64,000 nt of DNA from Sphaerochaeta associata (lineage in GTDB: Bacteria > Spirochaetota > Spirochaetia > Sphaerochaetales > Sphaerochaetaceae). Shown here in pieces: positions 1 through 64,000 of this stretch. Position 1 is the stretch's first letter; each line of letters begins with the position of its first letter. Position numbers and translations under genes: made by a program. The notes under the pieces were generated by a model that saw nothing but the letters and a program-made list of their open reading frames with translations, did no database searches and had not been told where the DNA came from. The stretch covers positions 2,170,001 through 2,234,000 of the forward strand of contig NZ_CP094929.1 in NCBI RefSeq assembly GCF_022869165.1. Direction: 5' to 3'.

Positions 1-680
1 GGCTGCAGGTCCTTGTTAAGCTGCTCGATGGCCAAGGCTGCCTTTGCCGCCTTGTAGGCTGCGCTGACTCCGCGTTCCGGGGCGCTGCCGTGGCAGGAGA
101 TGCCCTTGAGGATGGCACGGATTTCCATACGACCGCGGTGTCCGCGATAGAGGCGGCAGCTGGTAGGCTCGGTGGAAACCACCAAGTCGGGGCGGAAGTT
201 CTCCTCTTCAATCAGGTACTTCCAGCACATGCCGTCACAATCCTCTTCCATGACGGTGAAGGTGAAATAGACACTATACTCACCACCATAGCCGAGTTCC
301 TTGAGGATTCGTCCGGCGGTGATCATGGAAGCTGCACCACCCTTCTGATCGCTTGATCCACGTCCCCACACCTTTCCGTCCTTGATCTCTCCACTGAACG
401 GATCGAAATCCCAGTTCTTCAGGTTGCCGACTTCAACGGTATCGATATGCGCATCGAAGGCGAGTTTCTTCGGACCGTTGCCCACGCGGCCGATCACCGA
501 ACCAAGTCCATCAATACGAACTTCGTCAAACCCAGCTTCTTCACAGAGGGTGACGATAAGGCGGCAGACATCCTCTTCCTGGGAGCTATAGCTCTTGGTC
601 TGTACCATTTTCGAGAGATTGAGAGCCGTGTAATCACGATACTCGGCAGCTTTTGCCCTGATCTGTTCCTGAATTGTCAT
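1..680 (-). CDS. ygeY: YgeY-family M20 metallohydrolase (3' end outside window)
   Basis: The first 226 codons are present and the C-terminus runs off the left edge. The product is an M20/ArgE-DapE type zinc peptidase or deacylase. The first metal motif is visible as FDAHIDTVEVG near residue 75, followed by the DQKGG segment near 115 and the MEEDCDG carboxylate motif near 145. The start ATG at 680 has an AAAGGGGAA Shine-Dalgarno. It lies 47 nt downstream of ssnA and is probably the third gene of ygfK-ssnA-ygeY. YgeY proteins travel with SsnA, YgfK and selenium-dependent molybdenum hydroxylases and with anaerobic purine degradation; the substrate cannot be read from sequence. Confidence 0.88.
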   Translation of the reverse strand, partial: MTIQEQIRAKAAEYRDYTALNLSKMVQTKSYSSQEEDVCRLIVTLCEEAGFDEVRIDGLGSVIGRVGNGPKKLAFDAHIDTVEVGNLKNWDFDPFSGEIKDGKVWGRGSSDQKGGAASMITAGRILKELGYGGEYSVYFTFTVMEEDCDGMCWKYLIEEENFRPDLVVSTEPTSCRLYRGHRGRMEIRAILKGISCHGSAPERGVSAAYKAAKAALAIEQLNKDLQ

Positions 681-727
681 CTTGCATTTCCCCTTTGACC
701 ATAGGTCATATCATCATCCTCGCCCGC

Positions 728-2050
728 TCAGGGAGCGATTTTATCCACTTTTTCCCATACCCGCTTGGCAACCTTGGCAGCCTCGGCGTAGATTCTCGGT
801 ACATCCAGATGCGGAAACTGACGGTTTTCCATCACCAGCTTCCCATTCACCATAACACTCTCGACACAATTGCTGCTCATTCCCCACACAAAATGGCTTG
901 CTGCATTTCCCGCCACCAAGGGGGTGGGAGCATGGTAGTCGCAGATGGTGAGGTCGGCCTTGTATCCGGCTTCCACTTTTCCAAAACTCCCATCAAAATA
1001 TGCTTCCACCAATTGGTTGCCACGATTCAGGGCCGCAACGTAATCACTTGGCCACCATGAACCGCCGCCGTCCTTGTGCTTGAAGAAGGCAAGCTTCAGC
1101 TCCTCGAACATATTGCCGCCGCAGCCATCGGTACCGATGACCAGGTTCTTCACCTTCTGGATGTTCTTGCAGTACCCCACATTGTTGTTCATGTTGCTGC
1201 GACCGTTGTGGGCGAAGAAACAGTTGTGCTCGTTGAGCTTAACAATCTCTCGCTCGTTGAGATGCAGGCCGTGTACCAAAAGCGTGTTGTCGGTGAGCAG
1301 GTCGAACTTTTCAAGTCGGTCTATGATATCCATATTGTACTTGTGATGGCTGAATACCACATCGTACTTGTCTTCGGCGACATGCAGATGCATGCCGGCC
1401 TTTGATTCGCGCATGGCATCGCCCATCATCCTCAATCCCTCATCGGGAATGGTGAAGGGAGCGTGACCGCCGATCATACCGCGTACAAGCGGCTTGTTTT
1501 TGGCGGCCATGGCAAATCGGAGGTTCTCTTGCACCCCGGCTTCCACTTCCGCCATGCCGCCGTTGCGATCGGTCACCTCGTAACAAGTGCTGCCACGAAC
1601 CCCGACTTCCTCCATGCCGTTGGCAATCGTATCAAGACTGCCTGCGATGTAGGAAGGGCTTGCATGGTGGTCGATGCAGGTGGTGGTCCCGCTTGCGATT
1701 GCATCGATGGAGCAGATCAGGGAGCTGTAGTAGCAAGCTTCCTCATCAAGACCTCGGTCGAGGCGCCACCACCACTCCTTCAGGACCTGGATGAAATCCT
1801 CCTGCGGTCCTGCTGAAATCAACATGCCTCTTGAAAGCCCACTATAGTAGTGGTGATGTGAACATACATTGCCTGGGATTACAGTCTTGTTCTTCCCGTC
1901 GATTACCTTGTCAGCCTTCAGATTCAATGCAGCATCCTTACCCACCTTGGTGATGACATCGTCAACTATGACAATATCAACACCTTCAGACACGGTAAAA
2001 GGGCTCTGGGTCTGCATGACTGTCGTATTGGTTATTACCGTTGTTGCCAA
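728..2050 (-). CDS. ssnA: SsnA-like aminohydrolase (metal-dependent amidohydrolase)
   Basis: A 440-residue amidohydrolase-superfamily protein. Visible are the N-terminal composite domain, the VIPGNVCSHHHYYSGL metal motif near residues 57-72, HLHVAED near 220, LVHGLHL near 258 and the GTDGCGGNM acid motif near 303. These match the TIM-barrel metal ligands of the SsnA/TrzF/chlorohydrolase group. The start is TTG, chosen because AAGGAG sits 8 nt upstream and no in-frame ATG is suitable. It starts 11 nt after ygfK and should be co-transcribed. The family is linked to selenium-dependent molybdoenzyme and anaerobic purine breakdown clusters; the true substrate is unproven. Confidence 0.9.
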   Translation of the reverse strand: MATTVITNTTVMQTQSPFTVSEGVDIVIVDDVITKVGKDAALNLKADKVIDGKNKTVIPGNVCSHHHYYSGLSRGMLISAGPQEDFIQVLKEWWWRLDRGLDEEACYYSSLICSIDAIASGTTTCIDHHASPSYIAGSLDTIANGMEEVGVRGSTCYEVTDRNGGMAEVEAGVQENLRFAMAAKNKPLVRGMIGGHAPFTIPDEGLRMMGDAMRESKAGMHLHVAEDKYDVVFSHHKYNMDIIDRLEKFDLLTDNTLLVHGLHLNEREIVKLNEHNCFFAHNGRSNMNNNVGYCKNIQKVKNLVIGTDGCGGNMFEELKLAFFKHKDGGGSWWPSDYVAALNRGNQLVEAYFDGSFGKVEAGYKADLTICDYHAPTPLVAGNAASHFVWGMSSNCVESVMVNGKLVMENRQFPHLDVPRIYAEAAKVAKRVWEKVDKIAP

Positions 2051-2061
2051 AGCATTCTCCT

Positions 2062-5000
2062 TTATGCTTCCACATACCCGAGCAGGTAGCTGTAGGAAGT
2101 ATAGATTTCTTCGATCAGGGCGGCCACCTCATCAGTGATGCCTTCCTCATCGCCTGTCAGAATTCCATCCCCGTCCAAAGAGCAGTTGAAGATCCTGCCA
2201 TCGAGACGGATGAGAATATCCTCACCCTCGGCATAGAAACCGCTGTTCGTTGAATTATCGAAGTCTTCTTTCAGGCTGAAGAGTGTGAACTTCTTGCGAT
2301 ACGGGCCGCCGTCATAAGGGCAGAATGTTTCACAGTTTCCGCACTCATTGCAGTAGGCGTCGAGGTGAAGAATCTGGAACGGGTCGGCAAATACGCCTGT
2401 ATTCCGGACATCAATGGCGACGTTTGCTCGGTTCGGACAGACATCGACACACTTGTTGCACAGATATGAGCATTCAAGGCATCGAGCAGCCTCGGTGGCG
2501 GCGAACTCGGCGTCTCCGAACTGCTTGGAAACAAGGATCTTGCTCTTCTTGCCGGCGACCTCGGCGAAGAACTCGTTCTCATCGTTCTCCAATTCAACAC
2601 GCTCCTCGTCTGTCATGTCGTCCTCGTCGTCACAATCGCAGCCGTCTTCGCAGGTGCACTCGTGATCGTGATCGTGATCGTGATCGTGATCGTGATCGTG
2701 ATCGTGGTCGTGGTCGTGGCCGCAACCGCAGCCGTCTTCCTCTTCCTCCTCAGGACCCAGAACTTTATCGATGGCAGCCTCGACTGCACTTCTCGCACTG
2801 GCAATACAACGTACAACCGTGGAAGGACCGCTTTGGGCATCCCCAATGACATAGACATTCTCGACCTCGGACTCCTTGGTCTCATCATCAGCCTTCGGCC
2901 AACCCTTCTCGTTCACCGGTACACCATACCAAGTGAGTTGTGCAGTATCTGCGTGCTCACCGATTGCAGTGATCATGGTATCGGCTTCGATGGTGAAAAC
3001 CTCGTCGGTCGCCACCGGGCGTCTTCTACCGCTTGAATCCTTCTCACCCAGTTCCATTTTTCTGACGGTAAGAACGTTGTCGTCAAACCGTTCGGGATTG
3101 GCAAGAAAGATGAACTGGATGTTCTCTTTTTTGGCAAGGCCGTACTCTTCGTGGTCGGCAGGCATCTCGGCCTCGGTTCGTCGATAAATTACCGAAACCT
3201 TCTCAACTCCTGGAATACGAAGGGCTGCACGGGCGCTGTCCATGGCGGTATTGCCGCCACCTACAACCACTACATTTTTACCCAAACTCAAGGAGGAGGG
3301 ATCCTTACGGAACGCCGAGAGGAACGAGAGTGACTGTCGCACCCGGCTTCTGTCACCTACCAGGGGAATATCGTTGTCCACCTCGCTGCCGATGGCATAG
3401 AAGATGTATGAGTAACCCTGATCCTTGAGGGCCTGGACAGTCATTGCCTGGGTGTCAACACCGAAGTTGAACTCGACTCCATGGGCCTTGATGAACTCTA
3501 CATCGCTCTCAATGGCCTCGACAGGAAGCCTGAAACCGGGGATGACATGCCTGACAACTCCTCCAGCGCTCTCTTCCCGTTCGAAGACCGCTGTATCGAA
3601 CCCTGCACGGGCGAGAAAATAGGCAGCCGAGAGCCCTGCAGGACCGGCACCGACAACCGCGGCCTTGACCGCTGTCTTCTCAGTCGCCCCTTCCCAAAGC
3701 TGCTTGAACTCCTCAAATCCATTCTCCACGGCGATACGCTTCATATCACGGATTTTCACAGCCCCCTCGTAATCCATACGAGTGCAATGCAACTGGCACT
3801 GGTGGTCGCAGATGTGACCGGTTATGGCAGGAAGAGCGTTCTTGTCATAGATGAGGGCGAGAGCTTCGCCGTAGCGGCCTTGGCCGACCAGCTGAACATA
3901 CTCAGGAACATCCTGATGAATGGGGCATGCCACCTGACACGGCGCTACATAACAGTCGAACATAGGAAGCTTTTCACCGATCTTGATTGTATCGTCGCCT
4001 CTGAACTCCTTGTCTATTTCGCTGAAAGAGCCTCTGCGTGCATCTGTCGACAGTTTCTCTAGCTTTGCCACGTCGATTTCGGCCATATCCCAAGCCTTGC
4101 TTTTCTCCAGGGTCTGCACCATCTGGGTGAGGCGGGTGTACCCACCGGGCTTGAGCATATCTGTTGCCAATGTGATTGGTCTGATGCCGCTCTCAAAGAG
4201 CTGCTTTACGGTGAAAGCTGTCGCACCACCGCTGTAGGAGATGGGCAGTTTTCCAGCAAACTCCTTGCTTAAAAGCGTCGCCACCGTAGTGGAGATTGGG
4301 AGAAGTGAGCGACCGGACATATACATCTCATTGCCTGGCAGAACGCCTTGGTCGTTTACCGAGCCCAGCGTATTGGTCAACTTCACACCGAATCCGCGGC
4401 CTTCCTTCTTGGCAAAGTCGACAAGCCGATGAAGCATGGCGATTGCATCGCCGTACTGCAGGTCGTGTTCAAAGTTCTCCCGCGTCAAGGTGATGTACGT
4501 ATATCCAAGGTCGTCAAGAATCTTGCGGACTTGGTCGTAGCCGAGAAGCGTCGGGTTGAGCTTTACAAACGTGTCGACCTTCTTCTCGGTAAGCATGTAG
4601 GTGCAGATGGCCTCGATTTCCTTGGGAGGACAACCATGCATGGTGCTCAGTGTTGTCGAAGGACTGATGTTGGCACTGATTTTGGTGCTCAGGCCCTTGA
4701 GCTTCTTTTCCAAGCCCTCCCAGGGGGTGCCTTCGAACAAGCCTTCATCGAGCATTGCTTCCATTTCAGAGAGATACTGATTGAACCGCTCGTCCTTATG
4801 AGCGTCGATCATACTGTCGATGTACTGCTGCATCTTCGCCGTCTTTATGCCTTCCAGGTTGTAACCGACGGACATATTGAAGATGAACGAGGGCTTTTCG
4901 AACTTGCCCTTATGCATAGCAGCTTCCAGCATATGCAGAATGATCCATGCCTTTGCATACTCATCCCAAGCCTTGGGGAGGGTGAACTCGGTCGACCACT

Positions 5001-5322
5001 CAACGTTGTAGGCTTCATCACGGGCATCGATGCAGGGCTTGTCGATCTCCAGGGTATCCATGACCTGAACGGTCTTCAGCTCCATGAACCGGCCACCGAC
5101 GAGATAGCTGGCGATGATGTTCTGGGCAAGCTGGGTATGGGGGCCGGCGGCGGGACCGAGCGCTGTGGTGCAGCTTTGGCCGAATACCCTGAAACTCTTT
5201 TTCCCCGAATCCTGATAGAATTGCTCTTGTGCAATACCAAAAATGGAATGATGATTTCGGTACTCACCGATAATACGACTGATAAGTTCCGAGAAGGGAA
5301 CGGGGCGCATGATATCTCCCAT
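2062..5322 (-). CDS. ygfK: YgfK-type multidomain iron-sulfur flavoprotein (putative selenate reductase subunit)
   Basis: A 1086-residue redox protein. Residues 1-430 form a dihydroorotate dehydrogenase-like barrel. A GltD-type Fe-S segment follows (PCQVACPIHQDVPEYVQLVG near 460, then CDHQCQLHC). A FAD Rossmann motif (VVGAGPAGLSAAYFLARAG) lies near 560 and a NADPH motif (VVVVGGGNTAMDSARAA) near 690. Two 4Fe-4S ferredoxin clusters are C-terminal (CLECSYLCNKCVDVCP and CNECGNCETFCP). Between NADPH and ferredoxin parts, residues 869-887 are an uninterrupted His-Asp repeat flanked by Cys clusters. The start ATG has an AGGAAGGAG Shine-Dalgarno. First gene of the ygfK-ssnA-ygeY unit. It probably passes electrons between NAD(P)H and a partner molybdoenzyme, which is inference. 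Confidence 0.93.
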   Translation of the reverse strand: MGDIMRPVPFSELISRIIGEYRNHHSIFGIAQEQFYQDSGKKSFRVFGQSCTTALGPAAGPHTQLAQNIIASYLVGGRFMELKTVQVMDTLEIDKPCIDARDEAYNVEWSTEFTLPKAWDEYAKAWIILHMLEAAMHKGKFEKPSFIFNMSVGYNLEGIKTAKMQQYIDSMIDAHKDERFNQYLSEMEAMLDEGLFEGTPWEGLEKKLKGLSTKISANISPSTTLSTMHGCPPKEIEAICTYMLTEKKVDTFVKLNPTLLGYDQVRKILDDLGYTYITLTRENFEHDLQYGDAIAMLHRLVDFAKKEGRGFGVKLTNTLGSVNDQGVLPGNEMYMSGRSLLPISTTVATLLSKEFAGKLPISYSGGATAFTVKQLFESGIRPITLATDMLKPGGYTRLTQMVQTLEKSKAWDMAEIDVAKLEKLSTDARRGSFSEIDKEFRGDDTIKIGEKLPMFDCYVAPCQVACPIHQDVPEYVQLVGQGRYGEALALIYDKNALPAITGHICDHQCQLHCTRMDYEGAVKIRDMKRIAVENGFEEFKQLWEGATEKTAVKAAVVGAGPAGLSAAYFLARAGFDTAVFEREESAGGVVRHVIPGFRLPVEAIESDVEFIKAHGVEFNFGVDTQAMTVQALKDQGYSYIFYAIGSEVDNDIPLVGDRSRVRQSLSFLSAFRKDPSSLSLGKNVVVVGGGNTAMDSARAALRIPGVEKVSVIYRRTEAEMPADHEEYGLAKKENIQFIFLANPERFDDNVLTVRKMELGEKDSSGRRRPVATDEVFTIEADTMITAIGEHADTAQLTWYGVPVNEKGWPKADDETKESEVENVYVIGDAQSGPSTVVRCIASARSAVEAAIDKVLGPEEEEEDGCGCGHDHDHDHDHDHDHDHDHDHECTCEDGCDCDDEDDMTDEERVELENDENEFFAEVAGKKSKILVSKQFGDAEFAATEAARCLECSYLCNKCVDVCPNRANVAIDVRNTGVFADPFQILHLDAYCNECGNCETFCPYDGGPYRKKFTLFSLKEDFDNSTNSGFYAEGEDILIRLDGRIFNCSLDGDGILTGDEEGITDEVAALIEEIYTSYSYLLGYVEA
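2662..2718. repeat. Hexanucleotide microsatellite encoding a His-Asp tract in YgfK
   Basis: Seven uninterrupted GTGATC units (2662-2703) followed by two GTGGTC units and a final GTG. Read on the minus strand this gives ten histidines alternating with nine aspartates. The six-base unit keeps frame, so copy-number changes would alter tract length without breaking the gene. Confidence 0.97.
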
Positions 5323-5344
5323 ATTGACTCCTTCCTATAGGGTT

Positions 5345-5365
5345 GGTCGGGCATGCGGCCCGACC
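5345..5365 (-). promoter_or_regulatory. Perfect 8-bp hairpin at the 5' end of the ygfK transcript
   Basis: GGTCGGGC (5345-5352) and GCCCGACC (5358-5365) form a perfect stem with a 5-nt loop. The predicted ygfK start point, about 5366, falls right at the stem base. The mRNA would therefore begin with a GC-rich stem-loop. A stabilising 5' cap-like hairpin or a protein-binding site are both possible. Confidence 0.5.
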
Positions 5366-5372
5366 CTTATTC

Positions 5373-5400
5373 ATTCTAATCCAGATTGGAGAGAAGTCAA
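5373..5400 (-). promoter_or_regulatory. Sigma70-type promoter for ygfK
   Basis: On the minus strand TTGACT (5400-5395) and TAGAAT (5378-5373) are separated by 16 bp, each one or two mismatches from consensus. It lies 51 bp upstream of the ygfK start codon. Confidence 0.6.
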
Positions 5401-5624
5401 TAAAAAATGCAACATTTCGCAACAAATATTAAGCTCCACACATCGGAAACACCGCATGACAGAGAACCCGTCTACCCTCCAATTTTTGCCTGAACGCGTA
5501 TAGTCTCTGGAGAAAAGAGCATGATCCACTCGCTATAAAATCGTACTTTTCGATAAAAATATTATTCCATACTACTACTTAACGCAAATTATATTCCTAA
5601 AATTCAACTTTCACGAATTATAGC
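5401..5624. other. AT-rich divergent intergenic region
   Basis: Spacer between the divergent ygfK operon and the PLP-enzyme gene. It is AT-rich and contains no convincing ORF, RNA gene or long inverted repeat. Only the two flanking promoters could be recognised. Confidence 0.6.
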
Positions 5625-5652
5625 TTTACATTTTACTTCTTTACGGTATACT
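5625..5652 (+). promoter_or_regulatory. Promoter of the PLP-enzyme gene
   Basis: TTTACA (5625-5630), 16-bp spacer, TATACT (5647-5652). This predicts a leader of about 40 nt ending in the GGAGG Shine-Dalgarno before the ATG at 5699. Confidence 0.6.
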
Positions 5653-5698
5653 TGACTAATCTGAAAAAGCAACAAAGTGTCACCACGGAGGATAAGAC

Positions 5699-7168
5699 AT
5701 GCTGATCAATTTGAATGTCAATGAAGAAGTACGGGCAAAGAACATCAAACGCTGCAAGGAAAAGGGCATTGTGCTCCCTACATTCAAGCAGATGGTGGAC
5801 CCTTCTACCGTACCTGAGGATATCAAGGCAAAGCTTGCCCATGTTGGATTGTGGGATTTGGATAACTCCAACCTCTTCAGAATCACTTGGAAAAACGAGC
5901 CCACCAAGACCGGCGGAACCTTCGGTGGTGTAAACTATATTGAAGTTCCTCATGAACTTACCGGCGTCAAGGCACGCATCCTAGCCCTTGTCGGCAAATG
6001 GTTTCCCACCGGTGCACACAAGGTCGGAGCTACCTATGGGTGTCTCGCTCCGGCTTTGGTCAGCGGAAACTTCGACTCGGTGAACCAACAGGCTGTATGG
6101 CCGTCCACCGGCAACTACTGCCGCGGCGGAGCCTACAACAGTGCACTGCTGGGCTGTCAGTCCATCGCAATTCTTCCTGAAGAGATGAGCCAGGAACGTT
6201 TCACCTGGCTGAAGACTGTTGCCGGCGAAATCATCGCAACTCCTGGTTGCGAGTCCAACGTCAAGGAAATCTTCGACAAGTGCCATGAGCTCGATGCAGA
6301 ACGCGGGGCACACATTGTCATCTTCAATCAGTTCGAGGAGTTCGGTAATTACCTGTGGCACTATACGGTGACAGGAGGATCGATTCTCGAGGTACTGGAG
6401 AAAGATGAAGAGGTCGCAGCAGAGAATGTCCGAGGTTTTGTCTCTGCAACCGGCTCAGGCGGCACCCTCGCAGCCGGCGATGCGATGAAGGATAAGTATC
6501 CCCACCTCAAGATTGCAGCCAGCGAAGCTGTCCAGTGCCCCACCCTGCTGCGCAACGGTTTCGGCGGCCATAGAATCGAGGGCATCGGCGACAAGCATGT
6601 GCCTTGGGTTCACAATGTGAAGAACACCGACATGGTCATTGCCGTCGACGATCAGGACTGTATGGATGTATACCGCCTCTTCAACGAGCCGGCCGGCATC
6701 GAGTACTTGAAAAAGATGGGTGTGAGTGAAGAGGACATCCAGAATCTTCCCTTGTACGGCATCAGTGGCATCGGCAACGTGCTGGCCGCCATCAAGATGG
6801 CCAAGTACTATGAAATGGAAGCCGACGATGTAATCTTCACTGTTTTGACCGACAGTTCGGAGATGTACACCTCACGCCTTGCAGAGCAGAATGAGATTCA
6901 AGGCGCTTTTGACGAGTATGCTGCAGTGCGTGCCCTTGCCGGCTGCCTGCATCACCAGTCGATCGATGGAGCTCTTGAGCTTACCTATTACGAAAGACTT
7001 CGCGTACACAACCTCAAGTACTACACCTGGGTCGAGCAACAGGGCAAGACGTACGAGGAGATCAATGCCCAGTGGTACGACAAGAACTATTGGAAGCAGA
7101 TTCCTGCCTACGCCGAGCAGATTGATGCTATGATTGAGGCATTCAACAAGGAAGTACTGGCAAAATAA
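5699..7168 (+). CDS. PLP-dependent fold-type II enzyme (cysteine synthase/tryptophan synthase beta-like)
   Basis: A 489-residue protein with the layout of fold-type II PLP enzymes. The candidate PLP lysine is in FPTGAHKVGATYG near residue 105, followed by an N-containing substrate loop (WPSTGNYCRGG near 145) and a phosphate-binding Gly loop (VSATGSGGTLAAGD near 255). It is longer than cysteine synthase (about 310) and unlike diaminopropionate ammonia-lyase in sequence. ATG with GGAGG Shine-Dalgarno. It sits head-to-head with ygfK and is followed by a threonine-synthase-like gene, so an amino-acid or diamino-acid lyase step in the neighbouring purine/urate-type pathway is plausible but unproven. 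Confidence 0.75.
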   Translation: MLINLNVNEEVRAKNIKRCKEKGIVLPTFKQMVDPSTVPEDIKAKLAHVGLWDLDNSNLFRITWKNEPTKTGGTFGGVNYIEVPHELTGVKARILALVGKWFPTGAHKVGATYGCLAPALVSGNFDSVNQQAVWPSTGNYCRGGAYNSALLGCQSIAILPEEMSQERFTWLKTVAGEIIATPGCESNVKEIFDKCHELDAERGAHIVIFNQFEEFGNYLWHYTVTGGSILEVLEKDEEVAAENVRGFVSATGSGGTLAAGDAMKDKYPHLKIAASEAVQCPTLLRNGFGGHRIEGIGDKHVPWVHNVKNTDMVIAVDDQDCMDVYRLFNEPAGIEYLKKMGVSEEDIQNLPLYGISGIGNVLAAIKMAKYYEMEADDVIFTVLTDSSEMYTSRLAEQNEIQGAFDEYAAVRALAGCLHHQSIDGALELTYYERLRVHNLKYYTWVEQQGKTYEEINAQWYDKNYWKQIPAYAEQIDAMIEAFNKEVLAK

Positions 7169-7185
7169 GCCAGGATGGATAATTA

Positions 7186-7213
7186 ATGCCGGGCCTTGTG
7201 TCCGGCATTTTTT
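7186..7213 (+). terminator. Rho-independent terminator or attenuator
   Basis: ATGCCGG (7186-7192) pairs with CCGGCAT (7202-7208), followed by a T run to 7213. It lies between the two PLP-enzyme genes and 15 nt before the downstream start, so it may set the ratio between them. Confidence 0.75.
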
Positions 7214-7227
7214 CTTACGGAGGATGT

Positions 7228-8451
7228 ATGCGTTTTACCTACGAATGTTGTGATTGTCACGCTGTCTACGAAACCGATGAAGTTTTCTACCAGTGTCCGA
7301 AATGTGCTGGAGAAAATGACGGGAAATCCTTTCCAAAGGGCAATGTGATCGTCAAGCTCAACGACGAGGACCTGAAGGAATTGAGCAAACAGAGTCATGT
7401 GAACATGTATGATTTCTTTCCCTACCCTGTCCCTACGCCGGAAGTCTATCCGGTCGGCGGCACCCCGTTGGCCAGACCGCTTCGCCTGGGTGCACAATAC
7501 GGACTCACCAATGTAAGCTGCAAGCTTGACAGCTCCTTGCCTTCCGGTTCCTTCAAGGACAGGGCCAGCCAGCTGATAGCCGCCCAGGCCATTGCCCACA
7601 AGCAGAACAAGATTGCGCTGGCATCAACGGGCAATGCAGGGGCTGCGATGAGTTGTGCAGGGGCTGCCTACGGCCTTCAGATCATTCTGTTTGTTCCCGC
7701 AACCGCCCCGATCAACAAACTGATGCAGAGCGTGCTGTATGGTGCTACCGTGGTTCCGGTAAAAGGATCGTATGATGACGCCTTTGCACTGTCCATTGCT
7801 TATACCAAGAAGTTCGGGGGAATCAACCGCAATACGGCGTACAACCCGATGACCATCGAGGGAAAGAAGAGCATCTCCATCGAGTTGTTTGAACAGATGG
7901 GACGCACGGTGCCTGATGTCGTCTATGTTTCCGTTGGGGATGGCTGCATCTATGCAGGTGTTTACAAAGGATTCTACGACTTGAAACAAGCCGGGCTCAT
8001 CAAGAAAATCCCGCACATAGTATGTGCACAGAGCAAACAAAGCAATGCCATCAGCAGGGCATGGAGAACCGGTGACTTCTCCAACCTGGAAAAGGCCACC
8101 ACCCGTGCCGACTCGATCAGCGTTGAAAGCCCGGCCAATGGTCGAATGGCGGTGCGCTACATCAATGAGAGCGATGGTTGGGCGACCGAGGTGGACGACA
8201 AGCAGATTCTTGCCGCCCAGCTTGAGCTTGCCAAGGAAGCGGGCATTTTTGTTGAGCCGGCGGCAGCATGCGCATGGGCGGCCTTGACAGCAGACAGCGG
8301 GATGCTCATCGAACGCTTCGGCTCCGATGTACATGTTTGCACCTTGCTCACCGGCAGCGGTTTCAAGGATATGGCTGTTTTCCAAGGCACGGTTTCCATT
8401 CCCGAGGCGATTGAGAACAGTGTTGAAGCTGTAGAAAAGCGATTCGGGTAA
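7228..8451 (+). CDS. Threonine synthase-like PLP enzyme with zinc ribbon
   Basis: A 407-residue protein. The N-terminus has a rubredoxin-like ribbon (CCDCHAVY and CPKCAG). The PLP lysine motif SGSFKDRAS is near residue 110, the GNAGAAMSCAG loop near 135 and a C-terminal LLTGSGFKD. This matches the archaeal/class II threonine synthase-like family. The start ATG at 7228 has ACGGAGGA upstream; the longer reading frame from 7186 would begin inside the terminator stem. Because it belongs to a catabolic neighbourhood, it may act on another beta- or gamma-substituted amino acid rather than O-phosphohomoserine. Confidence 0.8.
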   Translation: MRFTYECCDCHAVYETDEVFYQCPKCAGENDGKSFPKGNVIVKLNDEDLKELSKQSHVNMYDFFPYPVPTPEVYPVGGTPLARPLRLGAQYGLTNVSCKLDSSLPSGSFKDRASQLIAAQAIAHKQNKIALASTGNAGAAMSCAGAAYGLQIILFVPATAPINKLMQSVLYGATVVPVKGSYDDAFALSIAYTKKFGGINRNTAYNPMTIEGKKSISIELFEQMGRTVPDVVYVSVGDGCIYAGVYKGFYDLKQAGLIKKIPHIVCAQSKQSNAISRAWRTGDFSNLEKATTRADSISVESPANGRMAVRYINESDGWATEVDDKQILAAQLELAKEAGIFVEPAAACAWAALTADSGMLIERFGSDVHVCTLLTGSGFKDMAVFQGTVSIPEAIENSVEAVEKRFG

Positions 8452-8459
8452 TAAAACAA

Positions 8460-8497
8460 TGAAAGCAAGCGGCATCCGGCGGTGCTGCTTGCGCTTT
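8460..8497. other. Imperfect stem-loop after the threonine synthase-like gene
   Basis: GAAAGC-AAGC pairs with GCTTGCGCTTTC around a GC-rich loop. There is no T run, so it may be a processing or stability hairpin rather than an intrinsic terminator. Confidence 0.4.
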
Positions 8498-8502
8498 CAC
8501 CT

Positions 8503-8531
8503 TTGACAAAAAGCCATGCTTAGAGTACCTT
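8503..8531 (+). promoter_or_regulatory. Promoter for the small membrane protein gene
   Basis: TTGACA (8503-8508), 17-bp spacer, TACCTT (8526-8531; only three of six consensus positions). It would give an 18-nt leader with GAGGAG before the ATG at 8556. Confidence 0.45.
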
Positions 8532-8555
8532 TTGAGCTGTGATGAGGAGATTCGC

Positions 8556-9026
8556 ATGCAGAACTTTCTAATCGGTCTTGGAATTGGAGTAGTACTGGCC
8601 ATCGTCCTCGTGGTGATCATGTCCGCAAAACGACATCAGGAAATTCTTGCAACCAACAAGGAAACCGAGCGTTTGAAGAGGATGCTGACCGACCGCATGG
8701 ATCTGGAAAGTGAGGGACTTGCCAAGCTGAAGGAACAGAATGAAGAGCTGAAAAAGCAGAACGAGAATCTACGCATCAGTCTGAGCACGTACTCACAGAA
8801 ACCCGGACGCAAGGAAGTCGCTCGGCTTCAGATCTACCAACTTGCTGTCGACCGTCTTACGATCAACAGTCCCGGTTTCGGAGCGGCCTGGCAGGCAGCC
8901 TTGAAGGAAAGTGAGGACGAGTTCCAGAAGACGTATGTTGGCGTACAGCCGTTCATCAAGCGCTTGATTCCGATCAAGACTGATGCAGCCGTCCTGCCTC
9001 AGACCGTGGAGACCAAAGACAAATAG
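8556..9026 (+). CDS. Membrane-anchored coiled-coil protein of unknown function
   Basis: I do not recognise a family. The 156-residue product has one N-terminal membrane helix (GLGIGVVLAIVLVVIM), then a heptad-rich stretch at about residues 25-75 (EELKKQNENL) predicted to form a coiled coil, and a C-terminal helical part. The ATG at 8556 is chosen over the upstream TTG at 8532 because GAGGAG lies 6 nt before it. It precedes tRNA-Leu. The architecture suggests an inner-membrane tether or structural role. Confidence 0.7.
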   Translation: MQNFLIGLGIGVVLAIVLVVIMSAKRHQEILATNKETERLKRMLTDRMDLESEGLAKLKEQNEELKKQNENLRISLSTYSQKPGRKEVARLQIYQLAVDRLTINSPGFGAAWQAALKESEDEFQKTYVGVQPFIKRLIPIKTDAAVLPQTVETKDK

Positions 9027-9032
9027 ACATCA

Positions 9033-9116
9033 GCCGAAATGGTGGAACAGGTAGACACAAGGGACTTAAAATCCCTTGCTCGCAAGGGCGTACGGGTTCG
9101 ATTCCCGTTTTCGGCA
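9033..9116 (+). tRNA. tRNA-Leu (anticodon TAA)
   Basis: An 84-nt class II tRNA. The acceptor GCCGAAA (9033-9039) pairs with TTTCGGC (9109-9115), the anticodon loop contains TAA within GGGACTTAAAATCCC, a variable arm is present and the T loop is GGTTCGATTCC. CCA is not encoded. An insertion sequence begins 17 bp downstream. Confidence 0.95.
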
Positions 9117-9128
9117 AAACTTTTTATT

Positions 9129-9133
9129 ACATA
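9129..9133. repeat. Target-site duplication ACATA (left copy; right copy 10614-10618)
   Basis: The five bases immediately outside each inverted repeat are identical, as expected for a staggered 5-bp cut at insertion. Confidence 0.85.
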
Positions 9134-9168
9134 GAGGCTCTTGCAAAATAGCAAAAGCCTGACATTTC

Positions 9169-9227
9169 CATGCTTCCGGGCTGCCTGAGGCAGCTTCAGA
9201 AGCCCAGCCTAGATGAAAACAAGCATG
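9169..9227 (+). other. Nested hairpin near the left end of the insertion sequence
   Basis: CATGCTT (9169-9175) can pair with AAGCATG (9221-9227), enclosing GCTTC/GAAGC (9172-9176/9199-9203) or the palindrome GCTGCCTGAGGCAGC (9180-9194). It lies between the inverted repeat and the transposase promoter and may slow incoming RNA polymerase. Confidence 0.45.
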
Positions 9228-9249
9228 TAATTTGAAGATTTGTATAGAA

Positions 9250-9312
9250 ATGGACCTGACAATCCTTTATAATATGATTAACTACAAACAATTAGAAGGA
9301 GAGCAGGTCCAT
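9250..9312 (+). promoter_or_regulatory. Fold-back element hiding the transposase start in read-through RNA
   Basis: ATGGACCTG (9250-9258) is exactly complementary to CAGGTCCAT (9304-9312), which includes the first two bases of the transposase ATG (9311-9313) and closes a loop holding the AGAAGGAGAG Shine-Dalgarno. A TATAAT box at 9268-9273 would start transcription near 9280. Native mRNA therefore lacks the 5' arm, while transcripts entering from tRNA-Leu would carry both arms. Confidence 0.6.
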
Positions 9313-10423
9313 GAAAAGCATAGCAGAAATCCTCGGCGGTTGCCAGATGGTATTCGGTATTTCTTTCGACATCCAAGAGGTTTTCGAAGGGTATGTGACC
9401 GCCGAACACCGTACGTTCATCCAGATGCTGCAGGTGATAGAGGAATTTATGCCTGCATGCGAACGCAAGGAAAGCCTGCTCGGACGCAAGGGCTATGATG
9501 AGACGGCGATGATCCGTTCAGCCTTGGCCAAACAGTTTTTCAAGATTCCCACCGTCACCTCGCTTCGCAACCGCCTGCTCAGCGATCCGTCGCTGCGGCA
9601 GGTCTGCGGGTTCACCTCCGTACCCAGCGAGGCCACCTTCAGCAGGAAATTTGCATCCCATGCACGCCAAAGACTCATGGAGAAGGCGCTGGGCCCCTTG
9701 GTAAGCTCCTATCTGGACGGCCGCATCGTGGGTCATGTCAGCCGGGACTCCACGGCCATCGAGGCGCGCGAGAAGGCCGTGAACAAGAAGAAGGAAGTGA
9801 TCCCGAGGGGGAAACCCGGCAGGCCCAGGAAAGGCTCTGAGTCGAAAACCAAGAAGCAAAACGTTCTGCAGAAGCAACTTGGCCAGACTGCCGAACAGGC
9901 AGTCGAGGAATTGAACTCCCAGTGCAGCTGGGGATGCAAGCGCAACAGCCAGGGCAACCGCAACTATTGGAAGGGCTACAAGCTTCACCTGGATGTCACC
10001 GACAGCGGCATTCCCGTCAGCACCATCGTCACGGGTGCCAACGTACATGACAGCCAAGCGGCGATTCCCTTGGAGCGGATGACCGGGCAGCGGATCAAAC
10101 ACCTGTACTCGCTGATGGACAGCGCCTACGATGCAAAGCCCATCAAGGACTTCATCATCGGAAACGGCAGGATGCCCATCATCGACCCGAACAAGCGGCG
10201 CAAGCAGCAACGGGTCCTCTCCCCCTCTGAAAAGCAGCGGTTCAGGATCCGTTCGACCGTCGAACGATCCAACTCCCACCTCAAGGATTGGCTTATTCCG
10301 CCGAAGATCATGGTCAGGGGGACGGAGAAGGTCTCCCACTGCCTGATGACCGGCGTGCTGTGCCTTGCTGCAATCAAGATACTGCAGTATTGCATCCTGC
10401 CGGGCATCCAGAAAACTGCGTAA
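9311..10423 (+). CDS. IS transposase (DDE, IS4/IS5-like)
   Basis: A 370-residue transposase. An N-terminal DUF772-type region (residues 50-130) precedes the RNase H-like core. The first acid is in HVSRDSTAIEA near residue 148, the second in LMDSAYDAKP near 272, and the C-terminal E in RSTVERSNSHLKDW near 320, giving the DDE order with the Y-x2-R-x3-E-x6-K type ending of IS4/IS5 groups. A basic linker rich in Lys/Arg lies near 165-195. Strong AGAAGGAG Shine-Dalgarno. The frame is intact, so the element could be mobile. Confidence 0.92.
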   Translation: MKSIAEILGGCQMVFGISFDIQEVFEGYVTAEHRTFIQMLQVIEEFMPACERKESLLGRKGYDETAMIRSALAKQFFKIPTVTSLRNRLLSDPSLRQVCGFTSVPSEATFSRKFASHARQRLMEKALGPLVSSYLDGRIVGHVSRDSTAIEAREKAVNKKKEVIPRGKPGRPRKGSESKTKKQNVLQKQLGQTAEQAVEELNSQCSWGCKRNSQGNRNYWKGYKLHLDVTDSGIPVSTIVTGANVHDSQAAIPLERMTGQRIKHLYSLMDSAYDAKPIKDFIIGNGRMPIIDPNKRRKQQRVLSPSEKQRFRIRSTVERSNSHLKDWLIPPKIMVRGTEKVSHCLMTGVLCLAAIKILQYCILPGIQKTA

Positions 10424-10641
10424 CACCACAAAGAGCAATGATGCATTCGCCTATCGTGGGGTAGGTGTGTCTTCTTGCACTCGATTATCGATGGACCGGG
10501 CGTATTTACTCGTTTGAAGCCCTTGATTGGACGGTTCGCTCCTCTTAATCAATGGTATTAGTGTCGTCGGATGGATTCAAATTCTCAATGAATCCTCATT
10601 TTGCAAGAGCCTCACATAATCTTATATTATAATGAATTAAT

Positions 10642-10678
10642 AATGTACATAATGTACGCTTGTACCTATATGTACATT
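10642..10678. terminator. Inverted repeat downstream of the SDR gene (possible terminator or operator)
   Basis: AATGTACATA (10642-10651) and TATGTACATT (10669-10678) are perfect 10-bp complements, with GTAC repeats in the 17-nt loop. It begins 4 bp after the SDR stop codon. The AT-rich stem could terminate, but the TGTACA cores also resemble operator half-sites. Confidence 0.4.
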
Positions 10679-10681
10679 CTT

Positions 10682-11626
10682 TCATTCTGAGAGGCGCCCC
10701 AATTCCAAGCTTTTTTGCCACAGCTTCTCTGCTATGGTTTGGTCAAGCGCATGCGGTGCAGGTATTTCCAGCGTAGTGAAATTGAAAAACTTCCCGGTCA
10801 ACCCCTCCACCTCTTCCGATACCCCCAGATAGTAGAGCGCCTGGGCCGACAGAAGCGGAGATCGGGATGAGGGGTTGATAACGCGGTGCTTGAAGAACTT
10901 GTACAACCGCCCGTTGTTCTCCCCCATGTTGGTCAGGACATCGCCGGGATGCATGGCATTGATGGTGACATTGCTACCGGCAAAATTTCGGCTGAAGGGA
11001 AACAGTGAGAGCAACTGGGCTGTCTTGGCCGAGCCGTAGCTTTTAAGCCCTGTGTAATGCTGCTTATCCCAGCGAAGGTCGTCAAGTTTGAGGCCTGCGA
11101 GTGCAAAGCGGTGGCCTTCAGAGTTCACATAGAGAATCCTCGCATGGTGCTGTCCCATCAGCTTGTCCTGCAGCTTGTAGGTGATGATGAACGGGGCGAG
11201 GTAGTTCACTTGGAACACTTCCTCGATGCCGTCGCCTGTAAAACGCTTGTGCGTATTGTACACCCCTGCATTGTGGATCAACACAGTGATGTCCTGTTCA
11301 AGGGAAGCCAGATGATCGGCTGCGGCATGGATATCACTCAACTTGGAGAAATCGGCAATGAAATAAGAGTAAACACCCTTGAATTCTTGCTCGAGCTCTG
11401 CCTTCAGCTTCTCCGACTTCTCCTTGCTCCGGTTGATCAACAGAAGAGCTGCACCATGACTTGCATAGAGTCTGGCTGTCTCATACCCGATTCCCGAAGT
11501 AGCTCCGGTTATGACCACCAATTTGCCCTCAAAATCCTTTGATTCCTGCTTGGGTATGGCTTTGTTGTTCCTCAGCATGGCACTGATGTTCGACCATTGA
11601 TACTGTTTCCAATAGGGATTACTCAT
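10682..11626 (-). CDS. Short-chain dehydrogenase/reductase
   Basis: A 314-residue classical SDR. The cofactor motif is VITGATSGIGYETARLYASHG near residue 40, followed by HNAGVY near 115, a serine-containing LYVNSEGHR near 165 and the catalytic YGSAK near 200. The ATG at 11626 is preferred over the upstream TTG at 11638 because GAGGA lies 5 nt before it. The longer N-terminus (about 30 residues before the Rossmann fold) resembles retinol dehydrogenase-type SDRs. It follows the SnoaL-like gene with an 8-bp gap, suggesting a two-gene operon. The substrate is unknown. Confidence 0.85.
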   Translation of the reverse strand: MSNPYWKQYQWSNISAMLRNNKAIPKQESKDFEGKLVVITGATSGIGYETARLYASHGAALLLINRSKEKSEKLKAELEQEFKGVYSYFIADFSKLSDIHAAADHLASLEQDITVLIHNAGVYNTHKRFTGDGIEEVFQVNYLAPFIITYKLQDKLMGQHHARILYVNSEGHRFALAGLKLDDLRWDKQHYTGLKSYGSAKTAQLLSLFPFSRNFAGSNVTINAMHPGDVLTNMGENNGRLYKFFKHRVINPSSRSPLLSAQALYYLGVSEEVEGLTGKFFNFTTLEIPAPHALDQTIAEKLWQKSLELGRLSE

Positions 11627-11634
11627 ACCATTCC

Positions 11635-12075
11635 TCAACCAAACTTCTTATGCATGAATTTTCGATACATCTTGTTGAACCTGGGGATATTATCGAAGAT
11701 ATCACCCCATAAGTCGTAGTAATCGCGTTGTTCGATGATCTTCCCCTCATCGTTCAAGGTTACCCTGCTGCAGCCAAAAACTGATGAGTTCGGGTACTTC
11801 TTGAAACTCAGGCTCATCTCCCACTCCATGAACAGCACATTGCCGTTGGAAGCCGTATTCTTCACGTCCATCTTCAAGTTGTTCGAACGGGCGATCAAGC
11901 GCTCGGTCATGGCCTTGAAGTCGTCAATTCCGTTGATTTTTTGGACACTGTCACAAAAATAGATGGCTTGGTCATAATAAGGTAGAATATGGGACCAGTC
12001 AGGTTTGCCCTCGGTATTGTAGATGTTAGTCCATAAGTCCTTCAGCTGTTCTTTGCTCTGAATCACAAAATCCAT
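11635..12075 (-). CDS. SnoaL/NTF2-like fold protein
   Basis: A 146-residue alpha+beta barrel protein of the SnoaL-like polyketide cyclase/NTF2 superfamily. Support comes from size, a WSHILPYYDQAIYFCDS strand-helix pattern, and a C-terminal strand pair ending EQRDYYDLWGD typical of these folds. I chose ATG 12075 (GAGGGG upstream) over 12102, because a TATAAA box overlaps the upstream ATG and would place the transcript start inside the longer frame. It lies directly upstream of the SDR gene; SnoaL-like plus SDR pairs often act together on small carbonyl compounds. Confidence 0.65.
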   Translation of the reverse strand: MDFVIQSKEQLKDLWTNIYNTEGKPDWSHILPYYDQAIYFCDSVQKINGIDDFKAMTERLIARSNNLKMDVKNTASNGNVLFMEWEMSLSFKKYPNSSVFGCSRVTLNDEGKIIEQRDYYDLWGDIFDNIPRFNKMYRKFMHKKFG

Positions 12076-12151
12076 GGCATGCGGTCCCCTCTTGAGCTTC
12101 ATTTATAGCATGGATGCAACCAATCTTCATTAAAAAAGGATTTCGATATTA

Positions 12152-12177
12152 TATGTAAATTTACATACATATGTATG
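12152..12177. promoter_or_regulatory. Overlapping perfect palindromes upstream of the TRAP promoter
   Basis: TATGTAAATTTACATA (12152-12167) and CATACATATGTATG (12164-12177) are both perfect palindromes sharing four bases. They lie between divergent SnoaL-SDR and TRAP genes, just upstream of the TRAP -35 box. A dimeric repressor or activator site is the simplest reading. Confidence 0.5.
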
Positions 12178-12214
12178 TTTTTCTCATTTTTATGCATTAA
12201 AATGCATATCCAAA

Positions 12215-12243
12215 TTGACAAATGCGCAAACAACCTCTAGATT
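12215..12243 (+). promoter_or_regulatory. Promoter of the TRAP transporter operon
   Basis: Consensus TTGACA (12215-12220), 17-bp spacer, TAGATT (12238-12243). Its position rules out the TTG at 12215 as a start codon and supports ATG 12269. Confidence 0.65.
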
Positions 12244-12268
12244 GAAGGGAACGTTTGGGGTAGGTAGC

Positions 12269-14242
12269 ATGGAGCACAGTTCAACAGAGAAAACGTTCAC
12301 CAAAGAAGAGCTCATTGCCCAGGAGTTGCTGGACAAGAAGGAATCGGATAGCAAGCTCCGGGTATACTCGGGTCCGCTTGGAACCGTCATTACTGCATTA
12401 TTTCTTATATGGTCGGTATTTCAAGTATATGCGAATACCATAGGCATCATCGATGCCATGTCGTTGCGGACGTGGCACCTTTTCTTTCTCATGCTTTTCA
12501 CCTTTCTATTATTTCCAACCTATCCTTCAGAAAACCGAAAGAGAACACTTCCCCCTGTCTGGGACATCGTGCTGTTGGGTGTGTTGATCTTCACGTTCTG
12601 GTATCTCTTGAAAAATTACATCGTAGTAGCCAAACGTGGTGGATACCTGATCAATGCCGACCTTTGGCTTGCAGGCATCACCATGGTCCTGATCTTCGAG
12701 GCGGGGCGAAGGGCGTGCAAGAATCTTGCCGTCCTGGGTTTGATATTCCTGCTCTACAACTTTTTGGGGATGTGGATTCCCGGCGAGCTCGGCCATGTAG
12801 GGTTCAGCGTCAAACGTGTACTCAACCACATGATATGGGGCAGCCAGGGAATCTTCGGTGTTGGAATCGGTGTCAGCGCCACCTATATTTTTCTGTTCGT
12901 CCTCTTTGGCGCATACCTGAAATACAGTGGATTCAGTCAATTCATCAACGATATCTCCCTGACTCTGGTTGGCAGGACTGCCGGAGGCCCTGCAAAGGTT
13001 GCTGTACTGGCCAGTGCACTTTTAGGCATGATCAACGGTTCGGCCATCGCCAATGTCGCTACCACAGGAACCATAACCATCCCTATGATGAAGAAAACCG
13101 GCTACAAGAAGGAGTTTGCCGCCGCAGTGGAGGCTGTTGCTTCCACCGGAGGTCAGTTCGCCCCACCCATCATGGGAGCCGTCGGCTTTGTCATGGCAGA
13201 ATTCATGGGGGTAAGCTACACAAAAGTCTTGCTTGCTGCCTGCATCCCGGCATTCTTGTACTATCTTACCCTTCTGTTTGCCGTACACTTTGAAGCGAAA
13301 CGGCTCGGTCTCTCCGGCTTGAGCAAGGAGAACATACCCAACGCCTTGGTGGTTATGAAAAAGCAGGGGCATCTGATCATTCCCTTGGTGGTACTTATCG
13401 GGATGCTCAGTTTCGGCTATACACCCTTGTTCGCCGCGGTTGTTGCGATTTTTGCCACCATCGGGGCATCCTGGCTGAGAAAAGAGACACGCATGACGTG
13501 GGCCGTCATCGTGCAGGCTACCGTCGAAGGAGCACGATCGGCAGTAGCGGTGGGGATGAGCTGTGCGATCATCGGGGTGATCATCGGAACGGTCTCCTTG
13601 ACCGGGCTGGGCCTAAGTTTTGGATACATCATCCTCAAGGTTGTCGGTGAAGGACAACTGTACCTCGGGGGCTTGATGGTCATGCTCATGAGCATCGTGC
13701 TCGGCATGGGAGTTCCCGGAGTTGCCGCGTATGTCATCGTATCGACGGTCTCTGTTCCAGTTCTTATCCAGACCGGAGCGATTCCCATGGCCGCCCACAT
13801 GTTCTGCCTCATCTATGCATGCCTTTCCAACATTACGCCCCCTGTGGCAATGAGCAGTTACGTAGCAAGCGGCATTGCCGACTCCGACCAAACAAAAACC
13901 AGTCTCATTGCCGTGAAACTCGGACTGACCGGGTTCATCCTCCCCTTCTTCTTCTTGGATAATCCAATACTCCTGCTGGGAAGCACCGAGGGGGTCCCCT
14001 TGCTCATCACCATCAGGGCGCTCATTACCTCATCCATCGGAGTCATCGCTCTCTCATCAGGCCTTCAGGGGTACTTATTAGGCAAGCTGAATATTCTTGA
14101 ACGCCTGGTGATGGTTGCAGCCGGTCTCTTATTCATAGAAACAGGACTGGTAACCGATCTAGCCGCACTCATGCTCGTTGGAGTCATTATGGCTATCCAA
14201 TATACACAGAAGAAAGCACACAACAAGGAGAGAATCGCATGA
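12269..14242 (+). CDS. TRAP transporter fused 4TM/12TM permease (TAXI type)
   Basis: A 657-residue polytopic membrane protein joining the small (DctQ-like) and large (DctM-like) TRAP subunits. About four helices lie in residues 40-190, then a long set of helices. Typical DctM signatures include LLGMINGSAIANVATTGT, SVASTGGQ-type GGQFAPPIMGAVGF, and VPGVAAYVIVSTVSVPVL. The first 20 residues are poorly structured. ATG 12269 follows GGGGTAGGT. It overlaps the next gene by ATGA, so the binding protein is co-translated. Import is driven by a sodium or proton gradient; the substrate is probably an organic acid or amino acid such as glutamate, which sequence cannot decide. Confidence 0.93.
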   Translation: MEHSSTEKTFTKEELIAQELLDKKESDSKLRVYSGPLGTVITALFLIWSVFQVYANTIGIIDAMSLRTWHLFFLMLFTFLLFPTYPSENRKRTLPPVWDIVLLGVLIFTFWYLLKNYIVVAKRGGYLINADLWLAGITMVLIFEAGRRACKNLAVLGLIFLLYNFLGMWIPGELGHVGFSVKRVLNHMIWGSQGIFGVGIGVSATYIFLFVLFGAYLKYSGFSQFINDISLTLVGRTAGGPAKVAVLASALLGMINGSAIANVATTGTITIPMMKKTGYKKEFAAAVEAVASTGGQFAPPIMGAVGFVMAEFMGVSYTKVLLAACIPAFLYYLTLLFAVHFEAKRLGLSGLSKENIPNALVVMKKQGHLIIPLVVLIGMLSFGYTPLFAAVVAIFATIGASWLRKETRMTWAVIVQATVEGARSAVAVGMSCAIIGVIIGTVSLTGLGLSFGYIILKVVGEGQLYLGGLMVMLMSIVLGMGVPGVAAYVIVSTVSVPVLIQTGAIPMAAHMFCLIYACLSNITPPVAMSSYVASGIADSDQTKTSLIAVKLGLTGFILPFFFLDNPILLLGSTEGVPLLITIRALITSSIGVIALSSGLQGYLLGKLNILERLVMVAAGLLFIETGLVTDLAALMLVGVIMAIQYTQKKAHNKERIA

Positions 14243-15222
14243 AAAAGTCTGTAGGAGTATTGCTGGTTATCACCATGCTCATTTCGGGCCAACTGTTTGC
14301 CGCAGGAGCCCAGGAGGGAGCGGCCGAACCTGTTAAAAAGACAGTCATCAACTTCCCGACCGCTGCAACCACAGGGGCTGTGTATCCTCTTGGGTCGGCA
14401 ATGGCCAACCTGTGGAATACCAAGCTTGATACCGTCAGGGCTAGTGCACAGGCAAGCGCCGGCGGTATCGCCAACCTCAACATGATTGCCGACGGAGAAG
14501 CCCAGTTGGGAGTCGCCGTCACCTCGATCATGTATGAATCCTTCAACGGCATCGGAGCTTTCGAGGGAAGACCCAACCCCAATCTCAGGGTTATGATCGG
14601 CTTGTATGCCAACCCCAACCAGGTCGTTGTTACACAGAACAGCGGTATTAATTCACTTGCCGATCTCAGCGGCAAGCGCTTCGCATCCGGTGCTCCGGGT
14701 TCGACTACGGAAGTGGAGACCAGCCTGCACCTCAAGACCAGCGGAGTCAACTATCCTGATGGATTGAGAGTCCAGTATGTCGGATTCACCGAAGCGATCG
14801 ACTTGATGCGCAACAAGCAACTTGACGGGGCTTGGATCATGGCTGGCATTCCCAATGCTGCAGTAACCGAGATGCTTTCAACAGCCGGCGGAAAATTGCT
14901 CAGTCTCGACATGGACCTGATCAAGAAGCTGCAAAAGGCCTATCCCTGGTACGGTGCCTACACCATTCCCGCCAATACCTATCCAGGCCAGACAACCGAC
15001 GTCCTGACTTCGGCGATCAAAATCACCGTCTGTACTGATGCCCGTGTCGATGCCGATGTTGTATACGACATGACCAAGACGTTCTGGGAAAACTTTGAGG
15101 AATTGAAGGCCACTCAGGCTCCGCTGAAGCAGGTCAATCCTAAGGAAGCAGTAAAGGATCTGGCAGGCCTGCCCTTGCATGAAGGTGCTGCACGCTACTA
15201 CAAAGAGATTGGATTGCTGTAA
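14239..15222 (+). CDS. TAXI-family TRAP solute-binding protein
   Basis: A 327-residue periplasmic protein with a cleavable signal peptide (LLVITMLISGQLFAAGAQ). The mature part has the TAXI signature INFPTAATTGAVYPLGSAMANLW near 35, followed by RASAQASAGGIANLNMI, and the conserved GAPGSTTEVE near 155. It overlaps the fused permease by 4 nt and is followed by a strong terminator, so the transport system is a two-gene operon. Confidence 0.94.
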   Translation: MKKSVGVLLVITMLISGQLFAAGAQEGAAEPVKKTVINFPTAATTGAVYPLGSAMANLWNTKLDTVRASAQASAGGIANLNMIADGEAQLGVAVTSIMYESFNGIGAFEGRPNPNLRVMIGLYANPNQVVVTQNSGINSLADLSGKRFASGAPGSTTEVETSLHLKTSGVNYPDGLRVQYVGFTEAIDLMRNKQLDGAWIMAGIPNAAVTEMLSTAGGKLLSLDMDLIKKLQKAYPWYGAYTIPANTYPGQTTDVLTSAIKITVCTDARVDADVVYDMTKTFWENFEELKATQAPLKQVNPKEAVKDLAGLPLHEGAARYYKEIGLL

Positions 15223-15239
15223 AGATTCCCGTATCCAGA

Positions 15240-15269
15240 AGCCAGGGTTGTTCAACTCTGGCTTTTTTT
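15240..15269 (+). terminator. Rho-independent terminator of the TRAP operon
   Basis: AGCCAG (15240-15245) with further pairing around GTTGTTCAAC, then CTGGCT (15258-15263) and T7. The stem lies partly within the 3' end of the convergent ABC ATPase gene. Confidence 0.85.
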
Positions 15270-16097
15270 CTGCTCCAACAACGCAAGACATGCCTGCATA
15301 TCCTGCTTGCCTTGCCCGACGCGTTCATACAGCTTATCGAGGACAGCCTCATCGAAGAGAGCGGAGAAGCCCTGCCGACCGAGAAACGACCGTACAAAAG
15401 GAGTCTTCGGCCTGAACACCAAGTCCTCGGCCGTTCCTTCCTGGACGATGCTTCCATGGTGAATGAGCACGATCCTGGTTCCCAAACGAAAAGCTTCACG
15501 GATGTCATGAGTGACAAAAACAATGGTCTGCCCAAGTTTTCGGTGAATCTGCTTGAGCTGGTCCTGCAGTTGCGTTCTGGTCTGTTCGTCCACAGCCCCG
15601 AACGGCTCATCCATGAGCATGATGGATGGATTTGCAGCCAAAGCACGAGCGACCCCCACCCGCTGTTTCTGCCCTCCGCTCAGTTGGCGTGGATAGCGCA
15701 TCAACAGCTCACGTTTCAGACCTACCAATTCCAGCAACCGCTCTGCACGTTCTTTGCGCTGCTGGATATCCACACCCTGCAGCTTCAACACATAGCTGAC
15801 ATTCTCCCACACACGCATGTGCGGAAACAAACCTACTTGTTGGATTGCATACCCGATAGAACGCCTGAGCTCCTCAATGTTGTAGTCGCTGAGCTTTTTC
15901 CCATGGATACGCAGATACCCTGCATCAAAATCGAGCAGATTGTTGACCAACTTGAGCAAGGTGGTCTTGCCGCAGCCCGATTGGCCGAGCAGGACCACAA
16001 ACTCCCCTTGCTGTATAGCCAGGTTGATATCGCTGAGGACCACCTCCTCAGGGGTATAGGACTTGCTGATGTGCTCGAACTCGATTGCATACTCCAT
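15252..16097 (-). CDS. Osmoprotectant-type ABC transporter ATP-binding protein
   Basis: A 281-residue ABC ATPase with Walker A GQSGCGKTT near 39, Q-loop QQVGLFPHM, signature LSGGQKQRVGVARAL near 143, Walker B IMLMDEPFGAVDEQTR and switch VTHDIREAFRLG. The FGAVDEQTR sequence and strong overall match point to the OpuCA/OpuBA (choline/glycine betaine) group. No CBS domains follow, unlike OpuCA. It overlaps the binding-protein gene by one base (TGATG) and is the last gene of permease-binding protein-ATPase. Confidence 0.88.
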   Translation of the reverse strand: MEYAIEFEHISKSYTPEEVVLSDINLAIQQGEFVVLLGQSGCGKTTLLKLVNNLLDFDAGYLRIHGKKLSDYNIEELRRSIGYAIQQVGLFPHMRVWENVSYVLKLQGVDIQQRKERAERLLELVGLKRELLMRYPRQLSGGQKQRVGVARALAANPSIMLMDEPFGAVDEQTRTQLQDQLKQIHRKLGQTIVFVTHDIREAFRLGTRIVLIHHGSIVQEGTAEDLVFRPKTPFVRSFLGRQGFSALFDEAVLDKLYERVGQGKQDMQACLALLEQKKSQS

Positions 16098-16978
16098 CAG
16101 AGCAATCCCTTTTGCTGGAGGAACGTCTTGGCAACAACCTTGGGATCCTGCTTCTCAATTTCCACCTGATAGTTAAGCGCTATCATCTCCTCGTTGCTGA
16201 TGTTTCCGCTCAGTTTTTCCAAAACCTGTTCCAATTTGGGATGCTTTTTGAGTGTTTCTTCGCGGACCACGGTGGCTGCATGGTAGCTGGTGAAATACCC
16301 GCGATCATCATCCAGCACCATGACCGGCTCCTCCTTGAGCCTTCCGTCCGTGGAGAATACGGTAATGACATCGACACCCTCACTGTTCACCGCTTCATAC
16401 CGCAGGCCGATGTCTATTTCCTTAATCGCTTTAAAGGTGAGACCATACGTCTTGGTCAGTCCGATAAAGCCGTCATCGCGTTCCAGAAAATCAGGGTTGG
16501 CGGCAAACACAAGCTTGTCGCTCACCTGTGCCAAATCGGAAACGGTTTTCAGGTTGTACTGCCGGGCTACGCTCTCGGCAACCGCCACACCGTAGGTGTT
16601 GTTGAAACCGTACAAGCCGCTCCAATGCAGCTGCATCTGCTCGTGATACGCCTTCTTAACCTGTTCGTAGAGCATAGCAGCGTCCTGGATCGGAGCTTGT
16701 TTGAGCACGAACAGCCAACCGGTTCCTGTATACTCAGGATAGAGGTCGATCTCACCTTTGAGCAAGGCCGGATGTATATTCGAAGTCCCTCCTCCGATGC
16801 CGAGCGTCTGTTTGACAGACAAATCCGTGTGCTCCTCGATGAGGAACGTCAGCATCTCGGCAAGGATGAACTGCTCGGTGACCGGCTTGCTTGCAATGAC
16901 TACAACCTCTTCCGATTTCTTTGTACATCCAGCCAATAGGGATGCAACCATCAAGAGACAGAGCATGTACTTACGCAT
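16097..16978 (-). CDS. Osmoprotectant-type ABC substrate-binding lipoprotein
   Basis: A 293-residue lipoprotein with signal MRKYMLCLLMVASLLAGC and lipobox LAGC. The mature start VIASKPVTEQFILAEML and the LYPEYTGTGW motif near 85 are typical of OpuBC/OpuCC/OsmX proteins that bind quaternary amines through aromatic residues. ATG 16978 is used because AGGAGG precedes it; the GTG at 16993 is inside that Shine-Dalgarno region. It overlaps the permease gene by 8 nt. Confidence 0.88.
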   Translation of the reverse strand: MRKYMLCLLMVASLLAGCTKKSEEVVVIASKPVTEQFILAEMLTFLIEEHTDLSVKQTLGIGGGTSNIHPALLKGEIDLYPEYTGTGWLFVLKQAPIQDAAMLYEQVKKAYHEQMQLHWSGLYGFNNTYGVAVAESVARQYNLKTVSDLAQVSDKLVFAANPDFLERDDGFIGLTKTYGLTFKAIKEIDIGLRYEAVNSEGVDVITVFSTDGRLKEEPVMVLDDDRGYFTSYHAATVVREETLKKHPKLEQVLEKLSGNISNEEMIALNYQVEIEKQDPKVVAKTFLQQKGLL

Positions 16979-17627
16979 GAGATTCCTCCTCACCCATATA
17001 TCGCTTTCGCACCTGTTTTTCCACCACTTCCAAAATCAAATCGGTAATGATTGCAAACAGCGCGATCAAGAGGCTTCCTGCTATGGTCATCTCAGGAAAG
17101 TTTGTGGAAATCCCCCGCCAAATAGCCCTTCCCAAGCCCCCCGCCCCAATGAAGGAAGCGATGCCACCCAAGGCGATGGTCATGACAACCATCGTACGGA
17201 ATCCGCTGAAAATTATGGGAAGAGCCAAGGGAAACCTGATGATCCAAAGCAATTGCCAGCCGGATGTGCCCATGCCGATTGCTGCTTCCAGAATATCAGG
17301 ATTCACTTCCTTCAAACCTGTATACGTATTTCTGACCATGGGGAGCAGCCCATACAACACAATGGCAATTACCGCACTCTTCAGCCCTATACCGGAGATG
17401 GAGACCAGAATTCCAAACAGTGCGATGGACGGTATGGTGTAGAGAAAGCTGGTAAGACGGAGAACAATTCCTGCAAGCAGCACATGCTTGGTCATGAGGA
17501 TACCGAGGCATAACCCGACCACGGTGATGATGAACACACAGATAAGCGTAATTGCGATGTGTTGGCCCATCAGCTCCAGGAAAAAGGGAAACCGATCCAT
17601 GTAGAGCGAGAAAATCCTACCAAGCAT
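16971..17627 (-). CDS. Osmoprotectant-type ABC transporter permease
   Basis: A 218-residue inner-membrane protein with about six helices and the permease EAA-type loop EAAIGMGTSGWQLLWIIRFPLA near 135. Similar to OpuBB/OpuCB/YehW permeases. AAGGA Shine-Dalgarno 7 nt before ATG 17627. First gene of the three-gene transporter. Only one permease gene is present, so the channel is presumably a homodimer, as in OpuB. Confidence 0.88.
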   Translation of the reverse strand: MLGRIFSLYMDRFPFFLELMGQHIAITLICVFIITVVGLCLGILMTKHVLLAGIVLRLTSFLYTIPSIALFGILVSISGIGLKSAVIAIVLYGLLPMVRNTYTGLKEVNPDILEAAIGMGTSGWQLLWIIRFPLALPIIFSGFRTMVVMTIALGGIASFIGAGGLGRAIWRGISTNFPEMTIAGSLLIALFAIITDLILEVVEKQVRKRYMGEEESHA

Positions 17628-17688
17628 TGCACATCCTTCTTCCTTCCGATTCTAACACCGCCGCAGACAACCTTCCAGCGAAAAGAAC

Positions 17689-17717
17689 TTGACCCAAGGC
17701 GGGCGGATGTGCATGCT
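17689..17717 (+). promoter_or_regulatory. Weak promoter abutting the acyltransferase start
   Basis: TTGACC (17689-17694), exact 17-bp spacer, CATGCT (17712-17717, a weak -10), then 6 nt to ATG 17724. It fits the no-leader spacing seen at several other genes in the window. Confidence 0.35.
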
Positions 17718-17723
17718 CAAAGC

Positions 17724-18755
17724 ATGTACCACAAATTCTTTGAAGAGCTTGCGTTTACAGATAAACAGAAACTTGACATCCAGCAAGCTGCCAAGCAGGC
17801 TGACAAACGTTCCCTAACACTAGAGCTTGAGAGAGCAATCAAATTGCGCGACGTGCAGAAGGTTGGGACGATTCTACTGCAAGGCTTCCAAACCTTCGGT
17901 CCTGTCTGTCCGTTGGTTCTCATACAAAGTTGTTACGAACAGGTCTGCAATCTGTATCGGGACCTCTGTATTGAAGAGTCGGTCAGGGTTGCCACGTTAT
18001 CGGATATCAGTCTTTGGACGGAGGTCTACGCACACGATCACCGACAGGAGACGGGCTTTGCCCAGGTTTTCTGGATTGCACGACATTTGTGTGCAAAAAT
18101 TCTGCGGTTGGGCCGATTGCAGTTTGAGCAAAAAAGCATGAACTCACCCTTGCGCATCTATCAGCAAGAACGCAGCGAACAATGTATTACGCTTGCAGAA
18201 GCCGATATCGCCTGTGATAGTGCAGGGTATTTAATCAATCCCGAGCAGGCAGCTTTCATGACGACGCTCAGAGAAGAAGGGACCTCTCTGATCGCCCATG
18301 CGGTTGACGGAGCAAGCGGCAGCATCGCTCGAAAACCTTCCTTGTATGACACCTCAAAGTTGCGCCTGCTAGCCGATTCTGCCACCAATGTGCTGCACAT
18401 CCATATTCCTGCAGGTGAAAAACTTTCCGAGCAGTCGGTTGCCGATTCCCTGTTGCAGGCACCTCGATATTTTCCAAACCACAGTCTGGCCGTCTGTGCA
18501 TCCTGGCTACTCGATCCCGCCCTCTTGAGCGTCGCCGAGCCTTCAAGCAATATCGGCTTATTCATGCAACGCTTTTCAAAGTTTCCCGTACCGTTCCAGA
18601 CTCCTCAGATTTTTGAGCGGGTCTTTGGTTTCACTGCAACAGAAGATGACATCCCCCGATGGAAAGCGACAACAACCTTGCAACGCTCCATACAACGAGC
18701 ACTTTCCGAAGGAGTCGTCTTTCGAACCATGGGGGGATATTTGTTGCTTGGTTGA
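17724..18755 (+). CDS. GNAT-like acyltransferase domain protein
   Basis: A 343-residue soluble protein. A C-terminal motif, LHIHIPAGEKLSEQSVADSL near residues 233-252, is typical of a two-domain acyltransferase-like family (NAT_N plus GNAT_C type) common in Firmicutes and spirochaetes. A YHKFFEELAF start and a helical N-terminal half are also consistent. No substrate can be named. I chose ATG 17724; a GTG at 17709 is also in frame. It is divergent from the osmoprotectant operon and ends just before the convergent oxidoreductase gene. Confidence 0.55.
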   Translation: MYHKFFEELAFTDKQKLDIQQAAKQADKRSLTLELERAIKLRDVQKVGTILLQGFQTFGPVCPLVLIQSCYEQVCNLYRDLCIEESVRVATLSDISLWTEVYAHDHRQETGFAQVFWIARHLCAKILRLGRLQFEQKSMNSPLRIYQQERSEQCITLAEADIACDSAGYLINPEQAAFMTTLREEGTSLIAHAVDGASGSIARKPSLYDTSKLRLLADSATNVLHIHIPAGEKLSEQSVADSLLQAPRYFPNHSLAVCASWLLDPALLSVAEPSSNIGLFMQRFSKFPVPFQTPQIFERVFGFTATEDDIPRWKATTTLQRSIQRALSEGVVFRTMGGYLLLG

Positions 18756-18762
18756 CAACCAC

Positions 18763-20583
18763 TTAACAATCCTTCAAATACTCGCACACCTTCCCTATCG
18801 CCACCTTCTCCTCTCTGATGCAGTTCGGCTCCAGGGTTTCTGGATTCTGAACCGAGGATTCACCAAGCTTGCGTTTCGCTCCGACAAAGTTCCCTACCGT
18901 CACCCTTCTCATGATGCCGCGTACATCCAAGTCGGTGCCTTGACTGCAGGATGGATGTTCACACAGCTGGCAACGCCTTGCAAGCAGTTGGACCTCGCGC
19001 TGTTGTGCATTCGATGAGGCATACAGCTGGTCGCTTGTAAATGGGGCTTTGATCAAATGCACATACTCTTTTCTATCTGGTTGATAGAGATACGGCTCAA
19101 GACCCCGTTTGGAGAGTATGGCATTTGCAGCTGCAATGCCGCTGGTGGTGACGGTGGGGGTTCCGGTGCCCATCATGGTCGACTCGCCGCAGCAGAACAG
19201 GGTATCCCAGGCGGTCCTGATGTGCTGGCGTTTGAACATGTGGTTGCCCAGCTTCTGCTTGGGGCCGGCTACCGCCCCTCCGTTTTTCATCGTAAATCGT
19301 TCAATGGTTCGTGGCGTTGCGAGCTCGGCATGTCGGAGGTGCTCCTTGATGGTGGGAAACCGCTTGGCTAGCACGCCTAGCAATCGCTTGGTTTCGCGCT
19401 CCTTCCTTTGCCGATATGCATCCGGGTCAAGAGAAGCCCAATCTCCAAATGAAGGTCCGATGGCCAGAACGATATGCTCATCATCGGCACAGAGGGTTTT
19501 ATCATCAACGCTTGGAATGTAGGCCGTAACCTCCTCCTCATCCAATGCATCGGGCCGGCCCACCAGCATCTCCACAGCAAGCGTACCATCATCGACTGCT
19601 TCCTTGTCGACGAGCGTATAGAGCACAACGCTTGGATAGGTCGGCTCCTGATTCTCTGCCCAGATGCGTTGTTTCTTTGTTGTTTCACTGTGGGGTAACA
19701 ATTTCCCATAAAGATTCCAGACCGTACCGCTGTAGATGATCTGTTCGGCTGTGTGTACTGTTTTGTCATCGAGCAACACGCCACTGGGCTTGCCATGGTC
19801 GAAAAGGATCGAGACCACCTCCCTTTCTGCAATCATCGTCGAGCCATGTTCCTCGATGACTTTTTCAAGAGCTCCTGTCAATTGCAGGGTTGAACCGGCG
19901 GGATAGTAACTACCCCCTGCATGATTGTCCACAAACATCACCGAGGCAAGAATCGCCGGACTCTCCTCTACCGTTGCATAGCAATAGGTCGAGGTGAGCT
20001 TGTCAAAGAAGTTGAAGATTGCCTCGTCGGTGAAGTACTTGGACAGCAGTGCCTTTGCACTCACATTCATGTAGGAGAGAAACCGAATATAGGAGAAGGG
20101 ATGACGCAACAGAGACTTCAGGGCCACCTTCTTGTCCACTTCATCAGGGGTGGTGTACGAAGGATTTTCCACCATGACATGTTCATACATGCTCTGCATG
20201 TCCGCATAGAAACGCACCAGATTGTCCCGCTGGCCGGGAAACAGAGTGGCAACTTCATCTATGAACTGTGCAATAGAGGGATAGAAATTCACTTTTTTCC
20301 CATCATAATGAACACAATAGAGCAGATCATGCTGAATAATGGTGATGGGCTCCTCCAGACAATTGAAGAGGAACCGATGGGCATTGAACCCCTTCTCTCC
20401 CCAGCCGAAGAGCATGGAAGAGCCCTGATCAAAAATTGCGTCCCCACGCTTGAAAGCACCGCAGCTTCCACCCGGACAATAGGATTTATCGATGGTGGCA
20501 ATAGTTAAACCACGTTTAGCCAATAAAGAGGCAGCACTCAACCCGCTCAAACCAGAACCAATGACAATGACATCGAAATGCAT
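18763..20583 (-). CDS. CrtI/phytoene desaturase-like FAD oxidoreductase with C-terminal Cys cluster
   Basis: A 606-residue flavoprotein. The dinucleotide-binding motif VIVIGSGLSGLSAASLLAKRG is at the N-terminus, with CPGGSCGAFKRG near 37 as in carotenoid desaturases/isomerases, and the C-terminal FAD motif (CCGESTMMGTGTPTVTTSG) near 475. After about residue 510 an extra tail follows with CQLCEHPSCSQG and a later NPETLEPNC, resembling the Fe-S entry segment of GltD-like proteins. It starts 10 nt after a flavodoxin gene, its probable redox partner. The substrate is unknown; no other carotenoid gene is nearby. Confidence 0.8.
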   Translation of the reverse strand: MHFDVIVIGSGLSGLSAASLLAKRGLTIATIDKSYCPGGSCGAFKRGDAIFDQGSSMLFGWGEKGFNAHRFLFNCLEEPITIIQHDLLYCVHYDGKKVNFYPSIAQFIDEVATLFPGQRDNLVRFYADMQSMYEHVMVENPSYTTPDEVDKKVALKSLLRHPFSYIRFLSYMNVSAKALLSKYFTDEAIFNFFDKLTSTYCYATVEESPAILASVMFVDNHAGGSYYPAGSTLQLTGALEKVIEEHGSTMIAEREVVSILFDHGKPSGVLLDDKTVHTAEQIIYSGTVWNLYGKLLPHSETTKKQRIWAENQEPTYPSVVLYTLVDKEAVDDGTLAVEMLVGRPDALDEEEVTAYIPSVDDKTLCADDEHIVLAIGPSFGDWASLDPDAYRQRKERETKRLLGVLAKRFPTIKEHLRHAELATPRTIERFTMKNGGAVAGPKQKLGNHMFKRQHIRTAWDTLFCCGESTMMGTGTPTVTTSGIAAANAILSKRGLEPYLYQPDRKEYVHLIKAPFTSDQLYASSNAQQREVQLLARRCQLCEHPSCSQGTDLDVRGIMRRVTVGNFVGAKRKLGESSVQNPETLEPNCIREEKVAIGKVCEYLKDC

Positions 20584-20593
20584 TCCACACCCC

Positions 20594-21091
20594 TTACTGG
20601 AAAGACTTATTCAACAAAACAGCATCACAGAAGGCTTTCAACCGTGCAGAATCGCTGCCGAACGTCGCCTCGTTCGGGTTGATGAACGAAATCTCACCAC
20701 GTACATGGCCGTCATGCTTCATATTCTTGATGATGGAGAAGCACTTGGAAACATCGCCACCGCTGCAGTTGGCAATAAGGTACAGGTCCTTGTGCGCAAA
20801 CTCGGCTTGCTTAAGATACGAATACATTGGAGCGCACACCCGGCCCGCCCAAATCGGCGTGGCCAATATCACCACCTCATACCTGCTCAAGTCGGGCAGA
20901 GGTTGCTTGAACGTATGAGGAAACCGTAAGACAGTGTTCCTGCCGGCTGTATAGTATTTTGCAAAACCCTTGGAAGGGTAATCCTTGGCAAGCTGCAACC
21001 TATATACATCGCAACCAAGCAGCTTTTGAGCCTGTTCTGCCAAAAAATGCGTATGACCATCGAGTGAATAGTAAATCAGAACGCGTTCCAT
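20594..21091 (-). CDS. Flavodoxin-family protein
   Basis: A 165-residue FMN-binding-type protein. The phosphate loop is YYSLDGHTHFLAEQ near residue 7 and the second loop is ILATPIWAGRVCAPMYSYL near 77, typical of flavodoxin/NADPH-FMN reductase folds. GGGAGG Shine-Dalgarno before ATG 21091. It is the first gene of a pair with the FAD oxidoreductase and could donate electrons to it. Confidence 0.85.
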   Translation of the reverse strand: MERVLIYYSLDGHTHFLAEQAQKLLGCDVYRLQLAKDYPSKGFAKYYTAGRNTVLRFPHTFKQPLPDLSRYEVVILATPIWAGRVCAPMYSYLKQAEFAHKDLYLIANCSGGDVSKCFSIIKNMKHDGHVRGEISFINPNEATFGSDSARLKAFCDAVLLNKSFQ

Positions 21092-21160
21092 AGAAGGCCT
21101 CCCGTCCTAGAGCAGAGTGTATCATGCAAATCTTGCTCCATCCATGAAAGAATGCCGGCC

Positions 21161-21189
21161 TTGCAACAAAAAAGTGAAGCGGGTATAAA
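21161..21189 (+). promoter_or_regulatory. Promoter immediately upstream of the tatD-like gene
   Basis: TTGCAA (21161-21166), 17-bp spacer, TATAAA (21184-21189), then 6 nt to ATG 21196. The predicted start point coincides with the start codon and there is no Shine-Dalgarno. Confidence 0.55.
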
Positions 21190-21195
21190 GAGTGC

Positions 21196-21975
21196 ATGCA
21201 TACCCTTGTTCCCAATCTCATAGATTCCCATTTCCATCTTCGTTCCATGCAGCGAAAAGGCGTACAAATCGAAGCATTGCTTGAGGCGATGCAGCAGGCC
21301 TGCATGCAAGGTATCGAAATTGGATTGGATTGTGATGACTTGGCCGAACGAACGGCTTTGCTTGCACCCTACCCGTTCATCCACCTCAGTGCAGGCATCG
21401 GGCCCTGGGGGGCAAAAGAATCTCTGGATGAACAGCTAGCCGTATTGGAAGATCAACTTGCACAGAACCGGGTTGCAGCCATCGGGGAAATCGGACTGGA
21501 CAACTACCACAAGTATGGAACGGTCGAGAACCAGGAGTACCTTCTGCAGAGGCAGATCGAGCTCGCCAAAACGATGGGAAAACCTGTAATTTTCCACAAT
21601 CGGGAAGCGGATGACCAATTCATAGCACTGCTAAGGCGTACCGTCTTTGCAAGGCGGGGAATCTTTCACTGCTATCAAGGCGGTGAAGAGCTTGCCCGTC
21701 TTGCAATCGAGCAAGGATTTTTCCTCTCCTTTGCAGGCCCGTTGACATACAAGGCAAACAAGGCCATGCAGGACTTGTTCGTCTCGCTTCCGATCGAGCA
21801 CCTTCTATTGGAGACCGACAGTCCCTACCTCAGCCCCAACCCTGTACGGGGGACTGTCAATACACCCCTTGCAATGCAACACATATACTCATTTGCAGCT
21901 CAGCTGAGAAACATCCCGCTCGAAGCCTTGATCGAGCAGATTAGAGCCAACTTCCATGCATTTCTCGAGCAGTGA
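21196..21975 (+). CDS. TatD-family metal-dependent hydrolase
   Basis: A 259-residue TIM-barrel hydrolase. Metal ligands are visible: IDSHFH at 9-14, AIGEIGLDNYH near 95, VIFHNREAD near 133, FHCYQGG near 155 and LLETDSPYL near 208. The family acts as a DNase or D-aminoacyl deacylase. The first strand lacks the usual VD start but has all metal ligands. No Shine-Dalgarno precedes ATG 21196. The last 35 bp overlap the 3' end of the convergent exported-protein gene. Confidence 0.9.
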   Translation: MHTLVPNLIDSHFHLRSMQRKGVQIEALLEAMQQACMQGIEIGLDCDDLAERTALLAPYPFIHLSAGIGPWGAKESLDEQLAVLEDQLAQNRVAAIGEIGLDNYHKYGTVENQEYLLQRQIELAKTMGKPVIFHNREADDQFIALLRRTVFARRGIFHCYQGGEELARLAIEQGFFLSFAGPLTYKANKAMQDLFVSLPIEHLLLETDSPYLSPNPVRGTVNTPLAMQHIYSFAAQLRNIPLEALIEQIRANFHAFLEQ

Positions 21976-22738
21976 GCAAGCGTTTATCAGCAAGGATATT
22001 CGTAGCCGCCGTCTCAGTCACCTGCTTGAAAGTCCGGACCAAGTCCTCGACTACTACTCCATACAGATGCGAAGGCGGAATTACGTGCTTGTACGAACCC
22101 TCCACCGTCCAAAGCAGCGAAGCTTGGCCAAGCAGGGGCAAAGCCCACTCCCCCATGCTTGGAACATAAAGGTGAATGACAGGATTGACCAAAAGGGCTT
22201 TGCGTATTCTCTGTGTGAATTGCCCATCGCTCTCCGATTCCCCTTTGGTCAGTACTAGGTCTGGAGGTACACCTCTGGGGCGGTACTGACTCTCATTGTC
22301 TCGAATATACAGAATCTCTGATTTTCTCTTGTCAACAATCTTCTGCCAAATGCCTTCATCGGCATGGGTTGCAATCATTCGGCCGAAAACAGGCGATGCA
22401 GATTTTCCCATACCCACCCAAACACCTTCATAGTCAACTGAGTCAAAGCCCTGCAAGGCTTGGGTGATCACAGGCGAGCATATCACATACCCGTTCTCCT
22501 CTCCCAAGATTGCTTGCAGCGTTTGTTCATCCACATCCGCTTTTACGCCAATGGTGCGAAGCCGGTACCCGTTTGCAAGCATCGACACAGATAGCCTGAG
22601 TCTTTGAGGCTCGTATACATTCTCCATGTACGTTGCATCGGTGAGAAACAAGAGCGAAGGAAGCAGCAGAACATATGCAAGAGGTGTTGCAGTGAGCAAC
22701 AAGGCAAACAGATATGGCAACAGAACATGTGTTTTCAT
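21941..22738 (-). CDS. Exported or membrane-anchored protein of unknown function
   Basis: I do not recognise a family. The 265-residue product begins with a strong hydrophobic segment (LLPYLFALLLTATPLAYVLLLPSLLFL split across 20-residue signal). The rest alternates strands and helices in a way that recalls a periplasmic-binding-protein fold, for example YVICSPVITQALQGFDSVDY and DLVLTKGESES. No Shine-Dalgarno precedes ATG 22738; the promoter ends 7 nt before it. Its 3' end overlaps tatD by 35 bp. Confidence 0.65.
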   Translation of the reverse strand: MKTHVLLPYLFALLLTATPLAYVLLLPSLLFLTDATYMENVYEPQRLRLSVSMLANGYRLRTIGVKADVDEQTLQAILGEENGYVICSPVITQALQGFDSVDYEGVWVGMGKSASPVFGRMIATHADEGIWQKIVDKRKSEILYIRDNESQYRPRGVPPDLVLTKGESESDGQFTQRIRKALLVNPVIHLYVPSMGEWALPLLGQASLLWTVEGSYKHVIPPSHLYGVVVEDLVRTFKQVTETAATNILADKRLLTAREMHGSWL

Positions 22739-22745
22739 CGTCTAG

Positions 22746-22774
22746 AATGTAGCAGGCAGGTCTTGCACGGTCAA
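22746..22774 (-). promoter_or_regulatory. Promoter of the exported unknown protein
   Basis: On the minus strand TTGACC (22774-22769), 17-bp spacer, TACATT (22751-22746), then 7 nt to the ATG. The same two hexamers with the same spacing drive fba in the opposite direction 18 bp away. Confidence 0.55.
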
Positions 22775-22792
22775 TAAACCGCTGTATACAGG

Positions 22793-22821
22793 TTGACCAG
22801 TTTCCACAGATTGGATACATT
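22793..22821 (+). promoter_or_regulatory. Promoter of the aldolase gene
   Basis: TTGACC (22793-22798), 17-bp spacer, TACATT (22816-22821). It predicts a short leader of about 26 nt containing the AAGGAG Shine-Dalgarno. Confidence 0.55.
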
Positions 22822-22853
22822 TGTACCGAATCGTATTGAACAAGGAGCAACCT

Positions 22854-23846
22854 ATGACATCCTATAAGGAACTCGGTCTGGTGAATACCAGAGACATGTT
22901 TGCTAAAGCAGTCAAGGGCGGTTATGCCATTCCTGCCTATAATTTCAACAATATGGAACAGCTTCAGGCTATCATCCAGGCTTGTGTCGCCACCAAGAGC
23001 CCCGTTATTCTTCAGGTCTCCAAGGGTGCCCGCGACTATGCCAACATCAATCTGCTGAGAAATATGGCTCGTGGAGCCGGTGAGTACGCCAAGGAACTCG
23101 GCTGTGAAATTCCCATCGTCCTGCACCTCGACCACGGCGACAGCTTTGAAACGTGCAAAGAGTGCATCGACAATGGATTCAGCTCCGTCATGATCGACGG
23201 CTCCCACTTCCCCTATGAAGAGAACGTTGCCCTGACCAAAAAGGTCGTTGAATACGCACACGCCCACGACGTAACGGTTGAAGGCGAACTTGGTGTCCTT
23301 GCCGGCATCGAGGATGAGGTCAGCAGCGCAGTAAGCCACTACACCAAGCCTGAGGAAGTCGTGGACTTCGTCTCCCGCACCGGTGTAGACTCCCTGGCCA
23401 TTTCCATCGGGACCAGCCATGGAGCGAACAAGTTCGTCCCATCCCAGTGCACCCGCAACGTCGATGGCGTTCTCATTCCACCTCCGCTGCGCTTCGACAT
23501 CCTCGAGGATATCGAAAAGCAGTTGCCCGGCTTCCCCATTGTCCTGCATGGATCCTCCTCTGTTCCCGTCGAGTATGTGAACATGATTCTTCAGTTCGGT
23601 GGCAAGCTCAAGGACAGCGTAGGCATTCCTGAGGAGCAGCTTCGCAAGGCTGCCAAGAGCGCGGTATGCAAAATCAACATCGACAGCGACGGCAGACTTG
23701 CCATGACGGCGGTCATCCGCAAGGTGCTTGCAGAGAAACCCGGCGAGTTCGACCCCCGCAAGTACCTCGGTCCAGCCCGCGAGGAGCTGAAAAAGATGTA
23801 CATGCACAAGAACATCAACGTCCTGGGTTCCGCAAATCAAGCGTAA
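22854..23846 (+). CDS. fba: Class II fructose-bisphosphate aldolase
   Basis: A 330-residue zinc-dependent aldolase of glycolysis and gluconeogenesis. Conserved segments are AIPAYNFNNMEQLQAI near 26, the zinc-binding LHLDHGDSFETC near 83, EGELGVLAGIEDE near 142, ISIGTSHGANKF near 180 and LHGSSSVP near 234. ATG 22854 follows AAGGAG; the upstream in-frame TTG at 22821 overlaps the -10 box. Single-gene unit ending in a clear terminator. Confidence 0.96.
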   Translation: MTSYKELGLVNTRDMFAKAVKGGYAIPAYNFNNMEQLQAIIQACVATKSPVILQVSKGARDYANINLLRNMARGAGEYAKELGCEIPIVLHLDHGDSFETCKECIDNGFSSVMIDGSHFPYEENVALTKKVVEYAHAHDVTVEGELGVLAGIEDEVSSAVSHYTKPEEVVDFVSRTGVDSLAISIGTSHGANKFVPSQCTRNVDGVLIPPPLRFDILEDIEKQLPGFPIVLHGSSSVPVEYVNMILQFGGKLKDSVGIPEEQLRKAAKSAVCKINIDSDGRLAMTAVIRKVLAEKPGEFDPRKYLGPAREELKKMYMHKNINVLGSANQA

Positions 23847-23862
23847 CTGAGAGAAACTTGGC

Positions 23863-23895
23863 AAAGGCCGTCGGCAATGTCCCGCGGCCTTTTTT
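23863..23895 (+). terminator. Rho-independent terminator after fba
   Basis: AAAGGCCG...GGC loop...CGGCCTTTTTT, with the 5' arm at 23863-23870 and the 3' arm from 23884. Confidence 0.85.
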
Positions 23896-23917
23896 CATGA
23901 GCACGAGGGAAGATACT

Positions 23918-23947
23918 TTGACACGAGCCTTGTGCCTGTGATATATT
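23918..23947 (+). promoter_or_regulatory. Promoter of the infC-rpmI-rplT operon
   Basis: Consensus TTGACA (23918-23923), 18-bp spacer, TATATT (23942-23947). It gives a leader of about 65 nt that contains a GGCC-ATGTA-GGCC stem-loop before infC. Confidence 0.7.
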
Positions 23948-24019
23948 GAGTTCCGTCGGCCATGTAGGCCGGGAAAAGCTCACACATAGTGGTTTTCACC
24001 GAAAACACAAGGAGATCGA

Positions 24020-24580
24020 TTGGCTACGAAGGATTTGAGGATCAATAGACAGATCCGCGCAAGAGAAGTGTTCGTCATTGATGCAGATGGTAATCAGAAA
24101 GGCATCATGAGCGTGTATGACGCCGTCATGCTTGCAGAGAGTGCAGGATTGGATTTGGTGGAAGTTTCCCCCAATGCAAACCCTCCCGTTTGTAAGATTC
24201 TCGACTTCGGAAAATACCGGTATGAGCAGGAAAAAAGGCTCAGGGATGCCAAGAAGAACCAGAGTGTCATCAAAATGAAGGAAATCCGGATGCAGCCCAA
24301 GATCGAAAGACACGATCTTGAGACAAAGTCCAAATTCATCGGTGAATTCCTCGCTGAGGGGAACAAGGTCAAGGTAAGCATACGCTTCCGCGGCCGAGAG
24401 CTTGCCCACACCGAACTCGGTAAAGTGGTTTTGGACAAGATACTTGCCCAGCTTACTGAAAATGGGGTAGGCTTCAATCTTGATCGAGATGCCCTGATGG
24501 AAGGCAAGATGATGAGCATGATCGTCAGCCCTGCCAAAACCAGTCCTGTCTCAGCCAAGAAAGACAATTTGCAACAGTAG
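24020..24580 (+). CDS. infC: Translation initiation factor IF-3
   Basis: A 186-residue IF-3. The N-domain starts at [19 protein letters not shown], followed by the family signature [21 protein letters not shown] and a C-domain with [22 protein letters not shown]. The start codon is TTG with AAGGAG 5 nt upstream; no ATG is suitably placed. Non-AUG starts in infC are known to support IF-3 autoregulation (AUU in Escherichia coli). First gene of infC-rpmI-rplT. Confidence 0.96.
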
Positions 24581-24624
24581 CCCGCATGGGATATTGAATA
24601 TGCTGCTCCAAGGGGATCTTGTTC

Positions 24625-24638
24625 CTTGCGAGCGCAAG
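24625..24638 (+). promoter_or_regulatory. Hairpin directly upstream of the rpmI Shine-Dalgarno
   Basis: CTTGCG-AG-CGCAAG forms a 6-bp stem two bases before GGAAGG. In other bacteria L20 represses rpmI by binding structured RNA here; whether this stem serves that role is inference. Confidence 0.35.
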
Positions 24639-24655
24639 ATGGAAGGTGCACAACA

Positions 24656-24853
24656 ATGCCCAAGATGAAAACAAGAAGGTCCGCTGCAAAGCGGTTCCGC
24701 GTCACTGGAACTGGTAAGGTCCGCTATAAGAAGCAGGGTCTGCGCCACATTCTCACCAAGAAGAGCAGTAAGCGCAAGGGTAACCTTCGTGCTACTGGAA
24801 TCCTCGAATATATGGAAGCAAAGAGAGCCAAATCCATGCTTCCGTACGCGTAA
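24656..24853 (+). CDS. rpmI: Ribosomal protein L35
   Basis: A 65-residue basic protein, [20 protein letters not shown] at the N-terminus and LPYA at the end, as expected for bL35. ATG 24656 has GGAAGGTG upstream; an upstream in-frame frame from 24626 is not needed. It lies between infC and rplT in the standard order. Confidence 0.96.
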
Positions 24854-24864
24854 GGGGGTGGGCG

Positions 24865-25224
24865 ATGCCAAGAGCAGTTGACGGAACGAAACGTAAGGAC
24901 AGAAGAAAGAAGATTCTTGAACTGGCGAAAGGTTATTATGGCCGCAGAAGCACGAACAACCGCGTTGCAAAAGATGCAGTTGCCAAGGCCGGCCAGTACG
25001 CTTATCGCGGACGCAAAGAGCGCAAGCGGGATTTCCGCAAGCTCTGGATCGCAAGAATCAGCGCAGCTGTGCAGGCAGAGGGTCTCAACTACTCTCAGTT
25101 TATGCATGGCATGAAGCTCGCCAACATTGAGATCAACAGAAAGGCCCTCTCCAATATGGCTATTGAAGACCAGGCTACTTTCTCTGCTCTCGTTGCACAG
25201 GTAAAGGATACCTTGAGCAAATAA
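24865..25224 (+). CDS. rplT: Ribosomal protein L20
   Basis: A 119-residue bL20 (PRAVDGTKRKDRRKKILELA start; GYYGRRSTNNRVAKDA and LWIARISAAVQAEGLNYSQF motifs). It begins 11 nt after rpmI with a GGGGTGGGCG ribosome-binding region. Assembly protein of the large subunit and the usual repressor of this operon in other bacteria. Confidence 0.97.
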   Translation: MPRAVDGTKRKDRRKKILELAKGYYGRRSTNNRVAKDAVAKAGQYAYRGRKERKRDFRKLWIARISAAVQAEGLNYSQFMHGMKLANIEINRKALSNMAIEDQATFSALVAQVKDTLSK

Positions 25225-25261
25225 GTCAAGGTAACTCGTCTAGTCGTTTGAAGGAGGAACC

Positions 25262-25618
25262 ATGTCAGTTGTTGATACCGTAAAAATGCTCGAACTGCGG
25301 ACAAAGAAGGCTGCAGGATTGATCGCGATGCTCCGCAAGGAGAAAGCCGAACTTCAAGAAAAGTTTGATTTGGTACATGCACACAACGCTGAACTCGAAG
25401 AGTATGTTGAGAGTTTTACTTCCAGCAACAAGCTTATCGAGGAAAGCATTGCCAATGCCATGGAAAATCTTTCCGCCATCGAAGGGCTGGATGATGTCCC
25501 GCTTTTTGATGACGCAGCACTTGATTTGGAGGCCGCCGATGGATTCACCAGTGGAGACGCCTTTGCTAATGAGGAAGTCGACCTGGATGCTCTTTTGGAG
25601 GATTCTCCCTCTCTATAA
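25262..25618 (+). CDS. Acidic coiled-coil protein (ZapB-like size), function unknown
   Basis: A 118-residue acidic protein. Residues 5-70 form a heptad-patterned coiled coil (LRKEKAELQEKFDLVHAHNA), and the C-terminal 45 residues are very acidic and low in complexity (DLDALLEDS ending). AAGGAGG Shine-Dalgarno. It is 37 bp after rplT and before a terminator, so probably the last gene of the ribosomal operon. The form is like division proteins such as ZapB, but similarity is too weak for a name. Confidence 0.7.
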   Translation: MSVVDTVKMLELRTKKAAGLIAMLRKEKAELQEKFDLVHAHNAELEEYVESFTSSNKLIEESIANAMENLSAIEGLDDVPLFDDAALDLEAADGFTSGDAFANEEVDLDALLEDSPSL

Positions 25619-25648
25619 GCTGAAACAATCAGTCTGGACACTGTCCGT

Positions 25649-25679
25649 AAACGGGGCCGCTTGGTCCCGTTTTCTTTTT
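25649..25679 (+). terminator. Rho-independent terminator of the infC operon
   Basis: AAACGGG-GCC (25649-25658), GCTT loop, GG-TCCCGTTT, then CTTTTT. Confidence 0.85.
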
Positions 25680-25756
25680 CCGAACCCCCTTTCCCAAAGC
25701 TCCTTCTTATTGTACCATGTAGGTAGAGCAGTCACCTGCCTAGATATTTGACAAGT

Positions 25757-25940
25757 TTTCCTGCGGTGTGCGCCTGGAGCCATAGTCTCTTGGCTCAACA
25801 TACACAAACGGGTAGCGGTATAGCTGATTTGCATTGATCCGACTCCTTCGGGGTTTAATGGAACAGAATTTTCAGCGTAACTAGTTTCCCCCTTGAACCA
25901 ATGGTTCAAGAGCATTCTCCGGGTACGGCACCGCAGGTTT
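25757..25940 (+). ncRNA. ssrS: 6S RNA
   Basis: A roughly 184-nt non-coding stretch with the 6S layout. The closing stem is CCTGCGGTG (25760-25768) with CACCGCAGG (25929-25937). The 5' side carries GCGCCTGGAGCC and a following GGCTC. The 3' side contains the hallmark CCTTGAACCAATGGTTCAAG hairpin, also found in Escherichia coli 6S. A long apical arm (CTGA...TCAG with TCCTTCGGGG) fills the centre. 6S RNA binds sigma70-RNA polymerase through an open-promoter mimic. It ends about 27 nt before the TPR gene. I did not find a clear promoter. Confidence 0.75.
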
Positions 25941-25966
25941 TATCTTGCATACAGGAATACTCATCC

Positions 25967-27223
25967 ATGTCAGAAACACACGATGCCTTGAAGAACATTC
26001 TCTTCATCAAACTTCCCGCTTCCATGGAGCGGGATATCAACAATTTCCATCTCGACAGCACCATTGAAATCCCCGTGCAAAAGCCTGAAGGAAGCAACAA
26101 ATTCGATCCCGCTAAGGACATCTCCATCGAATTGATCGTTGCAGGTATGCTCAAGGTGCTTGCATACCACAACGAACATGAACATGCCGCTTATTACCGT
26201 GATTTCGTACTTGCACTGCAGCCCGATGCTATTCAAGAGCTCACTATTGCCGCCATAGCCCAGGAACAGAAACACAACTTCCCCTTTGCAGAAGAGTTGT
26301 TTCTTACTGTATGCCATCTTGCCGAGCAAAGCGCGACGTACATCAACTTGGCAACCCTGTACAGCCGGAAGGCCGCCGAGGACACTGCAAAGGGTGCCCA
26401 GTACGACATGTATCAGCAAAAAGCCCTTGAAACGCTCAAAGAAGGGCTTTCTGTGGTTGGAGAGGATGCAGCACTCTTAAGTGAAATCGGCTTTTTCCAT
26501 CTCTATCAAGGAAATGTTGAGATTGCAAAAGAGTATCTTGACCGATACCTCTCTCTTGCCGCCGAGGATGAGAAAAAGGCGCATGTGCAGAAAATTGTGG
26601 ACGACATCGATTCCAAGCTCAATGACGACCAGACCTTGATGCGTTCCTATGATGCCATTCAAATGAACAAGGAAGACGAGGCCGTCGCCTTGCTGGACTC
26701 TTTCCTTGCAGATAATCCCAAGGTATGGAATGCATGGTTCCTCAAAGGCTGGGCGCTGAGGAGGATGGGCAACTACCGGGAGGCCGAGCAGGCTCTGCTG
26801 GCTGCACTTGCAAACAGCAAGGGGACAAGCGACATCTACAATGAGCTGGCCATCTGCAGTTTGGAGACCGGCAAGAGCGAATTAGCGAAGAATTACCTCA
26901 ATACTGCGGTTGACCTGGATAATCAGAATATCACGCTCATTTCCAATCTTGCGTATCTTTACCTGAAGGACCGGATGTGGGACGAGGCTCGTGAATATCT
27001 GGAGACAGCCCGTTCCATCGATCCCAACGATCCGCTGATCATCCAGCTGATGAAGGACTATGAAAAGGCGAGCGGAGATACACTCTCCTCCCCCATTGTC
27101 CAAGAATTCGTTGATACCGAGGATGTAGTCAGACAGACCAAGAAAGAGAAACCCTTCTTCATCCAAGGAAAGGAAGAGACCGACGACCTGGAGACCGAGT
27201 ATGATCTGGAGGATTCACTCTGA
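25967..27223 (+). CDS. Tetratricopeptide-repeat protein
   Basis: A 418-residue soluble protein with several TPR units in residues 110-365, for example AWFLKGWALRRMGNYREAEQ and ELAICSLETGKSELAKNYL and LAYLYLKDRMWDEAREYL. The first 100 residues contain no recognised domain, and the C-terminus is acidic. ATG 25967 is used, since the longer frame from 25901 runs into the 6S RNA. It ends in TGATG overlap with tsaE, so it shares that operon. Probably a scaffold; partner unknown. Confidence 0.75.
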   Translation: MSETHDALKNILFIKLPASMERDINNFHLDSTIEIPVQKPEGSNKFDPAKDISIELIVAGMLKVLAYHNEHEHAAYYRDFVLALQPDAIQELTIAAIAQEQKHNFPFAEELFLTVCHLAEQSATYINLATLYSRKAAEDTAKGAQYDMYQQKALETLKEGLSVVGEDAALLSEIGFFHLYQGNVEIAKEYLDRYLSLAAEDEKKAHVQKIVDDIDSKLNDDQTLMRSYDAIQMNKEDEAVALLDSFLADNPKVWNAWFLKGWALRRMGNYREAEQALLAALANSKGTSDIYNELAICSLETGKSELAKNYLNTAVDLDNQNITLISNLAYLYLKDRMWDEAREYLETARSIDPNDPLIIQLMKDYEKASGDTLSSPIVQEFVDTEDVVRQTKKEKPFFIQGKEETDDLETEYDLEDSL

Positions 27224-27642
27224 TGACCATCATCAGTCATAGTGAAGAGGAGACACGTGCATTCGGATATCGCTTGGGCAAAGTGTGCAAACCGGGGACG
27301 GTCATCTCGCTCCGTGGTAGTCTAGGAGCGGGAAAAACAGTTCTTGCAAAAGGACTTGCACTCGCCTTGGGCATCAGCGAACCGATTGTGAGTCCGACCT
27401 TCACCTTGATTCAAGAGTACGAGGGAACACTACCGCTTCACCATATGGATCTGTATCGGATCGGCTCAACCGAAGAGTTTGAGATGATCGGCGGCGAGGA
27501 GCTTCTCTACAGCAATGGAGTCACCCTGATTGAATGGAGTGAAAAAATTGCCGATATGCTTCCCGATTCGACGCTTTATGTCGATATTGGTATTATGCCC
27601 AACCAAGAACGAACAATCACCCTGCAAGGGGCCGACGTATGA
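27223..27642 (+). CDS. tsaE: tRNA t6A synthesis ATPase TsaE
   Basis: A 139-residue P-loop protein with Walker A LRGSLGAGKTVLAKG near 30, SPTFTLIQEY near 60 and the LHHMDLYRI Walker B-like segment near 75. It supports the TsaB-TsaD complex in making threonylcarbamoyladenosine at position 37 of ANN-decoding tRNAs. Overlaps the TPR gene by one base and tsaB by four. Confidence 0.94.
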   Translation: MTIISHSEEETRAFGYRLGKVCKPGTVISLRGSLGAGKTVLAKGLALALGISEPIVSPTFTLIQEYEGTLPLHHMDLYRIGSTEEFEMIGGEELLYSNGVTLIEWSEKIADMLPDSTLYVDIGIMPNQERTITLQGADV

Positions 27643-28340
27643 ACATCCTCTCCTGCGACACCTCGACCGAGGTCATGCACCTGTGCCTGGCACGTTTTGA
27701 AGAGGGCCGCAAGAACTCGTATGAAGTGCGGGTTCTGACAAGTGCGAACAAGCACTCGGAGTTGTTGGTTCCTGCCATACTCGATTTGTGCAAACACAAC
27801 GCCATCACATTGAAAGAGCTTGACCTCTTGGTGTGTACCAGCGGTCCGGGCTCCTTCACCGGGTTGAGGATCGCCATGAGCACCCTGAAGGGCATCAGTC
27901 TTGCTACAGGCATTCCCATGGTTACAATTCCTACCTTGGAAGCGTACCAAGGTTGCATCAGCTCATATCCCCATGCCATCCTTGCTGTCATTGATGCCAA
28001 GAAAAAGCGATTCTATACGGCTTTGTTCCAAAACGGAAAGCGCCTGACGCCTGATCTTGATCTTGAGATCAACCAGATTGAGGACCTGCTTGCAATGCAT
28101 CCCGATGCACTCTTGACCGGCAGTGATGCCGCCTGCCTTGCATCCAAGCTCTCAAAACCTTATACGGTTGACGAGAGTGCACAGCTCAATCTTTCGTTCG
28201 TACTTTGCACGCTTGGCAAGAAGCGGTTCGAGGACTTTGGGGCGGAGGCTCTGGACTGTGGTCCGGCTTACGTACGAAAGAGCGATGCAGAAATCGCATT
28301 ACAAGAAACAATCAAATCACTGGAGGAAACACATGATTGA
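27639..28340 (+). CDS. tsaB: t6A synthesis protein TsaB
   Basis: A 233-residue ASKHA-fold protein. The N-terminus MNILSCDTSTEVMHLCL and the signature SGPGSFTGLRIAMSTLKGI near 68 are diagnostic. It is the non-catalytic partner of TsaD. The start overlaps tsaE (ATGA) and the 3' end overlaps trxB by 8 nt. Confidence 0.93.
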   Translation: MNILSCDTSTEVMHLCLARFEEGRKNSYEVRVLTSANKHSELLVPAILDLCKHNAITLKELDLLVCTSGPGSFTGLRIAMSTLKGISLATGIPMVTIPTLEAYQGCISSYPHAILAVIDAKKKRFYTALFQNGKRLTPDLDLEINQIEDLLAMHPDALLTGSDAACLASKLSKPYTVDESAQLNLSFVLCTLGKKRFEDFGAEALDCGPAYVRKSDAEIALQETIKSLEETHD

Positions 28341-29271
28341 ACAAGATGTCCTGATCATCGGATCAGGGGTTGCAGGTATGTCTGCGGCCCAATATGCAGC
28401 ACGTGCCGGTCGCTCAGTAACAATGCTCGAGTCAATCGCTCCCGGAGGACAGACCATGTACATAGACATGATTGAAAACTACCCGGGCTTTGACCAACCC
28501 ATAAGTGGATACGAGATCGGGATGAAGTTTCATGCCCAGGCCGAAGCCTTCGGGGCAAAGCTTGTCTATGCAACAGTCACCAAATTGACCAAGGAAGGAG
28601 ACAATTTCCTTACAGAGACCGCCGATGGGGAAACCTATAAAGCAAAGGCTGTCATATTCGCAACAGGGGCAAAACATCGCCACCTGGGAGTCGAGGGCGA
28701 GGAGAAGTACAACGGCAAGGGTGTCAGCTACTGCGGAACCTGTGACGGGCCTTTCTTCAAGGGCAAGAGAATTCTGGTGGTAGGCGGCGGCGATACCGCA
28801 CTTACCGACGGCATTTTTCTCTCCAAGCTCAGCGAGCACATCACCATCGTCCATCGCAAGGATCGGTTCCGTGCCCAGGACAATCTGGTTGAACAGGTAA
28901 ATAGAAACAAGAACATCGAGCTGGTCATGCAACACACCATCACAGAAATCAAGGGTGACGGCAACAAGGTCACCTCGGTGATCCTCAAGGACCTTGTAAA
29001 GAACGAGGAGTATGAACGGGAGTTTGATGCGGTGTTCATTTTCGTCGGCATGCTTCCCCAAACGGATTTGCTGGACAAAAACATCCTCGATGAAAGTGGA
29101 TATGTCATCACCAACGAGCGGATGGAAACAAAGACTCCCGGCTTGTATGCAGCCGGTGATGTACGCACCACGGTGTTTCGTCAGTTGGTGACCGCCGCCA
29201 GCGATGGAGCCATTGCAGCCCACTGCGCCAACGAATACATTGATGAGCTTGAAGGCAGGGCATACCGCTAA
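28333..29271 (+). CDS. trxB: Thioredoxin-disulfide reductase
   Basis: A 312-residue flavoprotein. FAD motif IIGSGVAGMSAAQYAARAG at the N-terminus, redox pair in SYCGTCDGPFF near 135 (CGTC rather than the more common CATC), NADPH motif VVGGGDTALTDGIFLSK near 155, and C-terminal AAGDVRTTVFRQLVTAASDG. ATG 28333 has GGAGG. It keeps thioredoxin reduced and shares the operon with tsaE and tsaB. Confidence 0.93.
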   Translation: MIEQDVLIIGSGVAGMSAAQYAARAGRSVTMLESIAPGGQTMYIDMIENYPGFDQPISGYEIGMKFHAQAEAFGAKLVYATVTKLTKEGDNFLTETADGETYKAKAVIFATGAKHRHLGVEGEEKYNGKGVSYCGTCDGPFFKGKRILVVGGGDTALTDGIFLSKLSEHITIVHRKDRFRAQDNLVEQVNRNKNIELVMQHTITEIKGDGNKVTSVILKDLVKNEEYEREFDAVFIFVGMLPQTDLLDKNILDESGYVITNERMETKTPGLYAAGDVRTTVFRQLVTAASDGAIAAHCANEYIDELEGRAYR

Positions 29272-29307
29272 ATAGAGGGTTGACACTTATATATCACACA
29301 AATCTCC

Positions 29308-29337
29308 TTGACGATGGCTGGTCGTTAGTGTTCTAAT
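29308..29337 (+). promoter_or_regulatory. Promoter abutting the glgA start codon
   Basis: TTGACG (29308-29313), 18-bp spacer, TCTAAT (29332-29337), then only 5 nt to ATG 29343. No Shine-Dalgarno lies before the ATG, so a leaderless glgA mRNA is predicted. Confidence 0.55.
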
Positions 29338-29342
29338 TAGCC

Positions 29343-30797
29343 ATGAATATTTGCATGGTTTCCAGTGAATCTGTACCTTTTTCCAAATCCGGAGGGCTTG
29401 CAGACGTTGTTGGTGCACTCTCGACAGCCCTCGCTTCGTTAGGTGAGGATGTGCGGGTTGTGCTTCCGCTGTATGGAAGCGTCGACGCTTCATCCTTTCT
29501 TGAGGTACCGGTCACCGGAGAACTTTCATTGCTTGATTCTGAAGAACAGGTTTCATTTTGCCAGACCAATCTCAATGGTGTTACCTATTACTTCTTGCGT
29601 CACCCGTTCTTCACCGAGCGCAAGGGCATCTACGGGGACACCTCTTTCACCCCGTATGTAGATAATCTCAGACGGTATACGCTGCTCAATAAAGGAGCCC
29701 TCTTCTTGTGCAAGGAGCTCGACTGGAAGGTGGACATCATGCACTGCCACGACTGGACGTGCGGCTTCCTCCCCTATCTGCTCAAGACCGAGAATGACAA
29801 GTTCTTCCGCGACACAAAGAGCTTGATGACCATTCATAATCTCGCCTACCAAGGTGAATTCTCACGTCTTGAACTGCTTTGTTGCGACGTGCTTCCTGAC
29901 GACCGCATGTTCAGCGGCAACGCTTCAAGCAAGCGGACAAACATGCTCAAAACAGGTCTTGTCTTTGCCGACAAGCTCACCACGGTAAGCCCTACCTATG
30001 CAAGAGAGATACAAACCAAGGAGTACGGCTGCAACCTGGAAGGATTATTGTCCGAACGTGCCCACGATCTGACCGGTATCATCAACGGCATAGATTACGA
30101 GGAGTGGAACCCACAGACAGACCCTTTCATGAATCATCACTTCAGCGCAAATCAGCAGAAGGGAAAGGCGCTTACCAAGGCGGAACTTCAGGCGGAATTC
30201 GGTCTTGAGGTTGATGAGAGCATCCCTCTCTTCAGTATGATCAGCCGCCTGGCCGAGCAGAAAGGTTTTGTCGAGTTGCTTGAAGGATCTCCTTGTGCAT
30301 TGGAAGAGATGCTGCAAACACATGCCATGCAGATGGTCATCGTGGGGACCGGCGATCATGCACTGGAAAAAAAGCTTGTCGAGATCGGCCAACGGCACGA
30401 CAATCTCTCCGTCAATATTTTATTCAGCAACCGGGCAGCCCACCTGCTCGAAGCCGGCTCTGACTTTTTTCTCATGCCCAGCCGCTATGAGCCCTGCGGA
30501 CTGAACCAGCTGTACAGCCTGCGCTATGGGACGCTTCCTGTAGCAAGAAGGACCGGCGGTTTGGCCGACAGCATCCTCGACCTGGATGAGAATCCAGAGG
30601 GAGGAACTGGAATCCTCTTTGACTCCATGACCGGGCGTGGTATACTTGAAGCGGTAGAGCGGGCACTTCAGTGGTGGAGCAAAGGAAAGAAAACCATGCA
30701 AGCAATCAGAACTCGATGTATGCATTGGGACAGTACCTGGGAACGGTCTGCCCGGTCATATCGTTCAATATATGAATCCAGCATAAGGGGGAAATAA
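29343..30797 (+). CDS. glgA: Glycogen synthase (ADP-glucose, GT5)
   Basis: A 484-residue GT5 glycosyltransferase. The ADP-glucose-binding KSGGLADVVGALS (normally K-x-GGL) is at residues 14-26, HCHDWTCGF near 133, HNLAYQGEF near 163 and the C-terminal SRYEPCGLNQLYSLRYGTLP near 380. The family start places the initiator at ATG 29343, which has no Shine-Dalgarno. glgC follows 2 bp later, giving a glycogen-synthesis pair. Confidence 0.95.
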   Translation: MNICMVSSESVPFSKSGGLADVVGALSTALASLGEDVRVVLPLYGSVDASSFLEVPVTGELSLLDSEEQVSFCQTNLNGVTYYFLRHPFFTERKGIYGDTSFTPYVDNLRRYTLLNKGALFLCKELDWKVDIMHCHDWTCGFLPYLLKTENDKFFRDTKSLMTIHNLAYQGEFSRLELLCCDVLPDDRMFSGNASSKRTNMLKTGLVFADKLTTVSPTYAREIQTKEYGCNLEGLLSERAHDLTGIINGIDYEEWNPQTDPFMNHHFSANQQKGKALTKAELQAEFGLEVDESIPLFSMISRLAEQKGFVELLEGSPCALEEMLQTHAMQMVIVGTGDHALEKKLVEIGQRHDNLSVNILFSNRAAHLLEAGSDFFLMPSRYEPCGLNQLYSLRYGTLPVARRTGGLADSILDLDENPEGGTGILFDSMTGRGILEAVERALQWWSKGKKTMQAIRTRCMHWDSTWERSARSYRSIYESSIRGK

Positions 30798-30799
30798 GT

Positions 30800-32095
30800 A
30801 TGCGCTCGAAAGAAAGGACTATCGCTATTGTATTAGGCGGAGGTAAAGGTACCCGACTGTATCCACTTACCATGGACCGCTCAAAGCCTGCCGTACCCTT
30901 CGCTGGTAAGTATCGTTTGGTGGACATTCCCATCTCCAACTGCATCAACAGCGGAATCAAGCAAATCTACATCCTGACCCAGTTCAACTCCGCTTCTTTG
31001 CACAATCACATCGCCAATACGTATATTTTCGACACGTTCAGCAACGGCTTCGTTGAAATCCTGGCTGCCGAGCAGACCAACCAAACCGATACCTGGTATC
31101 AGGGAACCGCCGATGCCGTTCGTAAGAACCTCAAGCATTTCCATGACCAGAATGCAGATTACTACATCATCCTCAGCGGCGACCAGCTCTATCGAATGGA
31201 CCTCAAGGATATGCTCGACAGGCATGTCGCCAGTGGAGCCGAGCTTACCATTGCAGCCAAGCCGATAAGCCGTGAACAGGCTACAGGTCTTGGCATCATC
31301 GGTTGCGACAACGACGGGATCATCACCAAGTTCTATGAAAAGCCGGCACCCGATCTGGACATCAGTGAGTACAAGGTGTCCGATTCCTTCATGCAGGCTT
31401 CGCTTGGGAAGCCGGTCGATGCAAGCAATGAGTACCTTGCAAGCATGGGCATTTACATTTTCAATGCCAAGTCGATGGAAGAGGTGCTGAACAACGATAA
31501 AACCGATTTCGGCAAGGAGATCATTCCCGATGTCATCAAGCAACGCAAGGTAGCTTCCTACCTTTTTGACGGTTTCTGGGAGGACATCGGAACGATCAAG
31601 GCCTTCTATGAGACAAATCTGGATCTGGCTTCGATCAATCCCCAGTTCAACTTCTACAACGAGATGATGCCGATATATACCCACCGACGCCATCTGCCGG
31701 CCACCAAGGTGAACTTCTGCAATATTTCCAGTTCACTGACCAGTGAGGGATCGATCATCACCAATGCATATATCGTCAACTCCATCATCGGTGTTCGTAC
31801 CATCATTGAGTCCGGAGCTTCGTTGGACGGGGTCTATTGCATGGGAGCATCCTACTATGAGACCGAGGCCGAAAAGGCAGCCAATGCCAAAAAGGGAATA
31901 CCGAATATTGGCATCGGCCGGGGCACGATCATCCGCAAGGCCATCATCGATCAGAATGCCCGTATCGGGGATGGATGCAGAATCGGCATTGACGATATTC
32001 CGCGCCAGGAAGGGGATTTCGCGATGTACTCCATCCATGACGGCATTATTGTCATCAACAAGAATGCAGTCATTAAAAATGGAACCGTAATGTAG
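30800..32095 (+). CDS. glgC: Glucose-1-phosphate adenylyltransferase
   Basis: A 431-residue nucleotidyltransferase. The N-terminal AIVLGGGKGTRLYPLTMDRS, substrate loop AGKYRLVDIPISNC, YQGTADAVRKN near 105 and SGDQLYRMD near 130 are characteristic. A left-handed beta-helix domain follows (hexapeptide-like repeats after residue 310). It makes ADP-glucose for GlgA. AGGGGG Shine-Dalgarno; operon closed by a strong terminator. Confidence 0.96.
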   Translation: MRSKERTIAIVLGGGKGTRLYPLTMDRSKPAVPFAGKYRLVDIPISNCINSGIKQIYILTQFNSASLHNHIANTYIFDTFSNGFVEILAAEQTNQTDTWYQGTADAVRKNLKHFHDQNADYYIILSGDQLYRMDLKDMLDRHVASGAELTIAAKPISREQATGLGIIGCDNDGIITKFYEKPAPDLDISEYKVSDSFMQASLGKPVDASNEYLASMGIYIFNAKSMEEVLNNDKTDFGKEIIPDVIKQRKVASYLFDGFWEDIGTIKAFYETNLDLASINPQFNFYNEMMPIYTHRRHLPATKVNFCNISSSLTSEGSIITNAYIVNSIIGVRTIIESGASLDGVYCMGASYYETEAEKAANAKKGIPNIGIGRGTIIRKAIIDQNARIGDGCRIGIDDIPRQEGDFAMYSIHDGIIVINKNAVIKNGTVM

Positions 32096-32112
32096 ACTGC
32101 AAAGCATCAAAG

Positions 32113-32149
32113 ACAGCGGAGGAATGTAGTTCTTCCGCTGTTTTTTTTT
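32113..32149 (+). terminator. Rho-independent terminator of glgA-glgC
   Basis: ACAGCGGAGGAA (32113-32124) pairs with TTCTTCCGCTGT (32130-32141), followed by T9. Confidence 0.92.
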
Positions 32150-32159
32150 GTACTTCTAC

Positions 32160-32188
32160 TGGCCATAATCCGCTACACGGGATATAAT
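32160..32188 (+). promoter_or_regulatory. Promoter of the FGGY kinase gene
   Basis: Perfect TATAAT (32183-32188) with a weak TGGCCA -35 17 bp upstream. A strong AAGGAGAAGAG Shine-Dalgarno lies in the 13-nt stretch before ATG 32208. Confidence 0.55.
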
Positions 32189-32207
32189 TATTTAAAAGGA
32201 GAAGAGA

Positions 32208-33809
32208 ATGCTTACCAACCAAATCAAAGAAGAAATACTTCATGGACAAACCGTCCTTGGAATCGAGCTTGGATCCACCCGCATCAAGGCCGTTTTGATC
32301 AATTCTGAGAATCAACCGATAGCCCAAGGAGGCCATGATTGGGAGAATACCCTGCTTGATGGTGTATGGACTTATTCACTCGATGATGTTTGGAAGGGCA
32401 TACAATCCTGTTTTGCATCCTTACAGGCCAATATCCAAAAAGACTACGCTGTGAAACTGACCCGAACCAAAGCAATGGGCATCAGCGCGATGATGCATGG
32501 GTACCTGCCGTTTGACGCCAAAGGAAACCAACTGACTGCATTCAGGACCTGGAGAAATACCATGACCAGCCAGGCAGCTGAACTGCTCAGCACGTTGTTC
32601 GATTACCCGGTCCCTGAGCGTTGGTCCATATCACATCTCTATCAGTCTGTCCTGAACAAGGAAGAGCATGTAAAGGACCTGGGTTTCCTGACTACATTGG
32701 CGGGGTATGTGCATTGGAAACTGACCGGACGTAAAGTACTTGGAGTCGGGGATGCCTCGGGTATGTTCCCCATCGACACCAAGACAGGAAACTACGATCA
32801 ACGCATGGTCGAGGCTTTCGACGACCTGACCAAAGCCCACCACTTTCCTTGGCGGCTGGAAACAATTCTTCCTTCCATTCTTTCAGCCGGTGAGGATGCC
32901 GGCAAGCTTACCGATACGGGAGCCCTTCTACTCGACCCCAGTGGAACTTTTGAGGCAGGCATTCCGCTCTGTCCCCCGGAAGGTGATGCAGGAACCGGCA
33001 TGGTTGCGACCAACAGCATAGCCAAGCGTACCGGCAACGTGTCGGCCGGTACCTCTGTTTTCGCGATGATCGTTTTGGAAAAGGAACTTTCCAAGAGCTA
33101 CAACAAGTTCATCGATCTGGTTACCACTCCCGATGGTTCGCTTGTTGCGATGAGCCATGGAAACAACTGCACCGGCGAGTATGACAACTGGATGCGCTTG
33201 TTCAGTGAAGTCCTAACCACAGCCGGCTTCTCCCTCAGCAAAGGGGAACTGTACGACAGGCTGTTGTTCAAGGCGTTGGAAGGTGACAAGGAGTGTGGCG
33301 GACTGTTGCCGTACAACTACCTTTCAGGAGAGACCATGACCGATCTTAATGAAGGACGTCCCCTCTTTGTACGAGAGACAAAGCACACCTTCAACCTTGC
33401 CAACTTCATGCGTTCCCAACTTTTCACAGCCCTTGGAGTCCTGCGTATCGGCATGGACATCCTCTTCGAACAGGAGAAGGTGGCCATCGATTCCATCACC
33501 GGACACGGCGGTTTCTTCAAAACAGCGGAAGTCGGACAGAAAATGATGGCCAGCGCCCTTCACACCCCCATCTCCGTCCTGAAAACCGCTGGGGAGGGAG
33601 GAGCTTGGGGTATCGCCCTGCTGGCATCCTTTATGGTGGGGAAACAGAATAGAAGTCTTGCAGATTTTCTTGCCAGCGAAGCATTTGCGACAGCAGAAAA
33701 GTCTACGGTAGAAGCAAGCGAAGAGGATATCGAGGGATTCAATGTCTTCCTGGAACGCTACAAACATGGGCTTGCCGTTGAAAAGGCCGCTGTACAACAT
33801 CTAAAGTAA
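32208..33809 (+). CDS. FGGY-family carbohydrate kinase (putative L-ribulokinase)
   Basis: A 533-residue sugar kinase. The N-terminal ATP motif is GIELGSTRIKAVLIN near 18, GISAMMHGYLPFD near 92, WRNTM near 112, VSAGTSVFAMIV near 280 and GHGGFFKTAEVGQ near 430, with GEGGAWGIALLAS near 460. It is longer than xylulokinase and of the type found beside araA in non-enteric bacteria. Convergent with araA and next to a LacI-type regulator, so phosphorylation of L-ribulose is likely. It lacks the araA-type operator, though. Confidence 0.8.
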   Translation: MLTNQIKEEILHGQTVLGIELGSTRIKAVLINSENQPIAQGGHDWENTLLDGVWTYSLDDVWKGIQSCFASLQANIQKDYAVKLTRTKAMGISAMMHGYLPFDAKGNQLTAFRTWRNTMTSQAAELLSTLFDYPVPERWSISHLYQSVLNKEEHVKDLGFLTTLAGYVHWKLTGRKVLGVGDASGMFPIDTKTGNYDQRMVEAFDDLTKAHHFPWRLETILPSILSAGEDAGKLTDTGALLLDPSGTFEAGIPLCPPEGDAGTGMVATNSIAKRTGNVSAGTSVFAMIVLEKELSKSYNKFIDLVTTPDGSLVAMSHGNNCTGEYDNWMRLFSEVLTTAGFSLSKGELYDRLLFKALEGDKECGGLLPYNYLSGETMTDLNEGRPLFVRETKHTFNLANFMRSQLFTALGVLRIGMDILFEQEKVAIDSITGHGGFFKTAEVGQKMMASALHTPISVLKTAGEGGAWGIALLASFMVGKQNRSLADFLASEAFATAEKSTVEASEEDIEGFNVFLERYKHGLAVEKAAVQHLK

Positions 33810-33821
33810 GCTTTGACACTG

Positions 33822-33853
33822 AAAAAAAGGAGGTTCAAATGAACCTCCTTTTT
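33822..33853. terminator. Bidirectional terminator between kinase and araA
   Basis: AAAAAGGAGGTTC (33824-33836), AAAT loop, GAACCTCCTTTTT (33841-33853): a perfect 13-bp stem with A and T tracts on both sides. Confidence 0.93.
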
Positions 33854-33874
33854 AACGCCCCTTTATCTACCTTG

Positions 33875-35359
33875 TCACTGGAGCTTCCAGGCGAGATCTG
33901 CAAGAAAGAGCTGCTGCTTCATTGACGAGACCGTAGTCTGGTTGTTGATGTGCACGAACTCGATGCCCATGATCTCACACCAGTCCTCAAGCATCTCGGC
34001 GGTGGCATCGTAACTGAGAACAGCATGGTGGGCCCCACCGGCAAGCATCCACAAATGGCTTGCCTGATTCAAATCCGGTTGGGGTTTCCACATCACCCGG
34101 GCAACCGGGAGATTGGGCATGCGATAGATGGGTTTGACCACCTCGATCTCATTGACGATGAGACGCACACGACCACCCATATCAACCAAGGATGCAAGGA
34201 TTGCACTACCCTGATGGCCCTCAAATACCAGTCTGGCAGGAGGTTCCTTCCCTCCGATTCCCAGCTCATGCACTTCAATTTTGGCCTTTTCCGTCGTGAT
34301 GGAAGGACAGATTTCAAGCATGTGAGCACCCAAGCTGAGCTCATTCCCTTTCTCAAGATGATAGGTGTAATCCTCCATGAAAGTGGTGCCGCCGTCCATG
34401 CCTTCGGTCATTCGTTTGACCAGGCTGGTCATGGCTGAGACTTTCCAGTCCCCTTCTCCACCGTAGCCGTATCCTTCCGCCATCAGGTCCTGGCTGGCAA
34501 GACCGGGAAGCTGGCGCATCTGCTGCAGGTCTTCGAACGTATTGGTGTAGGCATAGGCTCCTTCACGCTGGAGGAACCTGCGCATGGCGACCTGCTCGCG
34601 TGCCTGATAGCGCACTGTCTCCAAGTCTTTGGTCGCAAATTCATAGCGGCTTTGATAGCCTTGCATCTGGGCATCCACTTCTGCCTCGGTAACGCTCTCC
34701 AGTTCCCTGATCAAATCGCCGACACCCCAGGTATTCACCTGCCAGCCCAGCTGCATCTGCACCCCGACCTTATCCCCTTCGGTGACTGCGACATTGCGCA
34801 TATTATCCCCGAATCGAACCACCTTGAGTTTGCGGCTTTCAATGGCACCGACCGCAGATCGCATCCAAGAGCCCAGCTTTGCCAATACAGGCTCATCCTC
34901 CCAGAATCCGGTAATGATCTTACGCTTGGTATGCATCCTTGCAGCAATGAAAGCATGCTCGCGATCACCATGAGCCGATTGGTTGAGGTTCATGAAATCC
35001 ATATCGATTTCGGTGTCGGGAATGGTGCGATTGAATTGGGTATGAAGGTGACAGTAGGGTTTCTGCAAAATTTCGAGCCCCCGGATCCACATCTTTGATG
35101 GTGAGAACGTATGCATCCAGGTTATCAGGCCGGCACATGCATCATTGTAGTTGGCCTCCTTGACACACTGCTCAATCTCCTCGGGAGTTTTCACGGTTGC
35201 CTTATACACGAGTTTGCAAGGAAGCAGACCGCTTGCATTCATGCGCTGAACCATTATCTGGGCATGGGCGGCCACTTGATCGAGTGTTTCCTTCCCATAG
35301 AGAAATTGAGAACCAACCACAAACCAAAATTCGTAATCTGCCAACGGCTGTCTTTGCAT
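33875..35359 (-). CDS. araA: L-arabinose isomerase
   Basis: A 494-residue isomerase converting L-arabinose to L-ribulose. The family motif FWFVVGSQFLYG is at the start, then ITWMHTFSPSKMWI near 85, the metal ligands around TFMEDYTYHLEKGNELSLGA near 330 and GAHMLEICPS, and His in a C-terminal GGAHHAVLS near 445. ATG 35359 has GGAGG at 6-7 nt; the GTG at 35371 lies in the Shine-Dalgarno itself. Its promoter region holds an operator-like palindrome. Confidence 0.96.
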   Translation of the reverse strand: MQRQPLADYEFWFVVGSQFLYGKETLDQVAAHAQIMVQRMNASGLLPCKLVYKATVKTPEEIEQCVKEANYNDACAGLITWMHTFSPSKMWIRGLEILQKPYCHLHTQFNRTIPDTEIDMDFMNLNQSAHGDREHAFIAARMHTKRKIITGFWEDEPVLAKLGSWMRSAVGAIESRKLKVVRFGDNMRNVAVTEGDKVGVQMQLGWQVNTWGVGDLIRELESVTEAEVDAQMQGYQSRYEFATKDLETVRYQAREQVAMRRFLQREGAYAYTNTFEDLQQMRQLPGLASQDLMAEGYGYGGEGDWKVSAMTSLVKRMTEGMDGGTTFMEDYTYHLEKGNELSLGAHMLEICPSITTEKAKIEVHELGIGGKEPPARLVFEGHQGSAILASLVDMGGRVRLIVNEIEVVKPIYRMPNLPVARVMWKPQPDLNQASHLWMLAGGAHHAVLSYDATAEMLEDWCEIMGIEFVHINNQTTVSSMKQQLFLADLAWKLQ

Positions 35360-35396
35360 TATATCCTCCACCTGTATAGTGAACCTGTTGCTAATT

Positions 35397-35420
35397 GCTT
35401 GCGTTTACGTTAACGCAAGC
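35397..35420 (-). promoter_or_regulatory. Operator-like palindrome upstream of araA
   Basis: GCTTGCGTT and AACGCAAGC form 9-bp arms around a central TACGTT, with the CG centre typical of LacI-family sites. It overlaps the expected start of transcription from a TTGACA at 35457-35452 (minus). It matches 14 of 20 bases of the site before the adjacent regulator gene. Confidence 0.65.
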
Positions 35421-35509
35421 ATAATAATATATTCCATCCTGCAGACGTTTCTGTCAAGTATGGAGTTGAGATAATGCAACGCATCACTATAAGGCGGGTT
35501 TTAGCCGCA

Positions 35510-35537
35510 TGGACAAAACTTCATTCTGTGGTATAAT
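35510..35537 (+). promoter_or_regulatory. Promoter of the LacI-family regulator
   Basis: TGGACA (35510-35515), 16-bp spacer, perfect TATAAT (35532-35537). The start point near 35544 falls inside the operator-like site. Confidence 0.6.
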
Positions 35538-35556
35538 TGCGTTATCGATAAACAAA
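35537..35556 (+). promoter_or_regulatory. Second operator-like site, at the regulator promoter
   Basis: TTGCGTTATCGATAAACAAA shares the TTGCGTT half-site and central CG with the araA palindrome. Placement over the start point predicts autorepression. Confidence 0.55.
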
Positions 35557-35592
35557 ATGTATCTGGGCGACTAGAAAGGAAACTGGAAACGG

Positions 35593-36627
35593 ATGACAAT
35601 ATCTGAAATTGCTAAGCTGGCCCATGTTTCGATTGGAACAGTGGATAGAGTCCTGCACAAGCGGGGTCGAGTCGCCCCCGAAACCATTAAAAAAATCATG
35701 AGCATCGTTGAGGATTATGGGTACCAGCCCAATACCTATGCACGCAATCTCAAGCTGAGCAAGGATTTTACCATCGGAGTCCTCCTTCCCCTGCTTCATT
35801 CCGAATTTGGCTATTGGAACCTTATCTATGAAGGAATCCTGAAAGCTGCAAAGGAGTTGCATCCCTTGGCTGTGCGAATCGATATGATGGAGTTTGACAG
35901 AATGACCGCCGGTTCACTGCTGGAGCGTGGAGAGGCCTTGCTGAAGCACAATATCGATGCTCTCCTCCTTGCTCCGGTAGTTCCTGCTGACGCCCAAAAA
36001 CTCCTCAGTACAAAGAATATCCCGTTTTATGCTTTTATAGACTCCCCGCTTCCCGGTACAAGTCCGGTTTCCTGCGTCGTGCAGAACCCCTATCGGGGAG
36101 GATTCCTCGCAGGCAGAATGATGCATCTGCTCACGCAAAAGCGCGGGACCCTGCTGACCATACAGACTCACCGTGCGGCTTACAATTCAATCGAGCGTGC
36201 TCGCGGGTTTGCCGAGTACTTCGCCGATAAGCCGGAGTTCTCAGTATTGGAAATGGAAGCTCCCCATAATCAGGCAATGGACAAGGAACTTGACGCTTTT
36301 TATCGGAAACACGGTGACGTATGCGGCATTTTCGTTGTCAATGACGCCATCCACAGAATTGCCCAAAGCGTCTTGCTGCTGGGGCGAAAAAGCCAAACGA
36401 CCATGGTGGGGTATGACTTGGTTGAACACAACCGAAGGGCGATGGTTGCAGGTTCGGTGGACTGTCTGATCAGCCAGAGGCCTGAGTACCAAGGCTATAC
36501 CGCCATCTACCAGCTGTACCGGAAGGGGCTCCTCAACCAGGCACCCGAAGAGACCATCTGTGTTCCAATCGATATTATTCTGCCCGAGAACCTCATCGAC
36601 GAAAATCTCTGGTGCCCCACTCTCTAG
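35593..36627 (+). CDS. LacI-family transcriptional regulator
   Basis: A 344-residue regulator. The helix-turn-helix is MTISEIAKLAHVSIGTVDRV with hinge RKIMSIVEDYGYQPNTYARNL-like sequence to about residue 55, followed by a periplasmic-binding-type sensor domain (TIGVLLPLLHSEFGYWN near 62, ending EENLIDENLW-like). The sensor is of the sugar-binding Peripla_BP_4 type. Located between araA and its own operator-like sequence, it probably controls arabinose or related sugar use; the inducer is not known. Confidence 0.88.
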   Translation: MTISEIAKLAHVSIGTVDRVLHKRGRVAPETIKKIMSIVEDYGYQPNTYARNLKLSKDFTIGVLLPLLHSEFGYWNLIYEGILKAAKELHPLAVRIDMMEFDRMTAGSLLERGEALLKHNIDALLLAPVVPADAQKLLSTKNIPFYAFIDSPLPGTSPVSCVVQNPYRGGFLAGRMMHLLTQKRGTLLTIQTHRAAYNSIERARGFAEYFADKPEFSVLEMEAPHNQAMDKELDAFYRKHGDVCGIFVVNDAIHRIAQSVLLLGRKSQTTMVGYDLVEHNRRAMVAGSVDCLISQRPEYQGYTAIYQLYRKGLLNQAPEETICVPIDIILPENLIDENLWCPTL

Positions 36628-37640
36628 GTCCTGATGCCGCCGGCAATCAGGACTCCTTCCGTTTTTCCTCCCGCTTTACGATCTCCTCTCCGATTCTGGC
36701 AATTTTTTTCTTCAACGACTTTTTTCTGCTTGGCATCCAGCTCTTCCAGACTCTTTGACAAACGTGTTTGCACTTCTTTGAGCTCTTCCAGGAATTGAGC
36801 CTCATCTGCCTTATCAAACACAAGCTCCTCAACAGTCGTTGCTTCCTTGCTGGTTTGGTTGTTCTTTCCGACCTTAGGAAAATACTGCACTGCCGTATCG
36901 TACTCCCTCCGGTCCATTAAGGCCGGAGAGGCGATCTCGATCCCTTCTTCACAGAATACATCGAGGACACTCTTATGGAGTTCGCTGGTCTTGCTCAATC
37001 GCTCACCGCTCTCACTGAGCATGCCGTAGAGACGATAACGGATGGCATTGTCGAGGAATGCCTCGACAAACACAAAACTGTCAGTAAGCTTGCAACGATT
37101 AGCTGCTTCCAGCAGAGCCTTCTCCACCTCCTGATGAGAGACCATGTACCCGATCGACAAGGCGAGATTGATGAAGGTGCCATCCCTTCGAGTCACCTTC
37201 ACCGCTTTTTGGGAGAGCAGCAGGTTGGGCAGGCTTACGACATCACGGCTTACCAATTGCACTTCCGTGTGAAAGATTCCCAAGTCGGTCACCCGACCCA
37301 CCAAGGTATCGACCTCGATGAAATCACCGCCTCTGAATTCATGGGTTATTCGCAACATGAGACCGGCCATGGCGTTGCTGACCAAGGTTGTAGAGGAGAG
37401 AGCAATGACGGCACTCAACAAAATACCCAGCAACGAAAGGATCTGATTCTTCACTTCGTGTTCAAGCGGGAGCAATGCTATAGCTATGAACAAACCTGCG
37501 AGAACAACCAACAACACCAAAAACTGTCGTTGGTACGGCCATTGCCTCGAAGATGAATGGGCCTTCCTGAAGACCAAACGAATCAATACCACCAACACCC
37601 CGGTTGCAAGAATGACCGATACGGATTTAATAAAGGACAT
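36624..37640 (-). CDS. MscS-family mechanosensitive channel (C-terminus apparently frameshifted)
   Basis: A 338-residue membrane protein with two to three N-terminal helices (to residue 90), the pore helix and MscS beta domain (FRGGDFIEVDTLVGRVTDLG near 105, LPNLLLSQKAVKV near 140) and a cytoplasmic coiled-coil tail. The tail reads KQKKVVEEKN then a Gly/Arg-rich non-coil sequence overlapping lacI by 4 nt. In the +1 frame a coiled-coil ending (KKKIARIGEEIVKREEKRKE) runs to a stop at 36647. A T6 run at 36720-36725 (A6 in the mRNA) is the likely indel. Releases ions on osmotic downshock. Confidence 0.82.
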   Translation of the reverse strand: MSFIKSVSVILATGVLVVLIRLVFRKAHSSSRQWPYQRQFLVLLVVLAGLFIAIALLPLEHEVKNQILSLLGILLSAVIALSSTTLVSNAMAGLMLRITHEFRGGDFIEVDTLVGRVTDLGIFHTEVQLVSRDVVSLPNLLLSQKAVKVTRRDGTFINLALSIGYMVSHQEVEKALLEAANRCKLTDSFVFVEAFLDNAIRYRLYGMLSESGERLSKTSELHKSVLDVFCEEGIEIASPALMDRREYDTAVQYFPKVGKNNQTSKEATTVEELVFDKADEAQFLEELKEVQTRLSKSLEELDAKQKKVVEEKNCQNRRGDRKAGGKTEGVLIAGGIRT

Positions 37641-37832
37641 ACAACCTCCTTGGGTTCTTTCTTATCATACTACGGATCCATCCAATCACAGAAGGTCTCC
37701 ATAGCGTTGTGAAGACTTCCTTTAGCTGTATTTTTCAGAGAGATAAGGGATACTTATGACATATATACAAAACCCAATTACTACGCATTTACGTGCTTAT
37801 TGCCACTGTTATTGAATCTTCTAGCAAAACTA

Positions 37833-37861
37833 TTGACTTTTTATTGTTGATTTCATACTAT
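37833..37861 (+). promoter_or_regulatory. Promoter of the exported beta-rich protein
   Basis: TTGACT (37833-37838), 17-bp spacer, TACTAT (37856-37861). The rest of the 256-bp spacer from 37641 shows no other feature. Confidence 0.65.
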
Positions 37862-37896
37862 CTCATGTCATAAGCTCACATTCCACTCTTTGGCAT

Positions 37897-39060
37897 ATGT
37901 TGGAATCTTGGAGCATCTTGAAACAATCCACACCGATACTCATTCTCCTACTACTTTGTTGTTCGGCGGTGTTCTCAGCCTCGCTCACCTATAACCGTGC
38001 CACCGGCAACCTCGATGGGTTTGCTGTAAACATCTCAGACAGCCCCAACATTCCAAGCGGCTACACCAATGCAACCGAAGTATGGGAAAAGACGGGATTC
38101 ATCGGCAGACTACTCTATCAGGGAGAACCCTGTACCTTCACATTCAGCAATATCGGCCCTGTTGCTTCCTATACAACCAACAACCGTTTTTATTTCACTT
38201 TGAATACTAACGGCACACCCAATACCGAGGTATGGAGGGAATTTTTCCTGGTTACCCGCGCAAAAGGGATAACCCATGGGGGATCCCAGCACGATTTCTC
38301 TACAGTCAACTCGGTCATTGCCAACAATTCAGGTTCTTTCATCCTGAATGTCGGTGCAGGAACGGAGTTGGCATCGGTAGGAGAAGTGGGATATGACACC
38401 AATCGAAACAGCGGAGTCTATACCGGGACGAATGCATTCCGCTACAAATACCCATATTCGGCGATCTGGATCGACGTAACGCTCATCCGCACCACATCTG
38501 CAAGAAGCTCCACTACTCGCGGCTATTATGAAAGCCATATCCAGATCACCACAGGTGGAGGGTTGTCCCAAACACTGTATCTTGGGGGGATGTATAATCC
38601 ACGCTCATCTCACACCGAACCGAATGCTTATGCATTCAGCATAGAGGAGCTCTATACCTCCGCATTCCCCTTTTCTGAGTTGGAAAATAGAAACTCAGTT
38701 GCTGCATCCATGGAGGTAGCAACCATCAAGTATGTTTCTCATGTTGATCAAGCAGAGATCAGCATTGCCAGCAATGCCGCCGGCACCGCTGCTGCCTTTT
38801 ATTTCACTACTTCCGATGGATCATATTTCCCATTCAGAGTTGCCTATGATGCAGTCACCCCGAACCTATCACCAGTGGAGATAACTCCTGCGAGCAATAC
38901 GTTCACGACCGTGTCGACGACAGTCGCCTCCCCGGTCGGGGGAAGTTATACGGCCAACAGATTGGAAGAGAAGATAAAACTTTTTGTGCCTGTCAATACG
39001 AATCCAGCCGAAGGACTGTATTCAAGTACCATTTACATCCTGGTGACGCAAATTGACTGA
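37897..39060 (+). CDS. Exported beta-rich protein of unknown function
   Basis: I do not recognise a family. The 387-residue product has a signal peptide (ILILLLLCCSAVFSA) and a mature part rich in Ser/Thr/Asn/Gly/Tyr with alternating strands, little helix, and no cysteine pairs. This resembles spirochaetal surface or adhesin-like domains. ATG 37897 has no Shine-Dalgarno; a TTG at 37918 with GGAG 4 nt upstream would give a more standard signal peptide. It stands alone with its own promoter, and its last 28 bp overlap the convergent mutT. Confidence 0.65.
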   Translation: MLESWSILKQSTPILILLLLCCSAVFSASLTYNRATGNLDGFAVNISDSPNIPSGYTNATEVWEKTGFIGRLLYQGEPCTFTFSNIGPVASYTTNNRFYFTLNTNGTPNTEVWREFFLVTRAKGITHGGSQHDFSTVNSVIANNSGSFILNVGAGTELASVGEVGYDTNRNSGVYTGTNAFRYKYPYSAIWIDVTLIRTTSARSSTTRGYYESHIQITTGGGLSQTLYLGGMYNPRSSHTEPNAYAFSIEELYTSAFPFSELENRNSVAASMEVATIKYVSHVDQAEISIASNAAGTAAAFYFTTSDGSYFPFRVAYDAVTPNLSPVEITPASNTFTTVSTTVASPVGGSYTANRLEEKIKLFVPVNTNPAEGLYSSTIYILVTQID

Positions 39061-39437
39061 AGCGTCTTGACGATTTCACTATCACTCGGAGCGAATGAGT
39101 AACCATCCATTTCCCCAAGGCTTACCCAGCGGTACTCCGTATGAAATCGGAAAGGAAGCTCATCGAAGTCCTCAGCATAGACACGATACGCCTTCAGATG
39201 ATACAGCGTCTCCTTGTTGGTGAAGTCGTGGCTGTGCACCAGTCGGCCGACTTTCACAGTAATGCCAAGCTCTTCGGCGAACTCACGCCTCAATGTTTCC
39301 TGTTCGGTCTCCCCGTAGCGGTTCTTCCCTCCGGGAAACTCCCAGAGTCCACCGATGGACCCTTTATCTTCTCGCTTGGCTATGAAATACCTATCACCTC
39401 TCATCAATATGCCTGCAGTGGTAATTCGCTCCTGCAT
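39033..39437 (-). CDS. MutT-type Nudix hydrolase (8-oxo-dGTP diphosphatase)
   Basis: A 134-residue Nudix protein. The Nudix box GGKNRYGETEQETLRREFAEELGI (given here as G-x5-E-x7-REFAEELG) lies near residues 36-59 and the N-terminus TTAGILMRGDRYFIAKR plus WEFPGGK match MutT. It removes oxidised dGTP from the nucleotide pool. GGAGG Shine-Dalgarno before ATG 39437. Confidence 0.9.
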   Translation of the reverse strand: MQERITTAGILMRGDRYFIAKREDKGSIGGLWEFPGGKNRYGETEQETLRREFAEELGITVKVGRLVHSHDFTNKETLYHLKAYRVYAEDFDELPFRFHTEYRWVSLGEMDGYSFAPSDSEIVKTLQSICVTRM

Positions 39438-39446
39438 AGATGCCTC

Positions 39447-39869
39447 CTACAGTAAAACCAATTGGGGCGCAATGAAGTGAATGATTGCAATACCCATCGT
39501 CAAGAAGCCCACATTTCGCTTGTTTCGTTCCATATAGAGCCCTGTTGCATCCAGTACCGTCTGTTGCTCCTCCTGCTTCACTCCAATGCCACGCAGCGCC
39601 TGATACAGAAACCAGAGGGTGAGGGAGAATACATTGAGCATGGGGACCAAGTCGCCGAGCAGCCAAGGTCCTGGATCCATCGGGAAAAACGCCAGTGCGA
39701 GCGTTATCAAGAGACCGGCGAGGATGAGAATCCTGCGCAGCGATGCATGGGTGCGAAAGGCGTATCGCAAGGAGAGCAACAGAGGAAACGTCAGACCGTA
39801 GGTGTCTGACAGCAGGAAAGCTGTGCCCAACAAGAGATACGCTATACAAAGCAGATATACCTGGATCAA
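39447..39869 (-). CDS. Small integral membrane protein of unknown function
   Basis: A 140-residue protein with four predicted helices: YLLCIAYLLLGTAFLL, LTFPLLLSLRY, RILILAGLLITLALAFF and a C-terminal FLTMGIAIIHFIAPQLVLL, with a short soluble loop between the third and fourth. Start TTG 39869 overlaps the Nnr stop (TTGA), suggesting translational coupling. No family is recognised. Confidence 0.7.
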   Translation of the reverse strand: MIQVYLLCIAYLLLGTAFLLSDTYGLTFPLLLSLRYAFRTHASLRRILILAGLLITLALAFFPMDPGPWLLGDLVPMLNVFSLTLWFLYQALRGIGVKQEEQQTVLDATGLYMERNKRNVGFLTMGIAIIHFIAPQLVLL

Positions 39870-41353
39870 ACCTCGGCCTCCTGGACTGCCTTGCCAAGGA
39901 AGGCAAGCAGGGTTTCACTATCGTAATAGCCATAGGCCTGCTGTGCAAGACGACCAGCCTCCTGATGAATCAACGCTCCCTCCAAAGATGCAAGCCAACG
40001 ATTCTGATATTTCGCCAGCAACGAGGCTACAATCCCACCGAGCACATCACCGCTTCCGGCAACCCCGAGTGAGGGATTGTTCCCTTCGATGACCACCATC
40101 CTTCCCGTTTCGTCTACGATATGAACCAGCGAGCTCTTCACTATAAGCGTAGCATGGAGTTCCGAGGCTGCCTTCTGCAGGGAAGCAAAGAAAGCATTCG
40201 GACTCTGTATATCCTGTTCCTTTCCGAAGAGTCCTTCCAGCAGGGCGCCAAGCTCTCCTACATGTGGAGTAAGGACAAGCGGCCCGTGCTCAGGCCTTTG
40301 TCCTCGGGCAAGCAGGGAGGCATAGGCCCGAATCCCGTCGGCGTCGAGCACCATGCCCTGTCCGGTCGCAAAGAGCTTGGACAACAAGGCTTCCCTACCC
40401 TTGCCCCACCCCGGGCCCACCAAGAGAGCACCATAGGAGGGGAGGCTCTGGCCTTCATAGATTTTCACCATGACCGAGGGAGATTCACAGGCAGCAAGGC
40501 TGTAGACATCAGGGTCGCAATAGAGGCTCACCAACCCGGCACGGGCTGCAAAGCAGGCCTTTGCTGAAAGTCTGGCCGCTCCTGTATAGGACACGCTGCC
40601 GCCGAAGATTCCTACATGGGCTCGGCTGTTCTTATACTCGTCGAGTGCGAGCTTCGAGAGGCTTGCCTTCCTGTCGCAAAGCAAGATATCACTTGGTACC
40701 TGTTCAAGCAGGAACGGCGGGAAGGAGGGGTTCACACAGACTACGGTTCCACATTTCGAGCGGGTTGCAGGATGGAACATGCAGCGCTTTTGAAGGCCCA
40801 TGGTCACCGTAAGGTCGGCTTTGATCATAATCCCGTCTAAGGGAACATCATCACCAAGGCCGGAGGGAACATCAATGGAGAAAACCCTTGCCTTGCTCCG
40901 ATTGACTGTCTCCACCAAGGATGCAGTGAGCCCTTGGAGCGGGCCTCTCAAGCCGGTGCCCATCAGGCCGTCGACAATCCAGGCGGCATTATGGAGCTCG
41001 CTGAAGAGCCGATCAAAATCAGTTTCCTCGGCCTCCAGGGAGGTAATCCCATACGCTTGGGCGATGCTGCGATGTCGTGTACAGGAATCAGAAATACGCG
41101 TACCCATGTAGATGAGAAGCTGGTTGGTGAACCCATCTCCAAACGCATATCGGCTTACCACCAATGCATCCCCCCCATTGTTGCCCGGGCCGCACAAGAA
41201 CACCAGCCGATCAGTTTTGGACAGGCGGGGTTTCCATATCTGATAGGCTTGCAGACCTGCACTCTCCATGAGACAGAGAGAGGGAATCATCGCCACATGT
41301 TGGGCCTTCTCGTCCAGTTTGGTTATATCGGAGGCACGTGCAAGTGATTTCAT
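39866..41353 (-). CDS. nnr: Bifunctional NAD(P)H-hydrate epimerase / ADP-dependent dehydratase
   Basis: A 495-residue fusion. The N-terminal epimerase half has AHVAMIPSLCLMESAG-like start, CGPGNNGGDALVVSRYAFG near 55 and FSIDVPSGLGDD near 150. The C-terminal ribokinase-like dehydratase has VGPGWGKGRE near 320, LDADGIRAYA near 345, LTPHVGELGALL near 365 and NPSLGVAGSGDVLGGIVASLL near 430. It repairs hydrated NAD(P)H. Of three in-frame ATGs I chose 41353, since a promoter ends 6 nt before it. It starts the nnr-membrane protein-mutT operon. Confidence 0.93.
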   Translation of the reverse strand: MKSLARASDITKLDEKAQHVAMIPSLCLMESAGLQAYQIWKPRLSKTDRLVFLCGPGNNGGDALVVSRYAFGDGFTNQLLIYMGTRISDSCTRHRSIAQAYGITSLEAEETDFDRLFSELHNAAWIVDGLMGTGLRGPLQGLTASLVETVNRSKARVFSIDVPSGLGDDVPLDGIMIKADLTVTMGLQKRCMFHPATRSKCGTVVCVNPSFPPFLLEQVPSDILLCDRKASLSKLALDEYKNSRAHVGIFGGSVSYTGAARLSAKACFAARAGLVSLYCDPDVYSLAACESPSVMVKIYEGQSLPSYGALLVGPGWGKGREALLSKLFATGQGMVLDADGIRAYASLLARGQRPEHGPLVLTPHVGELGALLEGLFGKEQDIQSPNAFFASLQKAASELHATLIVKSSLVHIVDETGRMVVIEGNNPSLGVAGSGDVLGGIVASLLAKYQNRWLASLEGALIHQEAGRLAQQAYGYYDSETLLAFLGKAVQEAEV

Positions 41354-41359
41354 GTTCAT

Positions 41360-41388
41360 ACTGTACATGAGGCGTACAAAGCGGTCAA
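41360..41388 (-). promoter_or_regulatory. Promoter abutting the nnr start
   Basis: On the minus strand TTGACC (41388-41383), 17-bp spacer, TACAGT (41365-41360), then 6 nt to ATG 41353. The two upstream ATGs fall inside or beside the promoter. Confidence 0.5.
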
Positions 41389-41431
41389 CATTTCCTATCT
41401 TGACACATTGGAGGCATCCCGTTAGGCTGAA

Positions 41432-41508
41432 CGTGTCCTGGGGTGGCGTAACAGCCTGAGATTACACCCGTTAACCTGATCTGGATAATACCAGCGGAGG
41501 GAGACAGT
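41432..41508 (+). ncRNA. TPP riboswitch (THI element)
   Basis: Hallmark sequences are present in order: CTGGGGTG (41439-41446), CTGAGA (41456-41461), ACCC, ACCTGATCTGGATAATACCA (41474-41493) and GCGGAGGGA. Outer pairing TGTC (41434-41437) with GACA (41503-41506) closes P1. It precedes the thiamine transporter genes, as known for this class. Confidence 0.95.
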
Positions 41509-41521
41509 CACTTCTCAATCA

Positions 41522-41558
41522 CACCTATCCCCATGGCAGACTATTCAATATGGAGGTG
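41522..41558 (+). promoter_or_regulatory. Shine-Dalgarno-sequestering helix of the TPP riboswitch
   Basis: CACCTATCC (41522-41530) can pair with the GGAGGTG Shine-Dalgarno (41552-41558) of the binding-protein gene. No T-run terminator is seen, so control is probably at translation. Confidence 0.55.
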
Positions 41559-41561
41559 CTT

Positions 41562-42587
41562 ATGAACAAGCATCGGTACGTATGTGTTTTGGTTGCCATC
41601 CTTACACTCTCTTTCTCTGTATTTGCACAACCGGCCAAGGAATCGAAAGAGTTGGTTGTGTACGCCTACGACGCATTCTGCGGAGACTGGGGTCCCGGTC
41701 CTGCAATCGTCGAGGAGTTTGAGAAACAGCATGGCATCAAAGTAAACCTGGTAAGTGCGGGAGACGCCGTGGAGATGATGACCAAGGTCATCAGCGAAGC
41801 AGACAACCCTTGGGCGGATGTAGTGATCGGCATCACCGACGACATGGCTCAGAAGGTGTATGATGCGAATGTGCTTGAGCGGTACGAAAGTGCTGCACTC
41901 TCAGACATTCCAGCATTCCTTCACTTCGATCCCTCCTATCGGCTGCTGCCGTTCGACTACGGCAATTTTGCGTTCGTCGTCGATACCGAGCGAATGAAGG
42001 CAGAGGATGTTCCAACTTCACTTGCCTCCCTTGTCGATCCCAAATACAAGAACAAGGTGATCCTCATTGACCCACGTACTTCTTCAGTAGGTTTGGGTTT
42101 GTTGCTCTGGACCATCGAGGTGTTCGGAGAGAAAGAGTACCTGACTTGGTGGAAAGCAATGAAGGAGAATGCCCTGACGATCACCGACGGATGGTCCAGC
42201 GCCTACGGACTCTTTACCGAGGGAGAGGCCCCCTTGGTGCTCAGCTACTCCACCAGTCCTGTTTACCATGTGACCTATGAAGAGACCACCCGCTATCAGA
42301 CAGTATTATTCTCCGAGGGCCATAGTACCACCATAGAAGGAGCAGGCATCCTCTCATCAAGCAAACAGAAGGGAATTGCACAGAAATTTGTAGACTATCT
42401 GCTTACCGAAGCTCAACTTACCATTGCCTTGGCCAATTCGATGTATCCGGTCAACAGCAAGACTGAGCTCCCCGCTGCTTTCGACTATGCCCCGAAACCG
42501 CAAAAGAGCCTCTCAATGGATACTAAAATGCTTGCAAAAAACCTCGATAGATGGCTTACTGAATGGACACAGGTAATGAGTAAATGA
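41562..42587 (+). CDS. thiB: Thiamine ABC transporter substrate-binding protein
   Basis: A 341-residue periplasmic protein with signal peptide (LVAILTLSFSVFAQP). Mature features include VVYAYDAFCGDWGPGPAIVE, VIGITDDMAQKVYD, the LPFDYGNFAFVVDTERMK segment, DPRTSSVGLGLLLW and WSSAYGLFTEGEAPLVLSYS, all typical of ThiB/TbpA. ATG 41562 has GGAGG; the ATG at 41550 overlaps it. Directly downstream of a TPP riboswitch and first of thiBPQ. Confidence 0.95.
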   Translation: MNKHRYVCVLVAILTLSFSVFAQPAKESKELVVYAYDAFCGDWGPGPAIVEEFEKQHGIKVNLVSAGDAVEMMTKVISEADNPWADVVIGITDDMAQKVYDANVLERYESAALSDIPAFLHFDPSYRLLPFDYGNFAFVVDTERMKAEDVPTSLASLVDPKYKNKVILIDPRTSSVGLGLLLWTIEVFGEKEYLTWWKAMKENALTITDGWSSAYGLFTEGEAPLVLSYSTSPVYHVTYEETTRYQTVLFSEGHSTTIEGAGILSSSKQKGIAQKFVDYLLTEAQLTIALANSMYPVNSKTELPAAFDYAPKPQKSLSMDTKMLAKNLDRWLTEWTQVMSK

Positions 42588-44278
42588 GAGAAGACAAGAA
42601 TTTACAGTATAAGCGATTCTATCGCGTAATGCCGTTGCCCTCTGCAATGGTTTTGCTGCTGTTGTTCTTTGTCCCTCTTTTTTTCACCCTCTCCTCGGCG
42701 TTCTTCACCGAGCAAGGATTTTCGTTCTCGCGTATTGCAGGGGTCTTCACCGACCCCTATACGCAGAGAATCATGCTCTTCACACTGCTGCAGGCAACCC
42801 TTTCAACACTTGCATCACTACTTGTCGCCCTGCCCGGTGCCTATTTGATCGCCACCTACTCGTTCAGGGGGAAACGCCTCATTCTTGCACTCAGTGCCAT
42901 TCCTTTTGTTATTCCTTCTATTTTGGTTGTCCTGGGCTTTGTCATTTTCTTTGGCAATAATGGGTTTCTCAACCGAATCCTGATGGCGCTTTTCGAGCTG
43001 GAGGAACCTCCGCTATCCATCCTCTACTCTTTTCCCGCCATCATTCTCGCCCATACCTTCTACAACTTTCCGATCATCATGAGCTTGGTCTCTTCCTATT
43101 GGGAACATATGGATGGCAATTGTGAGACGGCATCCTATACCTTGGGGGCCACCAAGGCGAAGACGTTCTTTTCCATAACCTTGCCGCGTCTGCTTCCTGC
43201 CATCATCAGCGCAGCCTCCTTGGTGTTTCTCTTCTGTTTCAACAGTTTTGCCATCATCCTCGTCCTCGGCGGCGGGCCGCAGTATACGACGATGGAGGTG
43301 GAAATCTATCGGCAGGCCCGCATGCTTGGGCAGAGCGGATCTGCAGCCGCACTATCACTCTTTTCCATCCTAGTCACCAGCATACTGCTGCTGTGGTACA
43401 ACAGTACGCAGAAACGGCTTGCACGAAGCGAGACATACCGTAACAGCAATCGGCTGAATGAAAAAAAACCTGCAACCTTGTTTGGGAAATTGCTTGCTCT
43501 TTTGTATACAGTCGCTTCCTTCCTGTTCATTCTCGGACCCATCGCATCGGTGGTGGTCCGCTCGTTCATGGCCTCATCTTCACGTTCCAGCGCCGAAACC
43601 TTCAGCCTGAAATGGTATCGACAGCTACTTTCGCTTGAGAGGGCGACAGGACATATGAATTCGGCACTCCAAGCACTGTCCAACAGCCTGCTCATCGCTT
43701 TGCTTGTAGCCCTGTGCACTGTTCCCCTCGCCCTTACGCTTTCTGCAGCCATCCGCAGAAAGGAGAAGAAGGGATCGATGCTGGAACTCTTTGGCATGCT
43801 GCCGATGACGGTAAGCTCGGTGATCATTGGATTAGGCTACTATTTGATTAGTGCAAAAATCCGCGGAGGCCTGCTGACAAGCTACTCCTTGGTGGTCCTT
43901 GCCCACATGGTTATTGCCATACCCTTCGTGCTGAGAACCATCCTTCCTGAGTACCGCAAAATTCCTGATTCATATATCCACAGCTCTTTGACCTTGGGTG
44001 CCGGCCCGCTGAGAACCTTCCTGCTCATCGAACTGCCTCTGCTCAGGGGAGCAATGTTTACCGGAGCCATTTTTGCCTTTGCCCTGAGCATGGGCGAGTT
44101 CAACGCGACGCTGACCTTGGCGAACAGTTCCATTGTGACACTGCCTATCGTCATGTACCGCCTCATAGGCTCCTACAACTTCCAAGGAGCATGTGCCTTG
44201 GGAACCATTTTGATCGCCGTATGTGCAATTGTGTTCATCGCCAGTGAATTGGCGAAGGGAGGTAACCATGGCCGATAA
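42584..44278 (+). CDS. thiP: Thiamine ABC transporter permease
   Basis: A 564-residue protein made of two fused permease halves, about 12 helices in all. The two EAA-type loops are ASYTLGATKAKTFFSITLPR near 185 and SSLTLGAGPLRTFLLIELPL near 465. This matches ThiP and FbpB-type double permeases. It overlaps thiB by ATGA and thiQ by 11 nt. Confidence 0.93.
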   Translation: MREDKNLQYKRFYRVMPLPSAMVLLLLFFVPLFFTLSSAFFTEQGFSFSRIAGVFTDPYTQRIMLFTLLQATLSTLASLLVALPGAYLIATYSFRGKRLILALSAIPFVIPSILVVLGFVIFFGNNGFLNRILMALFELEEPPLSILYSFPAIILAHTFYNFPIIMSLVSSYWEHMDGNCETASYTLGATKAKTFFSITLPRLLPAIISAASLVFLFCFNSFAIILVLGGGPQYTTMEVEIYRQARMLGQSGSAAALSLFSILVTSILLLWYNSTQKRLARSETYRNSNRLNEKKPATLFGKLLALLYTVASFLFILGPIASVVVRSFMASSSRSSAETFSLKWYRQLLSLERATGHMNSALQALSNSLLIALLVALCTVPLALTLSAAIRRKEKKGSMLELFGMLPMTVSSVIIGLGYYLISAKIRGGLLTSYSLVVLAHMVIAIPFVLRTILPEYRKIPDSYIHSSLTLGAGPLRTFLLIELPLLRGAMFTGAIFAFALSMGEFNATLTLANSSIVTLPIVMYRLIGSYNFQGACALGTILIAVCAIVFIASELAKGGNHGR

Positions 44279-45353
44279 TGGACTTTCCTGTTCCCTGAAA
44301 GCTTCCTATCAGGATTTCAACCTGGATGTTTCCTTCTCCGTGAAAAGCGGGGAGCTGGCTTGTATCATCGGTCCGTCCGGATGCGGAAAGTCCACCACCC
44401 TGCAGTTGATCGCAGGGCTATTGCCGCTGAACACGGGACAGCTCGTACTCAACGGAAGGGATATAGCACACACAAGCGTGCATGAACGACAAATAGCGAT
44501 GGTGTTCCAGGACTATGCACTTTTTCCCCATATGAGTGTGGAGCAGAATATCGCCTATCCGCTTAAGATTAGAAAAGTAGGCAGGGTAAAGCGCAAGGAG
44601 AAAATCACACGCTTGCTCTCCATGGTGGCACTGGAAGGCTATCAGAAACGCAAGAGCCAGGAGCTCAGCGGAGGCGAACGCCAACGGGTGGCTTTGGCAA
44701 GAGCTCTTGCATCCGAGCCTAAACTCTTACTCTTGGATGAACCCCTTTCGGCCTTGGATGCAAAGCTGAGAAAGCATTTGCGCGAAGAAATTCGCCGAAT
44801 CCATGACGAGACTGGGATTACCACCCTGTATGTCACCCATGACCAGGAAGAAGCACTTTCCATTGCAGACCGTATTATCGTCATGCATGAGGGAAGAGTC
44901 ATGCAGGAAGGAACGGGTGAGCAGATTTACAACGAACCGGCCAACATATTCGTAGCGACGTTCATGGGTGAAGGGAATACACTCCCCTACAGCATCATAC
45001 CAAAGACGCTGGTGAACACCGGTGGAGTCACCCCCTTTGTCTTCAAACCAAAAGAGGGCAAACACACCATTTTCTTCCGTCCTGAGGAAGTATTGGTGCA
45101 AGACAACAAGAATCTGCCTCTTGCGGAGTACTTGGTGCATCTTCAGTTCAAGCAGGCAGAAGTGGTGAGCTGCGAGTTCCAAGGTGATCATTACCGACTT
45201 GTCTGCAACTGGGAAGGATATGCAATCATCAGCCACTGTTCACACAGGCCCCAGGCGAAAACTGTCACTTTGGGTGTAAGAATCAAGCATATTCGTGAGT
45301 ATATTGACGGTGAATCAGTGAAAAAGACACTGCTTCCCTCGGTGGGGGAATAG
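44268..45353 (+). CDS. thiQ: Thiamine ABC transporter ATP-binding protein
   Basis: A 361-residue ATPase. Walker A IIGPSGCGKSTT near 32, Q-loop VFQDYALFPHMS, signature LSGGERQRVALARALA near 130, Walker B LLLLDEPLSALDAK and VTHDQEEALSIAD. After residue 240 a TOBE-like regulatory domain follows, making it longer than enteric ThiQ (about 232) and more like PotA/FbpC. ATG 44268 is preceded by AGGGAGGT. Specificity is inferred from the riboswitch and ThiB partner. Confidence 0.9.
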   Translation: MADNGLSCSLKASYQDFNLDVSFSVKSGELACIIGPSGCGKSTTLQLIAGLLPLNTGQLVLNGRDIAHTSVHERQIAMVFQDYALFPHMSVEQNIAYPLKIRKVGRVKRKEKITRLLSMVALEGYQKRKSQELSGGERQRVALARALASEPKLLLLDEPLSALDAKLRKHLREEIRRIHDETGITTLYVTHDQEEALSIADRIIVMHEGRVMQEGTGEQIYNEPANIFVATFMGEGNTLPYSIIPKTLVNTGGVTPFVFKPKEGKHTIFFRPEEVLVQDNKNLPLAEYLVHLQFKQAEVVSCEFQGDHYRLVCNWEGYAIISHCSHRPQAKTVTLGVRIKHIREYIDGESVKKTLLPSVGE

Positions 45354-45384
45354 CAACAACGCTGTTTTTTTGTATACTGGGTAT

Positions 45385-45945
45385 ATGAGAAGACGCTATG
45401 TTCTCCTGTTACTCCTCATTTCTGCTGTCTTCCCCTTGTCTGCTCGGACTACAGGGTACTATCACTCGGCAACCGCCACAGCTTCCGGTTACCTAGGATT
45501 CTCCCATTTCGAGGATGAAATTCCAGCCCGTACTTCATTCTCCGGCAGTGCAGCCCTTGGTGTATTTGGATATCAGAGCCAACGCTGGGGCGGTTCGCTG
45601 GAACTGTACTTCCAAGATGTCAGTCGTTCACTCCCCTACGGTCTGTACCGAAGCAGAGGGTTTACGTCCATCGGCATCGCTGCACGATCGTCCTACACAA
45701 TGAACAACAAATTCTCCCTCTACGGCCAAGCGGGCACAGAGGTAAACTTCTACCATCAGATTGAAGAGGCCTTCGCCTCCTTCTCCCTGCAGCTGGGTGG
45801 ACAACTATTATTGATGGAAAATCCCTCCTACCAACTATTCATGACGCTTCCACTGTCGCTGCATCTGAGAAAGGAAATTACAGCGTTGCAAGTAGGAATA
45901 GGACTGCGTTACCAACTCTTTCCCTACCATGAAGGAGGAACCTAA
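45385..45945 (+). CDS. Exported beta-barrel-like protein, unknown
   Basis: A 186-residue protein with signal peptide (VLLLLLISAVFPLSA) and about eight amphipathic strands (for example FSLYGQAGTEVNFYH and LQVGIGLRYQLFPY, ending in an aromatic residue pattern), consistent with a small outer-membrane barrel. No family is recognised. A TATACT sits 6 nt before ATG 45385 and no Shine-Dalgarno is seen. It overlaps the first caspase-like lipoprotein gene by one base (TAATG), making a three-gene cassette. Confidence 0.65.
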   Translation: MRRRYVLLLLLISAVFPLSARTTGYYHSATATASGYLGFSHFEDEIPARTSFSGSAALGVFGYQSQRWGGSLELYFQDVSRSLPYGLYRSRGFTSIGIAARSSYTMNNKFSLYGQAGTEVNFYHQIEEAFASFSLQLGGQLLLMENPSYQLFMTLPLSLHLRKEITALQVGIGLRYQLFPYHEGGT

Positions 45946-46946
45946 TGAGAAAGCTCATCCTATTCATGCTCAGTTTAATACTCATACTCAGTTCCTGCGA
46001 ACTATACATGGATGAACCTGAGATGGGGGATGTGTATGTAATTTCCATCGGGATTGATTATAAGAACAATTTGGACTCTAAAAACAATGTATATAAGACT
46101 GATGATTTGGATGGAACAATTCCAGATGCAAAAGAAATCTTTCACACTATCATGAAAATTTCAGAACGTGCAAAACAACCATGGAAGGGCTACCTGCTAC
46201 TTCAAGAAGGTGCTGCCTATGATCCTGTAACCCTAGGCACGTATGAAGGGGAAGGAATAGGAAAAACAAATTATGCATCCAAAGCACACCTGCTCCAAAC
46301 ACTTGCAACCATCCAAAACCAAGCAACCCATAACGATCTGACCATCCTCACCTACAGTGGACATGGAGTCGACAAGACCGGAGAGATGGTCATGGCTCAT
46401 ACTGATGCTGATGGCTATGTACCCTCAATCGAAGCATTGTTGGTAACTCCAAATGAGTTACTTACTGCAATGGGAAAGATTGATGGACGCAAGCTCATCA
46501 TCCTTGATAGTTGTGTGAGCGGTGTCTTTGTTCCGGAAAGTGAATCCAGCCTCAGCACCGTCCTGGTCAATGGTATAGATGATTGGTATGCAAAGTTTTG
46601 GGAAGGGTCTGGCTATAATCTTCCTGATTTGTATGTCCTGACGGCAAGTGCTCTTGCCGACTCGTATGAAGATCCAGACAGCACCGATCACTCACATGGC
46701 GTTTTCACTATCACCTTGCTTGAAGCCTTGGGCTGGAATCATCCACATGGTGTGGATATCAGTACAATTGAACCGGGGACTCCACCTGCCCTCCGCGGTT
46801 CAGTCATCACCGTTGATTCTCTATATACCTACATCAAAAAAAACCAAGACCTTCCGATTCGCTGGAATATCCTTAAACCATCGCAAGAATATCAACACCC
46901 CCTCGTCTCCGGCGGCGCCATGGACATGGTCCTGTTCAGGTTCTGA
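45945..46946 (+). CDS. Caspase-fold lipoprotein 1 (C14-like)
   Basis: A 333-residue lipoprotein (lipobox LSSC near residue 17). After GDVYVISIGIDYKNN the protein shows the caspase/metacaspase core: catalytic His in LTILTYSGHGVDKTG near 138 and Cys in KLIILDSCVSGVF near 187, plus DLYVLTASALADSYEDP and HGVFTITLLEAL. Strong GAAGGAGG Shine-Dalgarno. The DNA is visibly more AT-rich in its first 400 bp than flanking genes. It is a paralogue of the next gene. It should be active outside the inner membrane; substrates are unknown. Confidence 0.85.
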   Translation: MRKLILFMLSLILILSSCELYMDEPEMGDVYVISIGIDYKNNLDSKNNVYKTDDLDGTIPDAKEIFHTIMKISERAKQPWKGYLLLQEGAAYDPVTLGTYEGEGIGKTNYASKAHLLQTLATIQNQATHNDLTILTYSGHGVDKTGEMVMAHTDADGYVPSIEALLVTPNELLTAMGKIDGRKLIILDSCVSGVFVPESESSLSTVLVNGIDDWYAKFWEGSGYNLPDLYVLTASALADSYEDPDSTDHSHGVFTITLLEALGWNHPHGVDISTIEPGTPPALRGSVITVDSLYTYIKKNQDLPIRWNILKPSQEYQHPLVSGGAMDMVLFRF

Positions 46947-46972
46947 AGTAAAAGCAATACTCACTGACCTAT

Positions 46973-47902
46973 ATGCACATGAAACACCTTCTGATACTTC
47001 CCATCATCCTCCTTTTCCTTGGTTGTGAGCTTGTGTACCAACATCCAGAACCAGGGGCATTCACCCATGTAGCCATCGGACTGAACTACAGAGGAACCAA
47101 CGCCAATGCGCTTGCAGGAACGATCAACGATGCAAGGGAACAGGAAGAGGCATTCACTTCCCTCTTTTCCGATCGGCATCCTTCCTCCTATCTGATGCTG
47201 CAGGAAGGCACCTCCGATGGTTCCTATGACGATGTCTCATCACCGTTGCTTCCGACGAAAGAGCGGGTAAGGAAAATAATCAGTTCGCTTGTCGCTGCTC
47301 AACAAGCCCAGGATATTCTCTTGATCACCTACAGCGGCCATGGCATGGAGGATGGTTCATGGGTATTGGCACCAGAGACAGCATCGGGCACCATCTTTCT
47401 TGATGCAAGCACCGTAGATCCTTTCCTGTTGCTGTCGGTAGACGAGTTGTTCGCCCTGCTTGCCCCTGCAGCAGGGACTACGCTGCTCATCATCGACAGT
47501 TGCTATGCAGGAAATTTCGTACAGCAGAGCGGATCATCGGTCTCTCTCATCGATCTGCGACCCATCTTCGCCGATGCCTACGAAACATATTTCAGCAAAG
47601 AAAAGTATAAGAACAGGACCTTTGTGATGGCGGCTACGACAGCCGACAACACAAGCAAGGAACCCATCGGGGGCAGCCACATTCACGGCTACTTCACCGA
47701 GGCACTGCTCGGTGCTCTTGGATGGGATGAAGAGACACAAAGCCTTGCACCTGACAAGTCATCATTGAGCATGGACAATTTGTATCGTTACATCATGGAG
47801 AATCAACGTATAAAACTTACAGGGACCTATCAGGCATTTTATCAGCACCCTACCATCAGCGGAGGACCTTTGGATTTGGTCCTCCGTCAGGAAGTGAACT
47901 GA
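46973..47902 (+). CDS. Caspase-fold lipoprotein 2 (C14-like)
   Basis: A 309-residue paralogue of the preceding gene. Lipobox LFLGC near residue 18. Catalytic His in ILLITYSGHGMEDG near 124, Cys in TLLIIDSCYAGNF near 177, TFVMAATTADNTSKEP near 222 and HGYFTEALLGALGWDEE near 240. Both end in a matching ISGGPLDLVL motif. No clear Shine-Dalgarno; it starts 26 nt after gene 1, so coupling is likely. The last 16 bp overlap the convergent uvrB. Confidence 0.85.
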   Translation: MHMKHLLILPIILLFLGCELVYQHPEPGAFTHVAIGLNYRGTNANALAGTINDAREQEEAFTSLFSDRHPSSYLMLQEGTSDGSYDDVSSPLLPTKERVRKIISSLVAAQQAQDILLITYSGHGMEDGSWVLAPETASGTIFLDASTVDPFLLLSVDELFALLAPAAGTTLLIIDSCYAGNFVQQSGSSVSLIDLRPIFADAYETYFSKEKYKNRTFVMAATTADNTSKEPIGGSHIHGYFTEALLGALGWDEETQSLAPDKSSLSMDNLYRYIMENQRIKLTGTYQAFYQHPTISGGPLDLVLRQEVN

Positions 47903-49956
47903 CCCTCGCGAATAGCAACAATCTCATCGCGGATGATGGCAGCCCGTTCAAACTCAAGATTCTTGGCAGCTTCGAGCATCTCCTTCTCCAAGGCCTTGAT
48001 GTACTTCTTGCGGTCATTGGCATTGAGCAGGTTGTAACCGCCCTTGAGAATGGCAAGATCCTGCTTCTGGATCTCCTTCGTCTCCTCCCGTTCCCGCTCG
48101 ATGATGTCCTGAACAGCCTTGACGATGGTTGTCGGAGTAATACCGTGCTCCTCATTGTAGGCTGACTGGATGGCCCGTCTTCGATTCGTCTCACCGATTG
48201 CCTCTTCCATCGCAGAACTCATGCGGTCGGCGTACATAATAACTCTTCCCTCGGAATTTCGGGCCGCCCGTCCGATGATTTGAATCAAGGATGTGGTCGA
48301 TCGCAGGAATCCAATCTTGTCCGCATCGAGAATGGCGATCAGAGAAACCTCAGGCAGGTCCAATCCTTCCCTGAGTAGGTTGATGCCCACCAGGACGTCA
48401 AACACTCCGAGTCGGAGGTCCCTGAGGATCTCCACCCTTTCGATGGTATCGATTTCCGAATGCAAGTATCGGACTTTCAAGCCCAGGGAGGCGAAGTAAT
48501 CGGTCAAATCCTCACTCATCTTCTTTGTCAGGGTTGTGACCAAAACACGCTGCTTCTTGACTATTACTTTACGGATCTCTCCATACAGATTCTCCATCTG
48601 CCCTTCGGTGGGACGAACATCAATCTCTGGGTCGAGCAACCCGGTGGGTCTGATAACCTGCTCGACGATTCTTTCACTCTGGGCAAGTTCACTCTTTCCG
48701 GGTGTCGCAGAGACATAGATGCGCTGCTGCACCACCTTTTCAAACTCGGCAGCCTTCAGGGGCCTGTTGTCCAGTGCGGAGGGCAGTCTGAAACCGTAGT
48801 TGACTAAATTGAGCTTTCGCGATCTGTCTCCCTCATACATAGCTCCGACCTGTGGAAGGGTGACATGCGACTCGTCGATGAAGGTGATAAAATCCGGGGG
48901 AAAGTAATCCAGCAGCACAGCAGGACGTTCTCCCGCCTTGCGGTCGGACAAGGGACGGGAGTAATTCTCGATACCCGAACAGTAGCCGATTTCCTCCAGC
49001 ATCTCCAGATCATACTCAACCCTGGTCTTGATCCGTTCCGCTTCGAGAGGCTTTCCCATACTGTTGAAATACTCAACCTGGTCCTCCATCTCACTGCGAA
49101 TACGCCCGATGGCCGCCCTGACCTGTTCGGGCGGCATGACAAACTGCTTTGCAGGGTAGAGGGTATAACTGTCCACCATCTCCTGCTTCTCCCCTGAAAC
49201 GGGATCGAACCATTGGATGGAGGCTATCTCATCCCAATCCACACTGATTCTCACCGCATTCTCCAGATAGGATGGACATATTTCAATGATATCGCCTTTC
49301 ACGCGGAAAGCACCTCGCTTAAGAATGGCATCGTTGCGCTCATACTGCATTCTCACCAGCTTCTCAAGTACATCACGATGTTCGAACTGGTCGCCTGTAT
49401 TGAAGGTATGCACCATATCGCGAACGGAAACGGGGTTGGCCAGACCAAAAATACAGGAGACCGTCGCCACTACAATGACATCGCGACGCTCCATCAAGGA
49501 GAAGGAGGCCGAGAGCCTGAGCCGGTCGATCTCCTGGTTGATGTCGGCATCCTTCTCTATGTAGAGATCCTTGCCAGGAACATACGCTTCCGGCTGATAA
49601 TAATCATAGGTTGAGACGAAGTACTCGACTGCATTCTCCGGAAAGAACGATTTGAACTCCCGATAGAGCTGGGCGGCCAAAGTCTTATTGTGGGAAAGCA
49701 CCAACGTTGGACGCTGCACCTGTTCGATGATCTTGGCCATCGTATAGGTCTTGCCGCTTCCTGTGACACCCTTGAGGGTCTGAAAGAAGTCTCCCTGTTC
49801 CAGGCCTTTACTCAAAGCCTCGATGGCCTGAGCCTGGTCTCCTGAAGGATCGTATGAGGAAACCACCTTGAAGCGCTTGTTCTGATACGAGACATCACCA
49901 TGAATATTGGTGACCGACTCCCCTCCCCACCGTTCATCTACTCTGACTTCTTCCAT
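47887..49956 (-). CDS. uvrB: Excinuclease ABC subunit B
   Basis: A 689-residue DNA repair helicase. Walker A GVTGSGKTYTMAKII near 65, the beta-hairpin STYDYYQPEAYVPGKDLYIE near 115, TFIDESHVTLPQ, helicase motif IIGRAARNSEGRVIMYAD and a C-terminal UVR domain (LEKEMLEAAKNLEFERAAIIRDEI). The first 20 residues before GDVSYQ are variable, so a later start is possible. It begins 1 nt after the protease gene in a four-gene operon. Confidence 0.97.
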   Translation of the reverse strand: MEEVRVDERWGGESVTNIHGDVSYQNKRFKVVSSYDPSGDQAQAIEALSKGLEQGDFFQTLKGVTGSGKTYTMAKIIEQVQRPTLVLSHNKTLAAQLYREFKSFFPENAVEYFVSTYDYYQPEAYVPGKDLYIEKDADINQEIDRLRLSASFSLMERRDVIVVATVSCIFGLANPVSVRDMVHTFNTGDQFEHRDVLEKLVRMQYERNDAILKRGAFRVKGDIIEICPSYLENAVRISVDWDEIASIQWFDPVSGEKQEMVDSYTLYPAKQFVMPPEQVRAAIGRIRSEMEDQVEYFNSMGKPLEAERIKTRVEYDLEMLEEIGYCSGIENYSRPLSDRKAGERPAVLLDYFPPDFITFIDESHVTLPQVGAMYEGDRSRKLNLVNYGFRLPSALDNRPLKAAEFEKVVQQRIYVSATPGKSELAQSERIVEQVIRPTGLLDPEIDVRPTEGQMENLYGEIRKVIVKKQRVLVTTLTKKMSEDLTDYFASLGLKVRYLHSEIDTIERVEILRDLRLGVFDVLVGINLLREGLDLPEVSLIAILDADKIGFLRSTTSLIQIIGRAARNSEGRVIMYADRMSSAMEEAIGETNRRRAIQSAYNEEHGITPTTIVKAVQDIIEREREETKEIQKQDLAILKGGYNLLNANDRKKYIKALEKEMLEAAKNLEFERAAIIRDEIVAIREGQFTS

Positions 49957-49957
49957 A

Positions 49958-51250
49958 TTATCGTACCAATGCGCTTACATGCTGCGCTGTTCGTTCAATG
50001 AGTTCGACATGCATCTGTTTGGACTCACCCTTGCGATTCACCGTTACGCTCACCTTCTGGCCGCTTTTGAGCGGCAACAGGGCGAGGTAGAGGTCGTTCA
50101 GGTCTTCCACTACTTCACCGTTGACAGCGGTTATTATATCACCGCCCAGATATATCACACTTGAGCCGTATTGGACCATCTGATTTCCCCCTCTCAAGCC
50201 GGCCTTGTCGGCAAACCCTCCACTGACCACCTGGCTGACAAGAACACCCTTCTCAACCGAAAGCTTTGCGTATGCCACCAATTGGGGGGAAAGTTGGACA
50301 GCCGCCAAGTCGAGCCAGCCACGGCTTACCTTGCCCAGCTTGATTAAATCGGGAATGACGGCGATGGCCGTATCAATGGGAATTGCAAAGTTTAAACCTT
50401 GTGAGCTGCCGGTGGTTGAATAGATGGTGCTGTTGATCCCTATGACCTCACCCCGTCCATTGAGCAGCGGTCCGCCGCTGTTTCCCGGGTTTATCGAGGC
50501 GTCTGTCTGGATGGCATTCATGATGATCTTTCCATCACTGGTACGAACGGGTCTGTTCAATCCGCTGACCACCCCGACGGTCAACGTTCGGTCGTACCCG
50601 AAAGGATTGCCGATGGCAATGACCTTCTGCCCGATCTTGAGTTCCTCACTGGTACCCAAGGTGATGGGTTTGAGCACTACATCCTTCTCAACATTGATTT
50701 TAATAACTGCCAAGTCATCCTCGCTGTCGATACCGACCAGTTTGGCCGTGTAGCTGCGGTTGTTATACAGACCCACCTTCAAACTGGCAGCCTTCTCGAC
50801 AACATGGGCATTGGTAAGGATGTATCCATCGGTAGAGAGGATGATTCCACTACCGGTGCCTTTCGCTGGAAGAACATCCATGAATGCATTGACCTGCGCC
50901 TCGGCGATCGTCGTGATATGGACCACACTCTTGTTTACATTCTCATAGACGCTGATGGTCTGCTTTTCGTCTGCGCTGTAGACCCATGAACGCTCATCGC
51001 CTTCGAAGATGAGAAGGCCTTCCTCGCCATGGAAGATATTTGCCACAGGAACTCCCGATAAAGAGAGAAGCCCTTCCACCCCCTGATTCTCCACAACCCC
51101 TTTCAGGACCTCAGCAAGGTCTTTCTTGCGCTTGTCCTCACTGATGGAGTTTGTCCATCGAATCAAGATGTAGGCAAAGACTATACTAGCCGTTCCAATA
51201 AGAATGGCCAGCAGTATTCTAATGACTCTCATGCGTGTAGTTCGGAGCAT
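49958..51250 (-). CDS. S1C (DegP/DegQ-like) serine protease with PDZ domain
   Basis: A 430-residue membrane-anchored protease. N-terminal helix (IRILLAILIGTASIVFAYILI), an extra 80-residue segment, then the protease: His in ILTNAHVVEK near 160, Asp in SEDDLAVIKI near 190 and Ser in DASINPGNSGGPLLNG near 270. One PDZ domain follows (VVSGGFADKAGLRGG). This is the HtrA/DegS design. Probable role is envelope protein quality control. Third gene of HD-pfkB-protease-uvrB. Confidence 0.92.
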   Translation of the reverse strand: MLRTTRMRVIRILLAILIGTASIVFAYILIRWTNSISEDKRKKDLAEVLKGVVENQGVEGLLSLSGVPVANIFHGEEGLLIFEGDERSWVYSADEKQTISVYENVNKSVVHITTIAEAQVNAFMDVLPAKGTGSGIILSTDGYILTNAHVVEKAASLKVGLYNNRSYTAKLVGIDSEDDLAVIKINVEKDVVLKPITLGTSEELKIGQKVIAIGNPFGYDRTLTVGVVSGLNRPVRTSDGKIIMNAIQTDASINPGNSGGPLLNGRGEVIGINSTIYSTTGSSQGLNFAIPIDTAIAVIPDLIKLGKVSRGWLDLAAVQLSPQLVAYAKLSVEKGVLVSQVVSGGFADKAGLRGGNQMVQYGSSVIYLGGDIITAVNGEVVEDLNDLYLALLPLKSGQKVSVTVNRKGESKQMHVELIERTAQHVSALVR

Positions 51251-51285
51251 GTCCCTAGTGTACTTCCAAAGGGGGAGCTAGGCAA

Positions 51286-52257
51286 CTACAGGCTGGACAG
51301 GAGCGTCTGAACTTCCTCTTTTGTCGGCGGGTCACACCCTCGGCGTGAGCAGTTTATTGCACTTGCAGCGCTCGCCCAACGCAAGGCATCCTTGATCAAG
51401 TGCTCATCCAGCTCACCAAGTGTTGGCAGAGCCCAATCCGAGCCGAAGCAATCGCGCTCATGCAAATACGAGAGCAGTGCACCGCTGAAAGTGTCGCCTG
51501 CCCCGACGGTATCGATGACTGGCAGATCGATGATCGGCATACTGACTTCTCCACCCTCGGCAGTGAACCATATGCTGCCTCCCCTGCCCAACGTCAAGAT
51601 TATATGCGCACTGTATTCGGCGGCAAGTTTCCTGGCAAGTTTTTTGACATCCTGATGAGGATGGAGATAGGCAAGGTCCTCGTCGCTGAGCTTTATCAAT
51701 GAGGCGAGGGAGAATGCCTCTTCCATGCGCTCAAGATATGCCTGTCGATCGTCGATCACCGCCGGTCGCACATTGGGGTCGAGGAATATGATGGGACGAG
51801 GTTCGTACTCCTTCAAGGCTGCCAGGATGGCATGACAACCCGGCTCAAGAGCCAGGACGAGAGAGCCGATATGAACCACCCTGAGGTCGGTGTGCTCTTG
51901 CATGACTGCAAGAAGTTCGTCCTTGTCCAAGGAGACCGGAGCCGAGTTTTTCCAATAAAAAGCGTAGGAGGCCTTCTTCTGTTCATCCAACGAAGCAAAG
52001 GCCAACAGAGAAGGTTGCTTTGCCGCACAGAGAGCGGGATCGAACATCACTCGGTTGTCAACCAGATGCTCCAAGATCCTCATGCCGAACATATCGTTGG
52101 AAAGCTTCCCGATGAAGCCGACGGGAGAACCTTGCAAGGAAGCTGCTGTAGCAGCATTGAGGCCGCACCCACCTACGTGCGAATCGAAACTGACCGTTGC
52201 AAGCTTCGACGGCTTGGAAATAAAATCTATCAAGGCTTCCCCGATGACACCTATCAT
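51286..52257 (-). CDS. PfkB-family sugar kinase (fructokinase-like)
   Basis: A 323-residue ribokinase-fold enzyme. Start MIGVIGEALIDFI, GGCGLNAATAASLQG near 30 and the C-terminal anion-hole motif DTVGAGDTFSGALLSYL near 250 are diagnostic. It resembles fructokinases; the sugar is not certain. ATAGGAGAG Shine-Dalgarno. Lies between the HD-domain and protease genes, 11 nt after the former. Confidence 0.87.
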   Translation of the reverse strand: MIGVIGEALIDFISKPSKLATVSFDSHVGGCGLNAATAASLQGSPVGFIGKLSNDMFGMRILEHLVDNRVMFDPALCAAKQPSLLAFASLDEQKKASYAFYWKNSAPVSLDKDELLAVMQEHTDLRVVHIGSLVLALEPGCHAILAALKEYEPRPIIFLDPNVRPAVIDDRQAYLERMEEAFSLASLIKLSDEDLAYLHPHQDVKKLARKLAAEYSAHIILTLGRGGSIWFTAEGGEVSMPIIDLPVIDTVGAGDTFSGALLSYLHERDCFGSDWALPTLGELDEHLIKDALRWASAASAINCSRRGCDPPTKEEVQTLLSSL

Positions 52258-52268
52258 ACCATTCTCTC

Positions 52269-53075
52269 CTATAGGTAGCGTTTCTTCTCCTGCCCGATGA
52301 CTCCGGCAAAGATTTGCACATACTGCTTGGCAGGGCTCATTGAAATCTTAGGCAGTAATACTTCCTCGATCTGGAAGAAGCCCACATCGCTGGACATTTG
52401 CACATCGATGAGAATCGGAGGCCCCTCACCCTTGCTGATGGTCACTTTCTCGATGGAGTTCGCCGAATACTTGTGAATGTCCCCGGTCTTCGGACTCGTG
52501 TTGATGCTCATCGGAATGCGGGCCCTCCCCTTTTCCATATCACAGCCGTCGGCGACCAGCAACAGTCCTGCTTCCAAGGAGTGGATTTTTCTATTCGCCA
52601 TATGACCCAACACCCCTTCAGTCGCTATCGACATTATTGCAATGCGACGACTCAGTGAGGAGGGAAGTACGACTTGCAGCAGGCGGTCCATGATCGGCCT
52701 GGCAATGACCAGTCCTGTCAACTCGTGTTCGGACCTGCCGACGCTCATCCCCAAGTCATGAAGAAAGGCTGCAAGCAACAAAGCGCACAGGCTGTCCTCG
52801 TGGCTTCCTGCCTCTTCGATCTCCAATGACGTCTTGACTCCATCCTGTTTCAACAACGACAACATCTTCACGACATTCACCGCCACCTGGCGCATATGCA
52901 CCGGGCCGTGGTCGTTGTAGTTCAGTCGCTTGATCGAGACACTGTTCGCGTAGTCCTGAATAGCCTCGATCTCCGGGTCGCTTATCAAGAGCTTCGCCAG
53001 CGCATGGCTGTCCGATCCCTCTGTAAGCAAGGATAGCAGGTGTCGTTCCAGATGATGCTCTTTTGGTGACTTCAT
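52269..53075 (-). CDS. HD-domain phosphohydrolase
   Basis: A 268-residue HD-superfamily protein. Metal ligands: YNDHGPVHMRQVAVN near 53 (first His), LLAAFLHDLGMS near 105 (HD pair), SEHELTG near 117, and HSLEAGLLLVADGCDM near 165 (Asp). This gives the H-HD-D pattern of nucleotide phosphohydrolases. The C-terminal 90 residues have no known domain. First gene of the operon with no Shine-Dalgarno; may act on a nucleotide or signal molecule. Confidence 0.8.
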   Translation of the reverse strand: MKSPKEHHLERHLLSLLTEGSDSHALAKLLISDPEIEAIQDYANSVSIKRLNYNDHGPVHMRQVAVNVVKMLSLLKQDGVKTSLEIEEAGSHEDSLCALLLAAFLHDLGMSVGRSEHELTGLVIARPIMDRLLQVVLPSSLSRRIAIMSIATEGVLGHMANRKIHSLEAGLLLVADGCDMEKGRARIPMSINTSPKTGDIHKYSANSIEKVTISKGEGPPILIDVQMSSDVGFFQIEEVLLPKISMSPAKQYVQIFAGVIGQEKKRYL

Positions 53076-53117
53076 ACCATAAGACTACAACAACTTCCGA
53101 ACAACGGAAAGAGTCAG

Positions 53118-53146
53118 TGGATAAAATGAGACAAACTGCCTATACT
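53118..53146 (+). promoter_or_regulatory. Promoter abutting the DUF1349-like gene
   Basis: TGGATA (53118-53123), 17-bp spacer, TATACT (53141-53146), then 6 nt to ATG 53153. No Shine-Dalgarno is present. Confidence 0.45.
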
Positions 53147-53152
53147 ACAGCA

Positions 53153-53674
53153 ATGAGACGAATCACAATGCGAGACTTTCGCTGGATGGGCAGACCCTTG
53201 GTCTGGGAAAAGGACTATCGAAGCGTGAAACTGGAAGTGCAAGCGCACATGGGATTGCCGTACGGGCCCCTGCTGTTGGCGGTAAGCGATGAATCATTCG
53301 ACTTTGAGGCGACAGTGAACGTCCCCCAGAAGGGTGGGTTTGCCGGCCTGTGCGTTTATCATCTGGACTCGACGTATGCAGCAGTCGGCCTTAACCGTGA
53401 AGCGATGGAAATCCATACGACCATTGCAGGTTCTCACAACAGGAGCATCATCGCCCGAACTTTTGAATGTGAAGAGGTTACCTGGCTTCTGAGACGCAGC
53501 TTGTCTCATCTGGACATAGGGTATCGACGTGGTGAGGATGAAGCAGTCTGGGTCGGCAGCTTCCAGCTTCCGGGCCTCGAGAAATCCATCAGCTTCGGCC
53601 CTTACTTTGCCAACGAAACCGATCATCCCATGCCAGGCTGGATGCATTCAATACGGTACAGCAAAGAGAGCTGA
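53153..53674 (+). CDS. DUF1349/concanavalin-like beta-sandwich protein
   Basis: A 173-residue cytoplasmic beta-rich protein. LAVSDESFDFEATVNVPQKG followed by GFAGLCVYHLDSTYAAVGL resembles the lectin-like C-terminal domain of GH43 xylosidases and DUF1349 proteins, which bind or sense sugars. ATG 53153 chosen from the promoter position; ATG 53168 (MRDF) is also in frame. Divergent from the HD-protein operon. Confidence 0.6.
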   Translation: MRRITMRDFRWMGRPLVWEKDYRSVKLEVQAHMGLPYGPLLLAVSDESFDFEATVNVPQKGGFAGLCVYHLDSTYAAVGLNREAMEIHTTIAGSHNRSIIARTFECEEVTWLLRRSLSHLDIGYRRGEDEAVWVGSFQLPGLEKSISFGPYFANETDHPMPGWMHSIRYSKES

Positions 53675-53760
53675 CCTCTACTGGTTCAAGTGATGCTCTT
53701 ATGCTACTATGAGCTATCTCCAAACGAGCCCCTTTGGAAGGGCATAAGGAAGGATCTGTC

Positions 53761-55449
53761 ATGGACGAACGTACTGAGGAGAAGACTCCCCTCAATTTTC
53801 TTGAGCGAATCATCGAGGACGACCTTGCAAACGGCAGGGTTCCCGACAACACCATAGTAACCCGGTTCCCACCTGAACCGAACGGGTATCTGCACATCGG
53901 TCACATCAAATCGATCTGCCTGAATTTCGGTCTTGCAGAAAAATACAAAGGCCGATGCCATCTCCGACTTGACGATACCAATCCCGAGAAGGAAGACATC
54001 GAGTACATCAGGTCCATCATGCGCGATATCCGCTGGCTGGGCTTCGATTGGGGCAAATACGAGTATCATGCCTCCGACTACTACCAGCAGCTCTATGAAA
54101 TCGCCGTACGTTTGATCGAGGAGGGCAAAGCCTTTGTCGACAACTTGACGGCCGAGGAGATGAAGGAATATCGCGGGACGTTGACCGAAGGCGGCAAGAA
54201 CAGCCCCTATCGCGATCGAAGCATCCAGGAGAATCTCAGGCTCTTTGAGGAGATGCGCCAGGGCAAGCACCCGGAAGGCTCGTTGGTCCTGAGGGCGAAG
54301 ATCGACATGTCCAGCCCGAACATAAACATGCGGGACCCGGTGCTCTATCGGATAAAGTTCGCTTCCCACCCCCGTACAGGCGACACATGGTGCATCTATC
54401 CGATGTACGACTTCACCCACCCCATCAGTGATGCCATCGAGGGAATCACCCACTCGATCTGCACCCTTGAGTTCGAGGACCATCGACCTGCCTACGATTG
54501 GGCCACCTCGATCGACGGCATCGACCATACCCCTCATCAGTATGAGTTCGCACGTTTGAACATCAACTATCTGGTGATGAGCAAGCGGCGTCTGCTCAAC
54601 TTGGTGAAGCTCGGCATTGTCGACGGGTGGGACGACCCACGCATGCCCACCATAAGCGGTATACGCAGACGAGGGTATTCTCCTGAATCAATGAAGGACT
54701 TTGTAAGCCGTATCGGAGTCGCCAAGGTGGAGGGCGTAGTCGACTACTCGCTGCTGGAATTCTGTGTCCGTGAGGACCTCAACAAGCGCTCAGAGCGGTT
54801 GATGGTTGTACTCGATCCCGTAAGGTTGGTCATTGACAACTATCCCGAGGGTAAGGTTGAGTATTTCGAGGCTGTAAACAATCCCGAAGACCCCGATAGC
54901 GCCACCCATCAGATTCCCTTTTCTCGTGAATTGTTCATCGAGAAGGAAGACTTCATGGAAGTTCCATCAAAAGGATACCACCGCTTGTTCATAGGAGGAG
55001 AAATCCGCCTCAAGTATGCCTACTACGTCACCGCGCACTCGGTGGTCAAGGACGAAGAGGGCAACATCGTCGAAGTACACTGCACCTACGATCCCGAATC
55101 CAGGGGAGGAACGACGCCCGATAACCGCAAGGTGAAAGGAACCAGCCACTGGGTCAGTGCCACCGAAGGCGTCACCATCGAGGCCCGCCTCTATGACAAG
55201 CTCTTCCAAACCGAATATCCAGGAGCGGCAACCGGAAACTATCTGGATGATCTAAACCCCGATTCCTTGAAAATTGTGACCAATGCAAAGGCTGAACCCG
55301 AGATTCTCAATGCCAAAGTCGGTGATTACCTGCAGTTCATCAGAAACGGATATTTCTGCAAGGACAACCACAGTGAAGGATTGGTTTTCAACCGAACCGT
55401 AACGTTGAAGGACTCCTGGGCCAAGCTCAAGCAAAAAATGGGAATGTAG
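53761..55449 (+). CDS. glnS: Glutaminyl-tRNA synthetase
   Basis: A 562-residue class I synthetase. HIGH motif in RFPPEPNGYLHIGHIKSICL near 42, LRLDDTNPEKEDIEYI near 75, the GlnRS-specific LEFEDHRPAYDWAT near 240 and KMSKS counterpart VMSKRRLLNLV near 275. Ends in the beta-barrel anticodon domain. ATG 53761 follows AAGGAAGGA; the longer frame from 53734 lacks a Shine-Dalgarno. Confidence 0.96.
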   Translation: MDERTEEKTPLNFLERIIEDDLANGRVPDNTIVTRFPPEPNGYLHIGHIKSICLNFGLAEKYKGRCHLRLDDTNPEKEDIEYIRSIMRDIRWLGFDWGKYEYHASDYYQQLYEIAVRLIEEGKAFVDNLTAEEMKEYRGTLTEGGKNSPYRDRSIQENLRLFEEMRQGKHPEGSLVLRAKIDMSSPNINMRDPVLYRIKFASHPRTGDTWCIYPMYDFTHPISDAIEGITHSICTLEFEDHRPAYDWATSIDGIDHTPHQYEFARLNINYLVMSKRRLLNLVKLGIVDGWDDPRMPTISGIRRRGYSPESMKDFVSRIGVAKVEGVVDYSLLEFCVREDLNKRSERLMVVLDPVRLVIDNYPEGKVEYFEAVNNPEDPDSATHQIPFSRELFIEKEDFMEVPSKGYHRLFIGGEIRLKYAYYVTAHSVVKDEEGNIVEVHCTYDPESRGGTTPDNRKVKGTSHWVSATEGVTIEARLYDKLFQTEYPGAATGNYLDDLNPDSLKIVTNAKAEPEILNAKVGDYLQFIRNGYFCKDNHSEGLVFNRTVTLKDSWAKLKQKMGM

Positions 55450-55461
55450 GATACATGATAC

Positions 55462-55482
55462 GGGGGACGGTGTTCGTCCCCC
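55462..55482 (+). other. GC-rich hairpin between glnS and the amidohydrolase gene
   Basis: GGGGGAC (55462-55468) pairs with GTCCCCC (55476-55482). There is no T tract, so it looks like an intercistronic stability or partial-termination hairpin. Confidence 0.5.
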
Positions 55483-55500
55483 TGCCTGCAGGGAGAGACT

Positions 55501-56739
55501 ATGGATTACTTCTTTGACCAGCACTTCCACGTCATGCATATATCCCATCCGAATCTCATCAGCTTTTTCTCATCGTTGGACACCGGCATTCCCGATCTCA
55601 TCACCAGCGGAGCACTCTCTCCCAGTTATATTCTCACGACCAAGAATAGAAAAGGCCCGGTGCTGCTCAACCGTCTTACCAATACACTGACCACCTTCGA
55701 GCAGACCATCGGGCAGACGTTGGTGATGATGGAGGATGACTTGAGAGGGGTGTTTACCTCCCATGAGGAAGGAGCACCCAGACCCGAGCTGCCCTACATC
55801 AGGGAAGGGAAACTGCACATGAGGGGCCGCGCCTATGACAAAATGGCGATGTGTCCGCTTCTCATGGATTTCTCCAGCAACCAAATCCGTAAGGAGACGT
55901 TGTATTATCCCACACCCAAGGAACAGAAAATCCTCGATTATGTTCAGGATACGCTGCAAGGCTTTGAATATTATCGCAAGGAACGTCCCGACGGCCTCTT
56001 CGAGTTCTTTCCGTTTCTAGGAATCAACCCCCCGGTCCACTCCCTCTCCTTCATCAAGGAGTTGTTGGAAACATATCTTCCAATTGATCCCAAGGGGAAG
56101 AAAAACAGGCAGTTCTACGGTATCAAGTTCTACCCCCCTCTTGGGTATGACCCGTGGCCTTCCGATGAAAAAGAGCGCGAAAAAGTTCTGTACATCTATG
56201 AATTCTGCAATCAAAACGACATCCCCATCATGACGCACTGTGATGACCAAGGTTTTCGCGGAGTTCCTGCCAAGGAAGCATGGAAGTACACCGCTCCGTC
56301 GGCCTACAAGCCGGTGCTCGCCCGCTTTCCGATGCTTCGCATCGATTTTGCCCATTACGGATGGCAATATACACCACTGCAGAAAAATCCGCTTACGGTG
56401 ATCTCAGGCCTGACCAGCAAAGTCCCCGATTCCACCTGGTTCTATGAGATTACCGAGCTGATGCTGCTCTACCCCAATATCTATGCCGATGTATCCTTCA
56501 GCGGCAGTAATCATGACTTCTATACGCTATTGGTCAACTACCTCAATTCATTGGATGAGGAACAGAGGAAGATTATTCTCAGCCGCTCGCTGTTCGGTAC
56601 CGACTTCTCAGTGAATCTGATGAAGGTGGAAAGCTACACCTCCTACTACCGGATGTTTGAACAATCACCGCTTTCCGATGACCAAGTGCATGCAATGGTT
56701 TGTGAAAATCCACTCCGTTTCATGAATTTCGGGCGTTAA
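55501..56739 (+). CDS. Amidohydrolase-family protein (PF04909-like)
   Basis: A 412-residue TIM-barrel protein. Metal-ligand candidates are DQHFHVMH at 6-13, IPIMTHCDDQG near 244, RIDFAHYGW near 280 and LFGTDFSVN near 365. The spacing suits the Amidohydro_2 group, in which some act as decarboxylases. GGGAGAG Shine-Dalgarno. It follows glnS by 51 bp and may share its transcript. Substrate not recognised. Confidence 0.75.
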   Translation: MDYFFDQHFHVMHISHPNLISFFSSLDTGIPDLITSGALSPSYILTTKNRKGPVLLNRLTNTLTTFEQTIGQTLVMMEDDLRGVFTSHEEGAPRPELPYIREGKLHMRGRAYDKMAMCPLLMDFSSNQIRKETLYYPTPKEQKILDYVQDTLQGFEYYRKERPDGLFEFFPFLGINPPVHSLSFIKELLETYLPIDPKGKKNRQFYGIKFYPPLGYDPWPSDEKEREKVLYIYEFCNQNDIPIMTHCDDQGFRGVPAKEAWKYTAPSAYKPVLARFPMLRIDFAHYGWQYTPLQKNPLTVISGLTSKVPDSTWFYEITELMLLYPNIYADVSFSGSNHDFYTLLVNYLNSLDEEQRKIILSRSLFGTDFSVNLMKVESYTSYYRMFEQSPLSDDQVHAMVCENPLRFMNFGR

Positions 56740-56762
56740 AAAGGCAGGCCTGAAGCCTGCCT
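56738..56762 (-). terminator. Terminator of the rubrerythrin gene
   Basis: On the minus strand GGCAGGC, TTCAG loop, GCCTGCC, then TTTTT. It starts 24 bp beyond the rubrerythrin stop and just after the convergent amidohydrolase stop. Confidence 0.85.
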
Positions 56763-56785
56763 CTGTAGCGCTACGATGCCTACGC

Positions 56786-57328
56786 TTAGTAATTCTTGGC
56801 AACAATCTCGAAATAGGCCTGAGGATGAGCGCAAACAGGGCACATGCCGGGAGCCTTCTTGCCGATTACAATGTGACCGCAGTTGGAGCACTTCCAAATC
56901 TGGTCGCCCTCACGGCTGAAGACCAAGGAACCTTCGACATTCTTCAGAAGGTCGAGATAGCGCTGCTCGTGGTGCTTCTCAATGGCTGCAACCATTTCAA
57001 AGAGGGTGGCAATCTTATTGAATCCTTCCTCACGGGCTTCTTTTGCGAAACCAGCATACATCTCGGTCCACTCGTAATGCTCACCGGCAGCAGCATCCTT
57101 GAGGTTGGTAGCGGTATCATGAATCTCCCCACCTTCCTGCAGAAGCTTGTACCAAATCTTGGCATGTTCCTTTTCGTTGAAAGCAGTCTCTTCAAACAGA
57201 TTGGCGATCTGCACATATCCTTCTTTCTTGGCCTGGGAAGCATAATACGTGTACTTGTTACGAGCCATGGATTCCCCTGCAAATGCGGTGTTCAGATTGG
57301 CTTCCGTCTTTGATCCTTTCAATTCCAT
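56786..57328 (-). CDS. rbr: Rubrerythrin
   Basis: A 180-residue non-haem iron peroxidase. The four-helix domain shows [25 protein letters not shown]-type [10 protein letters not shown] and the second iron pair [11 protein letters not shown]. The C-terminal rubredoxin part has [12 protein letters not shown] and [12 protein letters not shown]. It reduces hydrogen peroxide in anaerobes. AAGGAG Shine-Dalgarno. It lies 12 bp after the Fur/PerR gene and is probably its target. Confidence 0.96.
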
Positions 57329-57339
57329 ACCTTACTCCT

Positions 57340-57744
57340 TCACTGCCTCACAGCAGCATGCTTTTTTTGACAATCGGGACAAACCCCGTTGAACACTATC
57401 TCGTAAGATTCCAGGACATATCCAAAGGTTTCCACATTCTTGGCACAGAGGTTGATGTCATCGAACACCTCAATATCGCTGACCTGTTTGCAATCCGTGC
57501 ATTGGATATGGTAATGATTGCCCAAGGTACGGTCGAAATGATCAGGTCCGCCGAGAACGCGGATGCGTTTTACCTTTCCTTCATCAACGAGCATATTTAG
57601 GTTTCGATATACTGTCGCGCGACTGATGGAAGGATGCTTCAGCACAATGTTCTCATAAATTTGCTCGGCATTGGGATGGTTTGTAGCAGTAGTAACCGCT
57701 TCCCACACCAAGCCTTTCTGTATTGTCTGTCGCTTTTCTTTCAT
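57340..57744 (-). CDS. Fur-family regulator, PerR-like
   Basis: A 134-residue regulator. Winged helix with HPNAEQIYENI and SISRATVYRNLNMLVDEG, then DHFDRTLGNHYHIQCTDC regulatory-metal residues and a CxxC pair (CTDC, CPDC) for structural zinc. ATG 57744 follows AGGAAA; the longer frame to 57810 has no support. With rubrerythrin directly downstream, a peroxide-sensing PerR role is likely. The upstream AT-rich tract could hold a PerR box, but I could not define one. Confidence 0.88.
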   Translation of the reverse strand: MKEKRQTIQKGLVWEAVTTATNHPNAEQIYENIVLKHPSISRATVYRNLNMLVDEGKVKRIRVLGGPDHFDRTLGNHYHIQCTDCKQVSDIEVFDDINLCAKNVETFGYVLESYEIVFNGVCPDCQKKHAAVRQ

Positions 57745-57836
57745 GGAATTTCCTAAATGATATAGAATCTCAATAATCATGATAGTCCAAGCTAAACCCA
57801 GTGTCAACAAGATACCGGAAAATCAGGACTTCCAAA

Positions 57837-57859
57837 AGGAACCCCAGGAAATCCTGGGG
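57837..57859 (-). terminator. Terminator of the methyltransferase gene
   Basis: On the minus strand CCCCAGG, ATTT loop, CCTGGGG, then TTCCTTTT. It lies 21 bp beyond the stop. Confidence 0.7.
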
Positions 57860-57879
57860 CTCTGCGAAGCAGGACAGCA

Positions 57880-60399
57880 TTACTTGTCCTTGTTCTTTCC
57901 TTCATCATCGAGCCAGAAGAATGAATCATTCTCATTCTCGCCCCGGGTCCTGGTTTCACGGAATTTGTCAAAACCGTACGGTTTGGGGGAAGATTTGCGT
58001 TCACGCTTCACCCTGCCTTCCGTGCCAGCCTCATCACGAGGGGCGGAGAATGCCGGACGGTCTTCGCGACTTCTGAACGAAGGACGCTCGCTTCTGTCAC
58101 CGTAGGGTCTTCTCTCTCCATAGGAGGGGCGATCACCTGAGGGTCTTCTGTCGTCACGGTCACGGAACGAGGGCCGCTCGGGCCTGTCGCCGAACGGTCT
58201 TCTCTCACCGTAGGCGGGACGATCGCCTGAGGGCCTTCTGTCGTCACGATCACCAAACGGTCTTCTTTCGTCACGATCAGGGAATGAAGGTCGTTCTGGC
58301 CTGTCGCCGAACGGTCTTCTCTCACCGTAGGCGGGACGATCACCTGAGGGTCTTCTGTCGTCGCGGTCACGGAACGAGGGACGCTCGGGTCTGTCGCCGA
58401 ACGGTCTTCTCTCACCGTAGGCGGGACGATCACCAGAGGGCCTTCTGTCGTCGCGGTCACGGAACGAGGGACGCTCGGGCCTGTCACCGAACGGTCTTCT
58501 CTCTCCGTAGGCGGGACGATCACCGGAGGGTCTTCTGTCGTCGCGGTCGCGGAACGAGGGACGCTCGGGTCTGTCTCCGAACGGTCTTCTCTCACCGTAG
58601 GCGGGACGATCGCCTGAGGGTCTTCTGTCGTCACGGTCACGGAACGAGGGACGCTCGGGCCTGTCGCCGTAGGGTCTTCTCTCACCGTAGGCGGGACGAT
58701 CACCGGAGGGTCTTCTGTCGTCGCGGTCGCGGAACGAGGGACGCTCGGGCCTGTCGCCGTAGGGTCTTCTCTCTCCGTAGGCGGGACGATCGCCTGAGGG
58801 CCTTCTGTCGTCGCGGTCGCGGAACGAGGGACGCTCGGGCCTGTCGCCGTAGGGTCTTCTCTCACCGTAGGCGGGACGATCGCCTGAGGGTCTTCTGTCG
58901 TCGCGGTCGCGGAACGAGGGACGCTCGCTTCTGTCGCCGTACGGTCTTCTCTCACCGTAGGAGGGACGATCGCCTGAGGGCCTTCTGTCGTCGCGGTCGC
59001 GGAAAGAAGGACGACGATCATCGCGTGCTCCTCTCGGTTCATCGCTTCGTCTCTCATACTCTTTTCTAGGAGCACGATCAGCCTCCGGCTGTTCAGCTTC
59101 TTCGCTCTCTTCAAAAAGCGGAGCAATATCCTCATCATCCCAGCGAAGGGTCAAAAGGTCGTCCTCCACTTCATTGGCTTCAATTTCATCAGCAGCTTCT
59201 TCGATTTCCAGTTCAAGATCAGAGGACTCTTCTTCCTGTACGGTTTCTTCTGCACTCTCTGCTACGACTTCGTCTTCTTGTACACTCTCGGCTGCAATTG
59301 CTTCTTCTTGTGCAACCTCTGCTACAATCTTTTCTTCTTGCACATCAATGTTTTTTGATACTTCTTCTTTCTTCATAATTTCATCATCCACTTGTTCTTC
59401 ACGCTGGTCTCTGCCAGCTTTTTTCTCAACGGTCCGCAGATCTGCTGCAGTAATCCGTACATCTTGTTGCTTCGTAAGCAACCACGTCCTCGCCGTTCCT
59501 AGACGGCGTGTAAACCCAGGGGCTGCAACCTGTGCTGTTATCTCTTGAACCTCAAATCCTCGAACTGCTTTCGTGTCCATCCTGAATGTTCCCAGATTTG
59601 TAGAGAACACCAGTATTCCTTCCCTCGCCAATAGTGCATTCAACACTTTCATCCAACGCTGATAATCTCTCTGGACATCAAAATCATACTCCATCTTCCT
59701 GCTGTTGGAAAAACTCGGTGGATCAAATATGATCAAGTCATATACTTTTCCACTCGACAGCGCCTCAACAACATACTGCCACGCATCGGCGGCAACACAA
59801 GGATACATTGCTGTACCATACCCATTGTCAGCAAGATTCTTTTCGGCCCATGCAGTATAGGTAGCGGACAAGTCCACCGACTCAACGCTGGCGGCCCCGC
59901 CCCTGGCTGCATACACCGAGAAGGATCCCGTATAAGAAAACAGGTTCAGCACCCTGCATCCCCGGCTCATCGACTCAACCATCATTCTCGTTTCCATGTG
60001 GTCAAGAAATAAACCGGTATCGATTCTCTTGGTCAAATCTACGGTAAAGAACAGTTCATTCTCCGTGACTTGTAAAACCAACGAAGTTTCGCCCTGCAAG
60101 CTGTGCTGTTCCTTGCCCACCCGTTTGGGTCGGCGATGGAAAATCACGCGGTCGGCCTGGATGTAAAGCATACGGGAGACGATATCGCAGCATATCCGCT
60201 CCTCCTCTTCCTCCAAGCCCTCTTCGCTGTAATCGGTGACCCTTGCATAGGGACCATAGAGATCCACAGTAACTGGGAACCTCTCAAGGTTTCGATCATA
60301 TACTCTCATACAAGTAGTGCCGCTCTTAAGCATCATACGGCGCATTTTGAGAGCATTACTCTTCAAAATCTTGCTAAAATCCTTCTCTGTGTAATCCAT
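57880..60399 (-). CDS. RlmI/RlmK-like rRNA methyltransferase with long Arg/Asp-rich repeat tail
   Basis: An 839-residue fusion. Residues 1-320 are a SAM methyltransferase: DTGLFLDHMETRMMVE near 135, SAM motif VLNLFSYTGSFSVYAARGG near 155, VDLSATYTAWAEKNL near 180 and catalytic loop LIIFDPPSFSNSRKM near 225. Residues 335-450 are strongly acidic (Glu/Val-rich). Residues 467-775 are ten near-identical 30-residue units with Arg, Asp, Pro, Ser, Tyr/Phe and Gly, followed by a basic tail. Ordinary RlmI/RlmK domains end near 390. TAGGAATG precedes ATG 60399. It has a single-gene transcript by position. Confidence 0.88.
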   Translation of the reverse strand: MDYTEKDFSKILKSNALKMRRMMLKSGTTCMRVYDRNLERFPVTVDLYGPYARVTDYSEEGLEEEEERICCDIVSRMLYIQADRVIFHRRPKRVGKEQHSLQGETSLVLQVTENELFFTVDLTKRIDTGLFLDHMETRMMVESMSRGCRVLNLFSYTGSFSVYAARGGAASVESVDLSATYTAWAEKNLADNGYGTAMYPCVAADAWQYVVEALSSGKVYDLIIFDPPSFSNSRKMEYDFDVQRDYQRWMKVLNALLAREGILVFSTNLGTFRMDTKAVRGFEVQEITAQVAAPGFTRRLGTARTWLLTKQQDVRITAADLRTVEKKAGRDQREEQVDDEIMKKEEVSKNIDVQEEKIVAEVAQEEAIAAESVQEDEVVAESAEETVQEEESSDLELEIEEAADEIEANEVEDDLLTLRWDDEDIAPLFEESEEAEQPEADRAPRKEYERRSDEPRGARDDRRPSFRDRDDRRPSGDRPSYGERRPYGDRSERPSFRDRDDRRPSGDRPAYGERRPYGDRPERPSFRDRDDRRPSGDRPAYGERRPYGDRPERPSFRDRDDRRPSGDRPAYGERRPYGDRPERPSFRDRDDRRPSGDRPAYGERRPFGDRPERPSFRDRDDRRPSGDRPAYGERRPFGDRPERPSFRDRDDRRPSGDRPAYGERRPFGDRPERPSFRDRDDRRPSGDRPAYGERRPFGDRPERPSFPDRDERRPFGDRDDRRPSGDRPAYGERRPFGDRPERPSFRDRDDRRPSGDRPSYGERRPYGDRSERPSFRSREDRPAFSAPRDEAGTEGRVKRERKSSPKPYGFDKFRETRTRGENENDSFFWLDDEGKNKDK
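58075..59001. repeat. Ten tandem 90-bp in-frame repeats
   Basis: Units of 90 bp (30 residues) spaced exactly 90 bp apart, for example at 58441, 58531, 58621, 58711, 58801 and 58891. One unit carries an extra 27 bp (58233-58300 region, residues with ERRPFG). Units differ mostly at third bases and at S/A, Y/F and S/P positions. High identity points to recent unequal exchange. Confidence 0.95.
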
Positions 60400-60478
60400 G
60401 ACATTCCTAGTAGCTCTTTCTGCAACGCAGTGTATATGCTAATATGGAAAAAAGCTAGACAAGCAAAGGATAAAAATA

Positions 60479-60952
60479 ATGGAAGAAGATGCACAAGCCT
60501 TTATCGCAGAATTGGAAACGAGGCACGAAGCACCACTGACATGGAAAACCTATGCCACTTGGTATGGAAACAATCATGAGGTATTCAGAGAATTCGGGGT
60601 TTTCTTCTATAGATGCAAAAATGCTTTCTACTTTGAGGATTTTGAAAGAAATCCGACCTTATTCGGCATAAATCTAAAGCCAAAGAAAGCAAAGGGACCA
60701 TTCATCAAGTTTGAAGGTTCCTTTCATCTTGATGAGGTGCAGGATACAAGGCCGATCCCAAAAACCCTGGCATTTAAAATAATCGAGGGAAGGCGTGATG
60801 TTACCTCAGTCAGGAATTCAAATCTCTTGGACAGAGTGTTCAGGCAAATGGTTGAGATGGTTACATTGAAAAACGGCACAGTTCACTTTTTTGAACTGAT
60901 GGATCGAAAACAGTTTGTAAAAGAGTTGCAGCACGGCAACAAGGAGGAATAG
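60479..60952 (+). CDS. Uncharacterised conserved-looking protein
   Basis: I do not recognise a family. The 157-residue product is soluble, with WKTYATWYGNNHEVFREFGV and an FYRCKNAFYFEDFERNPTLF stretch rich in aromatics. AAAGGA lies 8 nt before ATG 60479. Its stop directly abuts the GTG of the phosphomannomutase gene, so the two are translated in tandem. Confidence 0.7.
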   Translation: MEEDAQAFIAELETRHEAPLTWKTYATWYGNNHEVFREFGVFFYRCKNAFYFEDFERNPTLFGINLKPKKAKGPFIKFEGSFHLDEVQDTRPIPKTLAFKIIEGRRDVTSVRNSNLLDRVFRQMVEMVTLKNGTVHFFELMDRKQFVKELQHGNKEE

Positions 60953-62290
60953 GTGGGAGCGTTCAAGGCGTATGATATCAGGGGAATCTACAACAAGGAT
61001 TTCAACAAGGATACCGTGTACAAGATCGGGTATTTTCTTCCAAAACTGCTTAAAAGCAAAGTAGTACTGGTGGGCAGGGATGTCCGTACCAGCAGTGAGG
61101 AAATTTTTGAGTACCTGTGCAAGGGAATTACCGATAGCGGCAGCGATGTATATGACATCGGATTGGCTACAACACCCATGGTATATTTTTCCACGGTCCA
61201 TTTCGAAGTTGATGCTTCAGTACAAATTACAGCCAGCCACAATCCTGCCAAGTACAACGGTCTTAAGGTCAGCAGGACAAAGGCTGTTCCCGTAGGATCG
61301 GACAGCGGGCTGCAGGAGTTGGAACAGATGGTGCTTGGCGACCCCATTGTCGTCGCATCCAAAAAAGGAAACATCATTGCAAAAGATGCAAGAAGCCCCT
61401 ATTTGGCCTTCCTCAAGCAGTTTGTTCCCGATACCTCCAACCTCAATCTTTCCATCGACTGCTCTCATGGCATGGCGAATCTATTGGTGAAGGACCTTCT
61501 TGGAGAACACCACCACTACTTGTACGATCATTTCGACGGCACGTTCCCCGCTCACGAGCCCAATCCACTTGAGGTGGAGAACTGCAAGGACCTTGAAGAG
61601 GCGGTTCTCAAGAACAAGAGTGATATCGGAGTGATTTACGATGGCGATGCAGACCGTGTCATGTTTCTCGATGAGAACGGTAGGTTCCTGCAACCCGATT
61701 ATATCACCTCGGTGTTGGGGTATTACTACCTGGGCAAAGAGAAAGGCAATGTGCTGGTCGACATCAGGACAAGCCGCTCAACAACCGAGTATTTAACCAA
61801 GCTTGGAGCAAATGTGCACATCTGGAAAGTCGGGCATGCATTTGCCAAGACGAAACTCAGGGACTTGGGAGCAATATTCGGGGGCGAACTTGCAGGCCAT
61901 TATTACTTCCGTGACTTTTATAATTGCGACAGTGGGTTCCTTGCCTCCCTCATCGTCCTGCAGGTTGTCGGTGAACTGAAGAAAAAGGGCATCAGCATCG
62001 GCGCTTTCATCGATTCGGTCATCGCCTATGCAAACAGCGGGGAGATTAACTTCAAGCTGGAAAGCAAGGATGCTGCCATGGCCGCCTTGTATGCACGGTT
62101 TGCTGAACAAGACAAGCCTGTCAAGGTAATGGATTTCGACGGATATCGCATCGAGTTCGACTCCTGGTGGTTCAACGTTCGGAAATCTAACACAGAACCT
62201 TATCTTCGCTTGGTCGTAGAAGCCAAGAGTGCTGAAGAGCTGGCACTACGAACCGGAGAACTCTCCGAAATCATCAAGAAGTTCAACTAA
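60953..62290 (+). CDS. Phosphomannomutase/phosphoglucomutase
   Basis: A 445-residue alpha-D-phosphohexomutase. FKAYDIRGIYNKDF at the start, phosphoserine loop QITASHNPAKYNGLKV near 90, metal loop VIYDGDADRVMFLDENG near 225, sugar-binding FGGELAGHYYFRDF near 305 and phosphate loop RKSNTEPYLRL near 410. Start GTG 60953 with AAGGAGG. It interconverts hexose 1- and 6-phosphates, supplying sugar nucleotides with GalE just downstream and GlgC elsewhere in the window. Confidence 0.93.
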   Translation: MGAFKAYDIRGIYNKDFNKDTVYKIGYFLPKLLKSKVVLVGRDVRTSSEEIFEYLCKGITDSGSDVYDIGLATTPMVYFSTVHFEVDASVQITASHNPAKYNGLKVSRTKAVPVGSDSGLQELEQMVLGDPIVVASKKGNIIAKDARSPYLAFLKQFVPDTSNLNLSIDCSHGMANLLVKDLLGEHHHYLYDHFDGTFPAHEPNPLEVENCKDLEEAVLKNKSDIGVIYDGDADRVMFLDENGRFLQPDYITSVLGYYYLGKEKGNVLVDIRTSRSTTEYLTKLGANVHIWKVGHAFAKTKLRDLGAIFGGELAGHYYFRDFYNCDSGFLASLIVLQVVGELKKKGISIGAFIDSVIAYANSGEINFKLESKDAAMAALYARFAEQDKPVKVMDFDGYRIEFDSWWFNVRKSNTEPYLRLVVEAKSAEELALRTGELSEIIKKFN

Positions 62291-62304
62291 GGCAGGAGCA
62301 ACCT

Positions 62305-63291
62305 ATGAAAGTATTATTGTTCGGAGGTGCCGGATACATCGGTACGCATGTAGCTTTGGAGTTCATCGAACGCAACGATACCGTGGGAATATTTGACAAC
62401 CTCTCATCCGGTTTGAAAAGCAACGTCCACCCGGAGGCTCTCTTTTATGAAGGTGATATTCGTGACAAGGCACGGGTACTCGAAGTGTTGTCACTCGGTT
62501 GGGATGTGGTGATACATCTGGCAGCATATAAAGCTGCAGGGGAATCGATGATCAAGCCGATTAAATACACGGAGAACAATATCACCGGTTCCCTCAATCT
62601 GATTACTGGTTGTATAAAGGCCGGGGTGAAGCATTTCATCCTCTCCTCTTCTGCAGCAGTCTATGGTGAACCTGCATACCTTCCGGTTGATGAAAACCAT
62701 CCGAAGAACCCTACCAATTATTACGGGTATACCAAGCTGTGCATCGAAGAGAACCTGAAGTGGTATGCGCAGCTTAAGGATTTTGAGTATGTATCACTTC
62801 GTTACTTCAATGCCGCCGGGTATGACGAGAGAGGAAGAATGTTGGGTCTTGAGAACAATCCTGCCAATCTTATTCCTGTAGTCATGGAAGTCGCCATGGG
62901 TATTCGACCCAATCTTCTGGTATTCGGCAATGACTATGACACCGCCGATGGTACCGGAGTAAGGGATTATGTCCACGTCACAGATCTTGCAAAGGGACAT
63001 GTATTGGCTGCAGATCATCTGCTTGCAGGAAAAGGCAACCTGATTGTGAATCTAGGATCGGAAGAGGGTCTGAGCGTTCAGCAAATCCTCGATACAGCCC
63101 GAAGCATCACCAAAAAGCCCATAGAAGCGCAGTATGTCGATCGGAGACCAGGAGATCCGGCAAAGCTGGTAGCTTCTTCCAAAATGGCCCAGAAGGTCCT
63201 TGGTTGGAATGCAGAGCATTCATCAGCAGATACCATCATAGAGACAACCTGGAAGGTCTACGAGGCCAATCAGAAGCGAATGAAGGCATAG
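62305..63291 (+). CDS. galE: UDP-glucose 4-epimerase
   Basis: A 328-residue extended SDR. NAD motif LLFGGAGYIGTHVALEF at the start, IHLAAYKAAGESM near 72, SSSAAVYGEP near 113, catalytic YYGYTKLCIE near 137 and RYFNAAGYD near 160, then GVRDYVHVTDLAKGHV near 220. GGCAGGAGC Shine-Dalgarno. Interconverts UDP-glucose and UDP-galactose for glycolipid or polysaccharide synthesis. Follows the hexomutase by 14 bp. Confidence 0.95.
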   Translation: MKVLLFGGAGYIGTHVALEFIERNDTVGIFDNLSSGLKSNVHPEALFYEGDIRDKARVLEVLSLGWDVVIHLAAYKAAGESMIKPIKYTENNITGSLNLITGCIKAGVKHFILSSSAAVYGEPAYLPVDENHPKNPTNYYGYTKLCIEENLKWYAQLKDFEYVSLRYFNAAGYDERGRMLGLENNPANLIPVVMEVAMGIRPNLLVFGNDYDTADGTGVRDYVHVTDLAKGHVLAADHLLAGKGNLIVNLGSEEGLSVQQILDTARSITKKPIEAQYVDRRPGDPAKLVASSKMAQKVLGWNAEHSSADTIIETTWKVYEANQKRMKA

Positions 63292-63308
63292 GCCATCAGT
63301 TCCAATAG

Positions 63309-63332
63309 AGCGGCAGGATCCTGCCGCTTTTT
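63309..63332 (+). terminator. Terminator of the hexomutase-galE operon
   Basis: AGCGGCAGG (63309-63317) and CCTGCCGCT (63320-63328) form a tight stem, followed by TTTT. Confidence 0.85.
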
Positions 63333-63351
63333 CTATGCTCGTTATACCAAT

Positions 63352-63385
63352 AAAAAAAGACAACCCGTTTGGATTGTCTTTTTTT
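63352..63385. terminator. Bidirectional terminator between galE and tRNA-Asn
   Basis: A7-GACAA-CCC, GTTT loop, GGA-TTGTC-T7. It can end the tRNA transcript (minus) and back up the galE terminator (plus). Confidence 0.85.
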
Positions 63386-63389
63386 CTTG

Positions 63390-63462
<73 letters not shown>

Positions 63463-63565
63463 ATATTGCTTCGAACGATTGGTACATTACCTCATACCAT
63501 TTTTTATGTCAAGCAGTTTTCTCTACAATCAAGACAAAATCGGGCAAAGAAAGATCATACCGAAT

Positions 63566-63594
63566 AGAAAGAACGGCTACCCGAAGATAGCCGT
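63566..63594 (-). terminator. Terminator of the 5'-nucleotidase gene
   Basis: On the minus strand ACGGCTA, loop, TAGCCGT, then TTCTTTC. It lies 24 bp past the stop codon. Confidence 0.7.
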
Positions 63595-63617
63595 CCAATA
63601 AATCTTATTCGTGTGAA

Positions 63618-64000
63618 TTACTTCACAGGGTAGTTCTTCTTCAGGAACTCGATGAACACATCGCTCAACAGTGAACCTTCGGAGAGAACCTTACCGAACA
63701 TAGTGTATCCATCACCGCCGGCAGCCATGAAATCGTTGGTTGCAACCTTGTAGGTAGCATTACGATCGATGGCCTTGCCATTGAGCAGGACACGAAGGAT
63801 GCGCTTGCCAGGAGCCGCGAAACGGTTGTAAACAACCTGCAGATCGGTCTGGGAGAAGGCACCATTCTGGTCGGGCAGCTTGCTGTAGCCATGCTCGAGA
63901 GCGGCATACACATCAGAACCCTTCACTTCAACAACAGTGATGATGTTGGTGAACGGCAGGACGTTGATGACATCACCCATCGTCACGTTTCCAGCCTTCA
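63618..64000 (-). CDS. 5'-nucleotidase/UshA family, C-terminal domain (5' end outside window)
   Basis: The C-terminal 126 codons are present; the gene continues past the right edge. NVTMGDVINVLPFTN matches the conserved start of the 5'-nucleotidase C-terminal (substrate-specificity) domain, then TVVEVKGSDVYAALEHG and YKVATNDFMAAGGDGYTMF, the aromatic stacking motif. The family hydrolyses extracytoplasmic nucleotides, sometimes UDP-sugars. The internal GTG at 63986 is not the true start. Confidence 0.9.
   Translation of the reverse strand, partial: KAGNVTMGDVINVLPFTNIITVVEVKGSDVYAALEHGYSKLPDQNGAFSQTDLQVVYNRFAAPGKRILRVLLNGKAIDRNATYKVATNDFMAAGGDGYTMFGKVLSEGSLLSDVFIEFLKKNYPVK

Follow-up and report, generated by a model that had tools for sequence, protein, structure and literature searches.

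A stand-alone RlmK-type methyltransferase of the Sphaerochaetaceae carries a long, predicted disordered C-terminal tail, gained once, in which the amino acid composition and a short end motif have been kept while the order of the residues has been scrambled. It is encoded within the 64,000 nucleotides of the Sphaerochaeta associata genome analysed here (contig NZ_CP094929.1, positions 2,170,001 to 2,234,000 of the forward strand), which are referred to as the window. The open reading frame, at 57880-60399 on the reverse strand, begins with an ATG, has an AGGA 6 to 9 nt upstream as read directly from the sequence, and specifies 839 amino acids. These are arranged as a methyltransferase domain, an acidic linker, ten 30-residue Arg/Asp repeats, one of which is widened by a 9-residue insertion in the protein register, and a C-terminal segment (Table 1). 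Everything that the initial annotation described is there, but its figure of about 400 disordered residues was too low, the linker and tail together comprising about 525.

Table 1. Features of the tailed methyltransferase gene, in window coordinates
Feature	Position	Strand	Basis
RlmK-like SAM-dependent methyltransferase domain, residues 1-312	59464..60399	-	NCBIfam, Pfam PF10672, PDB 3v8v/3v97 residues 393-701, AF2, Foldseek
Acidic linker, residues 313-406 (94 residues)	59182..59463	-	Alignment of orthologues
Conserved internal Met then KKE, residues 342-347	59359..59376	-	
N-terminal anchor motif EANEVEDDLLTLRWDDEDIAPLF, residues 407-429	59113..59181	-	DDxLxLxW pattern in most of the Sphaerochaetaceae
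Ten 30-residue Arg/Asp/Pro/Tyr/Phe repeat units, residues 466-774	58078..59004	-	
C-terminal anchor segment, residues 797-839	57883..58011	-	PYG core in 43/43 complete family tails; end-segment profile specific to Sphaerochaetaceae
KPYGFDKF within the C-terminal anchor segment	57961-57984	-	
FFW within the C-terminal anchor segment	57913-57921	-	

The C-terminal half of the NCBIfam RlmKL model (NF008748) matches residues 5-311 with an E value of 2.4e-83. At 280.6 bits the score is below the curated cut-off of 466 bits, so this is not a full RlmKL, and the alignment begins only at position 395 of the 704-position profile, leaving out the THUMP domain and the RlmL N-terminal half. Pfam PF10672 also matches the domain. 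A phmmer search of the PDB aligns window protein residues 6-309 with the RlmK domain of E. coli RlmKL (YcbY; 3v8v/3v97, residues 393-701; E 2.8e-57), and Foldseek, run with a family member's AlphaFold model, places RlmKL first, the best matches having 32% identity. The likeness to the E. coli domain is therefore one of sequence, predicted fold and motifs, both the SAM motif NLFSYTG and the DPPxFSNS motif being kept. Unlike RlmKL, the window protein has no THUMP or RlmL part, falls outside the clade of RlmKL K-halves and has a tail.

The profile, PDB and fold matches bear out the assignment to a superfamily of rRNA-modifying methyltransferases, and the RlmK part of the earlier description as RlmI/RlmK-like. 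The RlmI part is rejected. The RlmI-type score, about 70, is below its cut-off of 712, no match to a PUA domain was found in the protein, and the RlmK matches are far stronger. Motif VI reads FSTN, as opposed to FSCS in the RlmI-like protein of the same genome (L003), so the m5C catalytic cysteine is absent. The m5C-type enzymes RlmI, RlmO and SMU.776 share the PF10672 superfamily and the catalytic fold with the window enzyme, but differ from it in having the PUA domain and a cysteine-bearing motif VI.

A complete RlmKL (L002, 815.5 bits, above the curated cut-off) is present on the same chromosome. The window enzyme is thus not the only RlmK of this genome, and is a paralogue of the RlmK half. 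The E. coli RlmKL is responsible for m7G2069 and m2G2445 and contributes to assembly of the large subunit; other bacteria are reported to have RlmK and RlmL as separate proteins (PMC11194073). Given the separate full RlmKL, it is doubtful that m7G2069 of 23S rRNA is the product of the window enzyme, which is probably an RNA methyltransferase, its putative rRNA target being inherited only from the similarity of fold. In the phylogenetic tree the RlmKL K-halves, including that of E. coli, form one group (100/98) with the stand-alone L066 inside it, and most stand-alone RlmK-like proteins are in a separate group (99/95).

Named relatives belong to Sphaerochaeta and Spirochaetales bacteria. At a threshold of E 1e-50, 110 of 119 Sphaerochaetaceae genomes have a match to the enzyme, a few of these matches being to RlmKL alone. 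Genomes without a match at this threshold include G061, G077 and G089 (genus g37) and G062; for G061 and G077, of 1.2 Mb each, gene loss in a reduced genome is possible. Nearly all stand-alone orthologues in the family lie in open frames of 420 to 1315 codons, stop to stop, with exceptions at contig ends, in fragments and in G030. In the rest of the class the corresponding frames are below 450 codons, apart from one RlmKL-sized match of 724 codons. The untailed orthologues that were read out have 307 to 335 residues and end at about residue 310, and no remnant of a tail was found downstream of them. The initial annotation was therefore right in so far as relatives outside the Sphaerochaetaceae lack the tail, although its absence from all orthologues, which would have undone that reading, is contradicted by nearly the whole of the Sphaerochaetaceae. 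Five of the untailed genes (L058, L059, L060, L062 and L063) have GalE, phosphomannomutase, the gene at 60479 and GlnRS as neighbours, in varying completeness, and are positional orthologues since these neighbours are shared with the tailed loci. In the tree the tailed proteins group together (100/99), and a single protein within their clade, L061 from a 1.2-Mb genome, has no tail. This is consistent with one gain, on the stem branch of the Sphaerochaetaceae, and one loss. In two further species with small genomes the tail is short and Lys-rich (L126, L127); together with the tail-less L061, these indicate that the repeat region is dispensable somewhere.

Tandem Repeats Finder reports a 90-bp array at 58246-59013 (8.5 copies, 92% matches, score 1214) with diverged copies on its flanks, which is far beyond chance. 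An assembly artefact, considered in the initial annotation, is ruled out because independent assemblies, near-closed ones included, carry tails of their own (G001, G002, G011, G016, G017, G018 and G070). Many draft-assembly tails are cut off where a contig stops within the repeats. In the closed genome G019, frame shifts inside the array of L043 place the N-terminal anchor, pieces of the array and the C-terminal anchor in different frames, with the C-terminal motif intact in another frame, which may reflect error or decay. Neither the window tail sequence nor its C-terminal motif has a second occurrence in the S. associata genome, and no other tail-bearing protein was found there. Long open frames also cross the array in other frames (58008-59138, reverse strand, 376 aa; 58284-59069, forward strand, 261 aa) and are most likely by-products of the codon use of the repeat.

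Alignment between genera fails in the middle of the tail, and the repeat unit differs (for example DRRPSGDRPSY, YGDRPERRPFGDRAERPS, DRPRRFDNDRPRGDRPF and DRRDYS), and tail length varies widely, from roughly 165 to 480 residues. The composition is nevertheless constant over about 20 genera. The 38 tails measured have a net charge of +0.074 per residue (sd 0.027) and an R/(R+K) of 0.90, compared with 0.54 in the enzyme domains; Tyr and Phe make up about 9%, aliphatic residues are mostly below 3% and there is no cysteine. The correlation of tail R/(R+K) with GC3 is only 0.25, and both the aromatics and the excess of Arg over Lys are kept across GC3 values of 0.22 to 0.80. In L144, at the lower end of this range (0.22), R/(R+K) is 0.26 in the enzyme domain and 0.80 in the tail. 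The window tail has fractions of 0.28 R, 0.01 K, 0.16 D and 0.09 E, and a net charge of +0.04 per residue. Charge alternation is above that of shuffled tails in most species, and is strong in the window tail. In bacteria, the low-complexity regions of proteins that bind RNA or process rRNA are enriched in arginine (PMC6821194).

The tail is bracketed by two motifs. On the enzyme side is a DDLLTLRWDD-like motif, generalised as DDxLxLxW. In Sphaerochaeta it follows the acidic linker and in several genera it adjoins the enzyme directly; some genera have looser forms. The linker itself, judged by alignment, is found in Sphaerochaeta and some sister genera and is absent from other genera of the family. 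Lys/Ala/Pro-rich stretches that resemble histone H1 tails (KKAAKKTAKKAVKADE) occur in the acidic linkers of L072, L073, L051 and L132. At the C-terminal end the bracket is KPYG[FY]D...FFW. All 43 complete non-redundant tails, those with gaps or frame shifts being left out, have [KRL]P[YF]G[FYM] near the C terminus, compared with 0.16% of shuffled ends; the pattern was written after inspection of the family, so this count is a description of it rather than a blind test. Searched across 393 genomes of the phylum, a profile of the end segment matched Sphaerochaetaceae only. Its sensitivity is incomplete, since G070 was missed at threshold and yet its protein L125 has RPYGFE. Outside the family tails there are weak single matches only, among them G035:C8:21300-21350 (E 4.5e-4), which is not reproduced in relatives.

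As the sequence varies between species while its make-up and end signature stay fixed, the tail probably has a function in the enzyme and is not repeat debris. We propose that the ancestor of the Sphaerochaetaceae had a stand-alone RlmK-type enzyme that gained the tail once, and that the tail has since been selected as a multivalent tether concentrating the enzyme on a ribonucleoprotein substrate. The tail would have three parts: the acidic/hydrophobic motif near the enzyme, an Arg/Asp spacer and the C-terminal PYG...FFW. With its alternating Arg and Asp, slight positive charge and Tyr/Phe 'stickers' at regular intervals, the spacer would cohere weakly and multivalently with RNA-protein assemblies, pre-50S particles being the most likely; the C-terminal motif would dock a specific partner, and the enzyme would thereby be kept concentrated at the site where its substrate is produced. 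On the features of the family sequences, the chances of this proposal being right or wrong seem to us evenly balanced. The idea of an RNA-binding, condensate-forming tail, raised in the initial annotation, is offered as a hypothesis only.

Peptides of alternating Arg/Asp did not phase-separate alone, while blocky ones phase-separated and bound RNA (PMC9324279). For this reason the main rival is a plain spacer, in which the repeats are a soluble, non-sticky polyampholyte that separates the enzyme from its docking motif, the composition being kept for solubility and extension. Strong charge alternation and near-neutral charge suit such an extended chain, and the wide range of tail lengths and the end motif, the most conserved piece of the tail, also speak for a spacer. 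A pure spacer, however, has no need of the aromatics or of the preference for Arg over Lys, both of which have been held across the whole range of GC3, and this alternative is considered somewhat unlikely.

The predicted structures bear on a second alternative, that the acidic linker or the tail folds onto the RNA-binding face of the enzyme in cis and is displaced by substrate. The linker and the Arg-rich chain are on one polypeptide, and a helix is modelled at residues 318-368. AlphaFold pLDDT values are about 80-95 for most of the enzyme, mostly 45-53 for this helix, which is unreliable, and 32-41 for the window tail from residue 363, with 33-41 through the repeats, in keeping with the disorder predicted earlier for the repeats. 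With 17 family sequences as input to AF2, neither anchor motif has a confident structure, and docking of the tail motifs on the enzyme is not seen in the models. Added to this, the linker is absent in several genera. Autoregulation of this kind is therefore improbable, and the models offer weak evidence that the anchor motifs act in trans. No solved structure resembling the tail in sequence was found.

The repeat units of the window have a mean DNA identity of 90.4% (81-98%), and no two are identical. This identity had been taken to imply rapid expansion. The silent divergence between copies is, on the contrary, about 31%, with pS of 0.314, pN of 0.027 and pN/pS of 0.085 for the ten units. Variable sites are found at 18 of 30 third codon positions and 5 of 60 other positions, and differences at so many third positions show that the array is not freshly expanded. 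The pN/pS value is descriptive, as comparisons between pairs of copies are interdependent and gene conversion may make the copies more alike; values in six other species are 0 to 0.21, and are biased downward because the units were selected by protein pattern. From their sequences the repeats look to be constrained at the protein level rather than newly made. The turnover of units between close species is nevertheless fast, L037 having an enzyme domain 96% identical to that of the window and a differently arranged tail. Such turnover, and units that differ between species, would suit a functionless neutral or selfish expansion of tandem repeats at the 3' end of the gene, but the low pN/pS, the reading frame and end motif kept in all 43 complete tails, the constant composition and the retention after one gain contradict it and make it very improbable. 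Equally remote is the production of a full enzyme and a free tail protein from an internal start at Met342: the genus keeps a Met followed by Lys/Glu near residues 336-351, in an otherwise poorly conserved region, but no species has an AGGAGG-like sequence upstream of it and several genera have neither the linker nor such a Met.

Among known systems, the window tail resembles the arginine-enriched mixed-charge domains that eukaryotes have in speckle proteins, SNRNP70 and NELFE among them (PMC9324279), with which it shares dominance of Arg and Asp in alternation, Arg far in excess of Lys and a slight positive charge. It differs in being bacterial, in its regular Pro/Gly/Ser and Tyr/Phe, in its conserved flanking motifs and in its fusion to a methyltransferase. 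The Arg-rich GAR domain of fibrillarin, present in eukaryotes and not in archaea, is likewise a disordered extension that one lineage has gained on an rRNA methyltransferase core and that relatives of this core do not have (PMC9957100). Its repeats are RG/RGG and N-terminal, whereas those of the window protein are R/D and C-terminal; the window repeat unit has no RG dipeptide and so is not of the GAR type. The parallel is by analogy one of working style and not of membership. That this family-wide enzyme is a bacterial counterpart of the fibrillarin arrangement, with a tail that evolves by both bulk composition and end motif and that recruits the methyltransferase into a spirochaete ribosome-assembly body, is a reading that we regard as unlikely. 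The C-terminal region of RNase E is also a long disordered tail on a bacterial RNA enzyme, and organises the RNA-protein assemblies called BR-bodies (PMC10412687); the window enzyme is of a different type, and a condensate formed by it is hypothetical. No report of such a tail on RlmK or RlmKL, or in Sphaerochaeta, was found in the literature searched.

The family provides a clean natural experiment on bacterial disordered regions, as it offers tailed and untailed orthologues by the dozen, several of them at the same position on the chromosome. The central part of the tail has diverged beyond alignment between genera, yet charge, Arg:Lys ratio and aromatic content are held, and the conservation of the short end motif calls for explanation. 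It would allow a test of whether bacteria localise rRNA-modifying enzymes by sticker-and-spacer tails; work on this question has mostly dealt with nucleoli and speckles.

At 60479-60952 on the forward strand is a gene for a 157-residue protein with no Pfam or NCBIfam match. It is head-to-head with the methyltransferase gene in most syntenic loci of the Sphaerochaetaceae and of several related families, at about 21-84% identity, and its product is possibly a functional neighbour of the methyltransferase. Elsewhere in the window, a hexanucleotide tandem repeat, TCGTGA, is present at 2660-2718 (9.8 copies, 98% matches).
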